A program made the position numbers and the translations under genes. The notes below the pieces were generated by a model, which was not told where the DNA came from, searched no databases, and saw only the letters and a list, made by a program, of their open reading frames with translations. A stretch of 64,000 nucleotides of DNA from Selenomonas sp. F0473 (lineage in GTDB: Bacteria; Bacillota; Negativicutes; Selenomonadales; Selenomonadaceae): the NCBI RefSeq assembly GCF_000315545.1, contig NZ_JH992902.1:593280-657279 (forward strand), in the 5' to 3' direction. Of the stretch, positions 1 through 64,000 are shown piece after piece; position 1 is the stretch's first letter; every line of letters begins with the position of its first letter.

Positions 1-334
1 CCGTTCCGATGCGGAAGATGCGTTCTTCTCCGGACGTCCAGTCCCGACGGAGGCTACGCAGCAAAATCGTGCAGAGGACGATCGCACCGAGAAGATCGAG
101 CGTGATTGCCATGCTCTCAAAGATCTCGCGGTTGACCGCCGAGCGCGTGCCGACACGAACGGCCGTCATAAAGACCGAGAGGAAAAATCCCCATTTGAGG
201 ACGCGGGTAAAGGTGCGGCGAATGCGCTGATCGGGCAGGGGCAGAATGATTGCAAGCAGGATGCCGAGCGGCACGGCAAGCTTTACGCTCTCCTCCAGTG
301 CCGGTACCAATTGTTGTAAAAACGCCTGTAACAT
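1..334 (-). CDS. Integral membrane protein of iron-uptake operon (partial, DUF2318-like)
   Basis: The gene runs off the left edge; 111 residues from the N-terminus are visible, starting with ATG at 332-334 preceded by an AAAGGGAAA ribosome site. The sequence shows an amphipathic start (VPALEESVKLAVPL), a hydrophobic helix, a basic loop (DQRIRRTFTRVLKWG) and two more membrane helices. It is last in the exbB-to-P19 operon. In Campylobacter and similar bacteria, FTR1 and P19 are followed by a DUF2318 membrane protein whose C-terminal part has metal-binding cysteines and histidines. Position and topology fit that family, but the diagnostic C-terminal half lies outside the window, so the family call is an inference. 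Confidence 0.55.
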   Translation of the reverse strand, partial: MLQAFLQQLVPALEESVKLAVPLGILLAIILPLPDQRIRRTFTRVLKWGFFLSVFMTAVRVGTRSAVNREIFESMAITLDLLGAIVLCTILLRSLRRDWTSGEERIFRIGT

Positions 335-354
335 TAGAATTTCCCTTTCCTACT

Positions 355-385
355 AGAAAAGCCGCCGTCCCGGTCGGACGGCAGC
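355..385 (-). terminator. Intra-operon stem-loop with U-run
   Basis: A 10-bp stem (361-370 with 376-385, one G-U pair) with a 5-nt loop is followed on the minus strand by TTTT. It lies between the P19-type gene and the next membrane protein gene, so it would attenuate rather than end the iron operon, or protect the upstream mRNA 3' end. Confidence 0.5.
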
Positions 386-456
386 CATTCTAATACCGGC
401 AGGAACGCGGCGGATACGGAATCCCCGTGCCGCCGCCAACATGTGATCGCCGGAAA

Positions 457-1026
457 TTACCACTTACGCGGCACGTAGTTGAACACCCAGCTCATCTTGA
501 CGGGCTCGGTCCAGAAATGTCCCGGAACGCCCGTCTCGGGATCCGTGTGGAGCATATAGTTCTGACGTGCGGGGCTGTCGATCGAGAACTCGCAGTCATA
601 GGTGCCGGCGCCGAGCATCTTAACGTTCGCGCCGTAGTGCGGGCCGTCGTCCGCGCTCATCGGCATGAATACGCCCTCGAGGCTCTCGCCCGTCTCGCGC
701 TTCGTGAACTTGTAGTGGACCGTCAGATACGGGATCCACTCGCCGACACCGAAGCCGCACTCGTTGCCCTCAGTCGCATGGATATCCGTCTCAATGTGGA
801 TATCCGCCTGATCTGCGGGAAGGCTCATGCCCGCAGGCTCCATCGTGACCGGCTGGAAATAGACGAGCGCAACCTTGAAATGGTTCGTCGTATCCTCAAG
901 CTCGTCGCCGATCGGGAACTCCTCGAACGCGGCTTCGCTGACGCTCGCGTTGATTGCAAACGTCGAGAACGCGATCGCGCCGACGGCAAGCGCCTTCTTG
1001 AGCATGCTGAGACCGGATTTCTTCAT
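457..1026 (-). CDS. P19/Tp34-family periplasmic iron-transport protein
   Basis: A 189-residue secreted protein. A signal peptide ends near ...SVSEA|A (about residue 33). The mature part is a beta-rich P19/Tp34 (FetP/EfeM-like) domain, with conserved features such as ETDIHA, a Met-rich FMPMSADDGPHYG segment and the late YMLHTD and GHFW motifs, which supply Met/His/acidic metal ligands in this family. Family members are periplasmic dimers that bind Cu and Fe and work with FTR1 permeases in ferrous/ferric iron uptake. The gene follows the FTR1 gene by 56 nt with a good AAGGAGG site, so co-transcription and joint function are likely. Confidence 0.88.
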   Translation of the reverse strand: MKKSGLSMLKKALAVGAIAFSTFAINASVSEAAFEEFPIGDELEDTTNHFKVALVYFQPVTMEPAGMSLPADQADIHIETDIHATEGNECGFGVGEWIPYLTVHYKFTKRETGESLEGVFMPMSADDGPHYGANVKMLGAGTYDCEFSIDSPARQNYMLHTDPETGVPGHFWTEPVKMSWVFNYVPRKW

Positions 1027-1082
1027 GGGTAAATCCTCCTTAAAGAAAATGAACTCTTTCCTCTCTATCGAGGAAAATCAAC

Positions 1083-2279
1083 TTATGCCTCCACCGCTGC
1101 GGCAGAGTGTTTTTTATATGATACCACCGCCGCGGCGATAATGACAAGCAAAATCTGCGGAACGATGGTTTCATAGGTGGGGTAAAGGCCAAGCACATCG
1201 ATGCTTGGAATGGGAACTGCCTCGATGACCGAGGTGGAGACGACATCCGCCTCCTGGAGCGCCTTAACGCCGCCGCCGAGGAACGTAACGGCAAGAACGA
1301 ACATGAAGATGCTCGTCACCTTGAAGAACGGCCCGATGGGTATACGCAGCGCGCCGCGCTGCATGAGGAAGAACATGAGGGCAAGTACGGCGCATGCCGC
1401 GACGAAACCTGCCCAGATCATATCGATGTCGCCCGCCGCGTTGTTAAAGAGCGCCTGATAGAAGAGAATGACCTCCGCGCCCTCGCGGTACACGGCGAGA
1501 AACGCGGCAAAGCCGAGCGCACGCGCCTTTCCTGTCGAGAGGCTGAGTTTCACCTTGCTCTCGATATACTTCTTCCAAGCGTTCGCATTGGACTTGCCGC
1601 CCATCCACGCCGATGTCCCGAGAAGGACACAGACGGCAAATAGCGCGGTAAAGCCCTCGATCGCTTCGCGACTCGCGCCCGTCGCGTTCGCGTCGAGCAC
1701 CGAGTTGAAGAGATAGGCGCTGATGAAGCTCATCACAATACCCGCGATCGCCCAGTTATAGACGGCGGAGAGCTCCTTCTCGTGCCCGGCGCGGCCGAGA
1801 TATGCGATGATGCCGAGCAGGACGAGCATCGCTTCAATGCCCTCGCGGAGAAGAATGACAAACGCCTGGAGGAACATCGCCCATCCCCCCGACTGCACGC
1901 CGGAGTTCTCGAGCGTCGTCACCTCCACTTGGATCATATCGAGGAGTTTGTCTCCCTCGGCCTTGACCTCATCCTGCGACGCATTTGCACGGATGACTTT
2001 TTTCAGCGTATAGAATTGATACTCTGTGAGATTTGCGCTCTTGGAAGAGATGCCGCTGCGGACGGCGCTTTCGAGGCCGTCCTTTTCATAAATACCGTAG
2101 TAGATATCGTTGACGGCGTTCTTCGCTCCCTCCGCATCGCCCGATTGGTAGATCGTGTAGACCTTATCGAGCTCGGTGCGGATGTGATCGTGGATCTGCT
2201 GCCAGGTCTGTGCCGCATCCGCGGGCGCAGTGGGCAGAAGCAAGAAGATCGCCGCCAATAGGATAAAGATTTTTTTCAT
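1083..2279 (-). CDS. FTR1-family high-affinity iron permease
   Basis: A 398-residue protein with a signal-like N-terminus (residues 1-22), a helical extracytoplasmic segment (about 23-130) and then a polytopic membrane domain. Two copies of the FTR1 iron-binding motif are visible, REGIE at about 145-149 and REGAE at about 265-269, each inside a membrane helix; an inexact copy, REAIE, sits near 204. In this family these glutamates carry iron across the inner membrane. The extra N-terminal domain is common in bacterial FTR1 proteins of the P19-linked type. The gene lies between tonB-like genes and the P19-type gene, so the locus can couple outer-membrane and inner-membrane iron import. Confidence 0.92.
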   Translation of the reverse strand: MKKIFILLAAIFLLLPTAPADAAQTWQQIHDHIRTELDKVYTIYQSGDAEGAKNAVNDIYYGIYEKDGLESAVRSGISSKSANLTEYQFYTLKKVIRANASQDEVKAEGDKLLDMIQVEVTTLENSGVQSGGWAMFLQAFVILLREGIEAMLVLLGIIAYLGRAGHEKELSAVYNWAIAGIVMSFISAYLFNSVLDANATGASREAIEGFTALFAVCVLLGTSAWMGGKSNANAWKKYIESKVKLSLSTGKARALGFAAFLAVYREGAEVILFYQALFNNAAGDIDMIWAGFVAACAVLALMFFLMQRGALRIPIGPFFKVTSIFMFVLAVTFLGGGVKALQEADVVSTSVIEAVPIPSIDVLGLYPTYETIVPQILLVIIAAAVVSYKKHSAAAVEA

Positions 2280-2289
2280 GATTGCGTGA

Positions 2290-2961
2290 TCAACCTTCTT
2301 TCTTGCTTGTCTGTGCGTCGGGCGGATCGGGCAGATAGCCGAAATAGATCACGCAGGCGGTTCCGCTTGCGACAGCTTTGCCCTCCGCGTCGTGCGCGGG
2401 GGAAAATTTCCATTTTTTTTGCACAAGTTCGGCAGCCGCCGTATCGTATTCCTGATTGCCCGAAGAGACGAGGATTTTTGTCTCCTGCACTTTACCCGTA
2501 TCGTCAAGCGCCGCGGAAACAACCGTCTGGGTTTTAACGTCCGGATATTTTTTTGTCTTCGGTTGGACCTGTTTCACTGCCTCCGCAGGCGCCGCCTTCA
2601 TTTCTTCCCCTTTAGAAAAAGAATACATCTGGCGGACGTTACAGGGCACCGGCTTCCCCGCCGCATCGAGCGCCGGAGCAAAGGTCACGTTTCCGGCATG
2701 AAAATACGCCAGCATATAGGCGTCGAGGAGTGGGTACCCCGAAGATTGAAGAATCTGTGCGGATGCTACCTTTCCCTCCGCGTCAACGTACATATTCACA
2801 TAGACGCGCCCTTCGATGCCTAAGTTATAGAGCGGCGCCCTCTGAACAACCTGCGGTCCCTGCGCAGGTTTATTGTCTTCCTCTGCGGCATTTGCCTGCG
2901 GCATCAAAGCCCCCATACCGAGGAGTACGGTTAATAGAGTCGTTACAATATAGCGTTTCAT
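2290..2961 (-). CDS. Secreted protein with two TonB C-terminal-like domains
   Basis: A 223-residue protein starting at ATG 2959-2961 (GAGGAG site 8 nt upstream; a longer in-frame start is less likely). Residues 1-25 look like a cleavable signal peptide ending ...QANA|A. Two repeats follow, each with the TonB_C pattern (VNMYVDAEGKV...ILQSSGYPLLD and VSAALDDTGKV...ILVSSGNQEYD...WKFSPA). There is no proline-rich spacer and no clear retained membrane anchor, so this is not a classical TonB. It sits between tonB and the FTR1 gene. It may contact TonB-dependent receptors or TonB itself in the periplasm; that role is inferred. Confidence 0.75.
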   Translation of the reverse strand: MKRYIVTTLLTVLLGMGALMPQANAAEEDNKPAQGPQVVQRAPLYNLGIEGRVYVNMYVDAEGKVASAQILQSSGYPLLDAYMLAYFHAGNVTFAPALDAAGKPVPCNVRQMYSFSKGEEMKAAPAEAVKQVQPKTKKYPDVKTQTVVSAALDDTGKVQETKILVSSGNQEYDTAAAELVQKKWKFSPAHDAEGKAVASGTACVIYFGYLPDPPDAQTSKKEG

Positions 2962-2988
2962 AAAACAATCTCCTCGCCGCATCTTTGG

Positions 2989-3642
2989 TTAATGCATCTG
3001 ACGCTTTACCGGCACGTTGAACGCCAGTGTGCACATGATATTGGATTCCATCGGCTCCCCCTTCGTGTCGGTTGCCGGCTGAAATTTCCACTTCGACTGC
3101 ACCAATCCGCGCGCAAAATTATCATAGAGGGTATTGCCCGAGGATACCATAATCTTCGTCGACATGACGCTCCCGTCTTTCCCGACATGTGCGGAGACGG
3201 TAATGCGCCCCTTATAGGGGAGACCGCCTTTCGGCGGCTGCACGGCGAGCAGTATCTTGCCCGGCTGCCCCATCTGCTGCCCGTTGTTAGACGAGTGAAT
3301 AACATTGTCTTTCGGCTCGTCTTTCATCTCCTCTGCTTCTTTGAGGAGTTCCGTCGTCGCTTCTTCAGGCAGCTCTGCTTCAACGACGGCGGGTTCTTCC
3401 GCCGCCTGCTCCGGGGCGGGCGGCGGGGGCGGAGGCGGCGGTTCGGGCTGCTGCTCCTGCTGTTCTTCCTGCGGATCGCCGATATCGTCCGCAATATCGA
3501 CCCACTCCATCGGGTCTTCCTGCGGCGGCGGCTCCATCATCTTGAATATCTGAGGAATGATGAGCGTAAGTACAAGCCACACCACGAGATGGAAAAAGAA
3601 TGCGAGAACAAAGGCAAGCCGCCAATGTGTCCGGTAGTGCAC
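2989..3642 (-). CDS. tonB: TonB energy transducer
   Basis: A 217-residue protein starting with GTG immediately after the exbD stop (GGGAGG site). It shows the textbook TonB order: an N-terminal membrane anchor with a conserved His (about residues 8-34), a Glu/Pro-rich periplasm-spanning segment with a run of eight prolines near 69-76, and a C-terminal TonB domain (about 140-210; GRITVSAHVGKDG, VSSGN, WKFQPATD). It transmits proton-motive force from ExbB/ExbD to TonB-dependent outer-membrane receptors. No receptor gene is in the window. Its presence is direct evidence for an outer membrane in this organism. Confidence 0.95.
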   Translation of the reverse strand: MHYRTHWRLAFVLAFFFHLVVWLVLTLIIPQIFKMMEPPPQEDPMEWVDIADDIGDPQEEQQEQQPEPPPPPPPPAPEQAAEEPAVVEAELPEEATTELLKEAEEMKDEPKDNVIHSSNNGQQMGQPGKILLAVQPPKGGLPYKGRITVSAHVGKDGSVMSTKIMVSSGNTLYDNFARGLVQSKWKFQPATDTKGEPMESNIMCTLAFNVPVKRQMH

Positions 3643-4053
3643 TCAGACCCCTCCCGTCTCCGTGGCGATGGACACATGACGCGTCCCCGCTTCCTTGAGG
3701 ACATCGAACACGGAGACGACATACTGATAGTCCGCTTTCTTGTCTCCGCGCACGACAAAAACCGTGTCGGGATCCGCCTCGAGCTGGGTCTTGACCTTCG
3801 CCGAGAGCTCCCGCGTCGGCTCATCGTCGCGGTCGAAGAGGATCTTTCCGTCCTCCGTCACCGTAATCGAAACGATGTGAGGGCGCGTGTCCTGCTGCGC
3901 GGTCGCCGCCTGCGGGAGGTTCACCTGCACCGTGCTCGTATTCACCATATACATCGTACTCAGCATGAAGAACACGAGCAGGAACAGCATGATGTCGATC
4001 ATCGGGATAATCATGACAAGCGGCTCGCGCACCTCATGAAAATTACGGCGCAT
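3643..4053 (-). CDS. exbD: ExbD/TolR-family biopolymer transport protein
   Basis: A 136-residue protein with a short cytoplasmic N-terminus, one membrane helix carrying the essential Asp (PMIDIMLFLLVFFM, about residues 17-30) and a periplasmic ExbD/TolR domain (residues 45-136). It partners ExbB in the proton-driven motor that energises TonB. The start overlaps the end of exbB by 11 nt and its stop abuts tonB, which indicates translational coupling. The downstream tonB rather than tolA/pal favours ExbD over TolR. Confidence 0.93.
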   Translation of the reverse strand: MRRNFHEVREPLVMIIPMIDIMLFLLVFFMLSTMYMVNTSTVQVNLPQAATAQQDTRPHIVSITVTEDGKILFDRDDEPTRELSAKVKTQLEADPDTVFVVRGDKKADYQYVVSVFDVLKEAGTRHVSIATETGGV

Positions 4054-4669
4054 GACGGCTGCCTCCGTCTATCACGGCAAATCCGGCCTGCAGCGTATTT
4101 ATCGTCTTTTCAAGTAAGGTCAGCATCGTATCCATGCGCTGTGCAAAGTAGGTGTGCACGACAAGGGAGAAGATCGCGACAAAAAGCCCCGTCGCGGTTG
4201 CAATCAGGGCCTCTCCGATGCCGCCCGTAATCGCCATCGGCTGCCCCGCCTGCAGGTTGAAGATGCTGAACGACTGGATCATGCCGGAGATCGTTCCGAG
4301 CAGCCCCATCAGCGGTGCCATCGTAACGATCATCGAAAGATAGTTAAGACGCGCGCGCAGGAGCATCGCCGCCTCACCATAGGCCGCATCCAGCGCCATC
4401 GAAATATTTTCGCCCGCCGCACGCGCATCGAGCGCCGTCTTCACAAGATAGGCGACCATATTGTCCTGTCCCTCAACCGCGGGCGCAAGTTCGTTTATCT
4501 TTTTGGCGCGCAGCGATTTCGAAACGTCTGCCTCGAGAGCCCGCCCTCCCTGCGAAGCACGACGATAAAGCAAGAAACGGTCGATTGCGATCGCCGCAAC
4601 TGTGAGAGAACACAGAAGCAGCAAATACATCATTGGGCCGCCTTTTTCAAAGAACTCTGCGCTGGTCAA
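4043..4669 (-). CDS. exbB: ExbB/MotA/TolQ-family proton channel protein
   Basis: A 208-residue protein with three membrane helices (about 12-30, 110-135 and 155-180) and the family region MAPLMGLLGTISGMIQSF. The preferred start is TTG at 4667-4669, because GGAAGG lies 8 nt upstream; the GTG three codons earlier overlaps that ribosome site. The N-terminus then reads MTSAEFFEKGGPMMY, as in other ExbB proteins. It forms the pentameric proton channel with ExbD. It is the first gene of the iron operon and has a strong promoter upstream. Confidence 0.93.
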   Translation of the reverse strand: MTSAEFFEKGGPMMYLLLLCSLTVAAIAIDRFLLYRRASQGGRALEADVSKSLRAKKINELAPAVEGQDNMVAYLVKTALDARAAGENISMALDAAYGEAAMLLRARLNYLSMIVTMAPLMGLLGTISGMIQSFSIFNLQAGQPMAITGGIGEALIATATGLFVAIFSLVVHTYFAQRMDTMLTLLEKTINTLQAGFAVIDGGSRHAP

Positions 4670-4706
4670 AAAGAACACCTTCCTTGCACCATATACGAAC
4701 GCTCCG

Positions 4707-4791
4707 CATACGTTTAGTATGGATATCGACGATATTAGGATACGGTATCAAAATCAGATTTAAGTATAGTCCCGTGGAGACTGATTGTCAA
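4707..4791 (-). promoter_or_regulatory. exbB operon promoter with three palindromes in the leader
   Basis: On the minus strand TTGACA (4786-4791) and TATACT (4763-4768) are separated by exactly 17 nt, a near-consensus sigma-70 promoter. The expected start of transcription is about 4756, followed by an untranslated leader of about 87 nt with three palindromes: GATAC-n-GTATC (4739-4749), ATATCG-n-CGATAT (4723-4735) and CATAC-n5-GTATG (4707-4721). They could be repressor operators or short RNA hairpins. They do not match the classical Fur box well. Confidence 0.7.
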
Positions 4792-4837
4792 TACAGGTTT
4801 TAATGAAGGACTTATATATGAAGTTCATTCATGTATT

Positions 4838-6022
4838 TTATCGATACGATTCTGCTAGTTTTTGGAAACGCGGCAGCGCGCGGCGAATGAGTTCCGTACC
4901 CACACAATACGCCGCGCGGAAGTAGCCCGGGCATCCGAAGTCCGTCCCCGGCACAAGCAGGAGGTCATAGCCCTTAGCGCGTTCACAGAAGGCATAATCA
5001 TCCGGCTCCAGCGCCTTTGGAAAGAGGTAGAACGCCCCCTGCGGCCGCATGCAGTCGAACCCCGCCGCCGTCAGCCCCTCATAGAGCAGACGCGCGTTCG
5101 TCCGATACGTCGAGAGGTCGGCCGTCAGCCCCGCACAGCGCGCCGCGACAAGCTGCCAAAGCGACGGCGCGTTGACGTGGGTCAGTACGCGCGCCGCGCC
5201 CGCGACTGCCCCATAGACGCGGTCAAAATCCGCGACCGCATCGGGCACCGCAATGTAACCGATGCGCTCTCCGGGTAGAGAGAGCGACTTGCTGTACGAA
5301 TAACAGACGATCGTATTGTCGTAGAAATTTGGAATGCACGGTACAGTCAGCTCACCGTAAACGAGCTCGCGGTAGGGCTCGTCCGCGATGATGAAGATCG
5401 GATGTCCATACGCCTCTTCCTTTGCGCGCAGAAGATGCGCGAGGCGCGTAATCGTCTGTGCACTGTAGACCGCGCCGCTCGGATTATTCGGCGAATTGAC
5501 AATCACCGCCTTGGTCTGCGGCGTGAGCGCATGCTCGAATGCGTCAACGTCAATCTGAAAATCGTCGGTCTTCGCCGGAACGGCGACAAAGCGTCCGCCA
5601 ACCGCCTCCACGAACACGCGGTACTCCGGGAAGAACGGCGCAAATGCGACGAACTCATCCCCCGCCTCGCAAAGCGCCTTGAGCGTAATCGTCACGGAGG
5701 CCGCCGCGCCCGCAGTCATGAAGAGATTTTTCCCCGTGACGCGCATATCGAAACGCTTGGACATATCCGCCGCGATCGTCTCGCGCACCTCCGGTTTCCC
5801 CGGCGCAATCGTATAGCCGTGTACCTCCGGCGGGGCGCTGTGCATCAGAATATCGACCGCCGCATCACGAATAAACTCCGGCGCGGGCACATTCGGATTG
5901 CCGAGGCTGAAATCGAAAACATTCTCTGCGCCGACCTCAGCCGCACGCCGCCGTCCATATTCAAAAATCGCCCGAATCGTAGACTTCTTTGTCCCAAGCC
6001 GGTACATCTCCTCCGAAACCAT
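4838..6022 (-). CDS. Pyridoxal-phosphate-dependent aminotransferase (class I/II, aspartate-type)
   Basis: A 394-residue fold-type I aminotransferase. Visible signatures: the substrate-loop DFSLGNPNVPAP near residue 40, PLP-phosphate-contacting GAAAS near 105, the NSPNNPSG motif near 173, the IIADEPYRE Asp and Tyr near 212, and the Schiff-base lysine in CYSYSKSLSLPGERIGY near 243. Close relatives in Clostridia and Negativicutes are annotated as aspartate aminotransferases, but the amino-acid specificity cannot be read from sequence. It starts at ATG with AAGGAG upstream, and its promoter is embedded in a perfect inverted repeat (see that entry), suggesting dedicated regulation. It appears monocistronic. 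Confidence 0.85.
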   Translation of the reverse strand: MVSEEMYRLGTKKSTIRAIFEYGRRRAAEVGAENVFDFSLGNPNVPAPEFIRDAAVDILMHSAPPEVHGYTIAPGKPEVRETIAADMSKRFDMRVTGKNLFMTAGAAASVTITLKALCEAGDEFVAFAPFFPEYRVFVEAVGGRFVAVPAKTDDFQIDVDAFEHALTPQTKAVIVNSPNNPSGAVYSAQTITRLAHLLRAKEEAYGHPIFIIADEPYRELVYGELTVPCIPNFYDNTIVCYSYSKSLSLPGERIGYIAVPDAVADFDRVYGAVAGAARVLTHVNAPSLWQLVAARCAGLTADLSTYRTNARLLYEGLTAAGFDCMRPQGAFYLFPKALEPDDYAFCERAKGYDLLLVPGTDFGCPGYFRAAYCVGTELIRRALPRFQKLAESYR

Positions 6023-6053
6023 AGCAATACTCCTTCCGCCAAGCGCAATATAA

Positions 6054-6085
6054 AACCGTGCATTATTCTAGCACAATGCACGGTT
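6054..6085 (-). promoter_or_regulatory. Aminotransferase promoter embedded in a perfect 11-bp inverted repeat
   Basis: Arms AACCGTGCATT (6054-6064) and AATGCACGGTT (6075-6085) are perfect complements separated by 10 nt. The gap together with the adjacent arm base carries an extended -10 element on the minus strand (TGC before TAGAAT at 6065-6070), 40-50 nt upstream of the aminotransferase start. This looks like an operator over a promoter. Read as RNA on the minus strand it is also followed by TTATATT, so a terminator for the upstream peptidase gene is an alternative. Confidence 0.5.
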
Positions 6086-6207
6086 ATTTTCTATAATTGT
6101 TATTGATACGGCGTCCTGCGGCAGACAGCTCTTTCATGGAAACGTTGAAAGTCTACGCCGACCGCAGTGAAGGGCGACATGACGCAGCGATGCACCAAAA
6201 TCCTGCG

Positions 6208-7593
6208 TCACCCTTTTAAGAACACATCGTATCCTTTCTTCATTTCATAGATATCCGCCTTGCTCGTCACTTCCCACGGCGCATGCATACTCATGACCGC
6301 AACGCCATTGTCGATGACGTTCATGCCGTAGTTCGCCATGATGTAGGCAATCGTGCCGCCGCCCCCGAGGTCGACGCGCCCGAGTTCGGCGAGCTGATAG
6401 CTGACGCCCGCGTCGTCCATCATGCGGCGCAGTTCGCCGAGATACTCCGCGCTCGCGTCGCTCGAACCGGATTTGCCGCGCGCGCCCGTGAACTTGTTGA
6501 ACACCATGCCGCGGCCGAGGTAGGCGACGTTTTTCTTCTCAAACGCATCGGCATAGAGTCCGTCGTATGCGCTCGACACATCTGAAGAGAGCATCTTTGA
6601 ACGCGCAAGCGTGCGGCGTATGGCGAGATCGCCGTACTGCCCGCACGCCGACAAAACTTCGGCAACCATATTCTCAAAGAACCGCGACTGCATCCCCGTC
6701 GCGCCGACGCTGCCGATCTCCTCCTTATCCACGAGGAGCGTACACGCCGTGCGGCGCGGCTGCGCCGTCTCAAGCATGGCACAGAGCGCGGTATAGGAGC
6801 AGACGCGGTCGTCCTGCCCGTAGCCGAGCACGAGGCTGCGGTCGAAGCCGAGCTCGCGCGCACGCCCCGCGGGGACAAGCGTCAGCTCCGCCGACCGGAA
6901 GTCCTCCGCAGCGATGCCGTAATGTTTCCCCAGCAGATCGAGAATGCCGTCCTTTACGGACTCCTTGTCGTCCTTTTTGAGCGGTACGCTGCCGATGAGG
7001 ATGTCAAGTTTCTCCCCCTCGATGACCTTTGCCGCCTTCTTTTCAAGCTGCTCCTGCGAGAGGTGGATGAGGAGATCGGTCACGCAGAAAACGGGGTCGC
7101 CGTCCTTTTCTCCCAGCACAATCTCAACGACCGTGCCGTCCTTTTTCACAACGACGCCATGCAGCGCCAGGGGAATCGTCACCCACTGGTACTTCTTGAT
7201 GCCGCCGTAATAATGTGTGTCGAAATACGCGAGCCCACCGTCCTCATAGAGCGGGTTCTGTTTGACGTCGAGGCGGCAGGTGTCGATGTGCGCGCCGAGG
7301 ATGTTCATGCCTTCTTCAAGCGGCGCTGTGCCGATATGAAAGAGAACAATCGCCTTTTTCATATTGACGGCGTACACCTTGTCTCCCGCCTTCAGCTTCT
7401 CTCCGCGGGCAATAACGTCCGCGAGATCGCGGTAGCCGCATTTCTTCGCACGACGCACCGCCTCTGCGACGCTCTCGCGCTCCGTCTTACAATCCGAGAG
7501 GAAATCAATGTACCCTTGCGCGAGGCTGTCCACCGCCGCACGGTCCTCGTCCGTATACTTCAGCCACACGGACTGTTCTTTGGTATCGTTCAT
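6208..7593 (-). CDS. M18 family aminopeptidase
   Basis: A 461-residue zinc aminopeptidase of family M18 (aspartyl/lysyl aminopeptidase group), a cytosolic tetrahedral enzyme that removes N-terminal residues from peptides. The metal and catalytic motifs are present in order: GAHIDTCRLD near residue 100, GQDDRVCS near 260, DKEEIGS near 291, SSDVSSAYD near 340 and SMHAPWE near 435. Length is typical. The start is ATG at 7591-7593 with GAAAGG upstream. It lies 43 nt from the dus gene on the same strand. An inverted repeat overlaps its stop codon. Confidence 0.9.
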   Translation of the reverse strand: MNDTKEQSVWLKYTDEDRAAVDSLAQGYIDFLSDCKTERESVAEAVRRAKKCGYRDLADVIARGEKLKAGDKVYAVNMKKAIVLFHIGTAPLEEGMNILGAHIDTCRLDVKQNPLYEDGGLAYFDTHYYGGIKKYQWVTIPLALHGVVVKKDGTVVEIVLGEKDGDPVFCVTDLLIHLSQEQLEKKAAKVIEGEKLDILIGSVPLKKDDKESVKDGILDLLGKHYGIAAEDFRSAELTLVPAGRARELGFDRSLVLGYGQDDRVCSYTALCAMLETAQPRRTACTLLVDKEEIGSVGATGMQSRFFENMVAEVLSACGQYGDLAIRRTLARSKMLSSDVSSAYDGLYADAFEKKNVAYLGRGMVFNKFTGARGKSGSSDASAEYLGELRRMMDDAGVSYQLAELGRVDLGGGGTIAYIMANYGMNVIDNGVAVMSMHAPWEVTSKADIYEMKKGYDVFLKG

Positions 7594-7636
7594 GACAGAA
7601 CCTTTCTATTGTGCCGGAACGCTATATGAAGCGCTC

Positions 7637-8608
7637 CTACATATATCCCGCGTCCTGCAGGATTTGAACAAATTCGTCCCGCGTGCCCGCGCGGTTGAAC
7701 CGCTCGCGCAGCTCCGCGCTGCCCGGCAGGCCGCGCGTGTACCATGCGGCGTGTTTGCGCATCTCGCGGATGCCGATATAATCCCCCTTGTGGGAAATGA
7801 GGAGATCGAGATGCCGCAGGAGAACGGCCGCACGCTGCGCCGGCGTCGGCAGCGGAAGTTCCTCTCCCGTGCGGAGCCAGTGAATGAGCTGCGGAAATAC
7901 CCACGGGTTCCCCTGCGCGCCGCGCCCAATCATGACGCCGTCCGCGCCCGTAATCTCAAGCGCACGTTTGAGGTCTGCGGGGCGGCGGATGTCGCCGCTC
8001 ACAATGACGGGAATCCGCACGGCGCGCTTGACCTCGGCAATGGCGGCATAGTCCACATTGCCGCTGTAGAATTGTTCCCGTGTCCGTCCGTGCACGGCGA
8101 CGGCATCGACGCCCGCCGCCTCCGCAATGCGCGCCATCTCGGAGGCATTGCGCGAAGCGTCGTCCCAGCCGAGCCGCATTTTCACAGTGAAGGGCAGCTT
8201 GGTCGCGCGGCGAATCGCCGTTAATATCTCCGCCGCTTTCTTCGGCTCTCGCATGAGTGCCGAGCCCTCGCTGTTTTTAACGACCTTCGGCGCGGGGCAG
8301 CCCATATTGAAGTCGAGAATGTCCGCCGTGCCAAGTTCCTCGATATACGCAGCCGCCTCGGCGGCCATCGCCGGCGACTTCGCGAAGATCTGCATCGCAA
8401 GCGGACGTTCCGCGGGTTCGGAGCGCAGCATGCGGAGTGTATGCTCGTTGCGGTAATGGATGCCCTGACTGCTCACCATCTCCGCGAAGGCAAGCGGGCA
8501 TCCCATAGAGCGCGCAATGATGCGGTACGCCGTGTCCGTGACGCCTGCCATCGGCGCGAGAAACACGGGATCAGGAAAGATAAAACTGCCGAGTTTCAGC
8601 GGGTTCAC
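7637..8608 (-). CDS. dusB: tRNA-dihydrouridine synthase (DusB-type)
   Basis: A 323-residue FMN-dependent enzyme that reduces uridine to dihydrouridine in tRNA D-loops. The TIM-barrel signatures are APMAGVTD (residues 18-25), the MQIFAKSP strand, the [13 protein letters not shown] loop with the catalytic Cys (about residue 100), MRLGWDD, the [12 protein letters not shown] motif near 168, and the FMN-phosphate SGDIR and [16 protein letters not shown] segments. The start is GTG at 8606-8608, overlapping the coaX stop (GTGA), so the two are translationally coupled. Assignment to DusB within the Dus family is likely for a Firmicute. Confidence 0.9.
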
Positions 8609-9372
8609 GACTGATTTCTCTCATAGAGCACGCGCAGCCCCGTGAGTGTGAGGAAGTGGTCCACCTTGTCGATGGTCTTGGATTCCTTTGCGACCATGCG
8701 GGCGAACCCGCCCGTCGCGACGACCTTCATCTCCTGCCCTGTCTCTTCCTTGATGCGCCGCACAATCTCGTCAATCTGTCCGACGTAGCCGTAGATGATG
8801 CCCGCCTGCATGCCCTGTATCGTACTGCGGCAGACGACGGTCTTCGGCGTCACAAGTTCGATGCGAGGGAGCTGTGCCGCACGCTGGAAGAGCGCCTCCG
8901 CACTGAGTCCCAGCCCCGGCGCAATCACGCCGCCCATAAAGTCCCCATTCTCCGCAACGACGTCGAACGTCGTCGCCGTTCCGATATCGATGACGATGAG
9001 CGGCCCGCCGTATTGCTCGTGCGCCCCCACCACGTTTACGATGCGGTCGGCGCCGATGGCGCGCGGGTTCTCATAGTTCAGGCGAATACCGGTGCGGATG
9101 CCGGGACCGACGATCAGCGGGCGGATGTGGAAATAGCGCGCGCACATCTTGCGCAGCGGCACAATGAGCGGCGGCACAACCGACGAGATGATGATCGCCT
9201 CAATGTCCTCCATACGGATATTTTGATAGTGAAAGAGTTCGTTGATGAGTATGCCGTACTCGTCGACCGTCTTCTGCCGATCGGTTGAAATGCGCCAGTG
9301 CCGCAGCAGTTTTCTGCCGTCGTAAGCGCCCATCACAATGTTGCTGTTGCCGATATCCAGTACCAGTAGCAA
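8605..9372 (-). CDS. coaX: Type III pantothenate kinase
   Basis: A 255-residue enzyme for the first step of coenzyme A synthesis (pantothenate to 4'-phosphopantothenate). It has the ASKHA-fold motifs [13 protein letters not shown] at the N-terminus, [11 protein letters not shown] near residue 100, [11 protein letters not shown] near 122, GGVIAPGL and VATGGFA near 220. The start is chosen as TTG at 9370-9372 because GGAGGAG lies 6 nt upstream and this gives the family's usual N-terminus; the open frame extends further upstream without homology. It lies 19 nt after birA and overlaps dusB, forming a birA-coaX-dusB operon seen in many Firmicutes. Confidence 0.93.
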
Positions 9373-9391
9373 GCTCTTCTCCTCCGTACGA

Positions 9392-10363
9392 TTACTTCTT
9401 CGGGCGGATGGAGACATCCCCCGCCAACACACGCTTTCTCCCCGACGGCGTATCGATGAGGAGCGCCCCCTCCTCGTCGATATCCGCCGCCACACCGTCA
9501 AAATGATCGCCCGCCGTGCCGATCACGCGCACGGGTCTGCCGAGCGTCACCGCATATGTCCGCCATGCCGCGAGCACAGGGGCAAAGCCCTCCCGCTGCA
9601 CCTCGGCATAGAGCGCGTCTATTGCGCGCAGCAGTTCCTGCAGGAACGCCACGCGCGGGAGCGGTTCCCCCTTCATCTGCATGAGGGACGTTGCGATATC
9701 GCGCAGCTCCTCGGGGAAGTCCTCCGCGGCAATGTTCACATTGATGCCGATACCGATGACAACGTAGTTCACGCGGTCCATCTCGGCGCTCATCTCCGTG
9801 AGGATGCCGACCAGCTTTTTCCCGTCGTGGAGGATATCGTTCGGCCATTTAATCTCGGCGCGCAGGCTAAACTTCTCCATCGCACGCGCCACCGCGACCG
9901 CCGCCATCAGCGTACACTTCGGCGCCTCCTGCGGGAGAAAGGACGGGCGGAGCAAAATACTCACCCAGATGCCCTTGCCGGGCGGCGAGAAGAACCGGCG
10001 CTCGAGACGCCCGCGCCCCGTTCCCTGACTCTCCGCGACGACAACGGTTCCATCCTCCGCCCCCGCATGGGCAAGGTCCTTGGCGATGAGATTGGTCGAA
10101 TCCACGGCGCCGTGACAGACGATATGCCGTCCAACGAGGACCGTGTCGAGGCCCTTCGTAATTTCCGCCTCGATCAGCCGATCCGGCGCCGACCGCAGCG
10201 CATAGCCGCTGCGCGGCGCGCTTGCAATCTCATACCCTTGCTCTCTGAGCGCCGCAATCTTCTTCCATACCGCGGCCCGCGTCACACCGAGGCGCGCCGC
10301 CATCTTCTCGCCCGATATATAGCCTCCCGCCTCGCGCAGGAGTTCCAGCACATCGCTCCGCAT
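9392..10363 (-). CDS. birA: Biotin operon repressor / biotin-[acetyl-CoA-carboxylase] ligase
   Basis: A 323-residue bifunctional BirA. Residues 1-60 form the winged-helix DNA-binding domain ([21 protein letters not shown]). The ligase domain follows with [10 protein letters not shown], the biotinyl-AMP loop [28 protein letters not shown] (ligase lysine) and VGIGINVN, and then a C-terminal SH3-like cap. The start is ATG at 10361-10363, with GGGAGG 6 nt upstream; the ATG 6 codons earlier overlaps that ribosome site. Because the DNA-binding domain is retained, it should regulate biotin genes, and its own promoter carries an inverted repeat (see next entry). Confidence 0.95.
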
Positions 10364-10385
10364 ACCATGCCTCCCAAACAAAAGC

Positions 10386-10416
10386 CGTTATCCGCCCCAT
10401 TATACAGCAGATAACG
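10386..10416 (-). promoter_or_regulatory. birA promoter flanked by inverted repeat
   Basis: The arms CGTTATC (10386-10392) and GATAACG (10410-10416) are perfect complements with a 17-nt gap that contains the -10 element TATAAT (10399-10404, minus strand). The spacing resembles BirA operators (arms separated by 15-16 nt), but the arm sequence differs from the TTGTAAACC-type consensus. Autoregulation is a plausible inference. Confidence 0.5.
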
Positions 10417-10443
10417 ACTTCATGCCACAAAAATTATGCGGCG

Positions 10444-11187
10444 CTATTTTCGCCCTGCGCGAACAAGCCATTGTAAGGTATCTAAATCCTCCCTGCGCAC
10501 CGTGATGGAGCGAAGCGAAAGCAGTTCATTTCGAAGTTCAGCGATCGGCGCCGGCACCTCAAATTGACGCGGCCGCATGTCTTCAATCTCAAATCCCGCT
10601 TTTTGAAACATAACGACAATTTCTCTCTGTGTAAAAAACCTGAAATGTGTCCGATCTAAAAGACCGGCATCCTGATATTCCCACAGTCCGCGCAGCAGAT
10701 TATACAGGTTGGAGATATGCGCAACGTTCGGAATGCTCGCAACGACACATCCGCCGGGCGCCAGCAGATGCCGCATATTGGCAAGCGCCTTCCACGGATC
10801 CAGCAGATGCTCGATCACATCGCCCATCACGATGTAATCAAAGCGCTCCGGTATTTCATCTGCCTCCACATGCTCCACGTCCATCGCAATCACTTTGGCA
10901 TAAGTCTGCGCAATCGCAGCGGCCTTTTCATTTAATTCCACGCCGTAGAGTTTTGCCGTAGGGTTTTGCGCGCCGATTTCTATGAGTGTTGCTCCGCAGG
11001 CACAGCCGACTTCTAGGATACGAATTCCCGGCACCGATAGATCCATCATGGGAAAAAGGTCAGACCTTGCGCAGAAAGAATAACTGAGACTCAGCCCCCA
11101 TTTTTTCTGAAACAACGCGCCTTCCGCCAAGATTTCCTTATTATATATCTCGGGCTCGTGCGCATGAACGCTCTCTTGATGATGCAC
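10444..11187 (-). CDS. SAM-dependent methyltransferase (C-terminal half of a frameshifted GT2-methyltransferase)
   Basis: A 247-codon frame beginning at a GTG with no ribosome site. From about residue 57 it is a class I methyltransferase: motif I ILEVGCACGATLIEIG, an acidic VELNEKA loop, DVEHVEAD, the FDYIVMGDVIEHLLDPW motif, LLAPGG and a C-terminal region like methyltransferases of glycan clusters. The first 35 residues (VHHQESVHAHEPEIYNK...FQKKWG) are not methyltransferase sequence but the typical C-terminal end of a GT2 glycosyltransferase. The open frame continues upstream of the GTG as YRLAILPSVYVHHQE, which completes the neighbouring GT2 exactly if one base is removed at 11218-11222. 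It is therefore probably the second half of a fusion protein of about 456 residues. Confidence 0.7.
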   Translation of the reverse strand: MHHQESVHAHEPEIYNKEILAEGALFQKKWGLSLSYSFCARSDLFPMMDLSVPGIRILEVGCACGATLIEIGAQNPTAKLYGVELNEKAAAIAQTYAKVIAMDVEHVEADEIPERFDYIVMGDVIEHLLDPWKALANMRHLLAPGGCVVASIPNVAHISNLYNLLRGLWEYQDAGLLDRTHFRFFTQREIVVMFQKAGFEIEDMRPRQFEVPAPIAELRNELLSLRSITVRREDLDTLQWLVRAGRK

Positions 11188-11815
11188 ATATACGGACGGC
11201 AGGATTGCCAGCCGATACCCCCGCCCGTGTCATACGCAGCGTGTAGTCGATCGCCGTAACGCAGGGCGTCCGATAGTCCTCATCGGGAAGCCCTGCCGCC
11301 ATAACCACATCCCGACGCGTCATCAAGCAGAACAGTTCCAAATAGAGCGTCGGATGCGGAGCATGCCCGGCCGCCCGCATCTGCTCCGCCGCTGCGGCAA
11401 AATTCTCCCATCCCGAATAACTCGGCTGCGGGCAGAAGCGCCGATGTTCATGCATCCTCATAGCGACCGCGCTCACGGCGCCGATCTCGGGGCGCGTGAT
11501 AAGTACATCCAGCATATCTTCCACCGTATGCGGCGCAAGCATCACGTCCGCATGGAGAAAGAGCATAACATCGCCCTCCGCCGCTTGCAGGCCCACGCTC
11601 AACGCATGTGCCATTCCTCGGTGTTCCGTTGCCCGCAGCAGCCGCATATCATCCGTGGCATGCGCATCGAACAGGGCCTCCTCCCCGTCCGGCGCCCCGT
11701 CATCCACAACAATGACCTCATAAGGAATGCGCACGGTCCGGCGAATCGATGCCAAGCACTGTTGCAAGGTCAGATTCATCCGATAAACGGGAATAATGAT
11801 GCTTAATTTTGGCAA
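11141..11815 (-). CDS. GT2 glycosyltransferase (N-terminal half, frameshifted at 11218-11222)
   Basis: A family 2 glycosyltransferase. Start TTG at 11813-11815, with GGGAGG 7 nt upstream, giving MPKLSIIIPVYR. It shows the GT-A motifs VIVVDDGAPDG near residue 39, MAHALSVGLQAAEGDVMLFLHADVML (a DxD-like HAD) near 80 and CVTAIDYTLRMTRAG near 195. After that, homology stops and the frame ends in an Arg/Ser/Cys-rich tail (ICASSRERSCARARDI) that resembles no GT2. The expected continuation is in the next frame, which runs into the methyltransferase. Natural mutation, slippage-mediated switching or sequencing error are all possible. Confidence 0.75.
   Translation of the reverse strand: MPKLSIIIPVYRMNLTLQQCLASIRRTVRIPYEVIVVDDGAPDGEEALFDAHATDDMRLLRATEHRGMAHALSVGLQAAEGDVMLFLHADVMLAPHTVEDMLDVLITRPEIGAVSAVAMRMHEHRRFCPQPSYSGWENFAAAAEQMRAAGHAPHPTLYLELFCLMTRRDVVMAAGLPDEDYRTPCVTAIDYTLRMTRAGVSAGNPAVRICASSRERSCARARDI
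11218..11222 (-). other. Frameshift site in a G5 homopolymer
   Basis: The minus strand reads ACACGGGCGGGGGTATCGG. With four Gs instead of five the frame continues as ...TRAG-YRLAILPSVYVHHQE, a normal GT2 end leading straight into the methyltransferase. With five Gs, the glycosyltransferase frame terminates at 11141. Confidence 0.75.
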
Positions 11816-11884
11816 GATATTTCCTCCCAATCTTTGCTGTAAGCCGCTGCTATGCGTCGGATAACACCTCCGCCGTGTCGTTTT

Positions 11885-14800
11885 CTACGATATCTGCAGA
11901 ATGACAAGATCCCCGCACAAGAGCCTGTTGAGCACACGCCGCTGCATCTCGGTGCATCCCGTCAGCAGCGCTGCCAATTCCTCGAATTTCTCCACGCCGG
12001 AAAAAAGATGTCCGCAGACAACATACTGTAGATTAATCTCCGCCGCGCCGAGTTCCTTTTGGAGCATGCTGACGGTATCGTCGATAAAAAATGCGCGGTA
12101 TCCGTCCGCTGTGGGGACAATGTCATAGACAAGAGGAGGTATATTGTTTGGCATCCTAGACAAGATATTCTCAAAGCTGCTGTAATTGATGATACCGCAT
12201 CGGATAAATCCCCTAGGGCGCAGCATACGCCGACACACTTGGAAGAATGGAACGATCCGGCGTACCAGAAGATCGTTCAGCGGCGCTCCCATGACGATGA
12301 TATCGTATTTTTCTTCGACATATGCTTCCATATCGTCAAGCTGCGGCATAACATAAACATGATCCGCCATATATTTGCTGTCCGAAAGATACCGCTCATC
12401 CGCAACGACAGCGTCAACGGTCACGTTCTTCTGCGCTCGGTGAAAGAAATTGCGTATAGCTAAAAGCCCTTCGCCGAACATCGGTTCAATCACAAGTGCA
12501 CGCACCTGTTCATCCGGATATGTCTGCGCGGCAAGCGCCTCCGGAAGACGCGGCATATGAGCGCGAGACTGCCACGGGTCGACCTTCCATTTTTCACGAA
12601 AAACGGGACGCATCTTAACGAGACTTGCAAAATTGGCCGATTGGCTGCGCACATCCTTGAGCGTTACCCCGCCGAAATGGTGTACGAACGCATCCTTCGC
12701 AAGAATCTGTTTGAATCCCGTACGGCGCAGGATTGTAGAAAAATCGTCGTCTTCAAAATCGCACATGGTATAAGAATAGTCCGCCCGAATCTCAGGCACA
12801 TCGAAGAGGTTCGGTACGACGCTGACAAAGGGCATCAGCACGGCGCGCTCTTCCCACAGGAGCGGGTTCGACCGGTTATTGCGCGCGGCAAAGGCCTCCA
12901 TCTTCCCCATATCCTCGAAGGTATTCTCGTAATCGACGGGAACCCCCTGCCCGTTTGAAATACAGTTCTCGTTACAGGTCGGAACAACCCAAAAGACATC
13001 GTCCAGCGTCTCATGCACTTTGAGCAGGTTCTCCAACCAGTGCGGCGTTGCCACGGCATCGTTGGAAAAATAGACGACGTACGCGCCCTCGACGATATGA
13101 CGGGCAATTCCCCAACCGAGGTGATTGTAAACATTATATTTAAGATTGATCTTTTTCTCATGCGGAAGGCTGTTAAAATATTCTTCCGTCCCATCCGTCG
13201 AACCGTCGTTGATGGTAATCAGCTCGATGTCGCCACTCGAAAAGTCCGTATGGCGAAAGAGACTCTCGATGGCGCAGCGCGAGAACTCAACCTTGTTATA
13301 TGCGGGCACAATGATAGAGACGCGGTATTTGAAATCCGTCCGGCGCGGACGCTGCCGCGCCGTCTCAAAGACCTCAAGAACATGCGCAACATCAGCCGCG
13401 CGCGCCGCGGGGTCGCGCAGCACATTGTACTCCATATGGAGCTGATAGCAAAGATCCAAAAAAAGCGGCCGCACTTCAAACGCAAAAAGATTCCGGGCCG
13501 CCTCGGGCGTCTCAGCCGCAAGCGCCTTCTGCGCAGAGTATGCCGTATTGAGCGCATAGCGGCGGCACTTTTCGATGAGAACGCCCTCCTCCTGCGCGAG
13601 ATTCCCCCCGAGCCTCTCCATCGCTTCCGCTAGATTTTTCAAGACATCTCGCGGTTCCTCTGTGAGTGTACCGCCCTCCTGCAGCACCGTGTTAAGGTAA
13701 TCCACGGCGTCCCCCACCGCATCCAGGATTCCATCCAAACGCCCCATTTCTGCTGTCTCCTCTCCGAGTTCATGCTGTAACTTAATATCTTTCTCAATGG
13801 AAGATGACTGCAAGTCGGAATGTGCGAGATAGTATCGCTCGTCTTCCGGCAGACGGTCGTAGTCATAGTACCACGGCAAATGCCGCACCATGCGCGTTCC
13901 TGTCGTTCTCGCCGCAACATATCCGTAATGGCGCTGATTCGGATAGAGTGCAAACGTCGTATCGAGAAATGCGAAATATACATTTTCCTCCAAAGGGAAT
14001 CGGTAAAATTGAGTTTCCCATGTCCTTTTCTGCGCCGCATCAAAATAGGTAATATCATCCGTTCGAAGTCCAAGCCCCGCTTTTTCCAAAAAAGGGTAAC
14101 GACGCAGGATATCCAGCAGGTCTCCTACGATATGATACGGGCAGTCCTCCGCAGGCAGGACGTCGGGATCCGTATAGACAAACGGCGTATTGACGGATAA
14201 CCTATTCAGCACACCGGAGGACCACAGCGCCATATAGCCGAGATTCTCCCCCAAATAGAGGACATTTACCTCTTCCCGACAGTCAATCTCCTCATAGTAG
14301 CGGAGCAGCGGCGGATAGGTCGAGGCATTATCAAGAATATAGATGCGGCGATATCCCGCCCGCAGCAGCCAGTCCACCAACTGCTGTAGGCAGTGCAGGC
14401 GGTCGCGTGCATTGATGAAAATCGGTATGTCCCATATGCTGCCGTCATATGCGCGCGCATCGGCATAGGGTTCCATATGGAGGGCTTCCATATTCTCTGT
14501 GCCAAACTTCCGCACGATCGTCTGCCGGAGGCGTTCCACACCCTTGGCCTCCTCACGTCGACGCATAACGACCATCCGATTTTCCTGTGCTTCGCGCAGC
14601 ATCGGGTGAATGCGCAGCGCCTCATCAAACGCAATTTGCGCAGCGAGGAGATCACCGATCAAAAAATACATTATCCCTTCAAAAAAGGGGATTTGTTCAT
14701 TCGCATCCGAACGTCTACGATCGCAAAGCGAGAAGATATGCCGTGCAAGTTTCCAATCCTTTTGCGCGATCACATACGGCAGCATCAACGGATAATAGTG

Positions 14801-15034
14801 CACGCACCGCGCTAGATTCGCTGTGTCGCAGAGGCTGTCCCATAACAGAAAATACTCCACGGATCTGCCGTGCGCACCGTCGCGTCCGGCAAGGAACGCC
14901 GCAATCAAAAGCGCATCCACATCCGGAGCAAGGCGGTTTCTCGTTTCTTCTGCCGTATTCTCCGACGAAAGGCGCGTCCAGATTTCCTCCCGATGCGCTA
15001 GGAGAAATTTCGCCATCTCATCGATGCGGTTCAT
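11885..15034 (-). CDS. Giant multidomain glycosyltransferase
   Basis: A 1049-residue protein; the start is ATG 15032-15034 with GGGGAGG 10 nt upstream (17 upstream codons lack a good site). Visible architecture: a helical TPR-like N-terminus (about 1-180); a GT2-like domain (about 195-420) beginning IPIFINARDRLHCL, with YILDNAS and the DxD-type YTDPDV; a helical linker (420-560); a canonical GT2 domain (about 575-850) with SIIVPAYNKVEF, TINDGSTDGT, VVYFSNDAVAT and a C-terminal VHHFGG; and a Rossmann-like region (about 880-1049; YDIIVMGAPLNDLL, RMLRPRGFIR) resembling a degenerate methyltransferase. It could glycosylate a surface polymer or protein such as flagellin; the substrate is unknown. 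It lies just upstream of the GT2-methyltransferase. Confidence 0.8.
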   Translation of the reverse strand: MNRIDEMAKFLLAHREEIWTRLSSENTAEETRNRLAPDVDALLIAAFLAGRDGAHGRSVEYFLLWDSLCDTANLARCVHYYPLMLPYVIAQKDWKLARHIFSLCDRRRSDANEQIPFFEGIMYFLIGDLLAAQIAFDEALRIHPMLREAQENRMVVMRRREEAKGVERLRQTIVRKFGTENMEALHMEPYADARAYDGSIWDIPIFINARDRLHCLQQLVDWLLRAGYRRIYILDNASTYPPLLRYYEEIDCREEVNVLYLGENLGYMALWSSGVLNRLSVNTPFVYTDPDVLPAEDCPYHIVGDLLDILRRYPFLEKAGLGLRTDDITYFDAAQKRTWETQFYRFPLEENVYFAFLDTTFALYPNQRHYGYVAARTTGTRMVRHLPWYYDYDRLPEDERYYLAHSDLQSSSIEKDIKLQHELGEETAEMGRLDGILDAVGDAVDYLNTVLQEGGTLTEEPRDVLKNLAEAMERLGGNLAQEEGVLIEKCRRYALNTAYSAQKALAAETPEAARNLFAFEVRPLFLDLCYQLHMEYNVLRDPAARAADVAHVLEVFETARQRPRRTDFKYRVSIIVPAYNKVEFSRCAIESLFRHTDFSSGDIELITINDGSTDGTEEYFNSLPHEKKINLKYNVYNHLGWGIARHIVEGAYVVYFSNDAVATPHWLENLLKVHETLDDVFWVVPTCNENCISNGQGVPVDYENTFEDMGKMEAFAARNNRSNPLLWEERAVLMPFVSVVPNLFDVPEIRADYSYTMCDFEDDDFSTILRRTGFKQILAKDAFVHHFGGVTLKDVRSQSANFASLVKMRPVFREKWKVDPWQSRAHMPRLPEALAAQTYPDEQVRALVIEPMFGEGLLAIRNFFHRAQKNVTVDAVVADERYLSDSKYMADHVYVMPQLDDMEAYVEEKYDIIVMGAPLNDLLVRRIVPFFQVCRRMLRPRGFIRCGIINYSSFENILSRMPNNIPPLVYDIVPTADGYRAFFIDDTVSMLQKELGAAEINLQYVVCGHLFSGVEKFEELAALLTGCTEMQRRVLNRLLCGDLVILQIS

Positions 15035-15152
15035 CCGAACGACACCTCCCCTGCTGCACACGCCCCTGTTTCCCTCAAAGCACATTCTCTATGCCAAATA
15101 TTGAAAACTTACGACAATCTCCCCATACTCATCGTAAAATTCGGCAGCCTGC

Positions 15153-15199
15153 TAAAGAAAAGGCGCCGCTGCACTATGATGTTCATTCATGCAGCAACA
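15153..15199 (-). terminator. ftsH intrinsic terminator
   Basis: An 8-bp stem (15166-15173 with 15190-15197) 14 nt past the ftsH stop is followed on the minus strand by CGCCTTTTCTTTA. It separates ftsH from the glycosyltransferase locus. Confidence 0.6.
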
Positions 15200-15210
15200 C
15201 CTTGTCTGCG

Positions 15211-17208
<1,998 letters not shown>

Positions 17209-17225
17209 CTGCTGTCTCCTCCGCT

Positions 17226-17771
17226 TTATTCGTAAACGGAGTGCTTCAGCACTCCGATATAGGGCAGATTTCGATATTTCTCCGCATAATCGAGACCGTA
17301 TCCGACGAGGAACTCATCGGGCACCTCGTAGCCGAGATAATCGATCTCGACGGGCGCAACGCGGCGCGAGGGCTTCGAGAGGAACGCGCAAAGCTTAATA
17401 CTTTTCGGACAGCGCCCCTCGAGCATTTGACGCAGATAGCGCATCGTCGTTCCGGAGTCGATGATATCCTCCACGATGATCACATGCTTATTCTCAATCG
17501 AAAAATCAAGATCTTTTAAAATCTTAACCTGCCCGCTTGACACCGCGGCATCCCCATAACTCGAAACGATCATGAAGTCAAAGGAAATGGGGTGCTCTAT
17601 AGCGCGGACAAGATCCGTAAAGAACACTGCCGCCCCCTTCAAGATGCCCACACAGTAAACCGTCTCCTCGGTATCGCGGTAATCCGCGGCAATTTGTGCG
17701 CCAAGCTCCCGCACACGGGTGCGAATCTGTTCTTCGGAAAAGGAAATACGCTCTATATCATCGCTCATCAT
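17226..17771 (-). CDS. hpt: Hypoxanthine phosphoribosyltransferase
   Basis: A 181-residue purine-salvage enzyme converting hypoxanthine/guanine plus PRPP to IMP/GMP. The signature motif is [17 protein letters not shown] near residue 97, with [21 protein letters not shown] and the C-terminal [19 protein letters not shown]. The start ATG (17769-17771) shares a base with the tilS stop (TGATG) and uses the AAGGAG inside the end of tilS, so translation is coupled. The open frame extends farther upstream, but this is just overlap with tilS. Confidence 0.95.
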
Positions 17772-19159
17772 CAGGCTGTCGTCTCCTTCACACATTCGAT
17801 CATCACAATATCTCTCGTACGCTCCGTCACGGAAACCGCCGCGCTTTTCCGGCCGCCGGGCATCCAGAGGATCTCGCTGCCGCCCGGCCGGGCAAGCAGG
17901 GGCATCGTGTCTCTTTGCTCGCGCGGTATGTGATCGTCGATTAATATCTTTTTGAGTTTTTTGCGTCCGATAGGGAGCCGCATATAATCTCCCGCGCGCC
18001 GTGTCCGCAAAACCGACGGAGAAATCTGCGCGGCATCTAGAAAGATCGCAGTATCGCCGCATAAGCGCATATATTCGTCCATATCTGCGCGGGATATGTG
18101 CCGCATGCGAATTGCGGCACCTTGAAAGTCTATTATAGCATATTCGCGTTCTATGGGAAGCAAAATTTCCGTATCTTCGCGTATATCGGTCTTCCTCTGT
18201 TCGGTTCGTAGGACGAGATATCCATAGCGGCAGCGTGCGGTATAACCGCGCGGCATATCGCGCCGCGCGGCACCCTTCGCCGTGATCAGAGCGCGCATGG
18301 ACTCCTCATGAAGATACGAGAGGTCCTGCAGCGTCCCCGTCTCGCGCCGCCAATAGAGGCGCAGAACACGACGCTGCAGCGCAGGATGCAGCGTCTGCAG
18401 CGCGGCCTGTGAAAGTCCCTCCGCACTGTCCGCCTGTGCCAAAGCATCGGCGGCAAGCCCCGAGAGAAAATCATCCTCCTCTTGGGCCAGTGCGCTGAGA
18501 CGCGTGAGCGCCGCCCCGATCGATGGGTTGTAATCGGCACGCAGGGCAGGCAGGAGGACATGGCGGATACGGTTGCGCGTCGCATCCAGCAGTTCGTTGC
18601 TCTCATCGTGCCGCGGTGTCAGTCCCCGCTCTGCGGCGTAGGATACGATATCTGCACGTGTCGCGGCAAGCAGCGGGCGCAGGAGCACGCCGTCCCGCTC
18701 CGACATCGCGCGGAGCCCCGACGGCCCCGTCCCCCGCAGAATACGCATGAGAACCGTCTCGGCAAGATCGTCCGCATGATGTGCCGTCGCAATGCAGTCG
18801 CACCCGTGCGTGCCGCGCGCCCGATGCAGGAATTCATAGCGGCAGAGGCGTGCCGCCGTCTCCGTCGAGCACCTCTGCTTTCGCGCATAAGCCGGCACAT
18901 CCACCGCGGCACATGTAAAAGGGATCCGCCGCGCCGCGCAGTACTCTTCTACAAAACGCGCATCCGCACGGGATTCCGCACCCCGGATGCCGTGCTCGAC
19001 GTGGGCGCAGACAATGCGCGGCCCGCCCGCTCGACGCAGACATATGAGCACATCGAGCAGCACGAGCGAATCTATACCGCCCGAACAGGCGGTGAGAATC
19101 GCGCGATTCGGAGAAAAGAGTCCGTGCGTACGAAGCACATTTTCGACTTTTTTTCGCAC
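17771..19159 (-). CDS. tilS: tRNA(Ile)-lysidine synthase
   Basis: A 462-residue enzyme that converts C34 of the CAU-anticodon tRNA-Ile to lysidine. The N-terminal PP-loop ATPase has the SGGIDS motif near residue 25, HVEHGIRG, the TAHHADDLAETVLMR motif and RPLL; the C-terminal TilS domain has LRTRRAGDYMRL and KKLKKILID. Start GTG at 19157-19159 with GGAGG 6 nt upstream; an earlier in-frame GTG lies inside the terminator stem at 19179-19204 and is unlikely. First gene of tilS-hpt-ftsH. Confidence 0.94.
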   Translation of the reverse strand: MRKKVENVLRTHGLFSPNRAILTACSGGIDSLVLLDVLICLRRAGGPRIVCAHVEHGIRGAESRADARFVEEYCAARRIPFTCAAVDVPAYARKQRCSTETAARLCRYEFLHRARGTHGCDCIATAHHADDLAETVLMRILRGTGPSGLRAMSERDGVLLRPLLAATRADIVSYAAERGLTPRHDESNELLDATRNRIRHVLLPALRADYNPSIGAALTRLSALAQEEDDFLSGLAADALAQADSAEGLSQAALQTLHPALQRRVLRLYWRRETGTLQDLSYLHEESMRALITAKGAARRDMPRGYTARCRYGYLVLRTEQRKTDIREDTEILLPIEREYAIIDFQGAAIRMRHISRADMDEYMRLCGDTAIFLDAAQISPSVLRTRRAGDYMRLPIGRKKLKKILIDDHIPREQRDTMPLLARPGGSEILWMPGGRKSAAVSVTERTRDIVMIECVKETTA

Positions 19160-19178
19160 AGGCCGCCTCCAACAAAGA

Positions 19179-19204
19179 AAGGGCACTCCACACAGAGTGC
19201 CCTT
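19179..19204 (-). terminator. Intrinsic terminator after the S1-domain gene
   Basis: A perfect 10-bp stem (AAGGGCACTC and its complement) with a 6-nt loop is followed on the minus strand by TCTTTGTT. It lies 20 nt upstream of the tilS start, so tilS-hpt-ftsH probably begins as a separate unit or depends on read-through. Confidence 0.8.
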
Positions 19205-19328
19205 CGCCCATTTTCACGTCAATCGCCCAAAATATCGTGGGCTTCCAATAGATGCTTGCACCTCCGCCGTTCCTACCGAACGAACAAAGCGACGCGAAAG
19301 AGAATCCGCTCTCGGCACTTCCCTGTGA

Positions 19329-19772
19329 TCAGCTGCGGCGGGAACCGCGTCCGCCCCGCTTGGAGTCGGTCTTTCGGCGAAGATCCGTCAGCCGCTCGTC
19401 GCTGTCCTTGAGGAACCGTGAGAGTTTATCCTCAAAGGAAGGAGATCCCATCTGCCGCGACGCCGCGGTGCGGCGCATATCGCGCGGGGGACGCGGCGGA
19501 CGCAGAGGGGCGGTCGCCGGTGCGGGCGTCTGCACCTTATCCTGAAGTGCCTTGATAGAAAGACCGATCTTGCCGCGATCGTCCACGGCGAGCACCTTCA
19601 CCTTGACCGTATCGCGCTCCTTGAGGAAATCATGGACGTCGTTCACATAGACATCGGCAACTTCCGAAATGTGAATGAGCCCCGTTTTTCCTTCCGGGAG
19701 TTCGACGAAAGCGCCGAAATTCGTAATGCCGGTGACGACGCCTTCCACCACACTGCCAACTTCAATGGCCAA
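19329..19772 (-). CDS. S1-domain RNA-binding protein (YabR/GSP13-like)
   Basis: A 147-residue protein. Start TTG at 19770-19772 gives MAIEVGSVVEGVVTGITNFGAFV, the standard S1-fold beginning, with AAGGGAAG upstream. Residues 1-72 are one complete S1 domain (TGLIHISEVADVYV, VKVKVLAVDDRGKIGLSIK). The C-terminal half is a basic, Pro/Arg-rich tail with a short helix (FEDKLSRFLKDSDERLTDLRRK) and a GGRGSRR end. Homologues bind ribosomes or RNA; the Firmicutes neighbours (FtsB/DivIC upstream, tilS downstream) match the yabR locus of Bacillus. Confidence 0.9.
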   Translation of the reverse strand: MAIEVGSVVEGVVTGITNFGAFVELPEGKTGLIHISEVADVYVNDVHDFLKERDTVKVKVLAVDDRGKIGLSIKALQDKVQTPAPATAPLRPPRPPRDMRRTAASRQMGSPSFEDKLSRFLKDSDERLTDLRRKTDSKRGGRGSRRS

Positions 19773-19833
19773 AACACTTCTTCCCTTCAATACAAAACCG
19801 GCGGGGTCGCCCCCAGTGATTGATTACCCGCTC

Positions 19834-19863
19834 ATTATACTCAACGAATACGCGCCGTGTCAA
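19834..19863 (-). promoter_or_regulatory. Promoter for the S1-domain gene
   Basis: On the minus strand TTGACA (19858-19863) and TATAAT (19834-19839) are both consensus, separated by 18 nt. It lies just past the stop of the FtsB-like gene. A GC-rich small hairpin (GGGG...CCCC) sits in the leader. Confidence 0.8.
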
Positions 19864-19868
19864 GAAAA

Positions 19869-20171
19869 TCAGTTGCCGGAACCGCGCTTCCCCGGGGCAT
19901 AGGGAAGTTCGCCCGCCCCGGTCATGCCGAGTTCCTCGCGCGCAAGTTTTTCAATATAGGGAAGCTCGCCGAGATGCTGTTTCTCCGCCTGCAGCCAGTC
20001 ATTCTCCGCCTGTGCCTCCGCAAGGCGTTCCGTCGCCATGCGCTGATCCCGGTAGACGTGGGAGAGATAGAGCCCTTGGGATATGAGCATGGACCCGAAG
20101 TAGCCGAGTATGACCAGCAACGCCATAACAAACCACCGCGGTCTCCTAGACGGTCTTCTTCTCCGTGACAT
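19869..20171 (-). CDS. Septum formation initiator family protein (FtsB/DivIC-like)
   Basis: A 100-residue bitopic protein: a basic cytoplasmic N-terminus (MSRRRRPSRRPR), one membrane helix (about 14-32), a coiled coil (DQRMATERLAEAQAENDWLQAEKQHL) and the DivIC/FtsB end motif PYIEKLAREELGM. Homologues act in the divisome with FtsL and FtsQ/DivIB. The start at 20169-20171 overlaps the end of the GT28 gene by 26 nt, with AGAGAGG upstream. Location before the S1-domain gene matches divIC-yabR in Bacillus. Confidence 0.88.
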   Translation of the reverse strand: MSRRRRPSRRPRWFVMALLVILGYFGSMLISQGLYLSHVYRDQRMATERLAEAQAENDWLQAEKQHLGELPYIEKLAREELGMTGAGELPYAPGKRGSGN

Positions 20172-21303
20172 CCGTGTTACCTCTCTTCCTCGTGAGTATC
20201 CGCATGAGTATCTCGGCAACTTCTTCCGCCGCACCTTCGCGCGCACAGGCGCGTGCCGCCCGAGACATCGCGGGAAGGCGATGCGCCAAAATCTCCGTAA
20301 CGGCCGGCGCCAGCTTTTCACCCGGATGGAGCCAAACGGCGGCCCCCCGCCGCGTCGCATAAACGGCGTTCTCCGTCTCGGGTCCCGGGATCGGATCGTG
20401 CAGGAGGAGCGGCAATCCCGCCGCAAAGGCCTCGCTGATCGTCAGTGCGCCCGGTTTCGTGATGAGGAGATCCGCCGCACGCATGAGCAGACATATCTCG
20501 CTCGTATAATCCCAAACGCGGATCACATGCCGCGCATGCGCCGCAGCGCGGCGCGCATAAGCTGCGAGCGCCGTATTGTGCCCCGCAACGACGAGAACGG
20601 CGAGGCGCTCTTCGACGCTCTCGAGTTCCTCAAGCGTCCGCTCGATATCGCCGAGCCCAAGTCCTCCGCCCATCAGTAGGATCGCGTGCAGTTCCGACGG
20701 GATTTCGGCGCGTTCCTTGGCCGCCGCGCGATCCGTACGGCGCTCTGCCGGGGCGATGGGGATCCCCGTCACATGGACGGCGGCCGGCTCAAAGCCGAGC
20801 GCCGTCATCCGCTCCGCCATCGCCTCCGTCGCGACGAAGTAATGATCCACCCCGCGCGAGAGCCAGATCTGGTGCAGCGCATAATCCGTAAGCAAAGCGG
20901 CAAGCAGAAACGATCCACCGTGCCGTGCCCGCCACAGCGCCGCCGCCCCTTCCGGAAAGGGATGCGTCGCGACGACGAGATCCGGCTCATATGCGCGCAT
21001 CAGCCGCCCCGCCGTCCGCACCATCACCCGCGCAAACGCAGATCGTACGATCCCTCCGCTCGACGCGCGCCCCGCAACGCGGAAGAACACATCGTACAGG
21101 TTGGGAACGAAGCGCAGCATCATGAGATAGATACGCTTCATGAGATAGTGAATTGGGGAAACGTCCCGCGCCATAAAGTCGACGACCGAAACGCGTACCG
21201 TATCTCCCGCGCGCGCCGCGAGTGCCGCATGAATCGCCTCGGCGGCGCGCGTGTGGCCGGAGCCGATGGAGGCGGTCAAAATGAGAATATGGGCGCGCTC
21301 CAT
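20146..21303 (-). CDS. GT28 diacylglycerol glycosyltransferase family (MGDG synthase-like)
   Basis: A 385-residue GT-B fold protein. The N-terminal MGDG-synthase domain has TASIGSGHTRAAEAI (residues 10-24) and the ATHPFPEGA region; the C-terminal GT28 domain has the LLMGGGLGLGD loop, the KPGALTISEAFAAGLPLLL motif and GPETENA. Relatives are UgtP/YpfP (glucosyl-diacylglycerol synthesis from UDP-glucose at the membrane) and plant MGDG synthase. It should make a glycolipid, but sugar and acceptor are not readable. It has its own promoter and overlaps the FtsB-like gene. Confidence 0.85.
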   Translation of the reverse strand: MERAHILILTASIGSGHTRAAEAIHAALAARAGDTVRVSVVDFMARDVSPIHYLMKRIYLMMLRFVPNLYDVFFRVAGRASSGGIVRSAFARVMVRTAGRLMRAYEPDLVVATHPFPEGAAALWRARHGGSFLLAALLTDYALHQIWLSRGVDHYFVATEAMAERMTALGFEPAAVHVTGIPIAPAERRTDRAAAKERAEIPSELHAILLMGGGLGLGDIERTLEELESVEERLAVLVVAGHNTALAAYARRAAAHARHVIRVWDYTSEICLLMRAADLLITKPGALTISEAFAAGLPLLLHDPIPGPETENAVYATRRGAAVWLHPGEKLAPAVTEILAHRLPAMSRAARACAREGAAEEVAEILMRILTRKRGNTDVTEKKTV

Positions 21304-21329
21304 GATCGCCTCCTCAGTCGAATACGTTT

Positions 21330-21358
21330 ATTGTATCACAATTTATTGCGACGGACAA
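21330..21358 (-). promoter_or_regulatory. Promoter of the GT28 gene with palindrome over the -10
   Basis: On the minus strand TTGTCC (21353-21358) and TACAAT (21330-21335) are 17 nt apart. The palindrome ATTGT-n3-ACAAT covers the -10 region (21330-21342) and could be an operator half of unknown type. Confidence 0.6.
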
Positions 21359-21373
21359 AACTTTTTTCACGCC

Positions 21374-22150
21374 TCATGCCGTTAATCCGCCGTCTACGGT
21401 ATAGACGCTGCCCGTCACCCATGCCGCCGCCGACGACGCGAGGAATGCGATAACGGCCGCGGCCTCCTCGGGCATCCCGATACGCCCCATCGGATAAAGC
21501 CGCGCCATCGTGCGAAGCTGGTCCTCGCGCGGCAGATGCGGGTCCAGTTGGCGCTCCGTAAGCGGGGTCATCACATCTGCGGGCGCAACGGCATTCACAC
21601 GCACCCCGTCCCGCGCCGTCTCGAGGGCAAGGGACCGTGTGAACGCGATCACCGCGCCTTTCGTCGCGGCATACGCCGCACAGAAATAATTTCCGCGCAG
21701 CCCCGCATCGGACGCGACGTTCACAATATTTCCCTGGTTTTTCCGCAGATGCGGCAGCGCCTCCCGGGTCAGCCGGGCGACGCCCTTCTCGTTGACGTCG
21801 ATCAGCTCGTCGAGCGCCTCGTCGGAGAGGGACTCCAATGCCCCGTCGGCATAAATCCCCGCCGCGTTGACGAGGATATCGAGCGCTCCGAAGGCATGAA
21901 CCGTCTCTTCCACCGCGGCGCGGCAGTCCGCAGACCGGCACACATCTCCGGCGGAATAAAGGGCGCGCGCATCGCCTGCAAGCCGTTTCCATGCGTCTGT
22001 CCCGCGGTCGGGATTGCGGCCCATCAGGGCGACGCGCGCGCCGCCCGCGAGAAAGATTTCGGCGACGGCGTATCCGATGCCCGAGGTTCCGCCCGAGATC
22101 AGCGCGCTCTTTCCCGCGAACGCGCGGGAGGAGAAAATACTTTCTTTCAT
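21374..22150 (-). CDS. Short-chain dehydrogenase/reductase (SDR)
   Basis: A 258-residue classical SDR: NAD(P)-binding SGGTSGIGYAVAE near residue 19, VNAAG near 92, catalytic Ser in NVASDAG near 145, YAATKGA (Tyr/Lys) near 159 and the VNAVAPADVMTPL segment. The C-terminal VTGSVYTVDGG is typical of the 3-oxoacyl-ACP reductase/glucose dehydrogenase subgroup. No substrate can be assigned. It starts only about 20 nt after the HU terminator with no clear promoter of its own, so it may depend on read-through from the HU gene. Confidence 0.88.
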   Translation of the reverse strand: MKESIFSSRAFAGKSALISGGTSGIGYAVAEIFLAGGARVALMGRNPDRGTDAWKRLAGDARALYSAGDVCRSADCRAAVEETVHAFGALDILVNAAGIYADGALESLSDEALDELIDVNEKGVARLTREALPHLRKNQGNIVNVASDAGLRGNYFCAAYAATKGAVIAFTRSLALETARDGVRVNAVAPADVMTPLTERQLDPHLPREDQLRTMARLYPMGRIGMPEEAAAVIAFLASSAAAWVTGSVYTVDGGLTA

Positions 22151-22170
22151 GCTCCCTCACCTCATAGACG

Positions 22171-22205
22171 AAAAAAACCGGATTCCCCCATAGGGGGAAC
22201 CCGGT
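22171..22205 (-). terminator. HU gene intrinsic terminator
   Basis: A strong GC stem (22177-22189 with 22193-22205, one mismatch) with a TAT loop ends in seven Ts on the minus strand, 17 nt past the HU stop codon. Confidence 0.9.
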
Positions 22206-22221
22206 CTCACGCCATATCGGC

Positions 22222-22494
22222 TCAGTTCACAGAATCCTTCAGAGCCTTGCCAGCCTTGAACACAGGCGTCTTCGAAGCCGGGATCTGAATCTCCTTACCC
22301 GTCCGCGGATTGCGGCCCTTGCGAGCCTGGCGCTTCTTTACCTCGAATGTTCCGAAACCGATGAGCTGAACCCTGTCGGCCTTGGAAAGCGCGCCCTTGA
22401 TGGTCTCAAAAATGGCGTTGACTGCCTTTTCGGCGTCCTTCTTCGTGAGATTTGCCTGCTCTGCTACGTTTGCGACTAATTCCTGTTTGTTCAA
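22222..22494 (-). CDS. hup: HU-family nucleoid DNA-binding protein
   Basis: A 90-residue HU: an N-terminal helical body ([13 protein letters not shown]), the beta-arm signature [21 protein letters not shown] and a C-terminal [17 protein letters not shown]. It bends DNA and compacts the nucleoid. The start is TTG at 22492-22494, with a perfect GGAGG 8 nt upstream and the family's exact N-terminus; the longer frame would add 20 unrelated residues. It has its own promoter, a leader hairpin and a strong terminator, so it is a high-expression single-gene unit. Confidence 0.97.
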
Positions 22495-22528
22495 AGTAGC
22501 ATCCTCCTTTAAGATATTTTCTTTTCCC

Positions 22529-22588
22529 TGCGACCCTGACGGTCGCACCGTCATGAGAGAATTTAACAGAATTACCTAGAAAAATCAA
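22529..22588 (-). promoter_or_regulatory. HU promoter and leader hairpin
   Basis: On the minus strand TTGATT (22583-22588) and TAAATT (22560-22565) are 17 nt apart, preceded by an A/T-rich upstream tract (22595-22640, alternating A and T runs) that could act as an UP element. A perfect 7-bp hairpin TGCGACC-n5-GGTCGCA (22529-22547) lies in the 5' leader. Confidence 0.65.
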
Positions 22589-22649
22589 GGGGGAAAAGTA
22601 AAAAAAGCTGTTTTTCTGCAAAAAAAGTTGTTTTTTTACCTAATTGTTC

Positions 22650-23333
22650 TCAAAAAGAAGGGGGATACGGGATAAAAAGTGTCGTTAAGTGATCGATGTC
22701 CTCCTGCCGATCGAGTTCAAAAAGAGCGATCCGAGCAATGCGTTCGTCAGGCAGACCGAGGTGATGAAGATAAAACACCGCGCATGCATCCTCCAGATGT
22801 TCCATCAGCAGCAGTTTTAGCGTGGAGGCGATCTCACGCGAATATACCTGCGTCACGATCGTATCCTGCTGTAGTCCTTCCGCAATGAAATCCTCATCCG
22901 CGGCATCCACAATCGATAGACCGTCGACGGGATCTATGCCAAGCGCGCCGAAGAGCGGCTCCAAAAAGCTCATGGCAGGCAGAATCTCGATAGGAATCCC
23001 CTCCTCCGCCGCACGTACGCGCAGCATCTGCACCGTGCGCTCGGCGACAAAGGGGCTGCCCGGCACGAGATAGAGAACGTCCTCCTCCCGGACACGCGCA
23101 ATGAGATCCTCTGCGATCCGTTCATAGAGCGTGTCAAAATCCTCCGCCTCTTCGTAAAAATCATCATAACTCTCATATGATATGTGCGCCGCATCAAGTG
23201 CCGCAACGGTCGGATGAATCCGCGTGCGCAGGCGGATGTGCCGCGTCTCTCCGATTTTCTCCCATGTCTGCCGCGTAATGAATCCCTCCGCGCCGGGACC
23301 AAGCCCCGCCACAGTTAATTTATGCCGTATCAT
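22650..23333 (-). CDS. Tetrapyrrole-methylase-domain protein (YabN N-terminal half, no MazG domain)
   Basis: A 227-residue protein corresponding to the N-terminal domain of YabN/MazG-type proteins: VAGLGPGAEGFITRQTWE (glycine-rich start of the tetrapyrrole methylase fold), LRTRIHPTV, the YLVPGSPFVAERTVQML motif near residue 90, and ILPAMSFLEPLF. In Bacillus and many Firmicutes this domain is followed by a MazG nucleotide pyrophosphohydrolase domain, but here the frame ends at PYPPSF and only AT-rich non-coding sequence follows. It begins 3 nt after the mfd stop using the GAGGAG in the end of mfd; mfd-yabN adjacency is conserved. The function of this domain is not established. Confidence 0.85.
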   Translation of the reverse strand: MIRHKLTVAGLGPGAEGFITRQTWEKIGETRHIRLRTRIHPTVAALDAAHISYESYDDFYEEAEDFDTLYERIAEDLIARVREEDVLYLVPGSPFVAERTVQMLRVRAAEEGIPIEILPAMSFLEPLFGALGIDPVDGLSIVDAADEDFIAEGLQQDTIVTQVYSREIASTLKLLLMEHLEDACAVFYLHHLGLPDERIARIALFELDRQEDIDHLTTLFIPYPPSF

Positions 23334-23336
23334 ATT

Positions 23337-28590
<5,254 letters not shown>

Positions 28591-28616
28591 GAAAACGCTC
28601 CTTTCTGACGGTCCGA

Positions 28617-30275
28617 TTACATCTTATCCGGCGCCGAGACGCCGAGGATCCCAAGGCTGTGGCGGATGACATGTCCTGTCGCGGCAACGAGCGCGAGACG
28701 CGCGGACGCGAGTTCCCGCGCCTGCCCGACAATGCGGCATTGGTTGTAAAACGAATGGAACGCGCTCGCCAACTCATGACTGTACCGCGCAATGCGCTGC
28801 GGCGCATATTCGGCCGCCGCACGGGCGATCTCCTCGGGATAGGCCCCAAGCTTCTTGATGAGCGCGGTCTCCGTCTCATCGGTTAAGAGTTCCAATTCCA
28901 TGCCGTCCGCAGGCACGAGCCCAAGCTCATCCGCTTGGCGGAAAATGCTCGAGATACGCGCGTGCGCATACTGAATATAGTAGACAGGGTTCTCGTTGGA
29001 TCTCTTTTTCGCAAGGTCGAGGTCAAAGTCCAATTGACTGTCAAGCGACCGCATGATGAAGAAATAGCGTGCCGCATCGACGCCGACCTCCTCCATCAGC
29101 TCGCGCAGCGTAACTGTTTCACCGGTACGTTTGGAAAGCTTCACGAGCTGACCGTCGCGGTAGAGGCTCACCATCTGCAGGAACAGCACCGTCAGCCGCG
29201 ACGGATCATGTCCGAGCGCCGCGATCGCCGCCTTGACCCGCGCGACGTAACCGTGATGATCCGCGCCCCAGATATTAACGAGACGGCCGTACCCGCGCGC
29301 GTATTTATCCTCATGGTAGGCAATATCCGCCGCAAGATAGGTCGGCACGCCGTTCTCGCGGAAAATCACACGGTCTTTGTCGTCTCCGTAGTCCGTCGAG
29401 CGCAGCCAGATCGCGCCGTCCTTGCGGTAGGCCGCGCCGCGCTCCAGCAGGACATCCACAACGCGCCGCACGGCATCCGGATGAAGCGTACGCTCGCTGA
29501 ACCACCGATCGAACGTCACGCCGAAATCCGCAAGATCCTCTTCGAGCGCCGCGCGTTTTTCACGATAGGCGACCTCTTGGAATATCTGCAGGCGCTCCTC
29601 CTCCGGGAGCGCGAGGTATTTATCTCCGTCGCGGTCGATGATGCGCCGCGCCGTTTCTGTGATATCCGCCCCATGGTACCCGTTCTCGGGAAATATCACC
29701 GTCCGCCCAAGGAGTTCAAGATAGCGTGCGTTCACAGAAACGGCAAGCAGCTGCATCTGATTCCCCGCGTCGTTGACGTAGTACTCGCTGTCTGCGGCAT
29801 AGCCCGCCGCGCGCAGCAGGTTCACAAGCGCCGAACCGACCGCCGCGCCGCGGCCGTGTCCCACATGGAGCGGGCCCGTCGGATTCGCGCTGACATATTC
29901 CACCTGCACGCGCGGCTCATCCCGCTGCGGCAGCGTGCCGTAGCGCTCCCCCGCGGCAAGTATAGCGCGCAGGGTATCGGCGGCCACATGTCCCTTCAGG
30001 TAAAAATTCAAAAACCCCGGCCCCGCAACCTCCGCATGATCGAGCCAATCTCCCGTCAGGTGATCCCTGATCGCCGCCGCGATCACGCGGGGCGGCCGCT
30101 TGAAAACGCGGGCCGACTGCATGGCAAAATTCGTTGCAAAGTCGCCGAGTTCCTTATCGGGCGGCTCCTCTAGGAGGACCTTGGGGAGCGCTCCGGCCTC
30201 CGGCAGAGCGCCCGCCGCCACGGCACGCGCCGCAGCCTCTCCAATCGCCTGCTCGATCTGCTGTTTGATATCCAC
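28617..30275 (-). CDS. argS: Arginyl-tRNA synthetase
   Basis: A 552-residue class I aminoacyl-tRNA synthetase. Signatures: the ArgRS N-terminal tRNA-binding domain (ELGDFATNFAM), VEYVSANPTGPLHVGHGRGAAVG with the HVGH motif near residue 130, YYVNDAGNQ, and the C-terminal DALR domain (YAHARISSIFRQ ... HSLGILGV). The KMSK motif is degenerate, as usual in ArgRS. Start GTG at 30273-30275 with AAAGGAG upstream. It lies 11 nt after the DUF1934 gene. Confidence 0.97.
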   Translation of the reverse strand: MDIKQQIEQAIGEAAARAVAAGALPEAGALPKVLLEEPPDKELGDFATNFAMQSARVFKRPPRVIAAAIRDHLTGDWLDHAEVAGPGFLNFYLKGHVAADTLRAILAAGERYGTLPQRDEPRVQVEYVSANPTGPLHVGHGRGAAVGSALVNLLRAAGYAADSEYYVNDAGNQMQLLAVSVNARYLELLGRTVIFPENGYHGADITETARRIIDRDGDKYLALPEEERLQIFQEVAYREKRAALEEDLADFGVTFDRWFSERTLHPDAVRRVVDVLLERGAAYRKDGAIWLRSTDYGDDKDRVIFRENGVPTYLAADIAYHEDKYARGYGRLVNIWGADHHGYVARVKAAIAALGHDPSRLTVLFLQMVSLYRDGQLVKLSKRTGETVTLRELMEEVGVDAARYFFIMRSLDSQLDFDLDLAKKRSNENPVYYIQYAHARISSIFRQADELGLVPADGMELELLTDETETALIKKLGAYPEEIARAAAEYAPQRIARYSHELASAFHSFYNQCRIVGQARELASARLALVAATGHVIRHSLGILGVSAPDKM

Positions 30276-30286
30276 AATAAACTCCT

Positions 30287-30715
30287 TTATCTCGGCTCGA
30301 TCCGTATTTCCAGCGTATTGTCGCTCTGCCGCACGCCGTCCACGTAAAGCGTGTAAAAGATGTATGCCTCCTCCGCCCCGTCCGGCAGCGTCCGCATTCG
30401 GAGACGCCGCGTGCGCGTCGTGATGGGAAGCGTTCCATACGGCGTATGATAATTGCTGCGGCGCTCTTCCCCGTGTGCAAAGTGCTGCGCAAAGCGCACG
30501 ACGCCGCGCCGCTGCAGCATGATCCGGTCCGTACCGAGACGCAGCACGGTCGGCACCGTCTCCCCCTCGATCAGCTCCGTGTCGTCATAGCTCACATATC
30601 GGCTCTCTCCACGCAAAAAACGCCGTCCCCTGACGGACAGCGCAATGCGGCTTTCCTCACCCGCGGCATCCACCTGCCGCCCTATGAGCGAGACATGCAC
30701 CTCTCCACCCTTCAC
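30287..30715 (-). CDS. DUF1934 family protein (YwiB-like)
   Basis: A 142-residue beta-rich protein, lipocalin-like by family: VSLIGRQVDAAGE, a central VSYDDTELIEGETVPTVLRLG, FAQHFAHGEERRSNYHTPYGTLPI and a final FYTLYVDGVRQSDNTLEIRI. In Bacillus the homologue ywiB precedes argS, as here. Biological role is not known. The start is GTG with GGAGGG about 9 nt upstream. Confidence 0.85.
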   Translation of the reverse strand: MKGGEVHVSLIGRQVDAAGEESRIALSVRGRRFLRGESRYVSYDDTELIEGETVPTVLRLGTDRIMLQRRGVVRFAQHFAHGEERRSNYHTPYGTLPITTRTRRLRMRTLPDGAEEAYIFYTLYVDGVRQSDNTLEIRIEPR

Positions 30716-30751
30716 CGAATCGTCCCTCCGATAAAAAGTGTCCCGTGTTTC

Positions 30752-31216
30752 CTAGTTCTGATCAACGGCAATATCGAGTTCCACCAGCTTTCCGCTGAGA
30801 TCCATCTCCACGACGAGATACTGCCCGTCGCTGATCTTGACCTCAAAATCGCTGCCGACCGTGAGCGACGGCGTCGAGATATCGACGTCGAGACCGAGTC
30901 CCGTGATATTCGTCGCCGTATTCGCCGTCAGCATATTGCTGAGTTCCGAGATCGCGCTCTGCGCCATCTCGTCAAACGTTTCGACCGGCATCCCCATCAT
31001 CATCGTCGAGGCGATAAATTTTGCCGTATCCTCGCTCATATTGTAAACGACGTTGCCGCGAATCTGCTTTGTAAATCCCACCAACACCGAAACTCCAAGA
31101 CTCTTCGCACGGGTAGATGCAGCGTAGAGTTTCGTGCGCGTCGGCTCCGGGAAGCCCAGCATCGGCATCACCGTTGTAAAGGCATCCACAAATGGATTGA
31201 TCAGTTTTGCATCCAT
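30752..31216 (-). CDS. cheX: CheX-type chemotaxis phosphatase
   Basis: A 154-residue CheX domain protein. CheX dephosphorylates CheY-P using a conserved Glu and Asn on a helix; here the motif is AISELSNMLTANTATNI near residue 90. The N-terminus (INPFVDAFTTVMPMLGF) and the end (VEMDLSGKLVELDIAV) are typical. The gene directly follows a response regulator fused to a similar domain (3 nt gap), so the pair probably forms one phosphorelay with built-in dephosphorylation. No other chemotaxis genes are nearby. Confidence 0.85.
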   Translation of the reverse strand: MDAKLINPFVDAFTTVMPMLGFPEPTRTKLYAASTRAKSLGVSVLVGFTKQIRGNVVYNMSEDTAKFIASTMMMGMPVETFDEMAQSAISELSNMLTANTATNITGLGLDVDISTPSLTVGSDFEVKISDGQYLVVEMDLSGKLVELDIAVDQN

Positions 31217-31219
31217 CGA

Positions 31220-32083
31220 CTACTCTCCCTCTGCAAATCCCACATTCATCTGAACCGGTCCGATCGGCAGCTGCATGCCGATACAGAACGTCGTCATACG
31301 GGGGCTGACGATATGCACCTTCGCCCCGCGGATCGTCCCCGGCGGCGTCAGACGCAGTTCCTTTCCCTCAAGCACATTGTTGATCTTTGATATCCCTCGC
31401 CCTGCGATGATATTTGCGGCCTCCTCGACCGCGTCGTCCGCTTCGCCGTCCTCAATCTCCTCGACAGAGGAGCGGCCGAGCATATGCATTGCGAACGGCT
31501 TAATGACCTGCTCTTCCAGATAGAAAATCACGCGCCCCGTCGTAAAGCCCGTAATGCCGATAATCACGGCGGCACCGCTCACATCAAGATAACGCGGCTC
31601 ATACGACGCGATCTCCGCCGTTCCCTCAAGGCGCAGAAGGCCTGCGGTCCCCTCCTGCAGGGCGCGCCCGAACGGCTTCGCATAGAGCTCGCGGAATGTC
31701 GTCAGCCGGCTTTCTTCCTCCTGACAGAGCAAATGCAGCGCGTCCACAAGATCCGGCTTCGATATCGGCTTTTGCAAAAAAGCCCCGATCCCAATGGCCT
31801 TCCCCTGCGTAATGAGGTTCAAATCCTTCATCGCGCTGGCCATAACGATCTTCGCGTTCGGATCCGCGGCAAAAATGCGCCGGCTGCATTCTAGCCCGTT
31901 GGCATCGGGCAAGTTCATATCCATCGTTACGGCGTCGGGACGCATCTCCTCGTAGAGTTTCAACGCTTCCGCGGCATCCGCCGCCATCCCGCACACCTCA
32001 AAATCCGTATCCCTTAGATGCTCGGCAATCATCACGCGGCTGATCTTCGAGTCATCGACCACCAGCACCCGCAATTTCCCCAT
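31220..32083 (-). CDS. Response regulator fused to a CheX/CheC-like phosphatase domain
   Basis: A 287-residue protein. Residues 1-120 are a receiver domain (VLVVDDSKISRV, phospho-acceptor in AVTMDMNLPDANG at about Asp54, the ASAMKD Thr/Ser switch position and FLQKPISKPDL Lys). Residues about 135-287 are a CheX/CheC-like domain with EEAANIIAGRGISKINN, which keeps the Glu and Asn spacing of the phosphatase motif. It could dephosphorylate itself or partner regulators. Start ATG, operon with cheX; a -10 element lies upstream at 32125-32130. Confidence 0.85.
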   Translation of the reverse strand: MGKLRVLVVDDSKISRVMIAEHLRDTDFEVCGMAADAAEALKLYEEMRPDAVTMDMNLPDANGLECSRRIFAADPNAKIVMASAMKDLNLITQGKAIGIGAFLQKPISKPDLVDALHLLCQEEESRLTTFRELYAKPFGRALQEGTAGLLRLEGTAEIASYEPRYLDVSGAAVIIGITGFTTGRVIFYLEEQVIKPFAMHMLGRSSVEEIEDGEADDAVEEAANIIAGRGISKINNVLEGKELRLTPPGTIRGAKVHIVSPRMTTFCIGMQLPIGPVQMNVGFAEGE

Positions 32084-32124
32084 AATCTTTCACCCTCTTT
32101 GACGGAATATCTCATATCTTTTTC

Positions 32125-32130
32125 ATTATA
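32125..32130 (-). promoter_or_regulatory. Putative -10 of the response regulator-cheX-argS transcription unit
   Basis: TATAAT on the minus strand about 42 nt before the response-regulator start. The -35 region (GTGACG at 17 nt) is weak, so the call rests on the -10 and on the gap after the glyoxalase gene. Confidence 0.4.
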
Positions 32131-32149
32131 CACGAAATAAACTCTTCCG

Positions 32150-32515
32150 TCACATATTTTTTGGCAGCACCTCAATCCAGTACCCGTCCGGATCCTCGAC
32201 GAAGTAAATCCCCATCTCCTCATTTTCATAGCAGATGACGCCCATTTCCGCATGTTTCGCACGGGCGGCCGCGTAATCGTCCGTATAGAGCGCGAGGTGG
32301 AACTCCTTCTCCCCCAGATCGTAGGGTTCCTTTCGCTCGTGCAGATACGTCAGCTCCAGCTCGAAATCCGTCCTGCCGTCCGTCAGATAAACGAGCGTAA
32401 AGCCCGGCGCCTCCAGGCGGCGCTTCTCGACGAAGCCGAACGCACGCGCATAGAACGCCGTACTGCGCGCAAGGTCGAGCACGTTGAAATTGACATGAGT
32501 GAACGTAAACGACAT
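32150..32515 (-). CDS. gloA: Lactoylglutathione lyase family (glyoxalase I, VOC fold)
   Basis: A 121-residue VOC-superfamily protein: FTHVNFNVLDLARSTAFYARAFGF, an internal repeat with LELTYL, HLALYTDDYAAARAKHAEMG and YFVEDPDGYWIEVL. The metal ligands His, Glu, His and Glu of glyoxalase I are at the expected places. It converts the hemithioacetal of methylglyoxal to a thioester, detoxifying methylglyoxal. The start is the second of two adjacent ATGs (AGGAGG at 6 nt). Confidence 0.85.
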   Translation of the reverse strand: MSFTFTHVNFNVLDLARSTAFYARAFGFVEKRRLEAPGFTLVYLTDGRTDFELELTYLHERKEPYDLGEKEFHLALYTDDYAAARAKHAEMGVICYENEEMGIYFVEDPDGYWIEVLPKNM

Positions 32516-32530
32516 CATATGCCTCCTGTC

Positions 32531-32536
32531 ATTATA
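32531..32536 (-). promoter_or_regulatory. Extended -10 promoter of gloA
   Basis: TATAAT preceded by TGA on the minus strand, giving an extended -10 element, 16 nt upstream of gloA. Confidence 0.55.
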
Positions 32537-32587
32537 TCAAAGCGTCCGCGGCAAAGCCGTATCCGTCGTTACGAATTCCGGCTCCCG

Positions 32588-34060
32588 TCACCGCCGATGC
32601 ACGCGGTCGAAAATCCTCGTCACGGCGGCCGACGGCGCCGCATCGCTCATGCTCACGAGATAGATCGTGAGCAGTGAAAAGAAAAATCCGGGCACGATTT
32701 CATAGAGCCCAAAGAGCGCAAATTGCTTCCATAAGAGAACGGTCACCCCGCCCGTCACAATCCCCGCGAGCACGCCGCGCTCGGTCGTGCGCCGCCAAAA
32801 GAGGCACATCAGAAGCGCCGGTCCGAACGCCGCGCCGAAGCCGGCCCACGCGTAAGCCACCATATCGAGGATAAAATTATCGGGGTTCAGGCCAAGATAG
32901 ACGGCCCCCGCCGCAATCGCGAGCACCGAAAGGCGGCTCACCCAGACGAGTTCTTCCTGTCGCGCATCCCGCCGGAAACTGCGGCGATAGATGTCCTGCG
33001 CAAACGCCGACGCCGCGACGAGGAGCTGCGCCGATGCCGTACTCATAATTGCCGCGAGCACGGCTGCGAGGATCAGCCCCGCCGCAATCGGCGGAAAAAG
33101 CTCTCCCGCCATCACGAGGAATACCGTCTCCGCCGCCGTTCCCTCCAGCGAAGTCTTAAGGTAAACCGTCCCCACCATACCGACGAGGAGCGCCGCCGTA
33201 AGGGAGAGCACGACCCATGCCATCGCGATGCGCGTCGCCTGCGGCAGTTCCTCGGCGTTTCGGATCGCCATGAAGCGTACGAGAATATGCGGCTGTCCGA
33301 AGTAGCCAATTCCCCACGCCATCAGGGAAATGAATTCGATGAAACCGAGTGTGGAACCGTCCGGTTTTGTCAGCGGCGCAAAAAAGGATGCGTGCGCCGC
33401 GTAGAGCATCTCGGCCGTCGCCGTGAATCCGCCGAGCATCAGCGCCGCGCCGATCGGCACGACGAGAATAGCGAAGAACATCATCACTCCCTGGATGAAA
33501 TCCGTCCTCGATACGGCGAGAAACCCGCCGACGAGCGTGTAGAAGACCACGACGCCCGCCCCGACGAGAAGAGCCGGCACGTACGGCAGCCCAAAGATCG
33601 TCTCAAAAAGGCGTCCCGCCGCCACAAAGCCGGAGGAGGTGTAAAGAATGAAGAAGATCAGGATAAAGACGGCCGGAATGACGCGTAGCGTGCCGGAATG
33701 CGAGAGAAATCGATTTTCGAAAAAATCCGGCAGCGTCAGCGCATTGTTCGCCGCCTCCGTGTAGATGCGCAGAGGCCCCGCGACAAAGTGCCAGTTCGCC
33801 CATGTGCCGAGAATGATCCCGAGCGCAATCCAGCCCGCGTTGAGCCCCGCAGTATAGGCGAACCCGGGCACCCCCATCAGCATCCAGCCCGACATATCCG
33901 AGGCCTCGGCGCTCATGGATGTGACCCATGCCCCGAGCTTCCGGTTGCCGAGAAAATAATCGCTCATATTGCGCGTACGCCGATAATAGTAAACGCCGAT
34001 GCCCATCATCAGAAGCATATAAGCAAAGAACACTATCGTTATCTCAATCCGATCGGCCAA
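32588..34060 (-). CDS. putP: Sodium/proline symporter
   Basis: A 490-residue sodium:solute symporter (SSS family) with about 13 membrane helices. The PutP features are RTRNMSDYFLGNRKLGAWVTSMSAEASDMSGWMLMGVPG (N-terminal Na+/proline site), GGFLAVSRTDFIQG, GYFGQPHILVRFMAIR and MSTASAQLLVAASAFAQDIY. It imports proline with Na+. The start is TTG at 34058-34060, 9 nt after GAGGT. It has its own promoter and lies after the rubredoxin terminator. Confidence 0.92.
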   Translation of the reverse strand: MADRIEITIVFFAYMLLMMGIGVYYYRRTRNMSDYFLGNRKLGAWVTSMSAEASDMSGWMLMGVPGFAYTAGLNAGWIALGIILGTWANWHFVAGPLRIYTEAANNALTLPDFFENRFLSHSGTLRVIPAVFILIFFILYTSSGFVAAGRLFETIFGLPYVPALLVGAGVVVFYTLVGGFLAVSRTDFIQGVMMFFAILVVPIGAALMLGGFTATAEMLYAAHASFFAPLTKPDGSTLGFIEFISLMAWGIGYFGQPHILVRFMAIRNAEELPQATRIAMAWVVLSLTAALLVGMVGTVYLKTSLEGTAAETVFLVMAGELFPPIAAGLILAAVLAAIMSTASAQLLVAASAFAQDIYRRSFRRDARQEELVWVSRLSVLAIAAGAVYLGLNPDNFILDMVAYAWAGFGAAFGPALLMCLFWRRTTERGVLAGIVTGGVTVLLWKQFALFGLYEIVPGFFFSLLTIYLVSMSDAAPSAAVTRIFDRVHRR

Positions 34061-34100
34061 GAACAGCGCACCTCACAGTCAATTCAGCAATACGGTGTCC

Positions 34101-34129
34101 ATTATACGAAATTTTTCACGGAAAAGCAA
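34101..34129 (-). promoter_or_regulatory. putP promoter
   Basis: On the minus strand TTGCTT (34124-34129) and TATAAT (34101-34106) are 17 nt apart, 40 nt before the putP start. Confidence 0.75.
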
Positions 34130-34158
34130 AAAGTTTTCGGAACCGCCCCATAGAAAAC

Positions 34159-34182
34159 AAAAAAGCCCCGCATATGCGGAGC
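34159..34182 (-). terminator. Rubredoxin gene terminator
   Basis: An 8-bp stem (34165-34172 with 34175-34182) followed on the minus strand by TTTTTT, 25 nt past the rubredoxin stop. Confidence 0.8.
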
Positions 34183-34206
34183 TCGTTTCGTGTGCGTCGT
34201 CCGGAT

Positions 34207-34368
34207 TCACTCTTGCTGTTCGAACAGCGTCTTATCCACGCCGCAGAGCGGGCAGACAAAATCCTCCGGCAAATCTTCAAATGCCACACCTGCGGCGAGA
34301 TCGTAATCGGGATCTCCGGCAGCCTCGTCATAGATCCAGCCGCAAACCGTACAAACCCATGTCTTCAT
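34207..34368 (-). CDS. rub: Rubredoxin
   Basis: A 53-residue protein too short for many gene callers, read directly from the minus strand. It begins [20 protein letters not shown] and has a second metal-binding motif in [15 protein letters not shown], so both CxxC pairs that hold the single iron are present. Start ATG (34366-34368) with GGGAGG 7-8 nt upstream. Rubredoxins carry single electrons, often for peroxide or superoxide reduction in anaerobes. Own promoter with a palindromic box and own terminator. Confidence 0.95.
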
Positions 34369-34439
34369 GGAAAACCCTCCCCGTAATCATATAATACACA
34401 GTCGATTCGGCGTTATTTGAGATACGCGACTCATATAGA

Positions 34440-34471
34440 GTTATTATCCAATAACAATTATTATATTACAA
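34440..34471 (-). promoter_or_regulatory. Rubredoxin promoter with overlapping inverted repeats (Fur/PerR-like)
   Basis: On the minus strand TTGTAA (34466-34471) and GATAAT (34443-34448) are 17 nt apart. The spacer contains the palindrome AATAA-TTG-TTATT (34450-34462), and GTTATT-n4-AATAAC overlaps it (34440-34455). AT-rich palindromes of this kind resemble PerR/Fur family operators, which would fit an oxidative-stress electron carrier. The regulator is inferred. Confidence 0.55.
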
Positions 34472-34509
34472 CATTTTTCCGGTTTTGGCTAGAGGGAAAC
34501 AAAAAATTT

Positions 34510-35277
34510 TTACATATTTCTTTCGCTGCGGTATTCCGTCGGTTTCGCTCCCATGTGTTTCCGGAAGATCTTGCTGAAATACCGCGTGTCTTGATAGCCG
34601 CAGGCGGCCGCGATGACGTAGATCTTCTCGTCGCTTTCACGCAGCATTTTTCCCGCGCATCTAAGGCGGCAATCCGTGAGATAAGCGCTGAAGGACGTGC
34701 CGCAGCGCGCAAAGAGTTTGTGCAGATAACTGACGCTGATGCCGAGGGCATCCGCAACGTCGCGCACCGTGATCGACTGCGCCATATGCTCTTCCATATA
34801 GCGGACGGCATGGAGCAGATAGCCGCGCACGGGTTCTTCGCGGGGGATCCGGATGGTCGGCGGCCCATCCTCCGCAGCCGGCTCATCATCGGCGCACATG
34901 CGGCGTCGGCAAATACGCTCCGCCCCCGCCTTTATCGCCGCGGCCAACTCTTCGTCGTCGAGCGGTTTAAGCAAATAGGCGCAGACTCCGAGCGCAATCG
35001 CCTGCTGTGCAAATTCAAATTCCCCGTAGCCCGAGAGGATGATATACTCCGCCTCGATCTCCCCGCGGAGCCGCGCAATCACATCAAGCCCCGAAAGCCC
35101 CGGCATTTTGATGTCCACAATGACGATATCCGGCCGGAGCTCACGCGCGAGGAGGATCCCTTCCATACCGCTGCCCGTATCGCCGACCACCTCGGCATCA
35201 AAGTCCGTCCACGGCGTCAACCGCACGATTCCCTGCCGCTGCAGCGGCTCGTCGTCGATAATCAGCACCTTAATCAT
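34510..35277 (-). CDS. AraC-type response regulator (YesN/HptR-like)
   Basis: A 255-residue protein: receiver domain (residues 1-120; IIDDEPLQRQG, phospho-acceptor in PDIVIVDIKMPGLSG, SGYGEFEFAQ and LLKPLDD) and a C-terminal AraC/XylS DNA-binding domain (about 155-255; ISVSYLHKLFARCGTSFSAYLTDCRLRCAGKML ... YFSKIFRKHMGAKPTEYR). It overlaps the kinase gene by 8 nt. It should activate transcription of transport or metabolic genes in response to the kinase. Targets are not visible in the sequence. Confidence 0.93.
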   Translation of the reverse strand: MIKVLIIDDEPLQRQGIVRLTPWTDFDAEVVGDTGSGMEGILLARELRPDIVIVDIKMPGLSGLDVIARLRGEIEAEYIILSGYGEFEFAQQAIALGVCAYLLKPLDDEELAAAIKAGAERICRRRMCADDEPAAEDGPPTIRIPREEPVRGYLLHAVRYMEEHMAQSITVRDVADALGISVSYLHKLFARCGTSFSAYLTDCRLRCAGKMLRESDEKIYVIAAACGYQDTRYFSKIFRKHMGAKPTEYRSERNM

Positions 35278-36958
35278 AGTGGGGAGCCTCCTCCCATGCT
35301 TTGAGCGTCAGCACCGCCTCGGTCCCTTCGCCTTCCGCACTGTGCAGCTGAATCCCGCAGCGCTCGTCTCCGTTGAGCACCGCGCGCATATGCACATTAT
35401 AAAGACCGAAACGGTTGTCGTCCCTGCGTTCAAGAATCTCGCGCCGACGCTCGGGCGGAATCCCCTGCCCGTCGTCCGCCACACGGAAAATCAAATAGCC
35501 GGCCGTCTCTCCCCCGGCAATCGTGATACTGCCGCCGTGCTCGAGTCCTTCGAGGCCGTGCTGTATCGCATTTTCAACGAGCGGCTGCAGGATGAGTTTC
35601 GGCACATAGTATTTGTGGATCGCGACGTCCACACGCATCGAAACGTTCAGTCTGCCTTCAAAACGCCGCTGCTGAATCTTTAAATAGGTGCGAAGAAAGG
35701 CGAGTTCATCCGCTACCGTGACAAATTCCTTCATGTTTACGGACGCGCGCAGGAGCTTCCCGAGCTGCACCGCCGTATCGGCCGCCCCCTCGCTGTCGCC
35801 AAGCTTTGCGCTCCACTTGATCAAATTGAGCGTATTGTAGATAAAATGCGGCCGGATCATCTCCGTCAGAGACTTGACCTGAGCGATCCGGAGTCTCCGT
35901 TCCCGCGCGCGGTTCTCCGCGAGGAGCGTCCGCACATGATCGACAAGGCCGTTGAACGTCAATGCCAGCTCGCCGATCTCATCGCTGCGCCCGATATCTA
36001 CCCGCACCGAGAAATCATTGCCGTTGCGCACGCGGCGCATCGCCGTCGTCAGCATGTGCAGGGGCTGCCAGAGCCGCCGGCTGAGACGATAAGCAAGATA
36101 TGCCGTAACGCAGAACGCAACGGCATCGACGATTACAATCAGGCGCACGAGATAGTCGAGCGGGGACCGGTCGACATACTGGCGCAGATGAATGCAGAAC
36201 GCCGTATTCCGCGATGTGTGCATATAGTCGCGGAAGAGCGGTTCCTCCTGCGTCTCGTTCGTCGGACGTACGGACAAAAAACCTTCCTGTCTGTGGTCCC
36301 GCATATTGAGCATAACGTATTGATAGCGGTCCGTTAGAATGATCTGCCCCTCGCGCCCCTCCTGCGCGCGCTGAATGAGCGGCACAAGAGCCTCGCGCTT
36401 GATATCGATGACCGCAAATCCCAAGAGTTCATCCCCGCTGCGAATCGCATGTGCCATCGAGAATACGACCTCACTGCGGTCCGCCGCGTATTTGTCCGCC
36501 GCCGCGGCGACCCAGTCATGCGCTTCGTTTGCCTGCCCAAGAATCCCCCAGCGGAGGTTTTCCGGAAGAGCATAGGAACGCGGCACATCGTCCGTTGCGA
36601 TCACCTGTCGTCCGTCGGCGGACAGCAAGTAAATCGACGCCTCTCCGGCATGTCCCGCGAGGATGGCGTATAGATTCTCATAGATATGCTCCACGTCTTC
36701 GCGCGAACCGCGAAGGAAATCAACGGTTTCCCGCCGTACAAGCAGCGGGTTCATCAGCCGCTCATAGCTGCCGACGAGATTGTCGATCTCCCCCGAGATG
36801 CGTTGTGCCTCCGTGCGTCCGCTCTTTGCCCGGATATTATCGTAGACGCTGTCCGCGGTATAGAGGATCATCGCGGAGGCCAGCAGGAGCGGCAATAGGC
36901 CGCCAAGCATAAGATAGATCAGCAGCCGTTTTTGATAACCGATCGAATGCGTTTTCAT
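35270..36958 (-). CDS. YesM-type sensor histidine kinase (HptS-like)
   Basis: A 562-residue kinase starting at ATG 36956-36958. Two membrane helices (about 13-35 and 270-290) enclose an extracytoplasmic sensor domain. A HAMP segment (RLWQPLHMLTTAMRRVRNGND) leads to the His_kinase module with RPHFIYNTLNLIKW (phospho-His near residue 372) and a HATPase domain with LVENAIQHGLEGLEHGG and ADDGQGIP. The layout matches YesM/HptS. Its gene has its own near-consensus promoter and is separated by a terminator from the binding-protein gene upstream. Confidence 0.93.
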   Translation of the reverse strand: MKTHSIGYQKRLLIYLMLGGLLPLLLASAMILYTADSVYDNIRAKSGRTEAQRISGEIDNLVGSYERLMNPLLVRRETVDFLRGSREDVEHIYENLYAILAGHAGEASIYLLSADGRQVIATDDVPRSYALPENLRWGILGQANEAHDWVAAAADKYAADRSEVVFSMAHAIRSGDELLGFAVIDIKREALVPLIQRAQEGREGQIILTDRYQYVMLNMRDHRQEGFLSVRPTNETQEEPLFRDYMHTSRNTAFCIHLRQYVDRSPLDYLVRLIVIVDAVAFCVTAYLAYRLSRRLWQPLHMLTTAMRRVRNGNDFSVRVDIGRSDEIGELALTFNGLVDHVRTLLAENRARERRLRIAQVKSLTEMIRPHFIYNTLNLIKWSAKLGDSEGAADTAVQLGKLLRASVNMKEFVTVADELAFLRTYLKIQQRRFEGRLNVSMRVDVAIHKYYVPKLILQPLVENAIQHGLEGLEHGGSITIAGGETAGYLIFRVADDGQGIPPERRREILERRDDNRFGLYNVHMRAVLNGDERCGIQLHSAEGEGTEAVLTLKAWEEAPHYD

Positions 36959-37031
36959 GACGCTCAAAGTCCTATCCTTCTGGCGGTAAACAAGGAATAC
37001 GAAGGGAATTGCATTCAATGTCTTAACTTAC

Positions 37032-37060
37032 AGAATAAAGACAAATTAGGATAATGTCAA
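37032..37060 (-). promoter_or_regulatory. Promoter of the kinase-regulator operon
   Basis: On the minus strand TTGACA (37055-37060) and TATTCT (37032-37037) are 17 nt apart, about 75 nt upstream of the kinase start. Confidence 0.75.
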
Positions 37061-37082
37061 GTGCAAAGCAGTGTGAAATTGG

Positions 37083-37107
37083 AAAAACCGCCACGAATCG
37101 TGACGGT
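37083..37107 (-). terminator. Terminator of the solute-binding protein gene
   Basis: A 9-bp stem (37087-37095 with 37099-37107, one G-U) with ATT loop followed on the minus strand by TTTTCC, about 50 nt past the stop. Confidence 0.75.
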
Positions 37108-37154
37108 CTTGGAAGGGGAAAATATGGGAATGGGGGGATGGGGGAAATGGGGAT

Positions 37155-38159
37155 TTATTTGATAATCGCCGCGCGCCACTTGCTTAGGAACTCGTCCCGA
37201 AAGGAAACGGCACGCTGCGTATCAAACGGTGTGGTATGGATCTCCGACAGAGGGCGGAGATTCGTCGGCACCGGAATGTCGGCGCGGGTCGAGCGGCGTT
37301 CATAGTCGCCGAAGCGTTCATGAACCTGCCTGCTCATCACAAAATTGAGGAATTTTTTAGCATTCTCCGTATGTTTGGCGTTTCGAATGATGCCGATGGC
37401 GCTCGAGGAGGTTTCCGTCCCCTCTTCCGGATAGACGATTCTCATATGCGCGCCGTTTGCAATATATCTCATCACCGCGGCTTCAAAGGTTGCCGTAACG
37501 GCATATTCGCCGTCGGCAAGCGCCTTGATCTGTGCTGCGGAACCGCCGAAAATCTTGCCTTCAAGATGATCCGCAAGCCGACCGATCACGGAGGTGTCGC
37601 CGAGCACGTCCGCCATTGTAAACAGAAGCGCATAGGCTGAACTCGACTTCGCAGGATCCGCGAGAGCGATGCGCCCGCGGAACTTCGGATCAAGCAGATC
37701 CCGCCAGCCCCGCGGCGCATCCGCCTCGCTGACAAGATCCGTATTGTACGCAATGACGTAGGGATCTATCGTCACGTTGTAAAAAGTATTATTTTCCCGC
37801 ACAAAACGGGGATCTATCGCCGTTTTTTCAGGAGACTCGTAGGGCTCCAAATAAGGTTCCAAAGCGACATAGGAATCTGCCGCGCCGCCCCATATGACGT
37901 CGCCGAGCGGGGCTTCCTTCTCGGTACGCACACGCGCCGCCAACTCTCCCGAGCCGCCGGCAACGAGCTGTACGCGGATACCGGTCTGTTCTTGAAACTC
38001 TTTTGCGATAGGTGCCGTCCAGTCCTCCGTATTACAGTTATAGACAACGACGGTATTATCATCCGCCTCGGGCTGCCGATTAGCGCTGCCGCAGTCTGTA
38101 AGCGCACCTGCCAAAAGGATCAGTACGCTTGCAGCCAAAATACGTGGAAAGACGGTCAC
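37155..38159 (-). CDS. Extracellular solute-binding lipoprotein (PgtC/HptA/AfuA-like)
   Basis: A 334-residue secreted protein; the start is GTG at 38157-38159 with AAGGAGG 8 nt upstream. A signal region ends with a cysteine at residue 23 in GALTDCGS; Asp at -1 is unusual for a lipobox. The mature part is a type 2 periplasmic binding protein (VVVYNCNTEDWTAPIAKEFQEQTG, DVIWGGAADSYVALE, FYNVTIDPYVIAYNTDLV, SSAIGIIRNAKHTENAKKFLNF), of the Fe3+/phosphonate/sugar-phosphate group. No permease or ATPase gene is adjacent. The next genes are a YesM-type kinase and an AraC-type regulator, so a role as ligand sensor is more likely than transport. Confidence 0.85.
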   Translation of the reverse strand: MTVFPRILAASVLILLAGALTDCGSANRQPEADDNTVVVYNCNTEDWTAPIAKEFQEQTGIRVQLVAGGSGELAARVRTEKEAPLGDVIWGGAADSYVALEPYLEPYESPEKTAIDPRFVRENNTFYNVTIDPYVIAYNTDLVSEADAPRGWRDLLDPKFRGRIALADPAKSSSAYALLFTMADVLGDTSVIGRLADHLEGKIFGGSAAQIKALADGEYAVTATFEAAVMRYIANGAHMRIVYPEEGTETSSSAIGIIRNAKHTENAKKFLNFVMSRQVHERFGDYERRSTRADIPVPTNLRPLSEIHTTPFDTQRAVSFRDEFLSKWRAAIIK

Positions 38160-38162
38160 AGT

Positions 38163-38189
38163 ACGACACCTCCTTTTTAAGAGTGTCGT
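38163..38189 (-). promoter_or_regulatory. Hairpin enclosing the binding-protein ribosome site
   Basis: The arms ACGACAC (38183-38189 read on the minus strand) and GTGTCGT (38163-38169) are perfect complements separated by 13 nt that contain AAGGAG of the ribosome-binding site, leaving most of it in the loop. This could modulate translation. Confidence 0.45.
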
Positions 38190-38209
38190 CAATTCAAATC
38201 TTTTTGATA

Positions 38210-38248
38210 ATTCTATAATAATCTGAACTGCTTCACAATGATGCAGTT
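38210..38248 (-). promoter_or_regulatory. Promoter and operator-like repeat of the binding-protein gene
   Basis: On the minus strand TTGTGA (38233-38238) and TAGAAT (38210-38215) are 17 nt apart. An inverted repeat AACTGC-n11-GCAGTT (38226-38248) overlaps the -35 element. Confidence 0.6.
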
Positions 38249-38287
38249 CGTCATTTTGGTGGGACGATCCTATCATTTATCATTCCA

Positions 38288-40114
38288 TCATTTTCCGCGC
38301 AGATTCCGCTGCGCTTCGAAGAAATGAAATACGGCTTCGGCTGAAGGACGGTTCATTCCGGGAATAGAACTGAGGTCTTCAAGGCTGGCCGCCTTCATCT
38401 TTTCAATTGTTCCGAAATGCGCGCGGAGGCTTTGCCGACGTTTGGGTCCAATCCCAACGATGTGATCCAAAACGGAAACAAGATTGCGCTTTCCGCGTAG
38501 GTTCCGATGATAGGTAATCGCAAATCGGTGGGCTTCGTCGCGGATGCGCTGAACGAGATAGAGCGAGGCGCTGCGGCGCGGCAGCTCTACGGGTTCCGAT
38601 GATCCTTCGATAAAGATCAGTTCGAACCGTTTGGCAAGTCCGACCACGGGAACATCCTTGTGTCCCGCCGCCCCTCGGATGATCTCGAGCGCGGAGGAGA
38701 GCTGCCCTTTGCCGCCGTCGATAATGATGAGGTCGGGCAGTTCGTCGTCCGTCAGTTCGACATAACGGCGCGTCGTCACCTCGCGCATCGAGAGGAAATC
38801 GTCGGGGCTGCCTTCCGCACTCCGTATCTTAAAGCGGCGGTAGTCCGACTTCTTCGGCATACCGCCCTCAAAAACAACCATCGAGGCGACGGTCTCCTGC
38901 CCTTGATTGTGCGAGATATCGAAACACTCTATACGATACGGCGGCTTTTTCAGTCCCAGATACCGTCCGAGTTCTTCGACCGCGCCCATCGTCTGATCAT
39001 CAGAAAGGCTGCGGCGCGCCTCCTCGTCGGTGAGGAACTTCTCCGCGTTCCCCGTCGCCATGACGACGATATCGCGCTTTGTCCCGCGCTGCGGCGTGAG
39101 AAGCGCGACCTTCCCGCCGCCCTTTTTCTCCGCGAGCCAGCATTCGATGACGCGCTGCTCTTCCGCGTCGACGGCATATGGGAGCAAGACCTCGCGCGGT
39201 ACGAAGGTCGCCGCATTGTAATACTGTTCGAGAAAGGCGCGCAGAATGTCCTCGTCGCGCTCCTCCTCGCTCCCGCGCAGGAGAAAGTGCTCGCGGCCGA
39301 TCATCTTTCCGCCGCGGATGAAGAAAATCTGCATGCAGACGCCCGCCGCGGAGCGCGCCATGCCGACGGCATCCTGGTCCCCCGCGCCCGTAATGATATT
39401 CTGCCGCTCGGCCGCCTTGCGCACGGCCGCAAGCTGATCGCGCAGGCGCGCCGCCGTTTCAAAGTGATAGGCCTCAGCTGCCAGCTGCATGCGCTGCTCG
39501 AGTTCCCGCTCCACATCGTCCGTCCTCCCTTCAAGAAAGAGCAGTACGGCGCGGATCATCGCAGCATAGTCCTCTTTCGTTATCTTATCTACGCAGGGCG
39601 CGAGACAACGTTTGATATGATATTCGAGACAGGGACGATCGGGCATCTTGCGGCAGGTGCGCAGAGGAAAAAGACGCTTCAGGAGCTTTAAGCTGTCCCG
39701 CAGCGCCGTCACATTCGTATAGGGGCCGAAGTAGCGCGCCCCGTCGCGTACAAGGCGGCGCGTGATGAAGACGCGCGGAAAGTCCTCCTGCAGCGTCACC
39801 TTGACATAGGGATAACTCTTGTCGTCCTTCAGCCGAATATTGTACCGCGGCCGGTGTTTTTTGATTAAATTTGCCTCGAGGATCAGCGATTCGACCTCGT
39901 TCGCCGTCATGATCGTCTCAAAATCGGCGATATGCGACACCATCGCGCGCACCTTCGGCGCTTGACTGCGGCTGCTCTGAAAATACTGCCGCACGCGGTT
40001 CTTGAGGACAATCGCCTTGCCCACATAGATGATCCTGCCGCGTTCGTCCTTCATAATGTAGACCCCCGGAGAATCGGGGAGCAATTTTAACTTTTCCGCG
40101 ACCGTATCCGTCAC
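38288..40114 (-). CDS. uvrC: Excinuclease ABC subunit C
   Basis: A 608-residue nucleotide-excision repair nuclease. The N-terminal GIY-YIG domain (SPGVYIMKDERGRIIYVGKA) makes the 3' incision; a UVR motif (AMIRAVLLFLEGRTDDVEREL) contacts UvrB; the RNase H-like endonuclease domain (CFDISHNQGQETVASMVVFE, DLIIIDGGKGQL) makes the 5' incision; and a C-terminal helix-hairpin-helix (VLDHIVGIGPKRRQSLRAHFG, LSSIPGMNRPSAEAV) binds DNA. The start is GTG, 12 nt after leuA. Confidence 0.97.
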   Translation of the reverse strand: MTDTVAEKLKLLPDSPGVYIMKDERGRIIYVGKAIVLKNRVRQYFQSSRSQAPKVRAMVSHIADFETIMTANEVESLILEANLIKKHRPRYNIRLKDDKSYPYVKVTLQEDFPRVFITRRLVRDGARYFGPYTNVTALRDSLKLLKRLFPLRTCRKMPDRPCLEYHIKRCLAPCVDKITKEDYAAMIRAVLLFLEGRTDDVERELEQRMQLAAEAYHFETAARLRDQLAAVRKAAERQNIITGAGDQDAVGMARSAAGVCMQIFFIRGGKMIGREHFLLRGSEEERDEDILRAFLEQYYNAATFVPREVLLPYAVDAEEQRVIECWLAEKKGGGKVALLTPQRGTKRDIVVMATGNAEKFLTDEEARRSLSDDQTMGAVEELGRYLGLKKPPYRIECFDISHNQGQETVASMVVFEGGMPKKSDYRRFKIRSAEGSPDDFLSMREVTTRRYVELTDDELPDLIIIDGGKGQLSSALEIIRGAAGHKDVPVVGLAKRFELIFIEGSSEPVELPRRSASLYLVQRIRDEAHRFAITYHRNLRGKRNLVSVLDHIVGIGPKRRQSLRAHFGTIEKMKAASLEDLSSIPGMNRPSAEAVFHFFEAQRNLRGK

Positions 40115-40126
40115 GGGATCACCGCC

Positions 40127-41794
40127 TTAATGGCCCGCTTTCATGCGGTTGATGGCACTGAAGAGGGCAAGGACCGACGAGGTGATGATATCGGTGTCCA
40201 TGCCCGCGCCCCAATAAACGCCGCCGCTCTCCCCCGTGATGCTGATGTAGGAGATCGCGCGCGAATTCTGCCCGATCTCGAGGGCGTGCTCGCTGTAGGT
40301 AAGGTTGGTATAGCGGAGGCCGACATATTCCTGCAGTGCGTTTGAAATCGCGTCAAGGCGGCCGTTGCCGCGCGCCTCATAGGATCGTTCTTCACCGTCC
40401 ACCTTCAGATGCACGTCGCCGATCCGCGTGCCGTCCGGCAGTTTTTTGAGCAGGAAATCCACCAACTCGTAGGGGAAAGAAATGTTGACGTAAGTATCCG
40501 TAAAGACCTTATAGATTTCGTCCGGCAGGAGTTCCTTGTGCCCGTTGTCGGAGACAGACTTCACACGGTAGCTGAAATCCTCACGCATTTGCTTCGGCAT
40601 AACGACGCCGTACTGCTGCTCCATGATGTAGGCGACGCCGCCCTTGCCCGACTGGCTGTTGATGCGGATCACATCGCCGTCGTAGGTGCGCCCGACATCC
40701 TTCGGGTCGATATAGAGATACGGCAGCGACCACTTCGCGGGTTTCCGCTCCTCCCAATACTTCATCCCCTTGGCGATCGCATCCTGATGCGATCCGGAGA
40801 ACGCGGCAAAGACCAGCGCCCCCGAATACGGCTGCCGCGGATTGACCTGCATCCGCGTGACCTTCTCATAGATCTCGACGAGATGCGGCAGATCGGAAAA
40901 ATCAAGCCGCGGATCGACGCCCAAAGCGCACATATTCATTGCGACCGTGACGATATCCACATTCCCCGTGCGCTCGCCGTTGCCGAAGAGCGTTCCCTCG
41001 ACGCGGTCCGCGCCGGCGAGCAGCCCCATCTCGGTGTCCGCAACGCCGCAGCCGCGGTCATTGTGCGGATGGAGAGAAAGAACGACCGCACTGCGGTATT
41101 TCAGCCGTTCGTTGATATAGTCGATCTGCATACCGTAGACGTGCGGCATCGACATCTGTACCGTTACGGGCAGATTGATGATCGCCTTGCGGTCGGGGGT
41201 CGGCTGCCAAACGTCAAGAACCGCGTTACAGACTTCAAGCGCATACTCGGGCTCCGTCCCCGTAAAGCTCTCGGGAGAATACTCGAAACGATAACCCGCC
41301 CCTTCTTCCTCCGTAAGCTGTTTGAGGAGCTTTGCCCCGGTAACCGCAATCTCAAGAATCTCTTCCTTCGATTTCTGAAAGACCTGCTCGCGCTGTGCGA
41401 CGGAGGTAGAGTTATAGACGTGGACAATCGCGTTCTTGACGCCGCGCAGCGCCTCGAACGTCTTGCGAATGATATGCTCGCGCGCCTGCGTCAGCACCTG
41501 CACCGTCACGTCGTCGGGGATGAGATCGTCCTCCACAAGTCGGCGCAGGAACTCGTACTCCGTCTCCGAGGCCGCCGGGAAGCCGACCTCGATTTCCTTG
41601 AATCCCACACGCACGAGCAGATCGAAAAACGCCAGTTTCTCATCGAGGCTCATCGGGATCATAAGCGACTGATTCCCGTCGCGCAGATCGACGCTGCACC
41701 AAATCGGCGCATGATCCGGCGCGTCTTTCTTCAGCCAGTCAAGATGAATCTCGGGCGGCATATAGTATCCCTTGGCGTATTTCGTGTGATTCAT
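40127..41794 (-). CDS. leuA: 2-isopropylmalate synthase (yeast-like long form)
   Basis: A 555-residue enzyme for the first committed step of leucine synthesis. The catalytic TIM barrel has CSVDLRDGNQSL near residue 33, FPAASETEYEFLRRLV, and the HPHNDRGCGVADTEMGLLAGADRVEGTLFGNGERTGN metal site near 242. The C-terminal regulatory domain (about 420-555) indicates leucine feedback inhibition. The N-terminus (YMPPEIHLDW) belongs to the longer LeuA type found in fungi and some bacteria. No other leu genes follow; uvrC comes next. A possible attenuator lies upstream. Confidence 0.95.
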   Translation of the reverse strand: MNHTKYAKGYYMPPEIHLDWLKKDAPDHAPIWCSVDLRDGNQSLMIPMSLDEKLAFFDLLVRVGFKEIEVGFPAASETEYEFLRRLVEDDLIPDDVTVQVLTQAREHIIRKTFEALRGVKNAIVHVYNSTSVAQREQVFQKSKEEILEIAVTGAKLLKQLTEEEGAGYRFEYSPESFTGTEPEYALEVCNAVLDVWQPTPDRKAIINLPVTVQMSMPHVYGMQIDYINERLKYRSAVVLSLHPHNDRGCGVADTEMGLLAGADRVEGTLFGNGERTGNVDIVTVAMNMCALGVDPRLDFSDLPHLVEIYEKVTRMQVNPRQPYSGALVFAAFSGSHQDAIAKGMKYWEERKPAKWSLPYLYIDPKDVGRTYDGDVIRINSQSGKGGVAYIMEQQYGVVMPKQMREDFSYRVKSVSDNGHKELLPDEIYKVFTDTYVNISFPYELVDFLLKKLPDGTRIGDVHLKVDGEERSYEARGNGRLDAISNALQEYVGLRYTNLTYSEHALEIGQNSRAISYISITGESGGVYWGAGMDTDIITSSVLALFSAINRMKAGH

Positions 41795-41820
41795 GATTAA
41801 TCCCCCCGTCGGTGCATGAC

Positions 41821-41861
41821 TATAATAGAAAAGCCCCGCGCCGCCAACCGGGCGAAGGGCC
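41821..41861 (-). terminator. Terminator/attenuator hairpin upstream of leuA
   Basis: A GC-rich imperfect hairpin (41833-41861, outer GCCC/GGGC and inner CGCC/GGCG) is followed on the minus strand by TTTTCTATTAT. It lies 27-67 nt before leuA and downstream of the only recognisable leuA promoter, so it may act as an attenuator and not just as the end of the upstream gene. Confidence 0.55.
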
Positions 41862-41887
41862 TCCCTGCATTCTCCTAGCGTTGTGCT

Positions 41888-41916
41888 ATCTTATCATATC
41901 TCACAGCGCTTTGCAA
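41888..41916 (-). promoter_or_regulatory. Putative leuA promoter
   Basis: On the minus strand TTGCAA (41911-41916) and TAAGAT (41888-41893) are 17 nt apart, overlapping the 3' end of the DUF2156 gene. A 16-codon open frame starting at 41870 ends in the rare leucine codons CTA TTA before its stop at 41820, spanning the hairpin; its ribosome site is poorly spaced. Confidence 0.5.
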
Positions 41917-42830
41917 TCGTTTGAGCGCAGCGTCGCGTTGAACTTTTCAATCAGTTTCTCGGGCTTGTACGACTCCTTCGCCTTGCGCAGCCCTTCGATT
42001 CCCATATCCTCCTCGCGATTGATATAGGTCATATCGCTCCAAGCATATTCCACAAACCCCTGATTGATCGCAGGATAAGCGCCGCGTACCTCGGGATCAG
42101 CCTTCTCCACATGGATCACGGCGGTGTCCGTGTTGAGCTGCTCGCCAAACGTGAAGGCAACCACCCGTCCGTCCATCAGGATCGCGCCGCCCTTCAGGCC
42201 GAAGTCCTCGAAGTTGTTCAGCACCTCGAGAATCGCGGTGCGCTCGTAGCCGATGAACGGATCGACCGTACCGTCGTCCTGCCGGTGCTGCTTGTACCAG
42301 CTGTTCAGTTCCAGCTTGCACTGCATCACGATCTCATCCGTAATCGGCCGGAACTCGGCCTCGGGATGCGCCTTGCGGAACGCGTTCAGATGATTTTTCT
42401 TCGAGTGCATCTTGCGCCCCGCGAGCGTAATCAGCTTCTCGGCGAGATACACATAGTCGTAGTTGTCGCGGTCCGCCACGACCTCAAGCGACGCGCAGTC
42501 GCAGCTCTTCAAATAGTCCGCATAGCCGCGTTCCATATCGTAGATGTGGAACGGCTGCCCGATCTCCTCGAAATACGCGAGCAGTTTCTTTGTCGCCGCC
42601 GGATAGAGCGCCGTATCGCAGAAGGGCTGGAGCGCCGCAAGTTTCCCCTTCCACTCGCTCGTGACATAGAGGACGCTGTCCTCCTCCGCGATCTGAACGC
42701 GAAACGGCTCCCGCCACATATAGAGATTCGTAAAGTTAAAATGTGAATTCTCATAGTAATTTGCACGAAAATATCGGTCAAGGAGCGGCTTGTCTTCCTT
42801 TGTCAACGCATGAAATTCGATTTCCCTCAC
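41901..42830 (-). CDS. DUF2156 (phosphatidylglycerol lysyltransferase C-domain-like) protein
   Basis: About 309 residues, a GNAT-fold DUF2156 protein: FHALTKEDKPLLDRYF, FNFTNLYMWREPF, GKLAALQPFC, YDMERGYADYL, GRKMHSKKNHLNAFRKAHPE and the late GGAILMDGRVVAFTFGEQL and YINREEDMGIEGLRKAKESYKP. Related domains transfer aminoacyl groups from tRNA (MprF); function of this stand-alone form is not established. The start is uncertain: the in-frame GTG at 42828-42830 directly abuts GGGAGG, whereas an ATC three codons later has ideal spacing and gives the family-like N-terminus IEFHALTKED. Confidence 0.8.
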   Translation of the reverse strand: MREIEFHALTKEDKPLLDRYFRANYYENSHFNFTNLYMWREPFRVQIAEEDSVLYVTSEWKGKLAALQPFCDTALYPAATKKLLAYFEEIGQPFHIYDMERGYADYLKSCDCASLEVVADRDNYDYVYLAEKLITLAGRKMHSKKNHLNAFRKAHPEAEFRPITDEIVMQCKLELNSWYKQHRQDDGTVDPFIGYERTAILEVLNNFEDFGLKGGAILMDGRVVAFTFGEQLNTDTAVIHVEKADPEVRGAYPAINQGFVEYAWSDMTYINREEDMGIEGLRKAKESYKPEKLIEKFNATLRSNDCKAL

Positions 42831-42870
42831 CCTCCCGCAGGCATTCGAAAAAGTTCTCCTAACGATTACC

Positions 42871-42876
42871 ATTATA
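42871..42876 (-). promoter_or_regulatory. Extended -10 promoter of the DUF2156 gene
   Basis: TATAAT preceded by TGC on the minus strand (extended -10), about 40 nt upstream of the coding start; no strong -35. Confidence 0.55.
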
Positions 42877-42942
42877 GCAAATGCGTCAAGTCCCATACAT
42901 TCCCCGCGCCGCGGTATTTATAGAGCGTGCCCCCGGTCCGGC

Positions 42943-44847
42943 TCACTCCGGTTTGATATGACCGCTCTGATAGGCATGGAGGAGCGCGTGGAGGTCGGCG
43001 ATCTCGTCCTCGATCACAGCGCCACGGTCGGTATCGCGCACAAGCGAGCTGCGCGCCTGCAGCTCGACGGTCTGCGAGACGGACTCGATATCGCGGTTCT
43101 CTCTCAGCGCGTCGCGCACGCTCGCGATCTTCTGATGCTGCAGGAGCCGCAGACCGCGCGAGTTGTAGATGAGCGTGTAGCCGGAGATACCGGTCTTGGC
43201 ATGGAACGCGGAGGCGAACCCGCCGTCGATGATGAGCGCCCGCCCGCCCGCGCGAATGGGGCTCTCGCCCTTCTTTACCTTAACGGGAACATGTCCGTTG
43301 ATGATGTGCCCGCGCTTGGGGTCGAGGTCAAATTCCGCAAGGATTTTCTCGCAGATGCGCTCCTCCTTGATGAGGCGGAAATACGGGTCGGCCGGCTCCT
43401 CCCATGTGCTCTCGTCCGCGATAAAGGAGCGCTCAAAGGTCGTAAAGGAGCGCCCCGAGGTCGGCGCGAGGAGTCCGCACCAGAGGAAGTACATGAAGTC
43501 GAGCCCTTCCTGCGTGTGCTCGTTCCACGCCTCGCGCGCCTTTTCCTCGCAGAAGTCCATCCATGCCCGTCCGCGGTAGTCCTTCCCCTTGTAGGTCACG
43601 GTTCGGAAATCGCCCGCCTCGTCGAGCAGGACGCAGGCATGGAAGAGCAGGTTGCCGTTGTAGCGCGTGTACATGCTGCCGCACCGATAGAGATAGTCCA
43701 CATGGCGCTGCAGCGCCTTGCTCTCGAGGAAGTACGAGCGGAGGTCGTCGATGATACGGCGCTCCTCCTCGGTGAGTTCGTAGCAGTCCGCGCCGTCTTC
43801 AATCGTCGGGAAATACGCGCTCTCGAGCTCGACGCGCCGCCCGCTGCCGAGGGTCACATAGGAGGAACGAAAATCGATCTTGTCGAGGAGCAGGCGGTCC
43901 TCCATGTGAAAATCGGGATTGCGCCGGATGAGCGCCCCCTCGAGTTTGAACATCATCATCGTGATCGCGCGCTCCGCCGCCTTGATGGGATTCTCGTCGG
44001 GGTAGATGCGCGAGGCAAACGTCGAGAGCGGGCGCAGACTGATGCCGTAACCGCGCTCGAGGACGTCGGTATGGCGATAGCGCAGAGAGTTGCGGATGAC
44101 GCCCGCGATGCAGACCTCGCTGCCGAGTGCCGCCCCCATCCAGAGGACGTCGTGATTTCCCCACTGGATGTCGACGGAGGGGTGCTCCATGAGGAGATCG
44201 AGGATGCCGTCGGGGCGGTCGCCGCGGTCGAAGAAATCGCCGACAATGTGAATACGCTCCACGGCAAGCCTTTTAATAAGGACGCTGAACGCCTCGATAT
44301 AGTCCGCGCCGCCGCCGATCTCCACGATCGTCTCGATGAGCTGCCGGTAGTAGTGCCGCTGCGCCTCGTCGTGCTCCGGGCGCGTGTTCATGAGTTCCAC
44401 GATGACAGATTCGTAACGCTTCGGGATGTAGCCGCAGACTTTGGACGCGGGGAATTTCCAGCTCATGAGTTTCGTCAGTTCGAGGAGGTTCGCAAGGTTC
44501 TGCTGGTACCAGAGCGCCGTGTTCTTCCCCTCGGCCGCAAGCTGCTCCACCTTTTCGCGCGGGTAATAGACAAGCGTGCAGAACTCCGCCTTATCCTCCT
44601 CCGTCATGCGCTCGCCGAAACAATAGTCCACCTTTTCCTTGATGACGCCGGAGCAGTTGTTGAGAATGTGAAAAAAAGAATCGTACGCGCCGTGCAGGTC
44701 GCTCATAAAGTGCTCCGTCCCCTTCGGGAGCATCAGCTGCGACCGCAGATAGACGATCTTTTCGTAGACGATCTCCTTGGTCGGGTATTTCTCCGCCATA
44801 AGGCGGAGCACCTTGTCCTGATCCGAATATATTGTATGCGTATCCAT
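42943..44847 (-). CDS. fbp: Class III fructose-1,6-bisphosphatase
   Basis: A 634-residue Firmicutes-type (class III) FBPase for gluconeogenesis. It belongs to the calcineurin-like metallophosphatases; visible motifs are FMSDLHGAYDSFFHIL near residue 44, HIVGDFFDRGDRPDGILD near 195, WGNHDVLWMGAALGS near 219, and INGHVPVKVKKGESP and IIDGGFASAFHAKTGISGYTLIYNSRG in the C-terminal half. Length is close to the Bacillus enzyme. It is divergently transcribed from the pseudo-ATPase gene. Confidence 0.95.
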   Translation of the reverse strand: MDTHTIYSDQDKVLRLMAEKYPTKEIVYEKIVYLRSQLMLPKGTEHFMSDLHGAYDSFFHILNNCSGVIKEKVDYCFGERMTEEDKAEFCTLVYYPREKVEQLAAEGKNTALWYQQNLANLLELTKLMSWKFPASKVCGYIPKRYESVIVELMNTRPEHDEAQRHYYRQLIETIVEIGGGADYIEAFSVLIKRLAVERIHIVGDFFDRGDRPDGILDLLMEHPSVDIQWGNHDVLWMGAALGSEVCIAGVIRNSLRYRHTDVLERGYGISLRPLSTFASRIYPDENPIKAAERAITMMMFKLEGALIRRNPDFHMEDRLLLDKIDFRSSYVTLGSGRRVELESAYFPTIEDGADCYELTEEERRIIDDLRSYFLESKALQRHVDYLYRCGSMYTRYNGNLLFHACVLLDEAGDFRTVTYKGKDYRGRAWMDFCEEKAREAWNEHTQEGLDFMYFLWCGLLAPTSGRSFTTFERSFIADESTWEEPADPYFRLIKEERICEKILAEFDLDPKRGHIINGHVPVKVKKGESPIRAGGRALIIDGGFASAFHAKTGISGYTLIYNSRGLRLLQHQKIASVRDALRENRDIESVSQTVELQARSSLVRDTDRGAVIEDEIADLHALLHAYQSGHIKPE

Positions 44848-44883
44848 GCCGCTTCCTCCCGCGTAATATTTCTACTCTTCTGC

Positions 44884-44912
44884 ATTCTAACATTGAAACG
44901 AATTGATTTCAA
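44884..44912 (-). promoter_or_regulatory. fbp promoter
   Basis: On the minus strand TTGAAA (44907-44912) and TAGAAT (44884-44889) are 17 nt apart. The -35 is part of an inverted repeat TTGAAA-n8-TTTCAA (44893-44912). Confidence 0.7.
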
Positions 44913-44971
44913 ATGGATAATCTGCCGCCCGTCCCAAAACCGACTGTAATAATGTACGAGAGGAGACACAT

Positions 44972-45000
44972 TTGTCTCTTTCCCGCGCCTATGGTATAAT
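44972..45000 (+). promoter_or_regulatory. Promoter of the pseudo-P-type ATPase gene
   Basis: TTGTCT (44972-44977) and TATAAT (44995-45000) are 17 nt apart and the -10 is extended (TGG). It is divergent from the fbp promoter. Confidence 0.75.
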
Positions 45001-45042
45001 TTCCTTTGGAATTTTTGCTGTTCAAAAAGGAGCCGGGTATCC

Positions 45043-46404
45043 TTGAAAAAATATTTCTCGAGCTTTTTTCACTTCATCGGAAGCGTGATCCTTGCGGCGG
45101 CCGCGGCAGGTTTTTGGTACATTGCCGAGGGGATGACGCTGGAAGCGGCGTCCGAGGTCTTCGTCGGCGTCTTCCTATCCGCCTCGCCCCTGCCGTTCAT
45201 TCTGTCGCGCCGGTTCATTGCCGTGCGCATCAAGCGCAGCCTCAAAAACTCTGCCGCGGTATGCAGCCGCATGAGCGCGCTGACCGACCTCATGCGTATC
45301 GATACGCTCGCGTTCAACCGCAACGGAACATTGACGGAAGGCAGCGTATTTATCTCAGGTCTCGTCCCCGAGGGCATGACGCAGGGCTCTCTCCTCTCCC
45401 TCGCCGCGAGTGCGGAGCGCGAGGCATCTCACCCATACGCGCACGCCATCTACGATACCGCCGTACAGCGCGGTCTGCATCTGCAGCGCCACTCCGCCGC
45501 ACGCGAGGCAGAAAGTTTCGGCGTAGAGGCGCTCATCGCGCGCACGCCCGTCCGCGTCGGCAATAAGGAATGGCTGCGGGAGGAGAATGTCGAAATCAGC
45601 GCCGCTCTTCTCACGCGCGCCGACCAGCTCGCAACGAGCGGGCAGACGCCGCTCTTCGTCAGTTCGAGCAAATATGCGCGCGGCATCATCGCCGTCCGCG
45701 ACGACGTGCGCGCGGAGGTCAAGCGTGCGCTGAACGAGCTGCGGCGGAGGGGCCTTTCCCTTATCCTCCTGACAGGAGAAACGAAACGCCTTGCAGCCGC
45801 AACGGGTAAGGAACTCCACATCGGAGAAATCCGCGCGGATCTCACGCCTGCCGACAAGGCACGCGAAATCCGTCTGCTCCGGACACGCGGCGCCGTCGTC
45901 GCAATGGTCGGGGATCCGGAGACGGATCAGCCGGCTCTGCGCGCCGCCGATATCAGCATCGGATGCCCTTCGTCGCTGCATCGCCCGTCCGAACTCCCGC
46001 AGGAGGCGCCCAAAGATCCGCTGCGCGAAGAACTCCTGCGCGGTCCCGACGCCTCCGCCGCGCGCGAAGCGAAAGAGAACGCGCCGCTGATGCCGCCCGA
46101 GGACGCCGCGTATTTCGAAACGCAGACGCTGCGTAACCGAGACCGCGCCGCAGATTTCACCCCCGACATCATACTCGACGGGACGGGGCTTCCCGGACTT
46201 GTCGCGCTCTGGGACAGCAGCGATGCCGCCCGCGCCCGCGCCAAACAAAACGCATGGCTGTCGTTTTTCTTCCTGCTCTTCTTTACGCCGCTGACGGCGG
46301 GAGGTCCCTTTCTTTTGGGCGGCGCACCGATTCCTTCCCTATTCGTCGGTGCTTCCCTCTTCATTTTACTCGTTTTACTCGCCGTCAATGCGCTGCGCGA
46401 ATGA
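45043..46404 (+). CDS. Catalytically degenerate P1B-type ATPase-like protein
   Basis: A 453-residue protein, start TTG 45043 with AAGGAG 10 nt upstream. It corresponds to the C-terminal two thirds of a heavy-metal P1B-ATPase: a short membrane segment pair (7-55), the P- and N-domains, and a final pair of membrane helices (about 405-450). Key residues are altered: the phosphorylation motif DKTGTLT reads NRNGTLT (N92, R93, N94), the CPC metal motif is replaced by SPLP near residue 50, and the hinge GDGxNDxPAL reads GDPETDQPAL (290-299). The SHP adenine-binding motif (129-131) and LTGE are kept. The frame is intact and has a good promoter, so it looks like a maintained pseudoenzyme. It precedes cydA by 175 nt. 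Confidence 0.8.
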   Translation: MKKYFSSFFHFIGSVILAAAAAGFWYIAEGMTLEAASEVFVGVFLSASPLPFILSRRFIAVRIKRSLKNSAAVCSRMSALTDLMRIDTLAFNRNGTLTEGSVFISGLVPEGMTQGSLLSLAASAEREASHPYAHAIYDTAVQRGLHLQRHSAAREAESFGVEALIARTPVRVGNKEWLREENVEISAALLTRADQLATSGQTPLFVSSSKYARGIIAVRDDVRAEVKRALNELRRRGLSLILLTGETKRLAAATGKELHIGEIRADLTPADKAREIRLLRTRGAVVAMVGDPETDQPALRAADISIGCPSSLHRPSELPQEAPKDPLREELLRGPDASAAREAKENAPLMPPEDAAYFETQTLRNRDRAADFTPDIILDGTGLPGLVALWDSSDAARARAKQNAWLSFFFLLFFTPLTAGGPFLLGGAPIPSLFVGASLFILLVLLAVNALRE

Positions 46405-46449
46405 TGTAATAAAAAACTATTCTTATATACTAAAATATATCCGTCTAAC

Positions 46450-46478
46450 TTGTATTTCATTTTGGCCTATGATATAAT
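46450..46478 (+). promoter_or_regulatory. cyd operon promoter
   Basis: TTGTAT (46450-46455) and TATAAT (46473-46478) are 17 nt apart. The roughly 90-nt leader before cydA contains a possible stem CTTTTG-n14-CAAAAG (about 46493-46518). No Rex-type palindrome was recognised. Confidence 0.75.
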
Positions 46479-46579
46479 TCACCCGATTAAGGCCTTTTGT
46501 CTCTTCTATAAGGCAAAAGCCCGTGTGTATTATATTGTAGGTCATTTTTTGGTCTATCGTTTTAGGAGGGGTTTGGGAA

Positions 46580-47953
46580 ATGGAAGAAGTGCTGCTGTCG
46601 CGATGGCAATTTGCCCTCACGACCATCTACCACTTTCTCTTCGTTCCGCTCACGCTCGGCATGGCGATCTTCGTCGCCCTGCTCGAAACGTGCTATGTGC
46701 AGACGAAGAACGCGGCGTGGAAGAAGACCTGCCGCAAGCTGCTGAAATTCTTCGGCACGCTCTTTCTCATCAATTTCGCGATGGGCGTCGCGACGGGACT
46801 TGTGCAGGAGTTCCAGTTCGGCATGAACTGGTCGGAGTATTCTCGTTTCATGGGCGATATTTTCGGCGCGCCGCTCGCGCTCGAGGCGCTCACCGCCTTC
46901 TTCCTCGAATCGACGTTCCTCGGCATCTGGATATTCGGCTGGGACAAGCTGCCCGAAAAGGTGCACTGCGCGTGCATCTGGCTGGTCGCCGTCGGCAGCA
47001 ATTTCTCGGCGTTCTGGATTCTCGTCGCGAACTCCTTCATGCAGCACCCCGTCGGCTATACGCTCGCGAACGGCCGCGCTGAGATGGTGAGTTTCTTCGA
47101 GCTCATCACGAACCACTACATCCTTGGCGAGCAGTCGCATACGCTCTTCGCGGGCATCACGACGGCGGGCTTCGTCGTCATCGCGGTCTCGGCGTGGAAA
47201 CTCCTCAACGACGCGGAATCCCACACGGCGTTCACGCACGCCATTAAGGCGGGCGCCGTCTACACGATTGTCGGCGTCGTCGGCGTCATCGCGAGCGGGC
47301 ATCTGCATACGCAGTACCTCGCGCAGGCGAGCCCGATGAAACTCGCGGCGATGGAGGCGCTCTGGGAGACGGAGGACCCCGCGCCGTTCGCGGTCGTCGC
47401 CTACCCGAACATGGAGGCGGGCAGGAACGACTTTGAAATCACGATTCCCTACATGTTCTCCTTCATGGTGCACGATAAGCCCGCGGGCGAGGTGCGCGGC
47501 ATCAACGACCTGCAGAAGGAGGCCGTCCAGAAATACGGCGCGGGCGACTATCGGCCGCACGTGACGATTCTCTTCTACGCGTTCCGCGCGATGGTCGGCG
47601 CCGGGTTCTTCATGGTGCTGATTTCGCTCATCGTCTACTACCTCGCAAAGAAGGACAAGCTGTTTTCGGTGCGGAACCTCCTGCGCGCGCTGCCTTGGCT
47701 CGTCGTCATCCCGTTCATTGCGAACTCCGCCGGCTGGATTGTCGCGGAGATGGGGCGGCAGCCGTGGATCGTCGTCGGCCTCCAGAAGACGGTCGACGGC
47801 GTATCGCCGAACCTCACCCCGCCTGAGATTTGGTTCACCATGATCGGCTTTACCGTGCTCTATCTCCTGCTCATTATCACGGCGCTCTACATCGCGTTCC
47901 GCTTTATCCGCCGCACGCAGATTACAGCGGCACCGGAAGGAGGCGCTCAGTAA
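46580..47953 (+). CDS. cydA: Cytochrome bd ubiquinol oxidase subunit I
   Basis: A 457-residue heme-bearing subunit of the bd oxidase, which reduces O2 at low concentration without pumping protons. Nine or so membrane helices; conserved segments are SRWQFALTTIYHFLFVPLTLG, GVATGLVQEFQFGMNW (heme/quinol region), FFLESTFLGIWIFGW, SNSFMQHPVGY-like NSFMQHPVGYTL, and EMGRQPWIVVG. Length indicates the short Q-loop class. In an apparently anaerobic organism it would scavenge oxygen. It shares one base with cydB at 47953. Confidence 0.97.
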   Translation: MEEVLLSRWQFALTTIYHFLFVPLTLGMAIFVALLETCYVQTKNAAWKKTCRKLLKFFGTLFLINFAMGVATGLVQEFQFGMNWSEYSRFMGDIFGAPLALEALTAFFLESTFLGIWIFGWDKLPEKVHCACIWLVAVGSNFSAFWILVANSFMQHPVGYTLANGRAEMVSFFELITNHYILGEQSHTLFAGITTAGFVVIAVSAWKLLNDAESHTAFTHAIKAGAVYTIVGVVGVIASGHLHTQYLAQASPMKLAAMEALWETEDPAPFAVVAYPNMEAGRNDFEITIPYMFSFMVHDKPAGEVRGINDLQKEAVQKYGAGDYRPHVTILFYAFRAMVGAGFFMVLISLIVYYLAKKDKLFSVRNLLRALPWLVVIPFIANSAGWIVAEMGRQPWIVVGLQKTVDGVSPNLTPPEIWFTMIGFTVLYLLLIITALYIAFRFIRRTQITAAPEGGAQ

Positions 47954-48969
47954 TGGATTACAATATTCTTTGGTTCGTCCTCATCGCCGTGCTCTTCACG
48001 GGGTTCTTCTTCCTCGAGGGCTTTGACTACGGCGTCGGGACATTGCTCCCTTTCATCTCCGACGATGAAAAGGACCGGACGCAACTCATTCAGACCATCG
48101 GCCCCGTCTGGGACGGTAACGAGGTGTGGATGATTACGGCGGGCGGCGCGATGTTCGCCGCGTTCCCGCATGTCTACGCCACGATGTTCAGCACGTTCTA
48201 CATCGCGCTCTTCCTCATGCTCGTGGCGCTCATCCTGCGCGCCGTCGCGTTCGAGTTCCGTCATCACCGCGATGACGACGCATGGAAACGCCGCTGGTCG
48301 TACGCGATTGCCTTTGGGAGCATCGTGCCCGCGATTCTCTGGGGCGTTGCCGTGACGAACCTCATCGCGGGGCTGCCCATCGGAGCGAACATGGTCTACC
48401 GGGGCGGGTTCTTCGACCTGCTCACACCCTATACGCTCGTCGGGGGCATTACCTTCCTCTGCGTGTTCGCATTCCACGGCGCGGCATTCCTGACGCTCCG
48501 CCTGACGAGCTCCTATCTCCTCGCGCAGGCGCGGACATTCGCGCTGAGATTCGGCGCTGCCGCCGCGGTCTTCTACGTGCTCTGCATGATACTCACCTAT
48601 ACGGAGACCGACCTCTACGACAGCACGGCCGCGGGCGCGGCGCTCTTCGTCTCGGCGGTGCTCTTCGTCGCGGGGCTCGGCGCGATGTATGCGCGGGCGC
48701 ATAAACCCGCGTTCATCCTCGGCGGTCTTGCCATCGTCGGCACGACGGTCGGATTCTTCGCGGGGCTCTTCCCGCGGCTCATGGTCTCAAGCCTCAACCC
48801 GGGCTGGAGCCTGACAATCCGCAATGCGTCGTCGACGGAGTACACGCTCTCTATTATGACGGTCGCAGCCGCGATTCTCGTCCCCGTCGTCCTCATCTAT
48901 CAGATTTGGACGTACTATATCTTCCGCAAACGCATCACGCCGGAGGATGCCGCACATACGGAGTATTGA
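47953..48969 (+). CDS. cydB: Cytochrome bd ubiquinol oxidase subunit II
   Basis: A 338-residue partner of CydA. The start is ATG 47953-47955, overlapping the cydA stop (TAATG) with AGGAGG 9 nt before it; the open frame extends upstream only because it overlaps cydA. It has about eight membrane helices and the family features FFFLEGFDYGVGTLLPF, GPVWDGNEVWMITAGGAMFAAFP and RAVAFEFRHHRDD. The cydDC transporter genes required for bd assembly follow directly. Confidence 0.96.
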   Translation: MDYNILWFVLIAVLFTGFFFLEGFDYGVGTLLPFISDDEKDRTQLIQTIGPVWDGNEVWMITAGGAMFAAFPHVYATMFSTFYIALFLMLVALILRAVAFEFRHHRDDDAWKRRWSYAIAFGSIVPAILWGVAVTNLIAGLPIGANMVYRGGFFDLLTPYTLVGGITFLCVFAFHGAAFLTLRLTSSYLLAQARTFALRFGAAAAVFYVLCMILTYTETDLYDSTAAGAALFVSAVLFVAGLGAMYARAHKPAFILGGLAIVGTTVGFFAGLFPRLMVSSLNPGWSLTIRNASSTEYTLSIMTVAAAILVPVVLIYQIWTYYIFRKRITPEDAAHTEY

Positions 48970-48981
48970 TTCCATACGGAA

Positions 48982-50619
48982 ATGAAACAACGGATTCTTT
49001 TTGAAACGCTCAAATCACAAAAGAATATCCTCTTCCCGCGCATCGGCATGGAGCTGCTGAGCGGCATGCTCACCATCGCCGCGGCATGGGAAACTGCTGT
49101 CCTCGTAGACCTTGTGTTCATGCGGGGCGGCGGATTAGCAGAGACAGCACCGGAACTTCCGGTGCTGTTTTTGTGCCTTCTCGTCACGGCGCTCCTGCGC
49201 GTGCCGAAGAGCCGCCTGGAGGCGCGGCTTTCCGATGGTGCGCGCCTGGATTGCCGCCGGCGACTCCACACGGCGCTGCTCTCTGAGCGGCACGACGTAT
49301 CGGGGCTCCTGACGCTCGCCCTGGAGCGTGTCGATGCCCTTGACCAATACTTTCGCACGGTGCTGCCGACGGCGGTCGCATTCGTCGTGCTCGTGCCGAT
49401 GATTCTCATGGCGGCTGCCGTCGCCGACCCGCTCTCCGCCGTGCTCTTCCTCGCAACGCTGCCCATCGCCCCCTTTCTCCTCTATCTCATCGGACGGGCG
49501 ACGCGGCGCGCGAGCGAACGCCAATGGGACGAGATGTCCCGCCTCACGGCGGGCTTTGGCGAGCTCATCCGCGCGGCGATGACGCTCAAGATATTTCACC
49601 GCACCGCCGCGGAGGGGGCACATCTCGCGTGCATGAGCCGCGCCTTTTCCGAGGCGTCGCTGCGCGTCCTGCGGCTCGCCTTCGTCTCTTCGTTCGCGCT
49701 CGAACTCATCACGACGCTCTCCATCGCGCTCATTGCCGTCTCCATCGGTCTGCGCCTCCTCGATGGCATGCTCGACTTTCGCGCGGCGTTCTTCGTGCTC
49801 ATTCTCGCGCCGCAGTTCTATCAGCCGCTGCGTGAGGGCGGCATTGCGTTCCACGCGGCGATGGAGGCAAAGACGGCGGAGGAGGCGCTCCTCCCCTATC
49901 TCAGCCGCTCCGTTCCTATGGACGGAGCGCACGACCGCGTGCTCTCTCCGCCCGCGCTATATACGGAGCAGCTCTCCTACCGCTATCCGCTCACAGAGGA
50001 GGCGGTGCTGACCAGCCTCTCGCTGCGTTTTCCTGCAGGCAAACGAACTGTGCTCACGGGCGCGAGCGGCGCGGGCAAGACGACGCTGCTCATGCTCCTT
50101 GCGGGGCTTACCGCGCCGACGGAGGGCACGGTGCGGCTCGCGGACGGCGCGGGGGACGGCGCATCGTTTGACCTCAGGTCGCTTTCGGAGAAAACGCGGC
50201 AGACTCTCATCAGCTATGTGCCGCAGGAGCCGCATATCTTTGCCGCGACGCTTGCGGAGAATGTCTCGCTGTGGCGGGCGGGCGTCAAGCGCGACGACGT
50301 CGCGGCTGCACTCAATGCGGCCGCGCTTGGCGACTTCCTCCGCGCATTGCCGCAGGGGCTTGATACGCCGCTCGGCGCGGGCGGTCATCCGCTCTCCGCG
50401 GGGCAGCGCCACCGTCTCGGCATCGCGCGCGCGCTGTGTGCTGCGCGTCCCGTTGTGCTCCTTGACGAGCCGACGGCGGGGCTGGACAGCGATACCGAGG
50501 CGCAGGTGCTCGATGTGCTTGCTGCGTTCGCACACCGCCGCACGCTCATCCTCTCGTCCCACCGCCCAGCGGTCACGGCATGGGCGGAGCATATTGTTGC
50601 GCTGGGAGGTGAGACATGA
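48982..50619 (+). CDS. cydD: ABC transporter CydD (cytochrome bd assembly)
   Basis: A 545-residue exporter half-unit: a six-helix membrane domain (about 20-300) and an ABC ATPase with Walker A LTGASGAGKTTLLML near residue 350, a Q-loop (YVPQEPHIF), signature LSAGQRHRLGIARAL, Walker B RPVVLLDEPTAGLDS and the H-loop SSHR. In E. coli CydDC exports cysteine/glutathione and is needed for heme insertion into bd oxidase. The stop overlaps the next start (ATGA). Confidence 0.94.
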   Translation: MKQRILFETLKSQKNILFPRIGMELLSGMLTIAAAWETAVLVDLVFMRGGGLAETAPELPVLFLCLLVTALLRVPKSRLEARLSDGARLDCRRRLHTALLSERHDVSGLLTLALERVDALDQYFRTVLPTAVAFVVLVPMILMAAAVADPLSAVLFLATLPIAPFLLYLIGRATRRASERQWDEMSRLTAGFGELIRAAMTLKIFHRTAAEGAHLACMSRAFSEASLRVLRLAFVSSFALELITTLSIALIAVSIGLRLLDGMLDFRAAFFVLILAPQFYQPLREGGIAFHAAMEAKTAEEALLPYLSRSVPMDGAHDRVLSPPALYTEQLSYRYPLTEEAVLTSLSLRFPAGKRTVLTGASGAGKTTLLMLLAGLTAPTEGTVRLADGAGDGASFDLRSLSEKTRQTLISYVPQEPHIFAATLAENVSLWRAGVKRDDVAAALNAAALGDFLRALPQGLDTPLGAGGHPLSAGQRHRLGIARALCAARPVVLLDEPTAGLDSDTEAQVLDVLAAFAHRRTLILSSHRPAVTAWAEHIVALGGET

Positions 50620-52262
50620 TGCACGGCATTTCGCTGCTGCGCCGCCTGCTCTCCGTCGCGGATACGGCGAAGGCGCTGCCCGCCCTCCTCGCGGGAACGC
50701 TCGCCGTCCTCTCCGCCGTCGGCCTCATCGGCACGGCGGCATGGATTATTGCGAGCGCCGCGCTCCGGCCGCCCCTCTCCACGCTCGCGCTCGCCATCAC
50801 GCTGGTGCGTGCCTGCGGTATCGGACGCGCCGTCTTCCGCTACCTCGACCGCTGGTTCTCCCATGTGCTCGCCTTCGACTGTTACGAAAAACTCCAACGC
50901 GAAACTTACGACCGCGCCGCTGAGAATATCCCGCTGCGCGCGGGCAACGTGCGCGAGGGCGCGTTCCTGCACGACCTCCTCGCAGGCTGCGAGACGCTGC
51001 GCGATTTCTACCTGCGCACCGTTCCGCAGCCACTCATCGCAGGGATTCTGACGGCGATGACCTGCGCGGCGCTCCTGCCGCTCTCGCCCCTCGGCGCGGC
51101 GGCACTCGCGGCCATCTATCTCCTCCATCTCGCACTTCCCCATCTCCTCCTGCATGAGACGGGGCTGCGCGAGGAGAGCGCAGCCTATCGTGGCGCGCTC
51201 CTTGACCTGACCGCCGGACGGGATGAACTCATCGCGGCAGGCGCCATTCCCCACGCGGAGGAGCAGCTCTCCCGTGCAGCCTCTGCATTCCAGAACCGAC
51301 GGCAGCGCCGCAGCATATATCGTGACCGCCTTTTCTGCGGGCTGGACATTCTGCGCACCGTCCTCTGGCTCGCGCTCATCATCCTGCTCATCCCGCACGT
51401 CGCGGAAGAGGGGCTGACGGGTGTTCAATTCGCCGTATGGGTGCTCGTCCTTGAGGCGGTGCTCGCGGAGTACCGTTCCCTGCCTGCGGCATCGCTCGGT
51501 ATGACGGAGGCGCTGCGTGCGGCGGAATCAATTTTGCCGAAAGATAAGATGCCGGTACGGACAGATGTGCCCGACGCGTCCGTAAAAACAGGTCCCATCG
51601 CGGCGGAAGTGCCGACCGACGCACCGCTCATTGAGGCGCAGAACATCTCCTTCGGCTACCATCCGGAGATTCCCATTCTGCAAGACCTCTCCTTTGCCGT
51701 CCGGCAGGGGGAGCACACGGCGGTCATCGGCGAGAGCGGCGCGGGCAAGACGACGCTCGCAAGCCTCCTCCTCCGCCTGTGGGAATGCGATAGCGGGACG
51801 CTCCGCTATCGCGGCGTCCCCTCGGCCGCCCTCTCCCGCGCGGAGACGCGCGCACACTTCGGCGCTGCACTCCAAGGCGCCTACCTTTTCAGCACATCGA
51901 TACGCGATAATTTCGCGCGTCTGCACGAGGATATCACGGAGGAGCGTATATGGCGCGCACTCGACACGGCGCAGCTCGCGGGCGTCGTGCGCGCCCTGCC
52001 CCGTGGCCTTGACGAGCCGCTCGGCGAGAATGCCGCGCGCCTCTCGGGCGGACAGCGCAGCCGCCTGCTGACGGCGCTCGCGCTCGCCTCGGACGCCCCT
52101 ATCCTCCTGCTCGACGAACCGACGGCGGGGCTGAACGCAGCGCTCAGCGAGCGCCTCATCCGGAGCGTTCTCGCGGAACTCGACGCCGAAGGGCGCACGC
52201 TCGTCGTCATCACGCATGACCTTCCCCTATTAGACCATATGAAACAGGTAATACGACTATGA
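50616..52262 (+). CDS. cydC: ABC transporter CydC (cytochrome bd assembly)
   Basis: A 548-residue second half-unit: membrane domain (about 15-300) with the CydC pattern RYLDRWFSHVLAFDCYEKLQRETY, and an ATPase with Walker A IGESGAGKTTLASLLLRLW, signature LSGGQRSRLLTALAL, Walker B APILLLDEPTAGLNA and ITHD. It forms the heterodimer with CydD. Overlaps cydD by 4 nt and the following unknown gene by 4 nt. Confidence 0.94.
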   Translation: MMHGISLLRRLLSVADTAKALPALLAGTLAVLSAVGLIGTAAWIIASAALRPPLSTLALAITLVRACGIGRAVFRYLDRWFSHVLAFDCYEKLQRETYDRAAENIPLRAGNVREGAFLHDLLAGCETLRDFYLRTVPQPLIAGILTAMTCAALLPLSPLGAAALAAIYLLHLALPHLLLHETGLREESAAYRGALLDLTAGRDELIAAGAIPHAEEQLSRAASAFQNRRQRRSIYRDRLFCGLDILRTVLWLALIILLIPHVAEEGLTGVQFAVWVLVLEAVLAEYRSLPAASLGMTEALRAAESILPKDKMPVRTDVPDASVKTGPIAAEVPTDAPLIEAQNISFGYHPEIPILQDLSFAVRQGEHTAVIGESGAGKTTLASLLLRLWECDSGTLRYRGVPSAALSRAETRAHFGAALQGAYLFSTSIRDNFARLHEDITEERIWRALDTAQLAGVVRALPRGLDEPLGENAARLSGGQRSRLLTALALASDAPILLLDEPTAGLNAALSERLIRSVLAELDAEGRTLVVITHDLPLLDHMKQVIRL

Positions 52263-52975
52263 ATCACGAAACATTTCACAGCCTCATCCACGTTGTCATC
52301 GACCGCCTCGGCCCATCCGCGCCGCCGCACGAACTCCTTGAGGGAGGCGTGGACGACTGGCATGCGTGCGCGCGGCTCGCCCACTTTCTATTGCAGATGC
52401 CGGAACACCGTGCGGAGGGCATCGCACTGCTCCAAAGCGCCGCGGGTGCCGCGGTGAACGAAGACCTCGCGCAGGACGTGGAGGAGAAAGTCTACGCGCT
52501 CCAAGCCCTCTCCGCTGCGGAGGCCGAACGCGCGGAGACGCGGGCTGCGGCGCTCGAACATATCAACATGGCAATTGAGTGCGCCGAGTCCACCGATTTT
52601 CTCTACAAGTACATCCTGCGCGGCGAGCTCTGGGCGGACCGCTGGAACCTCATGCACAAGATGGGGATGACCGAAGAGGCTGAGCAGGAGGCGGACGAGC
52701 GCATCGCGGCCTTTGACGGGATGGACGCCGACGTTCCGCACAACAGCTATCTCTACTACGGCTACCGGTTCAAGGCGCATCTCGCCGCCGAACGCGGCGT
52801 CCCGCTCGTTGCGAAGGACTATATGCACATGGCGCTGCACGCGATGGAGATTCCGCCCGCCTACGAGCCCCCCCTTGCAGACGCCTTCGCCGCATCGCAT
52901 GAAAACGCCGCATGGATTCTCCGCGAAATCGACCGCGTGACGCCGCATCCGGAGACGCTCCACTGGGATATATAA
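52259..52975 (+). CDS. Unknown alpha-helical protein coupled to the cyd operon
   Basis: A 238-residue soluble protein with no recognised family. It lacks a signal peptide and membrane helix. The sequence is helical with repeated Ala/Glu-rich segments (ACARLAHFLLQMPEHRAEGIALLQSAAG; ALSAAEAERAETRAAALEHINMAIECAE; AKDYMHMALHAMEIPP), suggesting TPR-like repeats. The start ATG overlaps the cydC stop (ATGA), so it is co-translated, and the operon terminator follows at 52987. It may be an accessory factor of bd oxidase or CydDC; that is a context inference. Confidence 0.8.
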   Translation: MNHETFHSLIHVVIDRLGPSAPPHELLEGGVDDWHACARLAHFLLQMPEHRAEGIALLQSAAGAAVNEDLAQDVEEKVYALQALSAAEAERAETRAAALEHINMAIECAESTDFLYKYILRGELWADRWNLMHKMGMTEEAEQEADERIAAFDGMDADVPHNSYLYYGYRFKAHLAAERGVPLVAKDYMHMALHAMEIPPAYEPPLADAFAASHENAAWILREIDRVTPHPETLHWDI

Positions 52976-52986
52976 CGCGCGATATA

Positions 52987-53034
52987 AAACGCCCCTATGA
53001 GCCGCAGCGCTATGCCGCACCCATAGGGGCGTTT
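52987..53034. terminator. Bidirectional terminator between cyd and PTS operons
   Basis: A perfect 13-bp stem AAACGCCCCTATG / CATAGGGGCGTTT (52987-52999 and 53022-53034). On the minus strand it is followed by TATAT after the stem's TTT; on the plus strand the U-tract is only the stem's own TTT. It ends the cyd operon and the converging PTS operon. Confidence 0.75.
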
Positions 53035-53051
53035 CGATCGTCCGTTAAAAA

Positions 53052-54416
53052 TTATTCTTCTTCCGGATTATTGATGACTCTTGTCTTTGTGCGGACAAAA
53101 TTCGGCACGATGAGCACGATGAGGAAGACCGCCGCTGCGGCGAAGATGCCCGTCTCGCCGAAGGTATTGGCAAGCGAACCGAGGACGATGCCGAGAACGC
53201 CGAAGTCAAAGTCGCCGAACGTGGTGTTCTGGAACCCGAGCGTGCCGAGAACGGGCAGGAGCAGCGCGGGTGCAAACGTAATCAAAAGGCCGTTGACAAA
53301 GGCACCGATGACGGCGCCCCTGCGGCCGCCCGTCGCATTGCCGAAGATCCCCGCCGTCGCTCCGCAGAAGAAGTGGGGCACAAGCCCCGGGATGATGAGC
53401 ACGCCGCCGAGCACGCCGAGCATCAGCATGCCGATGACGCCGCCGACAAAAGAGGCGACGAAGCCGATGACGACCGCCGTCGGCGCGTAAGTGAAGAACA
53501 CGGCGCAGTCCACTGCGGGTACCGCGTTCGGAATGACGCGCGTTGCGATGCCCTCAAAGGCGGGAATGAGATCGCCGAGGATCATGCGGACGCCCGAGTA
53601 GACAATCGTGACGCCGACGGCAAACTTCATGCCCGCCATGATCGCGAAGAGGAACGGCGACATGCCGTCGGAGATCGTACTCACATAGGCGGGACCCGCG
53701 GCAGCCGCCGCGAGGAAGTAGAACACCATCATCGTAATACACGTGGAGACCGTCGTATCGCGCAGGAAGCCCCATTTCTCCGGGATCTCTATCTTTTCCG
53801 TACTGTCCTCCGGACTGCCGACCTTCGACCCGACCCACGCGGAGATATAGTAGGCGATACTGCCGAAATGCCCCATGGCGATCCCGTCGCCGTCCGTCAC
53901 CCGATGCGTATACCGCTGTCCGATGGCGGGCGAAATCGCACTCCACGCGCCGAGTAGAAAGCCGCCGCAGAGGATAAGCGTCATCCCCTCGAGCCCCGCC
54001 GTCCCGAGCACCGCAGAGAGGAGACATGCCATAAAGAAACTATGATGACCTGTGAGAAACACATATTTGAACTTCGTCAGCCGCGCGATGAGCAAGTTGA
54101 CGACCAGCCCGACGACGAGGATGGACATGGTCTCCACGCCGAGCACCTGCTGCGCCACAGAAACGATTGCCTCATTATTCGGTACGACGCCCGTGATGTG
54201 GAAGCCTTCTTGAATCATCTTGCCGAGCGGATCGAGATTTGAAACGATGAATCCTGCGCCCGCGCTCAGCATCAAATAGCCCAAGATCGGCTTGAGCGTC
54301 CCCGTCATAACCTTGTAGAAGGGTTTTCTCAAGGCGAGCAGGCCGACAAGCGACACCATACCGATCAGCAGTGCCGGCTGCTGCAGCACGTCGCGTAAGA
54401 ACTCCAACACTTCCAT
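53052..54416 (-). CDS. ulaA: PTS ascorbate-type IIC membrane component
   Basis: A 454-residue PTS-SgaT/UlaA permease with about 11 membrane helices. Features: LLGMVSLVGLL-type N-terminus, GYLMLSAGAGFIVSNLDPLG, VFLTGHHSFFMACLLSAVLG, PAIGQRYTHRVTDGDGIAMGHFGS and GATAGIFGNATGGRRGAV. Start ATG 54414-54416 with GGAGGT upstream; the GTG three codons earlier abuts that site. It follows IIB and IIA genes. The family transports L-ascorbate, but members with other substrates exist, and no ascorbate-degradation genes are present here. Confidence 0.88.
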   Translation of the reverse strand: MEVLEFLRDVLQQPALLIGMVSLVGLLALRKPFYKVMTGTLKPILGYLMLSAGAGFIVSNLDPLGKMIQEGFHITGVVPNNEAIVSVAQQVLGVETMSILVVGLVVNLLIARLTKFKYVFLTGHHSFFMACLLSAVLGTAGLEGMTLILCGGFLLGAWSAISPAIGQRYTHRVTDGDGIAMGHFGSIAYYISAWVGSKVGSPEDSTEKIEIPEKWGFLRDTTVSTCITMMVFYFLAAAAAGPAYVSTISDGMSPFLFAIMAGMKFAVGVTIVYSGVRMILGDLIPAFEGIATRVIPNAVPAVDCAVFFTYAPTAVVIGFVASFVGGVIGMLMLGVLGGVLIIPGLVPHFFCGATAGIFGNATGGRRGAVIGAFVNGLLITFAPALLLPVLGTLGFQNTTFGDFDFGVLGIVLGSLANTFGETGIFAAAAVFLIVLIVPNFVRTKTRVINNPEEE

Positions 54417-54442
54417 ATGGAACACCTCCGTTCATTATGCAA

Positions 54443-54712
54443 TCACACCAACGATTTGATTGTCTCCAACACATCCTCTTTGATCTTCTTTTTGTTGACA
54501 TAGCTGCGCACAACGGCCACTTTTCGTCCCTCGAACTGCTGCGCAAGCTCCTTCACCGTGACGATGAGGTCGGCCGGTTTCCCCTGCGCCGCGTTGAAAT
54601 CGCAGGATTCCACCTCCGCTTTGATCCCCTCCTCGCCGCACAGTTCCTCAATTTTCATCGCGAGCATGAGACTGCTGCCGATGCCGTTGCCGCATACCGT
54701 AATAATTTTCAT
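54443..54712 (-). CDS. ulaB: PTS IIB component (ascorbate/lactose-IIB type)
   Basis: An 89-residue protein with the phospho-Cys motif VCGNGIGSSLML at the N-terminus (Cys7) and the VVRSYVNKKKIKEDV end typical of UlaB/SgaB. It passes phosphate from IIA to the incoming sugar at IIC. AGGAGG is 9 nt upstream. Confidence 0.9.
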   Translation of the reverse strand: MKIITVCGNGIGSSLMLAMKIEELCGEEGIKAEVESCDFNAAQGKPADLIVTVKELAQQFEGRKVAVVRSYVNKKKIKEDVLETIKSLV

Positions 54713-54730
54713 AAAAACTTCCCTCCTGCA

Positions 54731-55189
54731 TTAGGATGCCGAAAACTCCTTCTTTCGGATATCGTCGAGAATCTCGTCCTTGCTCATCCCTGCCCGTACC
54801 CGTGTCAAAAATGCCTCGTCCTCGATCAGCTCCATGAGCTCCGCGATCGCCGAAATATGCGAGTTATGATCCGGGGCGCAGAGAAACACCAAGAGATCCA
54901 CGGGGTCATATTCTTCATTGCCAAAAGGAACGGGGTGCGCGAGCCGCACGAACGCCATACCGAGCCGCTTCGCTCCGCATTCGGGGCGCGCGTGCGGCAT
55001 GGCGAGCCCCGGCGCGATGACGATATAGCTGCCGATGCTTTTCACCGTCTCGACCATCGCCTCGCCATAGCGCTCCTCCGCCGCGCCCGACGCGGCGAGC
55101 AGCGCGCCGCCAAAACGCACGGCCTCTTCCCAGTCGCGTGCCGGCACGTCCACCGCCACGGTCTGCGCGGTAAACAATTGTTCAATCAT
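54731..55189 (-). CDS. ulaC: PTS IIA component (PTS_EIIA_2 / mannitol-fructose type)
   Basis: A 152-residue IIA domain. The phospho-accepting His is in VIAPGLAMPHARPECGAK near residue 66, and DPVDLLVFLCAPDHNSHISAIAELMELI is typical of the UlaC group. Between the transaldolase and IIB genes. Confidence 0.9.
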   Translation of the reverse strand: MIEQLFTAQTVAVDVPARDWEEAVRFGGALLAASGAAEERYGEAMVETVKSIGSYIVIAPGLAMPHARPECGAKRLGMAFVRLAHPVPFGNEEYDPVDLLVFLCAPDHNSHISAIAELMELIEDEAFLTRVRAGMSKDEILDDIRKKEFSAS

Positions 55190-55213
55190 CTCATCGCCTG
55201 CCTTTGCGCCGCG

Positions 55214-55930
55214 TTACAAAATGGAGAAACCGAGCCCGGACGCGTCCTTATAGAACCCCCGCACCGTCTCCAGCGAATATGCCTCGAGGTCCTTGCCGTA
55301 GTTCCCCGCCTTGTCGAGGATCGAATTGGGGACGGTGATGATCTTGCAGCCGCAGCGCTCCGCCTCGATGATATTATAGAACTCGCGGCAGCTCGCCCAC
55401 AGGAGTTCCACCTGCGGTTTCGCCGCGCAGATTTTTGCTGCATCGCGCATCAGTGCGACGGCATCCGCGCCCGCATCGGCAATCCGTCCCGCGAACACGG
55501 AGACGATCGCCGGCGTGTCCGCATGCAGCGCGTCCACAACCGTCCGCACTTGTTCCAGCGTGAAAATCGCCGTCACGTTCAGCTTACAGCCGCGTGCGGA
55601 GAGTTTCTCGATCAGCGGCGCCGTGCTCTCTCCCTTTGTGTTGGTCACGGGAACCTTGACGTAAACGTTTTCCCCGAGCGCCGCGAGCGCCTCCGCTTCC
55701 TTCTCCATCGTCGGGAGATCGTCCGCAAAGACCTCGAAAGAAACGGGATCGTCCGGGATATGCCGCAGCACTTCGCGCGCAAAAGCCTTGTAGTCCGTAA
55801 CGCCCGCCTTCTTCATAAGGGACGGGTTCGTCGTGAACCCGCGTACGATTCCCTTGTGATAGACGGCGAGCATATCCTCCAAAAGCGCCCCGTCGGCAAA
55901 AATCTTGACCTGTAAATCCTGCAACTTCAT
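55214..55930 (-). CDS. Transaldolase family protein (F6P aldolase/TalC-like)
   Basis: A 238-residue class I aldolase of the transaldolase superfamily: VKIFADGALLEDM, VRGFTTNPSLMKKAG, VKVPVTNTKGE with the Schiff-base lysine near residue 93, LNVTAIFTLEQV, SVFAGRIADAG and WASCREFYNIIEAERCGCKIITVP. It could interconvert pentose/hexose phosphates made from the PTS product. It is the first gene of the four-gene operon, which lacks ulaD, ulaE, ulaF and ulaG. Confidence 0.85.
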   Translation of the reverse strand: MKLQDLQVKIFADGALLEDMLAVYHKGIVRGFTTNPSLMKKAGVTDYKAFAREVLRHIPDDPVSFEVFADDLPTMEKEAEALAALGENVYVKVPVTNTKGESTAPLIEKLSARGCKLNVTAIFTLEQVRTVVDALHADTPAIVSVFAGRIADAGADAVALMRDAAKICAAKPQVELLWASCREFYNIIEAERCGCKIITVPNSILDKAGNYGKDLEAYSLETVRGFYKDASGLGFSIL

Positions 55931-55959
55931 GATATCGCCCCTTTCTTTATGTTACGGTT

Positions 55960-56034
55960 ATTGTACCATAGTTCTATCACAAAAATAAGAATTTTTTACT
56001 CGAACGAGAAAATATTTTGCAAATTATTCTCGTA
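55960..56034 (-). promoter_or_regulatory. PTS operon promoter and repeated CGAGAA elements
   Basis: Extended -10 (TGG before TACAAT, 55960-55965) upstream of the transaldolase gene. Farther upstream CGAGAA recurs: as an inverted pair spanning about 56005-56032, and again direct near 56065. They flank an A/T-rich tract and may bind a regulator. Confidence 0.45.
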
Positions 56035-56070
56035 GGCTCCGACACGGTAAAAATATCTCTGCATCGAGAA

Positions 56071-56128
56071 ATAAAAATAAGGCGCGCCGCGCTTGCGTTC
56101 AGAAAACGCCTATGCGGCACGCCCTATT
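56071..56128 (-). terminator. nuo operon terminator
   Basis: Stem of 15 bp with two mismatches (56076-56090 with 56114-56128), followed on the minus strand by TTATTTTTATTT, 13 nt past the nuoN stop. Confidence 0.75.
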
Positions 56129-56141
56129 TTTGTATGAAGTT

Positions 56142-57596
56142 TTACCGCATAAAGGTATAGACCGCGATATTGCTGAAGATCGACAGAGGCTCCGCCCATA
56201 TGCCGACGACGAGGGTGCAGAGGACGGCGAGGACGCCGACGGCGGACGCGGGCAGGGAGAGTGTAAGTTTGCCGGGAATCTCTTTCTCCCCCGCTTCGAC
56301 GTCGCGGTACATCTCCTTGATGACGAGGAGGTAGTAGTAGACGGACGCCATGGACATGACGAAGCCGACGCCCGCGAGCCAGAGGTAGCCCGCGTCGATA
56401 ACGGCGGAGAAGATGTAGATCTTCCCGACGAATCCCGCCGTTGGCGGCAGTCCCGCCATCGTGAGCAGGGCGACCATGAGAAGCCCCGCGGGCAGCAGGG
56501 ACTCCTTTGCGAGCCCGCGCACGGTGTCAAAATCCGCCCCGCCCCGCTTCATTTCGAGATAGGTCACGGTGACGAACGCGGCGACGTTTGCAAAGACGTA
56601 GACCATCGCATAGAAGAGCGCAGCCTTGATGCCCGCCGCATTCGTGGCGACCATTGCGCTCATCATATAGCCCGCCTGCGCAATGGACGAATACGCGAGC
56701 ATCCGCTTGACGTTCGTCTGGCGGAACGCCATGAGGTTGCCGCCGACCATGGAGACCGCCGCAAGGACGGCGATGAGATGCGCCCAATACGCCGCGAGCA
56801 CGGGGAACGCGACGAAGAGCACGCGCAGGAGGACGGCGATGCCCGCCGCCTTCGAGCACATGGCGAGCAGTCCCGTAACGGGTGCGGGCGCGCCCTCATA
56901 GACGTCCGGCGCCCACATGTGGAACGGGATGATCGAGAGCTTGAAGAAGAATCCCGCGAGCATCAGCACGACGCCGATGAGTCCGAGCGGAAAGAGCATC
57001 CCATAGCCCTGTGCGATGCCCTGAAAGACCATCGTCCCCGTCATGCCGTAGACAAGGCTCATGCCGTAGAGCAGTACCGCCGTCGAGCCCGCGCCAAAGA
57101 CGAGGTATTTCATCCCCGCCTCCGCCGAGGTCGGCGTATCCGTCCGCAGGGCGACGAGCGCGTAGAAGGAGACGGTCATGAGCTCCAGCCCGACGAATGC
57201 GGTCATGAGATCGTTCGCCGAGGCGAGCGCGCACATGCCGAGGAGCGCCGCGAGCATCAGCAGATAGTATTCGCCGCGGTGCGGGAGCATCTTCTCAGCA
57301 TAGTCCTCCGAAAAGAGCACCGTGCAGAGCATCCCTGTGATGAATAGTATCTTGAAGAAAATGGAATAGCCGTCCGCGATGTAATGTCCGGCATAGAACG
57401 CGATCGCGCCGCCGTCGGGCGGGTAGCTATGCACCGCCCCCGCGAGAATGACGAGCAGTCCGACGGCGGTCACGCCGCCGAGGACGCGGCGCGGCGCGTC
57501 TTTTTTGAGGATCAAATCGAGGAGGAGCACCGCCGCCATGAGCGCGGCAATGCTGATCTCAACGGAGACCGCTGCAAAATTCATGTCCGCCATCAT
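56142..57596 (-). CDS. nuoN: NADH-quinone oxidoreductase subunit N
   Basis: A 484-residue antiporter-like membrane subunit of Complex I with about 14 helices. Conserved: FVGLELMTVSFYALVAL, EAGMKYLVFGAGSTAVLLYGMSLVYG, FFFKLSIIPFHMWAPDVYEGAPAPVTGLLA with the Lys of the proton path, and MLAYSSIAQAGYM. Start ATG sharing a base with the nuoM stop (TGATG), with GGAGG upstream. Last gene of the operon. Confidence 0.95.
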   Translation of the reverse strand: MMADMNFAAVSVEISIAALMAAVLLLDLILKKDAPRRVLGGVTAVGLLVILAGAVHSYPPDGGAIAFYAGHYIADGYSIFFKILFITGMLCTVLFSEDYAEKMLPHRGEYYLLMLAALLGMCALASANDLMTAFVGLELMTVSFYALVALRTDTPTSAEAGMKYLVFGAGSTAVLLYGMSLVYGMTGTMVFQGIAQGYGMLFPLGLIGVVLMLAGFFFKLSIIPFHMWAPDVYEGAPAPVTGLLAMCSKAAGIAVLLRVLFVAFPVLAAYWAHLIAVLAAVSMVGGNLMAFRQTNVKRMLAYSSIAQAGYMMSAMVATNAAGIKAALFYAMVYVFANVAAFVTVTYLEMKRGGADFDTVRGLAKESLLPAGLLMVALLTMAGLPPTAGFVGKIYIFSAVIDAGYLWLAGVGFVMSMASVYYYLLVIKEMYRDVEAGEKEIPGKLTLSLPASAVGVLAVLCTLVVGIWAEPLSIFSNIAVYTFMR

Positions 57597-59128
57597 CACA
57601 TCCCCCCTCCGAGTATCGTCGGCGCATCGTTCAGCAGCTCAAAGAGCGGCACGAGAGGCGCAACGCCGCTGTCCACAACGTTCATCAAGAGCCCCGGGAA
57701 CATGCCGAAGCCGACGAGGAAAATGCCGAGCACAAAGAGCGGCGCGAGGTCGATTTTCTGCGTGTCCGGGATGGCGGTGAACCGCTCCGTGCGCGGTCCG
57801 AAGAGGACGCGCGCGAGCATACGCAGGACGTAGAACGCGGTAAAGACGATGCCGCTCACGGAGATGACGGCGATGACGGGGTAGACCTCCATCACGCCGA
57901 CGAAGATCGTGAACTCGGGGATGAACCCGATCAGTCCCGGCAGTCCGAGCGAGCAGAGCCCCGCGAGCATGAATCCGACCGTGATGTGCGGGCGGTGATG
58001 CGCGAGTCCCCAGAGATCGCCGATGCTGCGGAGATCCGTCTTGTCGTAGATGTAGCCGATCTGCGAGAAGAAGAGCGCGAGCATGATGCCGTGCGCGACC
58101 ATGTACGCGACCGCTCCGCTGACGCTCACGGCGTTCAGCGCCGCAAAGCCGAGCAGGACATAGCCCATATGGGAGACGGACGAATACGCGATCATGTACT
58201 TGATGTCGCGCTGCGCGAGCGCGATGTACGACGCGTAGATGACGTTGATCATCGCGAGCACGGCAATGACGGGCGCCCAGAATTTTGCGCCGAGCGGCAG
58301 GATAAAGATGCCGATGCGGATGAGCGCGTAGCCGCCGATTTTTTTCAGCACGCCCGCGTTGATCATGGAGATCGCCGTCGGTGCGCCCGCGTAGCCGTCG
58401 GGCGACCAAATGTGAAACGGGAACATCGAGAGATGCGAGCCGAAGCCGATGAGCAGCAGGAGGAACGCCGTAACCTGTACCTCCCACGGGATGAGCCCCG
58501 CCGTCGCCGCCATCGCGAGCGCCTCGAAGTCGAACGTGCGTATCCCCGTCTCGTACGCGCTCACATAGAGGAGGAGCACGCCGAGCAGCATGAACGCCGA
58601 GCCGACGAGGAGGAACACCGTCATCTTCATCGCCGCGTGTTCCTTCGAGACACGCTCCGACGATCCCCAGATGAGCACCATCAGATACGCGGGCACGACG
58701 ACCATCTCGCAGAGCACGAGGAAGAGGAACATATCGCGCACGAGGAACGCCCCCGTGACGCCCCCGATGACGATGAGGAGGAGGACGAAATACTCCTTGA
58801 CGCGTTTTTCAACGTGCCACGAGCTAAAGACCGCCGCCAGCCCCACGACGCCCGCGAGGAGCAGCATGGGCAGCGAGATGCCGTCCACGCCGAGCGCGTA
58901 GGCGACGCCGAGGTCGGTGATCCACGGAACGTACTCCGTGAACTGCATTCCTCCGTCTGCGATGTCATAGTTCGCATAGACGTGGAGGATGAGCAGCAGC
59001 GTGAGTGTCATCGCTGCCGCCGAGAGCCGCCGGATCGTATTGTGCAGCCCGCCCGGCAGGAGCGCGATGATGCACGCCGCCGCGAGCGGCAGCCATAGGA
59101 TAATCGAAAGAACGGGAACCGCCTTCAT
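57596..59128 (-). CDS. nuoM: NADH-quinone oxidoreductase subunit M
   Basis: A 510-residue antiporter-like subunit. Start ATG 59126-59128 overlaps the nuoL stop (ATGA). Key motifs: LFLVLCEMVVVPAYLMVLIWG (Glu144 equivalent), MKMTVFLLVGSAFMLLGVLLLY, SHLSMFPFHIWSPDGYAGAPTAISMINAGVLKKIGGYALIRI and YMIAYSSVSHMGYV. Proton-pumping module. Confidence 0.95.
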   Translation of the reverse strand: MKAVPVLSIILWLPLAAACIIALLPGGLHNTIRRLSAAAMTLTLLLILHVYANYDIADGGMQFTEYVPWITDLGVAYALGVDGISLPMLLLAGVVGLAAVFSSWHVEKRVKEYFVLLLIVIGGVTGAFLVRDMFLFLVLCEMVVVPAYLMVLIWGSSERVSKEHAAMKMTVFLLVGSAFMLLGVLLLYVSAYETGIRTFDFEALAMAATAGLIPWEVQVTAFLLLLIGFGSHLSMFPFHIWSPDGYAGAPTAISMINAGVLKKIGGYALIRIGIFILPLGAKFWAPVIAVLAMINVIYASYIALAQRDIKYMIAYSSVSHMGYVLLGFAALNAVSVSGAVAYMVAHGIMLALFFSQIGYIYDKTDLRSIGDLWGLAHHRPHITVGFMLAGLCSLGLPGLIGFIPEFTIFVGVMEVYPVIAVISVSGIVFTAFYVLRMLARVLFGPRTERFTAIPDTQKIDLAPLFVLGIFLVGFGMFPGLLMNVVDSGVAPLVPLFELLNDAPTILGGGM

Positions 59129-61029
59129 CGACCGGCACCTCCTCCCCAATATGCAAGCACCTGCACCGCCCAATAGAGGGCATAGCACAGGAGGATCAGC
59201 ACACCCGTGTAAAAGACAACGACGTACCTCTGCGCCTGTCCGTTCGCGGACTCCGTGAGGAGGTCGCTCGTCGCGAGCGCATAGCCGCCGAGTCCGTACA
59301 TCGTGCCGTCGAAGATCTTCTCGTCGACCCAGCGCAGAACGACCGCCGTCCCATAGACAAAGCGCGTGCGGATATGCGCATAGAGTTCGTCAATGTAAAA
59401 TTTATTGTAGACGACGCGATAGGCGAATCCGAACCGTTTCCGCTCCATCGAGGCGCGGAAGCTGTGCCGCCCGTAAACCTGATACGCCGCGGCAAAGGCG
59501 AGGAGCGCGAGCACGGTGCTCGTCCCCGCCACCGTCCAGTCGATCGCCTCGTGATGCGGTACGCCCGCGTGAACCCACAGGGAAAATCCGCTAAAATAGC
59601 CCCACAGCCCGCTCCCGATCGTGAGCAGGGCGAGCGCCGCCATCGGCACCCACATCCGTGCGTCCACCTCGTGCGCCTCGTGTTCGCTGCGATTCTCTCC
59701 GAGGAACGCGAGGATGAGCAGGCGCGCCATATAGAACGCCGTGAGGAAGGACGTTGCGGTCGCCATGACATAGAGCGGCGTGCTCGCGTGCATGACCGCC
59801 GCGAGGATTTCGTCCTTGGAGAAGAATCCCGAGAGCGGCGGGATGCCCGCGATGGCGAGCACGCCGATCACCATTGCCGCGAAGGTCAGCGGCATTTTTT
59901 TGTAAAGTCCGCCCATCTTCGTGATGTCCGTCTCGTCGTGCAGCGCGTGCATGACCGCACCCGCGCAGAGAAAGAGCATCGCCTTGAAGAAGGCGTGCGT
60001 CATAAGGTGGAACATCGAGGCGGAGAACGCGCCGACGCCGACCGCCATCATCATGTAGCCGAGCTGACTGATGGTCGAATAGGCGAGCACCGCCTTGAAC
60101 CGCCGCTGCGTCACGGCGATGACCGCGGCGAAGAGCGCCGTGAACGCGCCAAGTCCCGCGATGAAGTCCATCACCACGGGCGACGTGCTGAAGATGAAGA
60201 ATGCGCGCGCCACGAGGAACACGCCCGCCGCAACCATCGTCGCGGCATGGATGAGCGCCGAGGTCGGCGTGGGACCTTCCATCGCGTCGAGCAGCCACAC
60301 ATGGAGCGGGAACTGCCCCGACTTTCCGATCGCGCCCATGAAGAGCAGGAAGCCGATGAGCGTCAGCATCCCCGTCCCCGCCGCAATCGCATAGGGCGGC
60401 ACCATCATGCGCAGCTCGACGAAATCCATCGTGCCGAATGTGATCTGCACGAGCAGAATGCCGAGCAGCATTCCGAAGTCGCCGATGCGCGTTGTGATGA
60501 ACGCCTTTTTCGCCGCCTCGCGCGCCGCCACTTTTTGATAGTAAAAACCGATGAGCAGGTACGAGCAAAGCCCGACGCCCTCCCAGAACACATAGAGCTG
60601 GAGGAAGTTGAGCGCGACCACGAGTCCGAGCATCGCCGCCGAGAACAGCGACATGAAGGCGAAGAACCGCCCCATGCCTGCGTCGTGTTCCATATAGCCG
60701 GCGGAGTAGATGTAGACGAGGAGGGAAACGAGCGTCACGATAACGAGCATCATCGCCGTCAAGGGATCGATGAGCACGCCCATCTCAAGCGCGACGCCGC
60801 CGACCTTTGCCCACAGCGTTTTCATCACATAGGGGTCGGACATCGTGATTTGATAGTCCACGACCGCAAACGCGATACAGACGGAGAACACGAACGCCGC
60901 CGCCATCATCGCGATCGCAATCGCCGCGGAGAGATATTTTTTCTCGCGCGTAAAGGGCGCGATGATGAGGAATGCGAGCGCCGGGAAGAGCGGGATGAGA
61001 TAGGCGTGGGTCAGTACGAATGTAAACAT
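59125..61029 (-). CDS. nuoL: NADH-quinone oxidoreductase subunit L
   Basis: A 634-residue distal antiporter-like subunit with its long lateral C-terminal helix region. Conserved: LYVFWEGVGLCSYLLIGFYY, KAFITTRIGDFGMLLGILL, GAIGKSGQFPLHVWLLDAMEGPTPTSALIHAATMVAAGV and KAVLAYSTISQLGYMM. Length is normal. Preceded by nuoK and coupled to nuoM. Confidence 0.96.
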   Translation of the reverse strand: MFTFVLTHAYLIPLFPALAFLIIAPFTREKKYLSAAIAIAMMAAAFVFSVCIAFAVVDYQITMSDPYVMKTLWAKVGGVALEMGVLIDPLTAMMLVIVTLVSLLVYIYSAGYMEHDAGMGRFFAFMSLFSAAMLGLVVALNFLQLYVFWEGVGLCSYLLIGFYYQKVAAREAAKKAFITTRIGDFGMLLGILLVQITFGTMDFVELRMMVPPYAIAAGTGMLTLIGFLLFMGAIGKSGQFPLHVWLLDAMEGPTPTSALIHAATMVAAGVFLVARAFFIFSTSPVVMDFIAGLGAFTALFAAVIAVTQRRFKAVLAYSTISQLGYMMMAVGVGAFSASMFHLMTHAFFKAMLFLCAGAVMHALHDETDITKMGGLYKKMPLTFAAMVIGVLAIAGIPPLSGFFSKDEILAAVMHASTPLYVMATATSFLTAFYMARLLILAFLGENRSEHEAHEVDARMWVPMAALALLTIGSGLWGYFSGFSLWVHAGVPHHEAIDWTVAGTSTVLALLAFAAAYQVYGRHSFRASMERKRFGFAYRVVYNKFYIDELYAHIRTRFVYGTAVVLRWVDEKIFDGTMYGLGGYALATSDLLTESANGQAQRYVVVFYTGVLILLCYALYWAVQVLAYWGGGAGR

Positions 61030-61042
61030 ATCCTTCCCTCCC

Positions 61043-61348
61043 CTAATCTCTCAGCGTGTCCAGTTCGTCGACATTGGTCGTGAACCGGATTTGATACAGA
61101 CGGAACGCGAGCGCAAGCCCGACGGCGATCTCGGACGCCGCGACCGCGATGGAAAAGAGCGCCATCAGCTGCCCCTCCACATTGTGCGCATAGAAGCGGT
61201 CAAATGCCACGAGGTTGATATTCACCGCGTTCAGCATGAGTTCCACGCACATGAGAATGGGGATGAGCCCGCGCCGCGTGAGCAGACCGTAGAGACCGAT
61301 GCAAAAGAGCAGCGCCGATACAAAGAGCAGTTCGGGCAGTCCGATCAT
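61043..61348 (-). CDS. nuoK: NADH-quinone oxidoreductase subunit K
   Basis: A 101-residue, three-helix subunit: LFCIGLYGLLTRRGLIPILMCVELMLNAVNINLVAF with the conserved membrane Glu, and a second Glu in AVAASEIAVGLALAF. Its start overlaps the nuoJ stop by ATGA. Confidence 0.95.
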   Translation of the reverse strand: MIGLPELLFVSALLFCIGLYGLLTRRGLIPILMCVELMLNAVNINLVAFDRFYAHNVEGQLMALFSIAVAASEIAVGLALAFRLYQIRFTTNVDELDTLRD

Positions 61349-61839
61349 GCCGCATCGCCCCCTCTCGCGAGCAGCAGCGCGCCCACCATCGCCACGAGGA
61401 GGAGCACCGCCGCAATTTCAAAGGGCAGGACGTACGCGCCGAGCATCAACGCCCCGATCTCCTGCGCGCCCGTCGCGGCGCCGAGCATCCCGTCCGGCAT
61501 GGGCGCGAGCACGATGCCGAACCCCATGAGGACGAAGAACGCGCCCGCGAGCAGTGCGGTAACGATGCGCCGAAAGAGTTTCTGCGAGGGGTTCGAGTGC
61601 GCCATGGAGTCCCGCCGCGTCAGCATGATCGCCATGACAATCAGCACGGCAACCGCCCCGCTATATACCATGAGCTGCACCGCGCCGAGGAATTCCGCGC
61701 CGATGTAAAAGTAAATCGACGCCACGCCGATGAAGGACACGACGAGGAAGAGCGCGCTGTGCACGACGTTCGGCGAAAGCACGACGCCGAGCGCACCGAT
61801 CACGGTGATCGCCGCCAGCACGTAGAAGATGAAACTCAT
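61345..61839 (-). CDS. nuoJ: NADH-quinone oxidoreductase subunit J
   Basis: A 164-residue membrane subunit: VVHSALFLVVSFIGVASIYFYIGAEFLGAVQLMVYSGAVAVLIVMAIML is the conserved pi-bulge region. Start ATG 61837-61839 overlaps the nuoI stop. The open frame extends upstream only through the nuoI low-complexity tail. Confidence 0.93.
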   Translation of the reverse strand: MSFIFYVLAAITVIGALGVVLSPNVVHSALFLVVSFIGVASIYFYIGAEFLGAVQLMVYSGAVAVLIVMAIMLTRRDSMAHSNPSQKLFRRIVTALLAGAFFVLMGFGIVLAPMPDGMLGAATGAQEIGALMLGAYVLPFEIAAVLLLVAMVGALLLARGGDAA

Positions 61840-62504
61840 GGCGTCCCTCCTTCCTGCGCGGGGGTATCGGACTGCGGTGCGGATGGTTTTTCCGCCGACG
61901 CAGGCGTACCTGCCGCCGCACTTGCATTCGCCCGTGCCGCAGATTTTTCCTCTGCGGATGCGTCCTGTTCCGCCGTCTTTGCGGCAGCCTCCGCGGCCTT
62001 TGCTTCCGCCTCCGCTTTGGCTTTTGCCGCAGCCTTTGCCGCCGCTTCGGCTTCCTTCTTCGCCTTTTCCTCCGCCGCCTCGACCTCGACGCGTGCGAGG
62101 AACTCCGCGAGATCGGCGCGATCCGCATCCGTCATTGCGTCGTGGGTCATCGTCTCCTTGCTCCACGTCGAGATCGCGTAGTCCTTATCCCACACGAGCG
62201 TCTTGACGGGGCAGACCTCCACGCACAGATTGCAGTAGAGACAGCGCCCGGATTTATGAATATAGTATTGCATGTGACGCTTTTTCTTCGCGTCCTGCAC
62301 GATCGTCAGATCGAGCGCCTTGTTCGGGCACGCGTTCGCGCACATGGAACAGCCGATGCAGACGCGCCAGTCCATCGCGAGGTTGCCCCCGCGAAAATTC
62401 TCCGTCATCGGCAGCTTCTCTTCGGGGTAGCAGAACGTCTCCTTTTTCCCCCAGAGATGCTTCCATGTGACGCTCATTCCGGTCAGCAGACCTTTTCCAA
62501 ACAT
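61836..62504 (-). CDS. nuoI: NADH-quinone oxidoreductase subunit I with long Ala/Lys/Glu tail
   Basis: A 222-residue protein. Residues 1-118 are a normal NuoI with two [4Fe-4S] motifs, CIGCSMCANACP (49-60) and CLYCNLCVEVCP (88-99). Residues about 138-222 are an extra low-complexity tail, rich in Ala, Glu and Lys (repeated AAAKA/EAEAKAAEAA units) and then Ser/Pro/Thr, not found in typical NuoI. The tail is real coding sequence because its stop overlaps the nuoJ start. Its role is unknown. Confidence 0.92.
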   Translation of the reverse strand: MFGKGLLTGMSVTWKHLWGKKETFCYPEEKLPMTENFRGGNLAMDWRVCIGCSMCANACPNKALDLTIVQDAKKKRHMQYYIHKSGRCLYCNLCVEVCPVKTLVWDKDYAISTWSKETMTHDAMTDADRADLAEFLARVEVEAAEEKAKKEAEAAAKAAAKAKAEAEAKAAEAAAKTAEQDASAEEKSAARANASAAAGTPASAEKPSAPQSDTPAQEGGTP

Positions 62505-62516
62505 GTCGGCACCTCC

Positions 62517-63563
62517 TTAGACCATCCCAAAGACATACATCGCGACGCCCGTCAAAAAGACGTTGATCATCGAGAGCGGCACAAGTACCTTCCATCCGAA
62601 GGTGAGAATCTGATCCACGCGCGTGCGCGGGAACGTCCAGCGGAACCACATGATGAGGAACACCATGACGAGCGCCTTGAGTCCGAACCACACGAAGCCC
62701 GGCAGGAAGGAGGGGCCGCTGTAGCCGCCGAGGAAGAACGTCGTCGCGAGAATCGCCGCCGTCAGCAAATTCGCATACTCGGCGAGGAAGAACAGCGCCC
62801 AGCGCATCCCCGAATACTCTGTAAACGGGCCCGCGATGATCTCCGACTCGCCCTCCACGAGGTCAAACGGCGTGCGGTTCGTCTCCGCGACCGCCGCGAT
62901 GAGGAAGATGACAAACGCGAGCGGCTGCACGAAGATGAACCACGCGTTGTGCGCCTGCATCTGCACGATGTCGTCGAGCCTCAGCGATCCCGTCAGCATG
63001 ACGACGCCGAGCAGCGAAAAGAGCAGCGGCGCTTCGTAGCTGAGCATCTGCCCCACGATGCGCATCCCGCCGATGAACGAATATTTATTGTTGGACGCAT
63101 AGCCGCCCATGAGGAACGGCAGTACCGCCTGTCCCGACACAGCGAAGAGGAGGAACACCCCGACGTTCACGTCGACGAGCACCGCGCCCGCATCGAACGG
63201 GAAAAAGGCATAGACAAGCGCCGCAGGTACGAAGAGCAGCGCGGGCGAGAGCGCCCACACGACCTTGTCCGCACCTGCGGGCATGATATCCTCCTTGCTC
63301 ATGAGTTTGAGCATGTCCGCGATCGGCTGGAGGAGACCAAAGCGACCGCCGACCCTGTTGGGGCCGAGACGCACCTGAATGAACGCGCAGATTTTACGCT
63401 CGGCATAGGTAAAGACAATCGCCGCCATCGAGATGATGCCGAGGAGCGCCGCAACGCCGACGACCGTCATGACGAAATCCACGACGAACGGCACGGGCAC
63501 GACCGTATAGATGAGCGATCGCATCCACGCTGCCAAAGCGGCAAGCAGAGAAAGTTCCATCAT
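62517..63563 (-). CDS. nuoH: NADH-quinone oxidoreductase subunit H
   Basis: A 348-residue eight-helix subunit at the quinone site: ERKICAFIQVRLGPNRVGGRFGLLQPIADMLKLMSKE, ETNRTPFDLVEGESEIIAGPFTEYSGMRWALFF and a C-terminal RTRVDQILTFGWKVLVPL. It follows nuoD by 12 nt. Confidence 0.96.
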   Translation of the reverse strand: MMELSLLAALAAWMRSLIYTVVPVPFVVDFVMTVVGVAALLGIISMAAIVFTYAERKICAFIQVRLGPNRVGGRFGLLQPIADMLKLMSKEDIMPAGADKVVWALSPALLFVPAALVYAFFPFDAGAVLVDVNVGVFLLFAVSGQAVLPFLMGGYASNNKYSFIGGMRIVGQMLSYEAPLLFSLLGVVMLTGSLRLDDIVQMQAHNAWFIFVQPLAFVIFLIAAVAETNRTPFDLVEGESEIIAGPFTEYSGMRWALFFLAEYANLLTAAILATTFFLGGYSGPSFLPGFVWFGLKALVMVFLIMWFRWTFPRTRVDQILTFGWKVLVPLSMINVFLTGVAMYVFGMV

Positions 63564-63575
63564 TCCCCTCCTTTC

Positions 63576-64000
63576 TCAGCAGTCCACTTCGCCCATGATG
63601 GGGTCGATGGACGAATACGCGGCGACCGAGTCGCCGATGAGCATCCCGCGGCACATCGCGTCGAGCCCCTGCATATTGACGAACGAGGGGCGGCGGATGT
63701 GGATGCGGTAGGGCTTCGGCATGCCGTCGCTGACGATGTAGAAACCGAGCTCCCCGCGCGTCCCCTCCGTGCGGCTAAAGACCTCGCCCTTGGGCGGTTT
63801 CACGACTTTCGGCACCTTGCCCATGAAGTCGCCCGCGGGGAGTCCCTCAATCGCCTGTCGAATGATGCGCGCACTCTGCGCGATCTCCCCGAGCTTCACT
63901 TGGTAGCGATCCCAATTGTCGCCGTGGACGCCGACGGGAACGTCAAACTCGAACTCGTCGTAGACGCTGTAGCCGTCGACCTTGCGCAGGTCGAACGGCA
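63576..64000 (-). CDS. nuoD: NADH-quinone oxidoreductase subunit D (partial, C-terminal 141 codons)
   Basis: The gene enters from the right edge. The visible part reads PFDLRKVDGYSVYDEFEFDVPV, GDNWDRYQVKLGEIAQSARIIRQAIEGLP, EVFSRTEGTRGELGFYIVSDG, PYRIHIRRPSFVNMQGL and the terminal SIDPIMGEVDC, all NuoD (49-kDa) C-terminal features near the quinone pocket. It could be nuoD or a nuoCD fusion; the N-terminus is outside the window. Confidence 0.95.
   Translation of the reverse strand, partial: PFDLRKVDGYSVYDEFEFDVPVGVHGDNWDRYQVKLGEIAQSARIIRQAIEGLPAGDFMGKVPKVVKPPKGEVFSRTEGTRGELGFYIVSDGMPKPYRIHIRRPSFVNMQGLDAMCRGMLIGDSVAAYSSIDPIMGEVDC

Follow-up and report, generated by a model that had tools for sequence, protein, structure and literature searches.

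The window, the whole 64,000-nucleotide stretch of Selenomonas sp. F0473 DNA that was analysed, carries a pseudo-P1B-ATPase gene (pATP) directly upstream of cydABDC. Its reading frame runs through 453 codons without interruption, as described in the earlier note on this DNA, and cydA starts 175 bp downstream on the same strand, at position 46580. The features of the locus are as follows:

44972–45000, + strand: sigma-70-type promoter of pATP, TTGTCT-17-TATAAT with an extended −10, conserved in 13 genomes.
45043–46404, + strand: pATP, 453 aa, TTG start, with an ortholog in 13 of 13 other genus genomes.
45046–45249, + strand: first membrane helix pair (aa 2–69; AlphaFold2 helices 2–28, 33–46 and 50–69, and alignment), the counterpart of the helices around CPC, with CPC changed to S48-P49-L50.
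45268–45384, + strand: first part of the P domain (aa 76–114), with N92-R93-N94-G-T in place of DKTGT.
45385–45687, + strand: N (nucleotide-binding) domain (aa 115–215), the most conserved part by dN/dS (0.022), residue retention and the CopA control.
45688–45972, + strand: second part of the P domain (aa 216–310), with TGE for TGD, K272 kept and GDPETD for GDGIND.
45973–46146, + strand: linker (aa 311–368), partly disordered with low pLDDT, and long in the genus by alignment.
46189–46401, + strand: last membrane helix pair (aa 383–453), matching the two final helices of CopA by AlphaFold2 and PDB match, ending in NALRE.
46450–46478, + strand: separate, genus-conserved promoter-like element of cydA, TTGTAT-17-TATAAT, sharing a core sequence with the pATP promoter.
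46580–52262, + strand: cydABDC, the downstream neighbours of pATP.

An AAGGAG site precedes the TTG start of pATP, and TTG is used in 12 of 13 genus genomes, with GTG in the remaining one. The near-consensus promoter with an extended −10 that had been proposed for the gene was recovered, with TG before the −10 and conservation in the genus. The promoter-like element of cydA scored below the threshold of the promoter scan, though it too is conserved in the genus. The core common to both regions is CCTATGNTATAAT (44985–45000 for pATP and 46463–46478 for cydA, + strand), likewise genus-conserved, and TATGRTATAAT with one mismatch allowed occurs six times in the window against 0.5 expected.

In all 13 other genus genomes, pATP lies on the fbp side of cydABDC, directly upstream of cydA. 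Most of these relatives have a fused ABC permease/substrate-binding gene (cluster C10, ~ 515 aa) between fbp and pATP, for example L033, where it spans −1729 to −188 counted from pATP, and some nine further loci in the genus; it is absent from this interval in the window and in S. artemidis. The gene after cydC (52259–52975, + strand) encodes a 238-aa protein that is predicted to be all-helical and TPR-like (pLDDT 77.7) and had no match in Pfam or NCBIfam. Of 151 Selenomonadaceae genomes, 101 have it, often close to pATP-cydABDC, and in some genera it directly follows pATP with no cyd gene between. We rejected it as an obligate partner of pATP on this count of genomes and on its absence from several genera that keep pATP.

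The protein corresponds to the C-terminal half of a CopA-type P1B-ATPase; the HMA domains, M1–M4 and the A domain are absent. The best family model was TIGR01525 (heavy-metal P-type ATPase, E 1.3e-52), with the match limited to the C-terminal part of the model (176–475 of 560). In Pfam, PF00702 (HAD fold) was the sole match, and no A-domain model was matched in the Pfam and family-model searches. The AlphaFold2 model (mean pLDDT 82.6) shows helices 2–28 and 33–69, a P/N/P body, and helices 383–419 and 432–451. Foldseek searches with this model returned CopA structures (7r0g, TM 0.77) and the CopA ATP-binding domain (2b8e, rmsd 1.9 Å), and PDB sequence searches were consistent with these matches. 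Family model, structure comparison and tree agree that the P and N domains and the C-terminal helices are homologous to those of P1B heavy-metal ATPases. Anchoring in the membrane by four helices is predicted from the model, in which both helix pairs appear as the earlier note had held.

Alignment confirmed the substitutions on which that note was built: DKTGTLT reads N92-R93-N94-G-T-L-T, so that the phosphorylatable Asp is an Asn; GDGIND reads GDPETD (290–295), and no CPC, SPC or CPX membrane metal motif is left. In addition, TGD reads TGE (244–246). The note was right in its observations and had not noticed the missing M1–M4, A and HMA domains or the spread of the gene through the family. 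With no phosphoenzyme site, no metal site and no domain carrying the TGE dephosphorylation motif, pATP cannot, judged from its sequence, form a phosphoenzyme or transport metal by a P-type cycle. Since none of the canonical sites is left, the suggestion that it senses metal by way of them finds no support. The N domain retains E125, H130-P131, G160 and G173, and Ser158 stands at the first glycine of GxG across the genus. Within the linker, a DPLxEELLRGP ... EPLMxPEDAAYFE block is kept in the genus alignment.

We then looked at the distribution of the gene. Orthologs without stops and with 68–79% identity were found in 13 of 13 other genus genomes, including Selenomonas noxia, S. infelix, S. 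artemidis, S. felix, S. flueggei, S. massiliensis and Centipeda periodontii, and position 92 is Asn in all 14 genus genomes. Pseudo-copies of 380–760 aa occur in about 130 of 151 Selenomonadaceae genomes, in 23 genera, with an in-frame stop in four. A profile of the short forms placed a gene of the pATP lineage in 136 of the 151 genomes and none in 15; the carriers divide into about 107 with minis (most frames shorter than 500 aa), 23 with longer degenerate forms and six with an intact CopA, where copies not read individually were classed by frame length and by not being the separate CopA. The phosphorylated Asp is kept in a single one of 84 pseudo-copies read (G031, DRSGTVT), and in that copy CPC and GDGxND are gone. 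The loss of the Asp, whose conservation across Selenomonadaceae the earlier note had made a test of its claim, is fixed in the genus. Short forms were not seen outside Selenomonadaceae among 250 genomes of the class, where the few strong matches are open frames of 758–842 aa. The A domain was decayed or replaced in the longer pseudo-homologues that were inspected.

Selection on pATP is purifying, strong and centred on the N domain. Within the genus its dN/dS is 0.118, compared with 0.072 for cydA, 0.122 for cydB, 0.127 for cydD, 0.170 for cydC and 0.060 for fbp; the value points to purifying selection, not relaxed decay, and the frame is open in all 14 genus genomes. By region, dN/dS is 0.022 in the N domain, 0.069 and 0.104 in the first and second P parts, 0.118 and 0.173 in the helices and 0.251 in the linker. 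The active CopA of the same genomes gave a different order (N domain 0.174, first P part 0.186, second P part 0.120, CPC helices 0.091), so the N domain, the most constrained part of pATP, ranks with the least constrained parts of active CopA. In matched genome pairs, nonsynonymous differences per site in the N domain were 0.013 for pATP versus 0.129 for CopA, and pATP had the lower value in 64 of 66 pairs, whereas synonymous divergence was similar (0.53 versus 0.48). DNA-level constraint or gene conversion as the source of this conservation was rejected, since pS is ~ 0.5, as elsewhere in the gene. Eight other genera were compared by pN: in six of them the N domain scored lowest, in g25 it tied and g12 was the exception, although synonymous sites in these genera are near saturation. 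Among 71 pseudo-copies outside the genus, E125 is kept in 69, H130 in 65, G160 in 71 and G173 in 70, while D92 is kept in 1, T94 in 5, D291 in 12 and N294 in 11. Taken by cells of the alignment, 97% are kept for E125/H130/G160/G173 versus 18% for D92/K93/T94/D246/D291/N294.

We next asked where the gene came from. In the tree, all pseudo-copies fall in a single clade (support 92), albeit with long branches, which joins the intact CopA of Megamonas (G027, G035) at support 100. The second CopA lineage is separate from the pseudo-copies (support 99), and the deeper node uniting the remaining intact locus copies is weak (63). In most other genera mapped, the gene is divergent from ispE-gntR-glmU-prs, and in many of them cydABDC then follows. 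In Megamonas G027, csoR and a complete copA occupy the position of pATP, and G036 and G059 each have a complete copA immediately upstream of cydA. Six genomes in total have an intact locus, as csoR-copA and/or copA-cydAB. Intermediates (G018, G046, G019, G047, G025, G032, G031 and G042) keep the early helices, and their A domain is decayed or missing. The second CopA (E 1e-130) was found in none of the six genomes whose locus CopA is intact versus 140 of the 145 others (Fisher p 3e-8, with genomes counted as independent despite shared ancestry). That the locus CopA is intact in six genomes that have no second CopA suggests that the second CopA freed the old copy. As the earlier note had proposed to check, full-length P1B-ATPases are present elsewhere in the genome of the window: four are intact, one of them a CopA with HMA, TGES, CPC, DKTGT and GDGVND in place. 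This active CopA (L070, G000:C1:1435854-1437371, − strand) has an extra, CopZ-like HMA domain fused at its C terminus, and another of the P1B-ATPases (L073, G000:C1:1100805-1102298, − strand) has SCG instead of CPC in its metal helix (DFSCGLKLST).

Loss of catalytic residues combined with purifying selection is what is expected of a pseudoenzyme, and the proposal of a functional pseudoenzyme, not a decaying gene, held up: the gene is universal in the genus, has few stops and goes back to one origin. We consider it probable that pATP is a membrane-anchored pseudoenzyme that originated once from csoR-copA and whose N domain serves as a regulatory or scaffold subunit. The gene would have arisen from a csoR-copA copper exporter of an ancestral member of Selenomonadaceae; copper export was most likely taken over by the second CopA, and the old copy would then have lost, stepwise, its HMA domain, A domain, M1–M4, CPC site and phosphorylated Asp. 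Selection keeps the N domain, including the nucleotide pocket, and the four predicted helices would anchor it in the membrane. This domain could bind adenine nucleotide without turnover and/or dock a partner via its nearly frozen surface; an active P1B-ATPase in the same cell is one candidate partner, and cytochrome bd/CydDC is another where the genes are linked. Ser158 speaks against the putative nucleotide binding: the corresponding loop of ATP7B has two glycines reported to lie near ATP, while the part played by the His is disputed (PMC3203118), and Ser158 falls at the first of the two. Two further observations count against the membrane-anchored pseudoenzyme. No partner is consistently adjacent, with cydABDC and the 238-aa gene each sometimes absent, and genus g12 is an exception to the N domain being the most conserved one.

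An alternative, which we regard as rather unlikely, is that pATP forms hetero-oligomers with an active P1B-ATPase such as the second CopA and so modulates it. It is derived from CopA, a separate CopA coexists with 125 of the 130 pseudo-copies, and the related human ATP7B dimerizes, so that mutants affect one another and an inactive subunit alters the behaviour of its partner (PMC7418023). However, nearly all genomes carry CopA, so this co-occurrence tells little, and no gene linkage between pATP and the second CopA was seen. Slightly less credible is a dedicated accessory or regulator of cytochrome bd or its maturation transporter CydDC, a partnership that the earlier note had put forward. The same-strand position directly upstream of cydA in the whole genus, adjacency to cydA in 37 of 130 pseudo-copy genomes (8 genera) and the shared promoter core speak for it. 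Yet adjacency is lost in most genera while the gene is kept: cydA is elsewhere in about 65 genomes with pATP and was not found in 25, several of them at least 96% complete. The two genomes with intact CopA at the same place upstream of cydA show that adjacency need not reflect a new role, and cydA seems to have its own promoter. Linkage to cydAB is therefore not obligate, and the distribution of pATP versus cydA does not support a bd-oxidase-specific function as a general rule. Slow decay of the gene is very improbable. In its favour are the domains and motifs gradually lost in the family and the four copies with stops; against it are the low dN/dS of the gene and its N domain and the universally open frame in the genus, which rule out a decaying pseudogene, as well as retention in 23 genera and the promoter conserved in the genus.

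Kinases, phosphatases and proteases all have well-known pseudoenzyme members. If the membrane-anchored pseudoenzyme reading is true, a P-type ATPase turned pseudoenzyme across a whole bacterial family would be an unusual case. In the open-licence literature searched, no bacterial P-type ATPase pseudoenzyme was described, which does not by itself prove novelty, and open-licence papers on pseudo, truncated or inactive P-type ATPases, on Selenomonas and on cytochrome bd held no description of the pATP family. We put at about even the chance that a copper-pump N domain was converted family-wide into a regulator that is tethered to the membrane and responds to nucleotide or docks a partner, the conversion steps being visible in living relatives. 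The series from intact csoR-copA via forms lacking the A domain to half-size minis, together with the inverted constraint, makes a non-catalytic function of a P-type N domain directly testable in oral and gut bacteria.

Compared with CopA-type P1B-ATPases (TIGR01511/TIGR01525; PDB 3j09, 3rfu, 7r0g), pATP has the same P/N fold and sequence and the last four helices, and it shares a clade with Megamonas CopA; it differs in the absence of HMA, M1–M4, A domain, CPC, Asp and GDGxND, and its constrained part is the N domain, not the transport core. The pocket residues E, H, G and G of the CopA ATP-binding domain (2b8e, 3a1c/3a1d) are present in pATP, whereas most members of the family have lost the P-domain Asp and GDGxND residues. 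Substitution of Asn for the phosphorylated Asp has been used to abolish phosphorylation in Ypk9 (D781N) and ATP13A2 (D508N) (PMC5837089); pATP has the same substitution, but natural and fixed in the genus. With pseudokinases and iRhoms (reviewed in PMC10211241), it shares the lost catalytic residues, the kept fold and selection on features other than catalysis.
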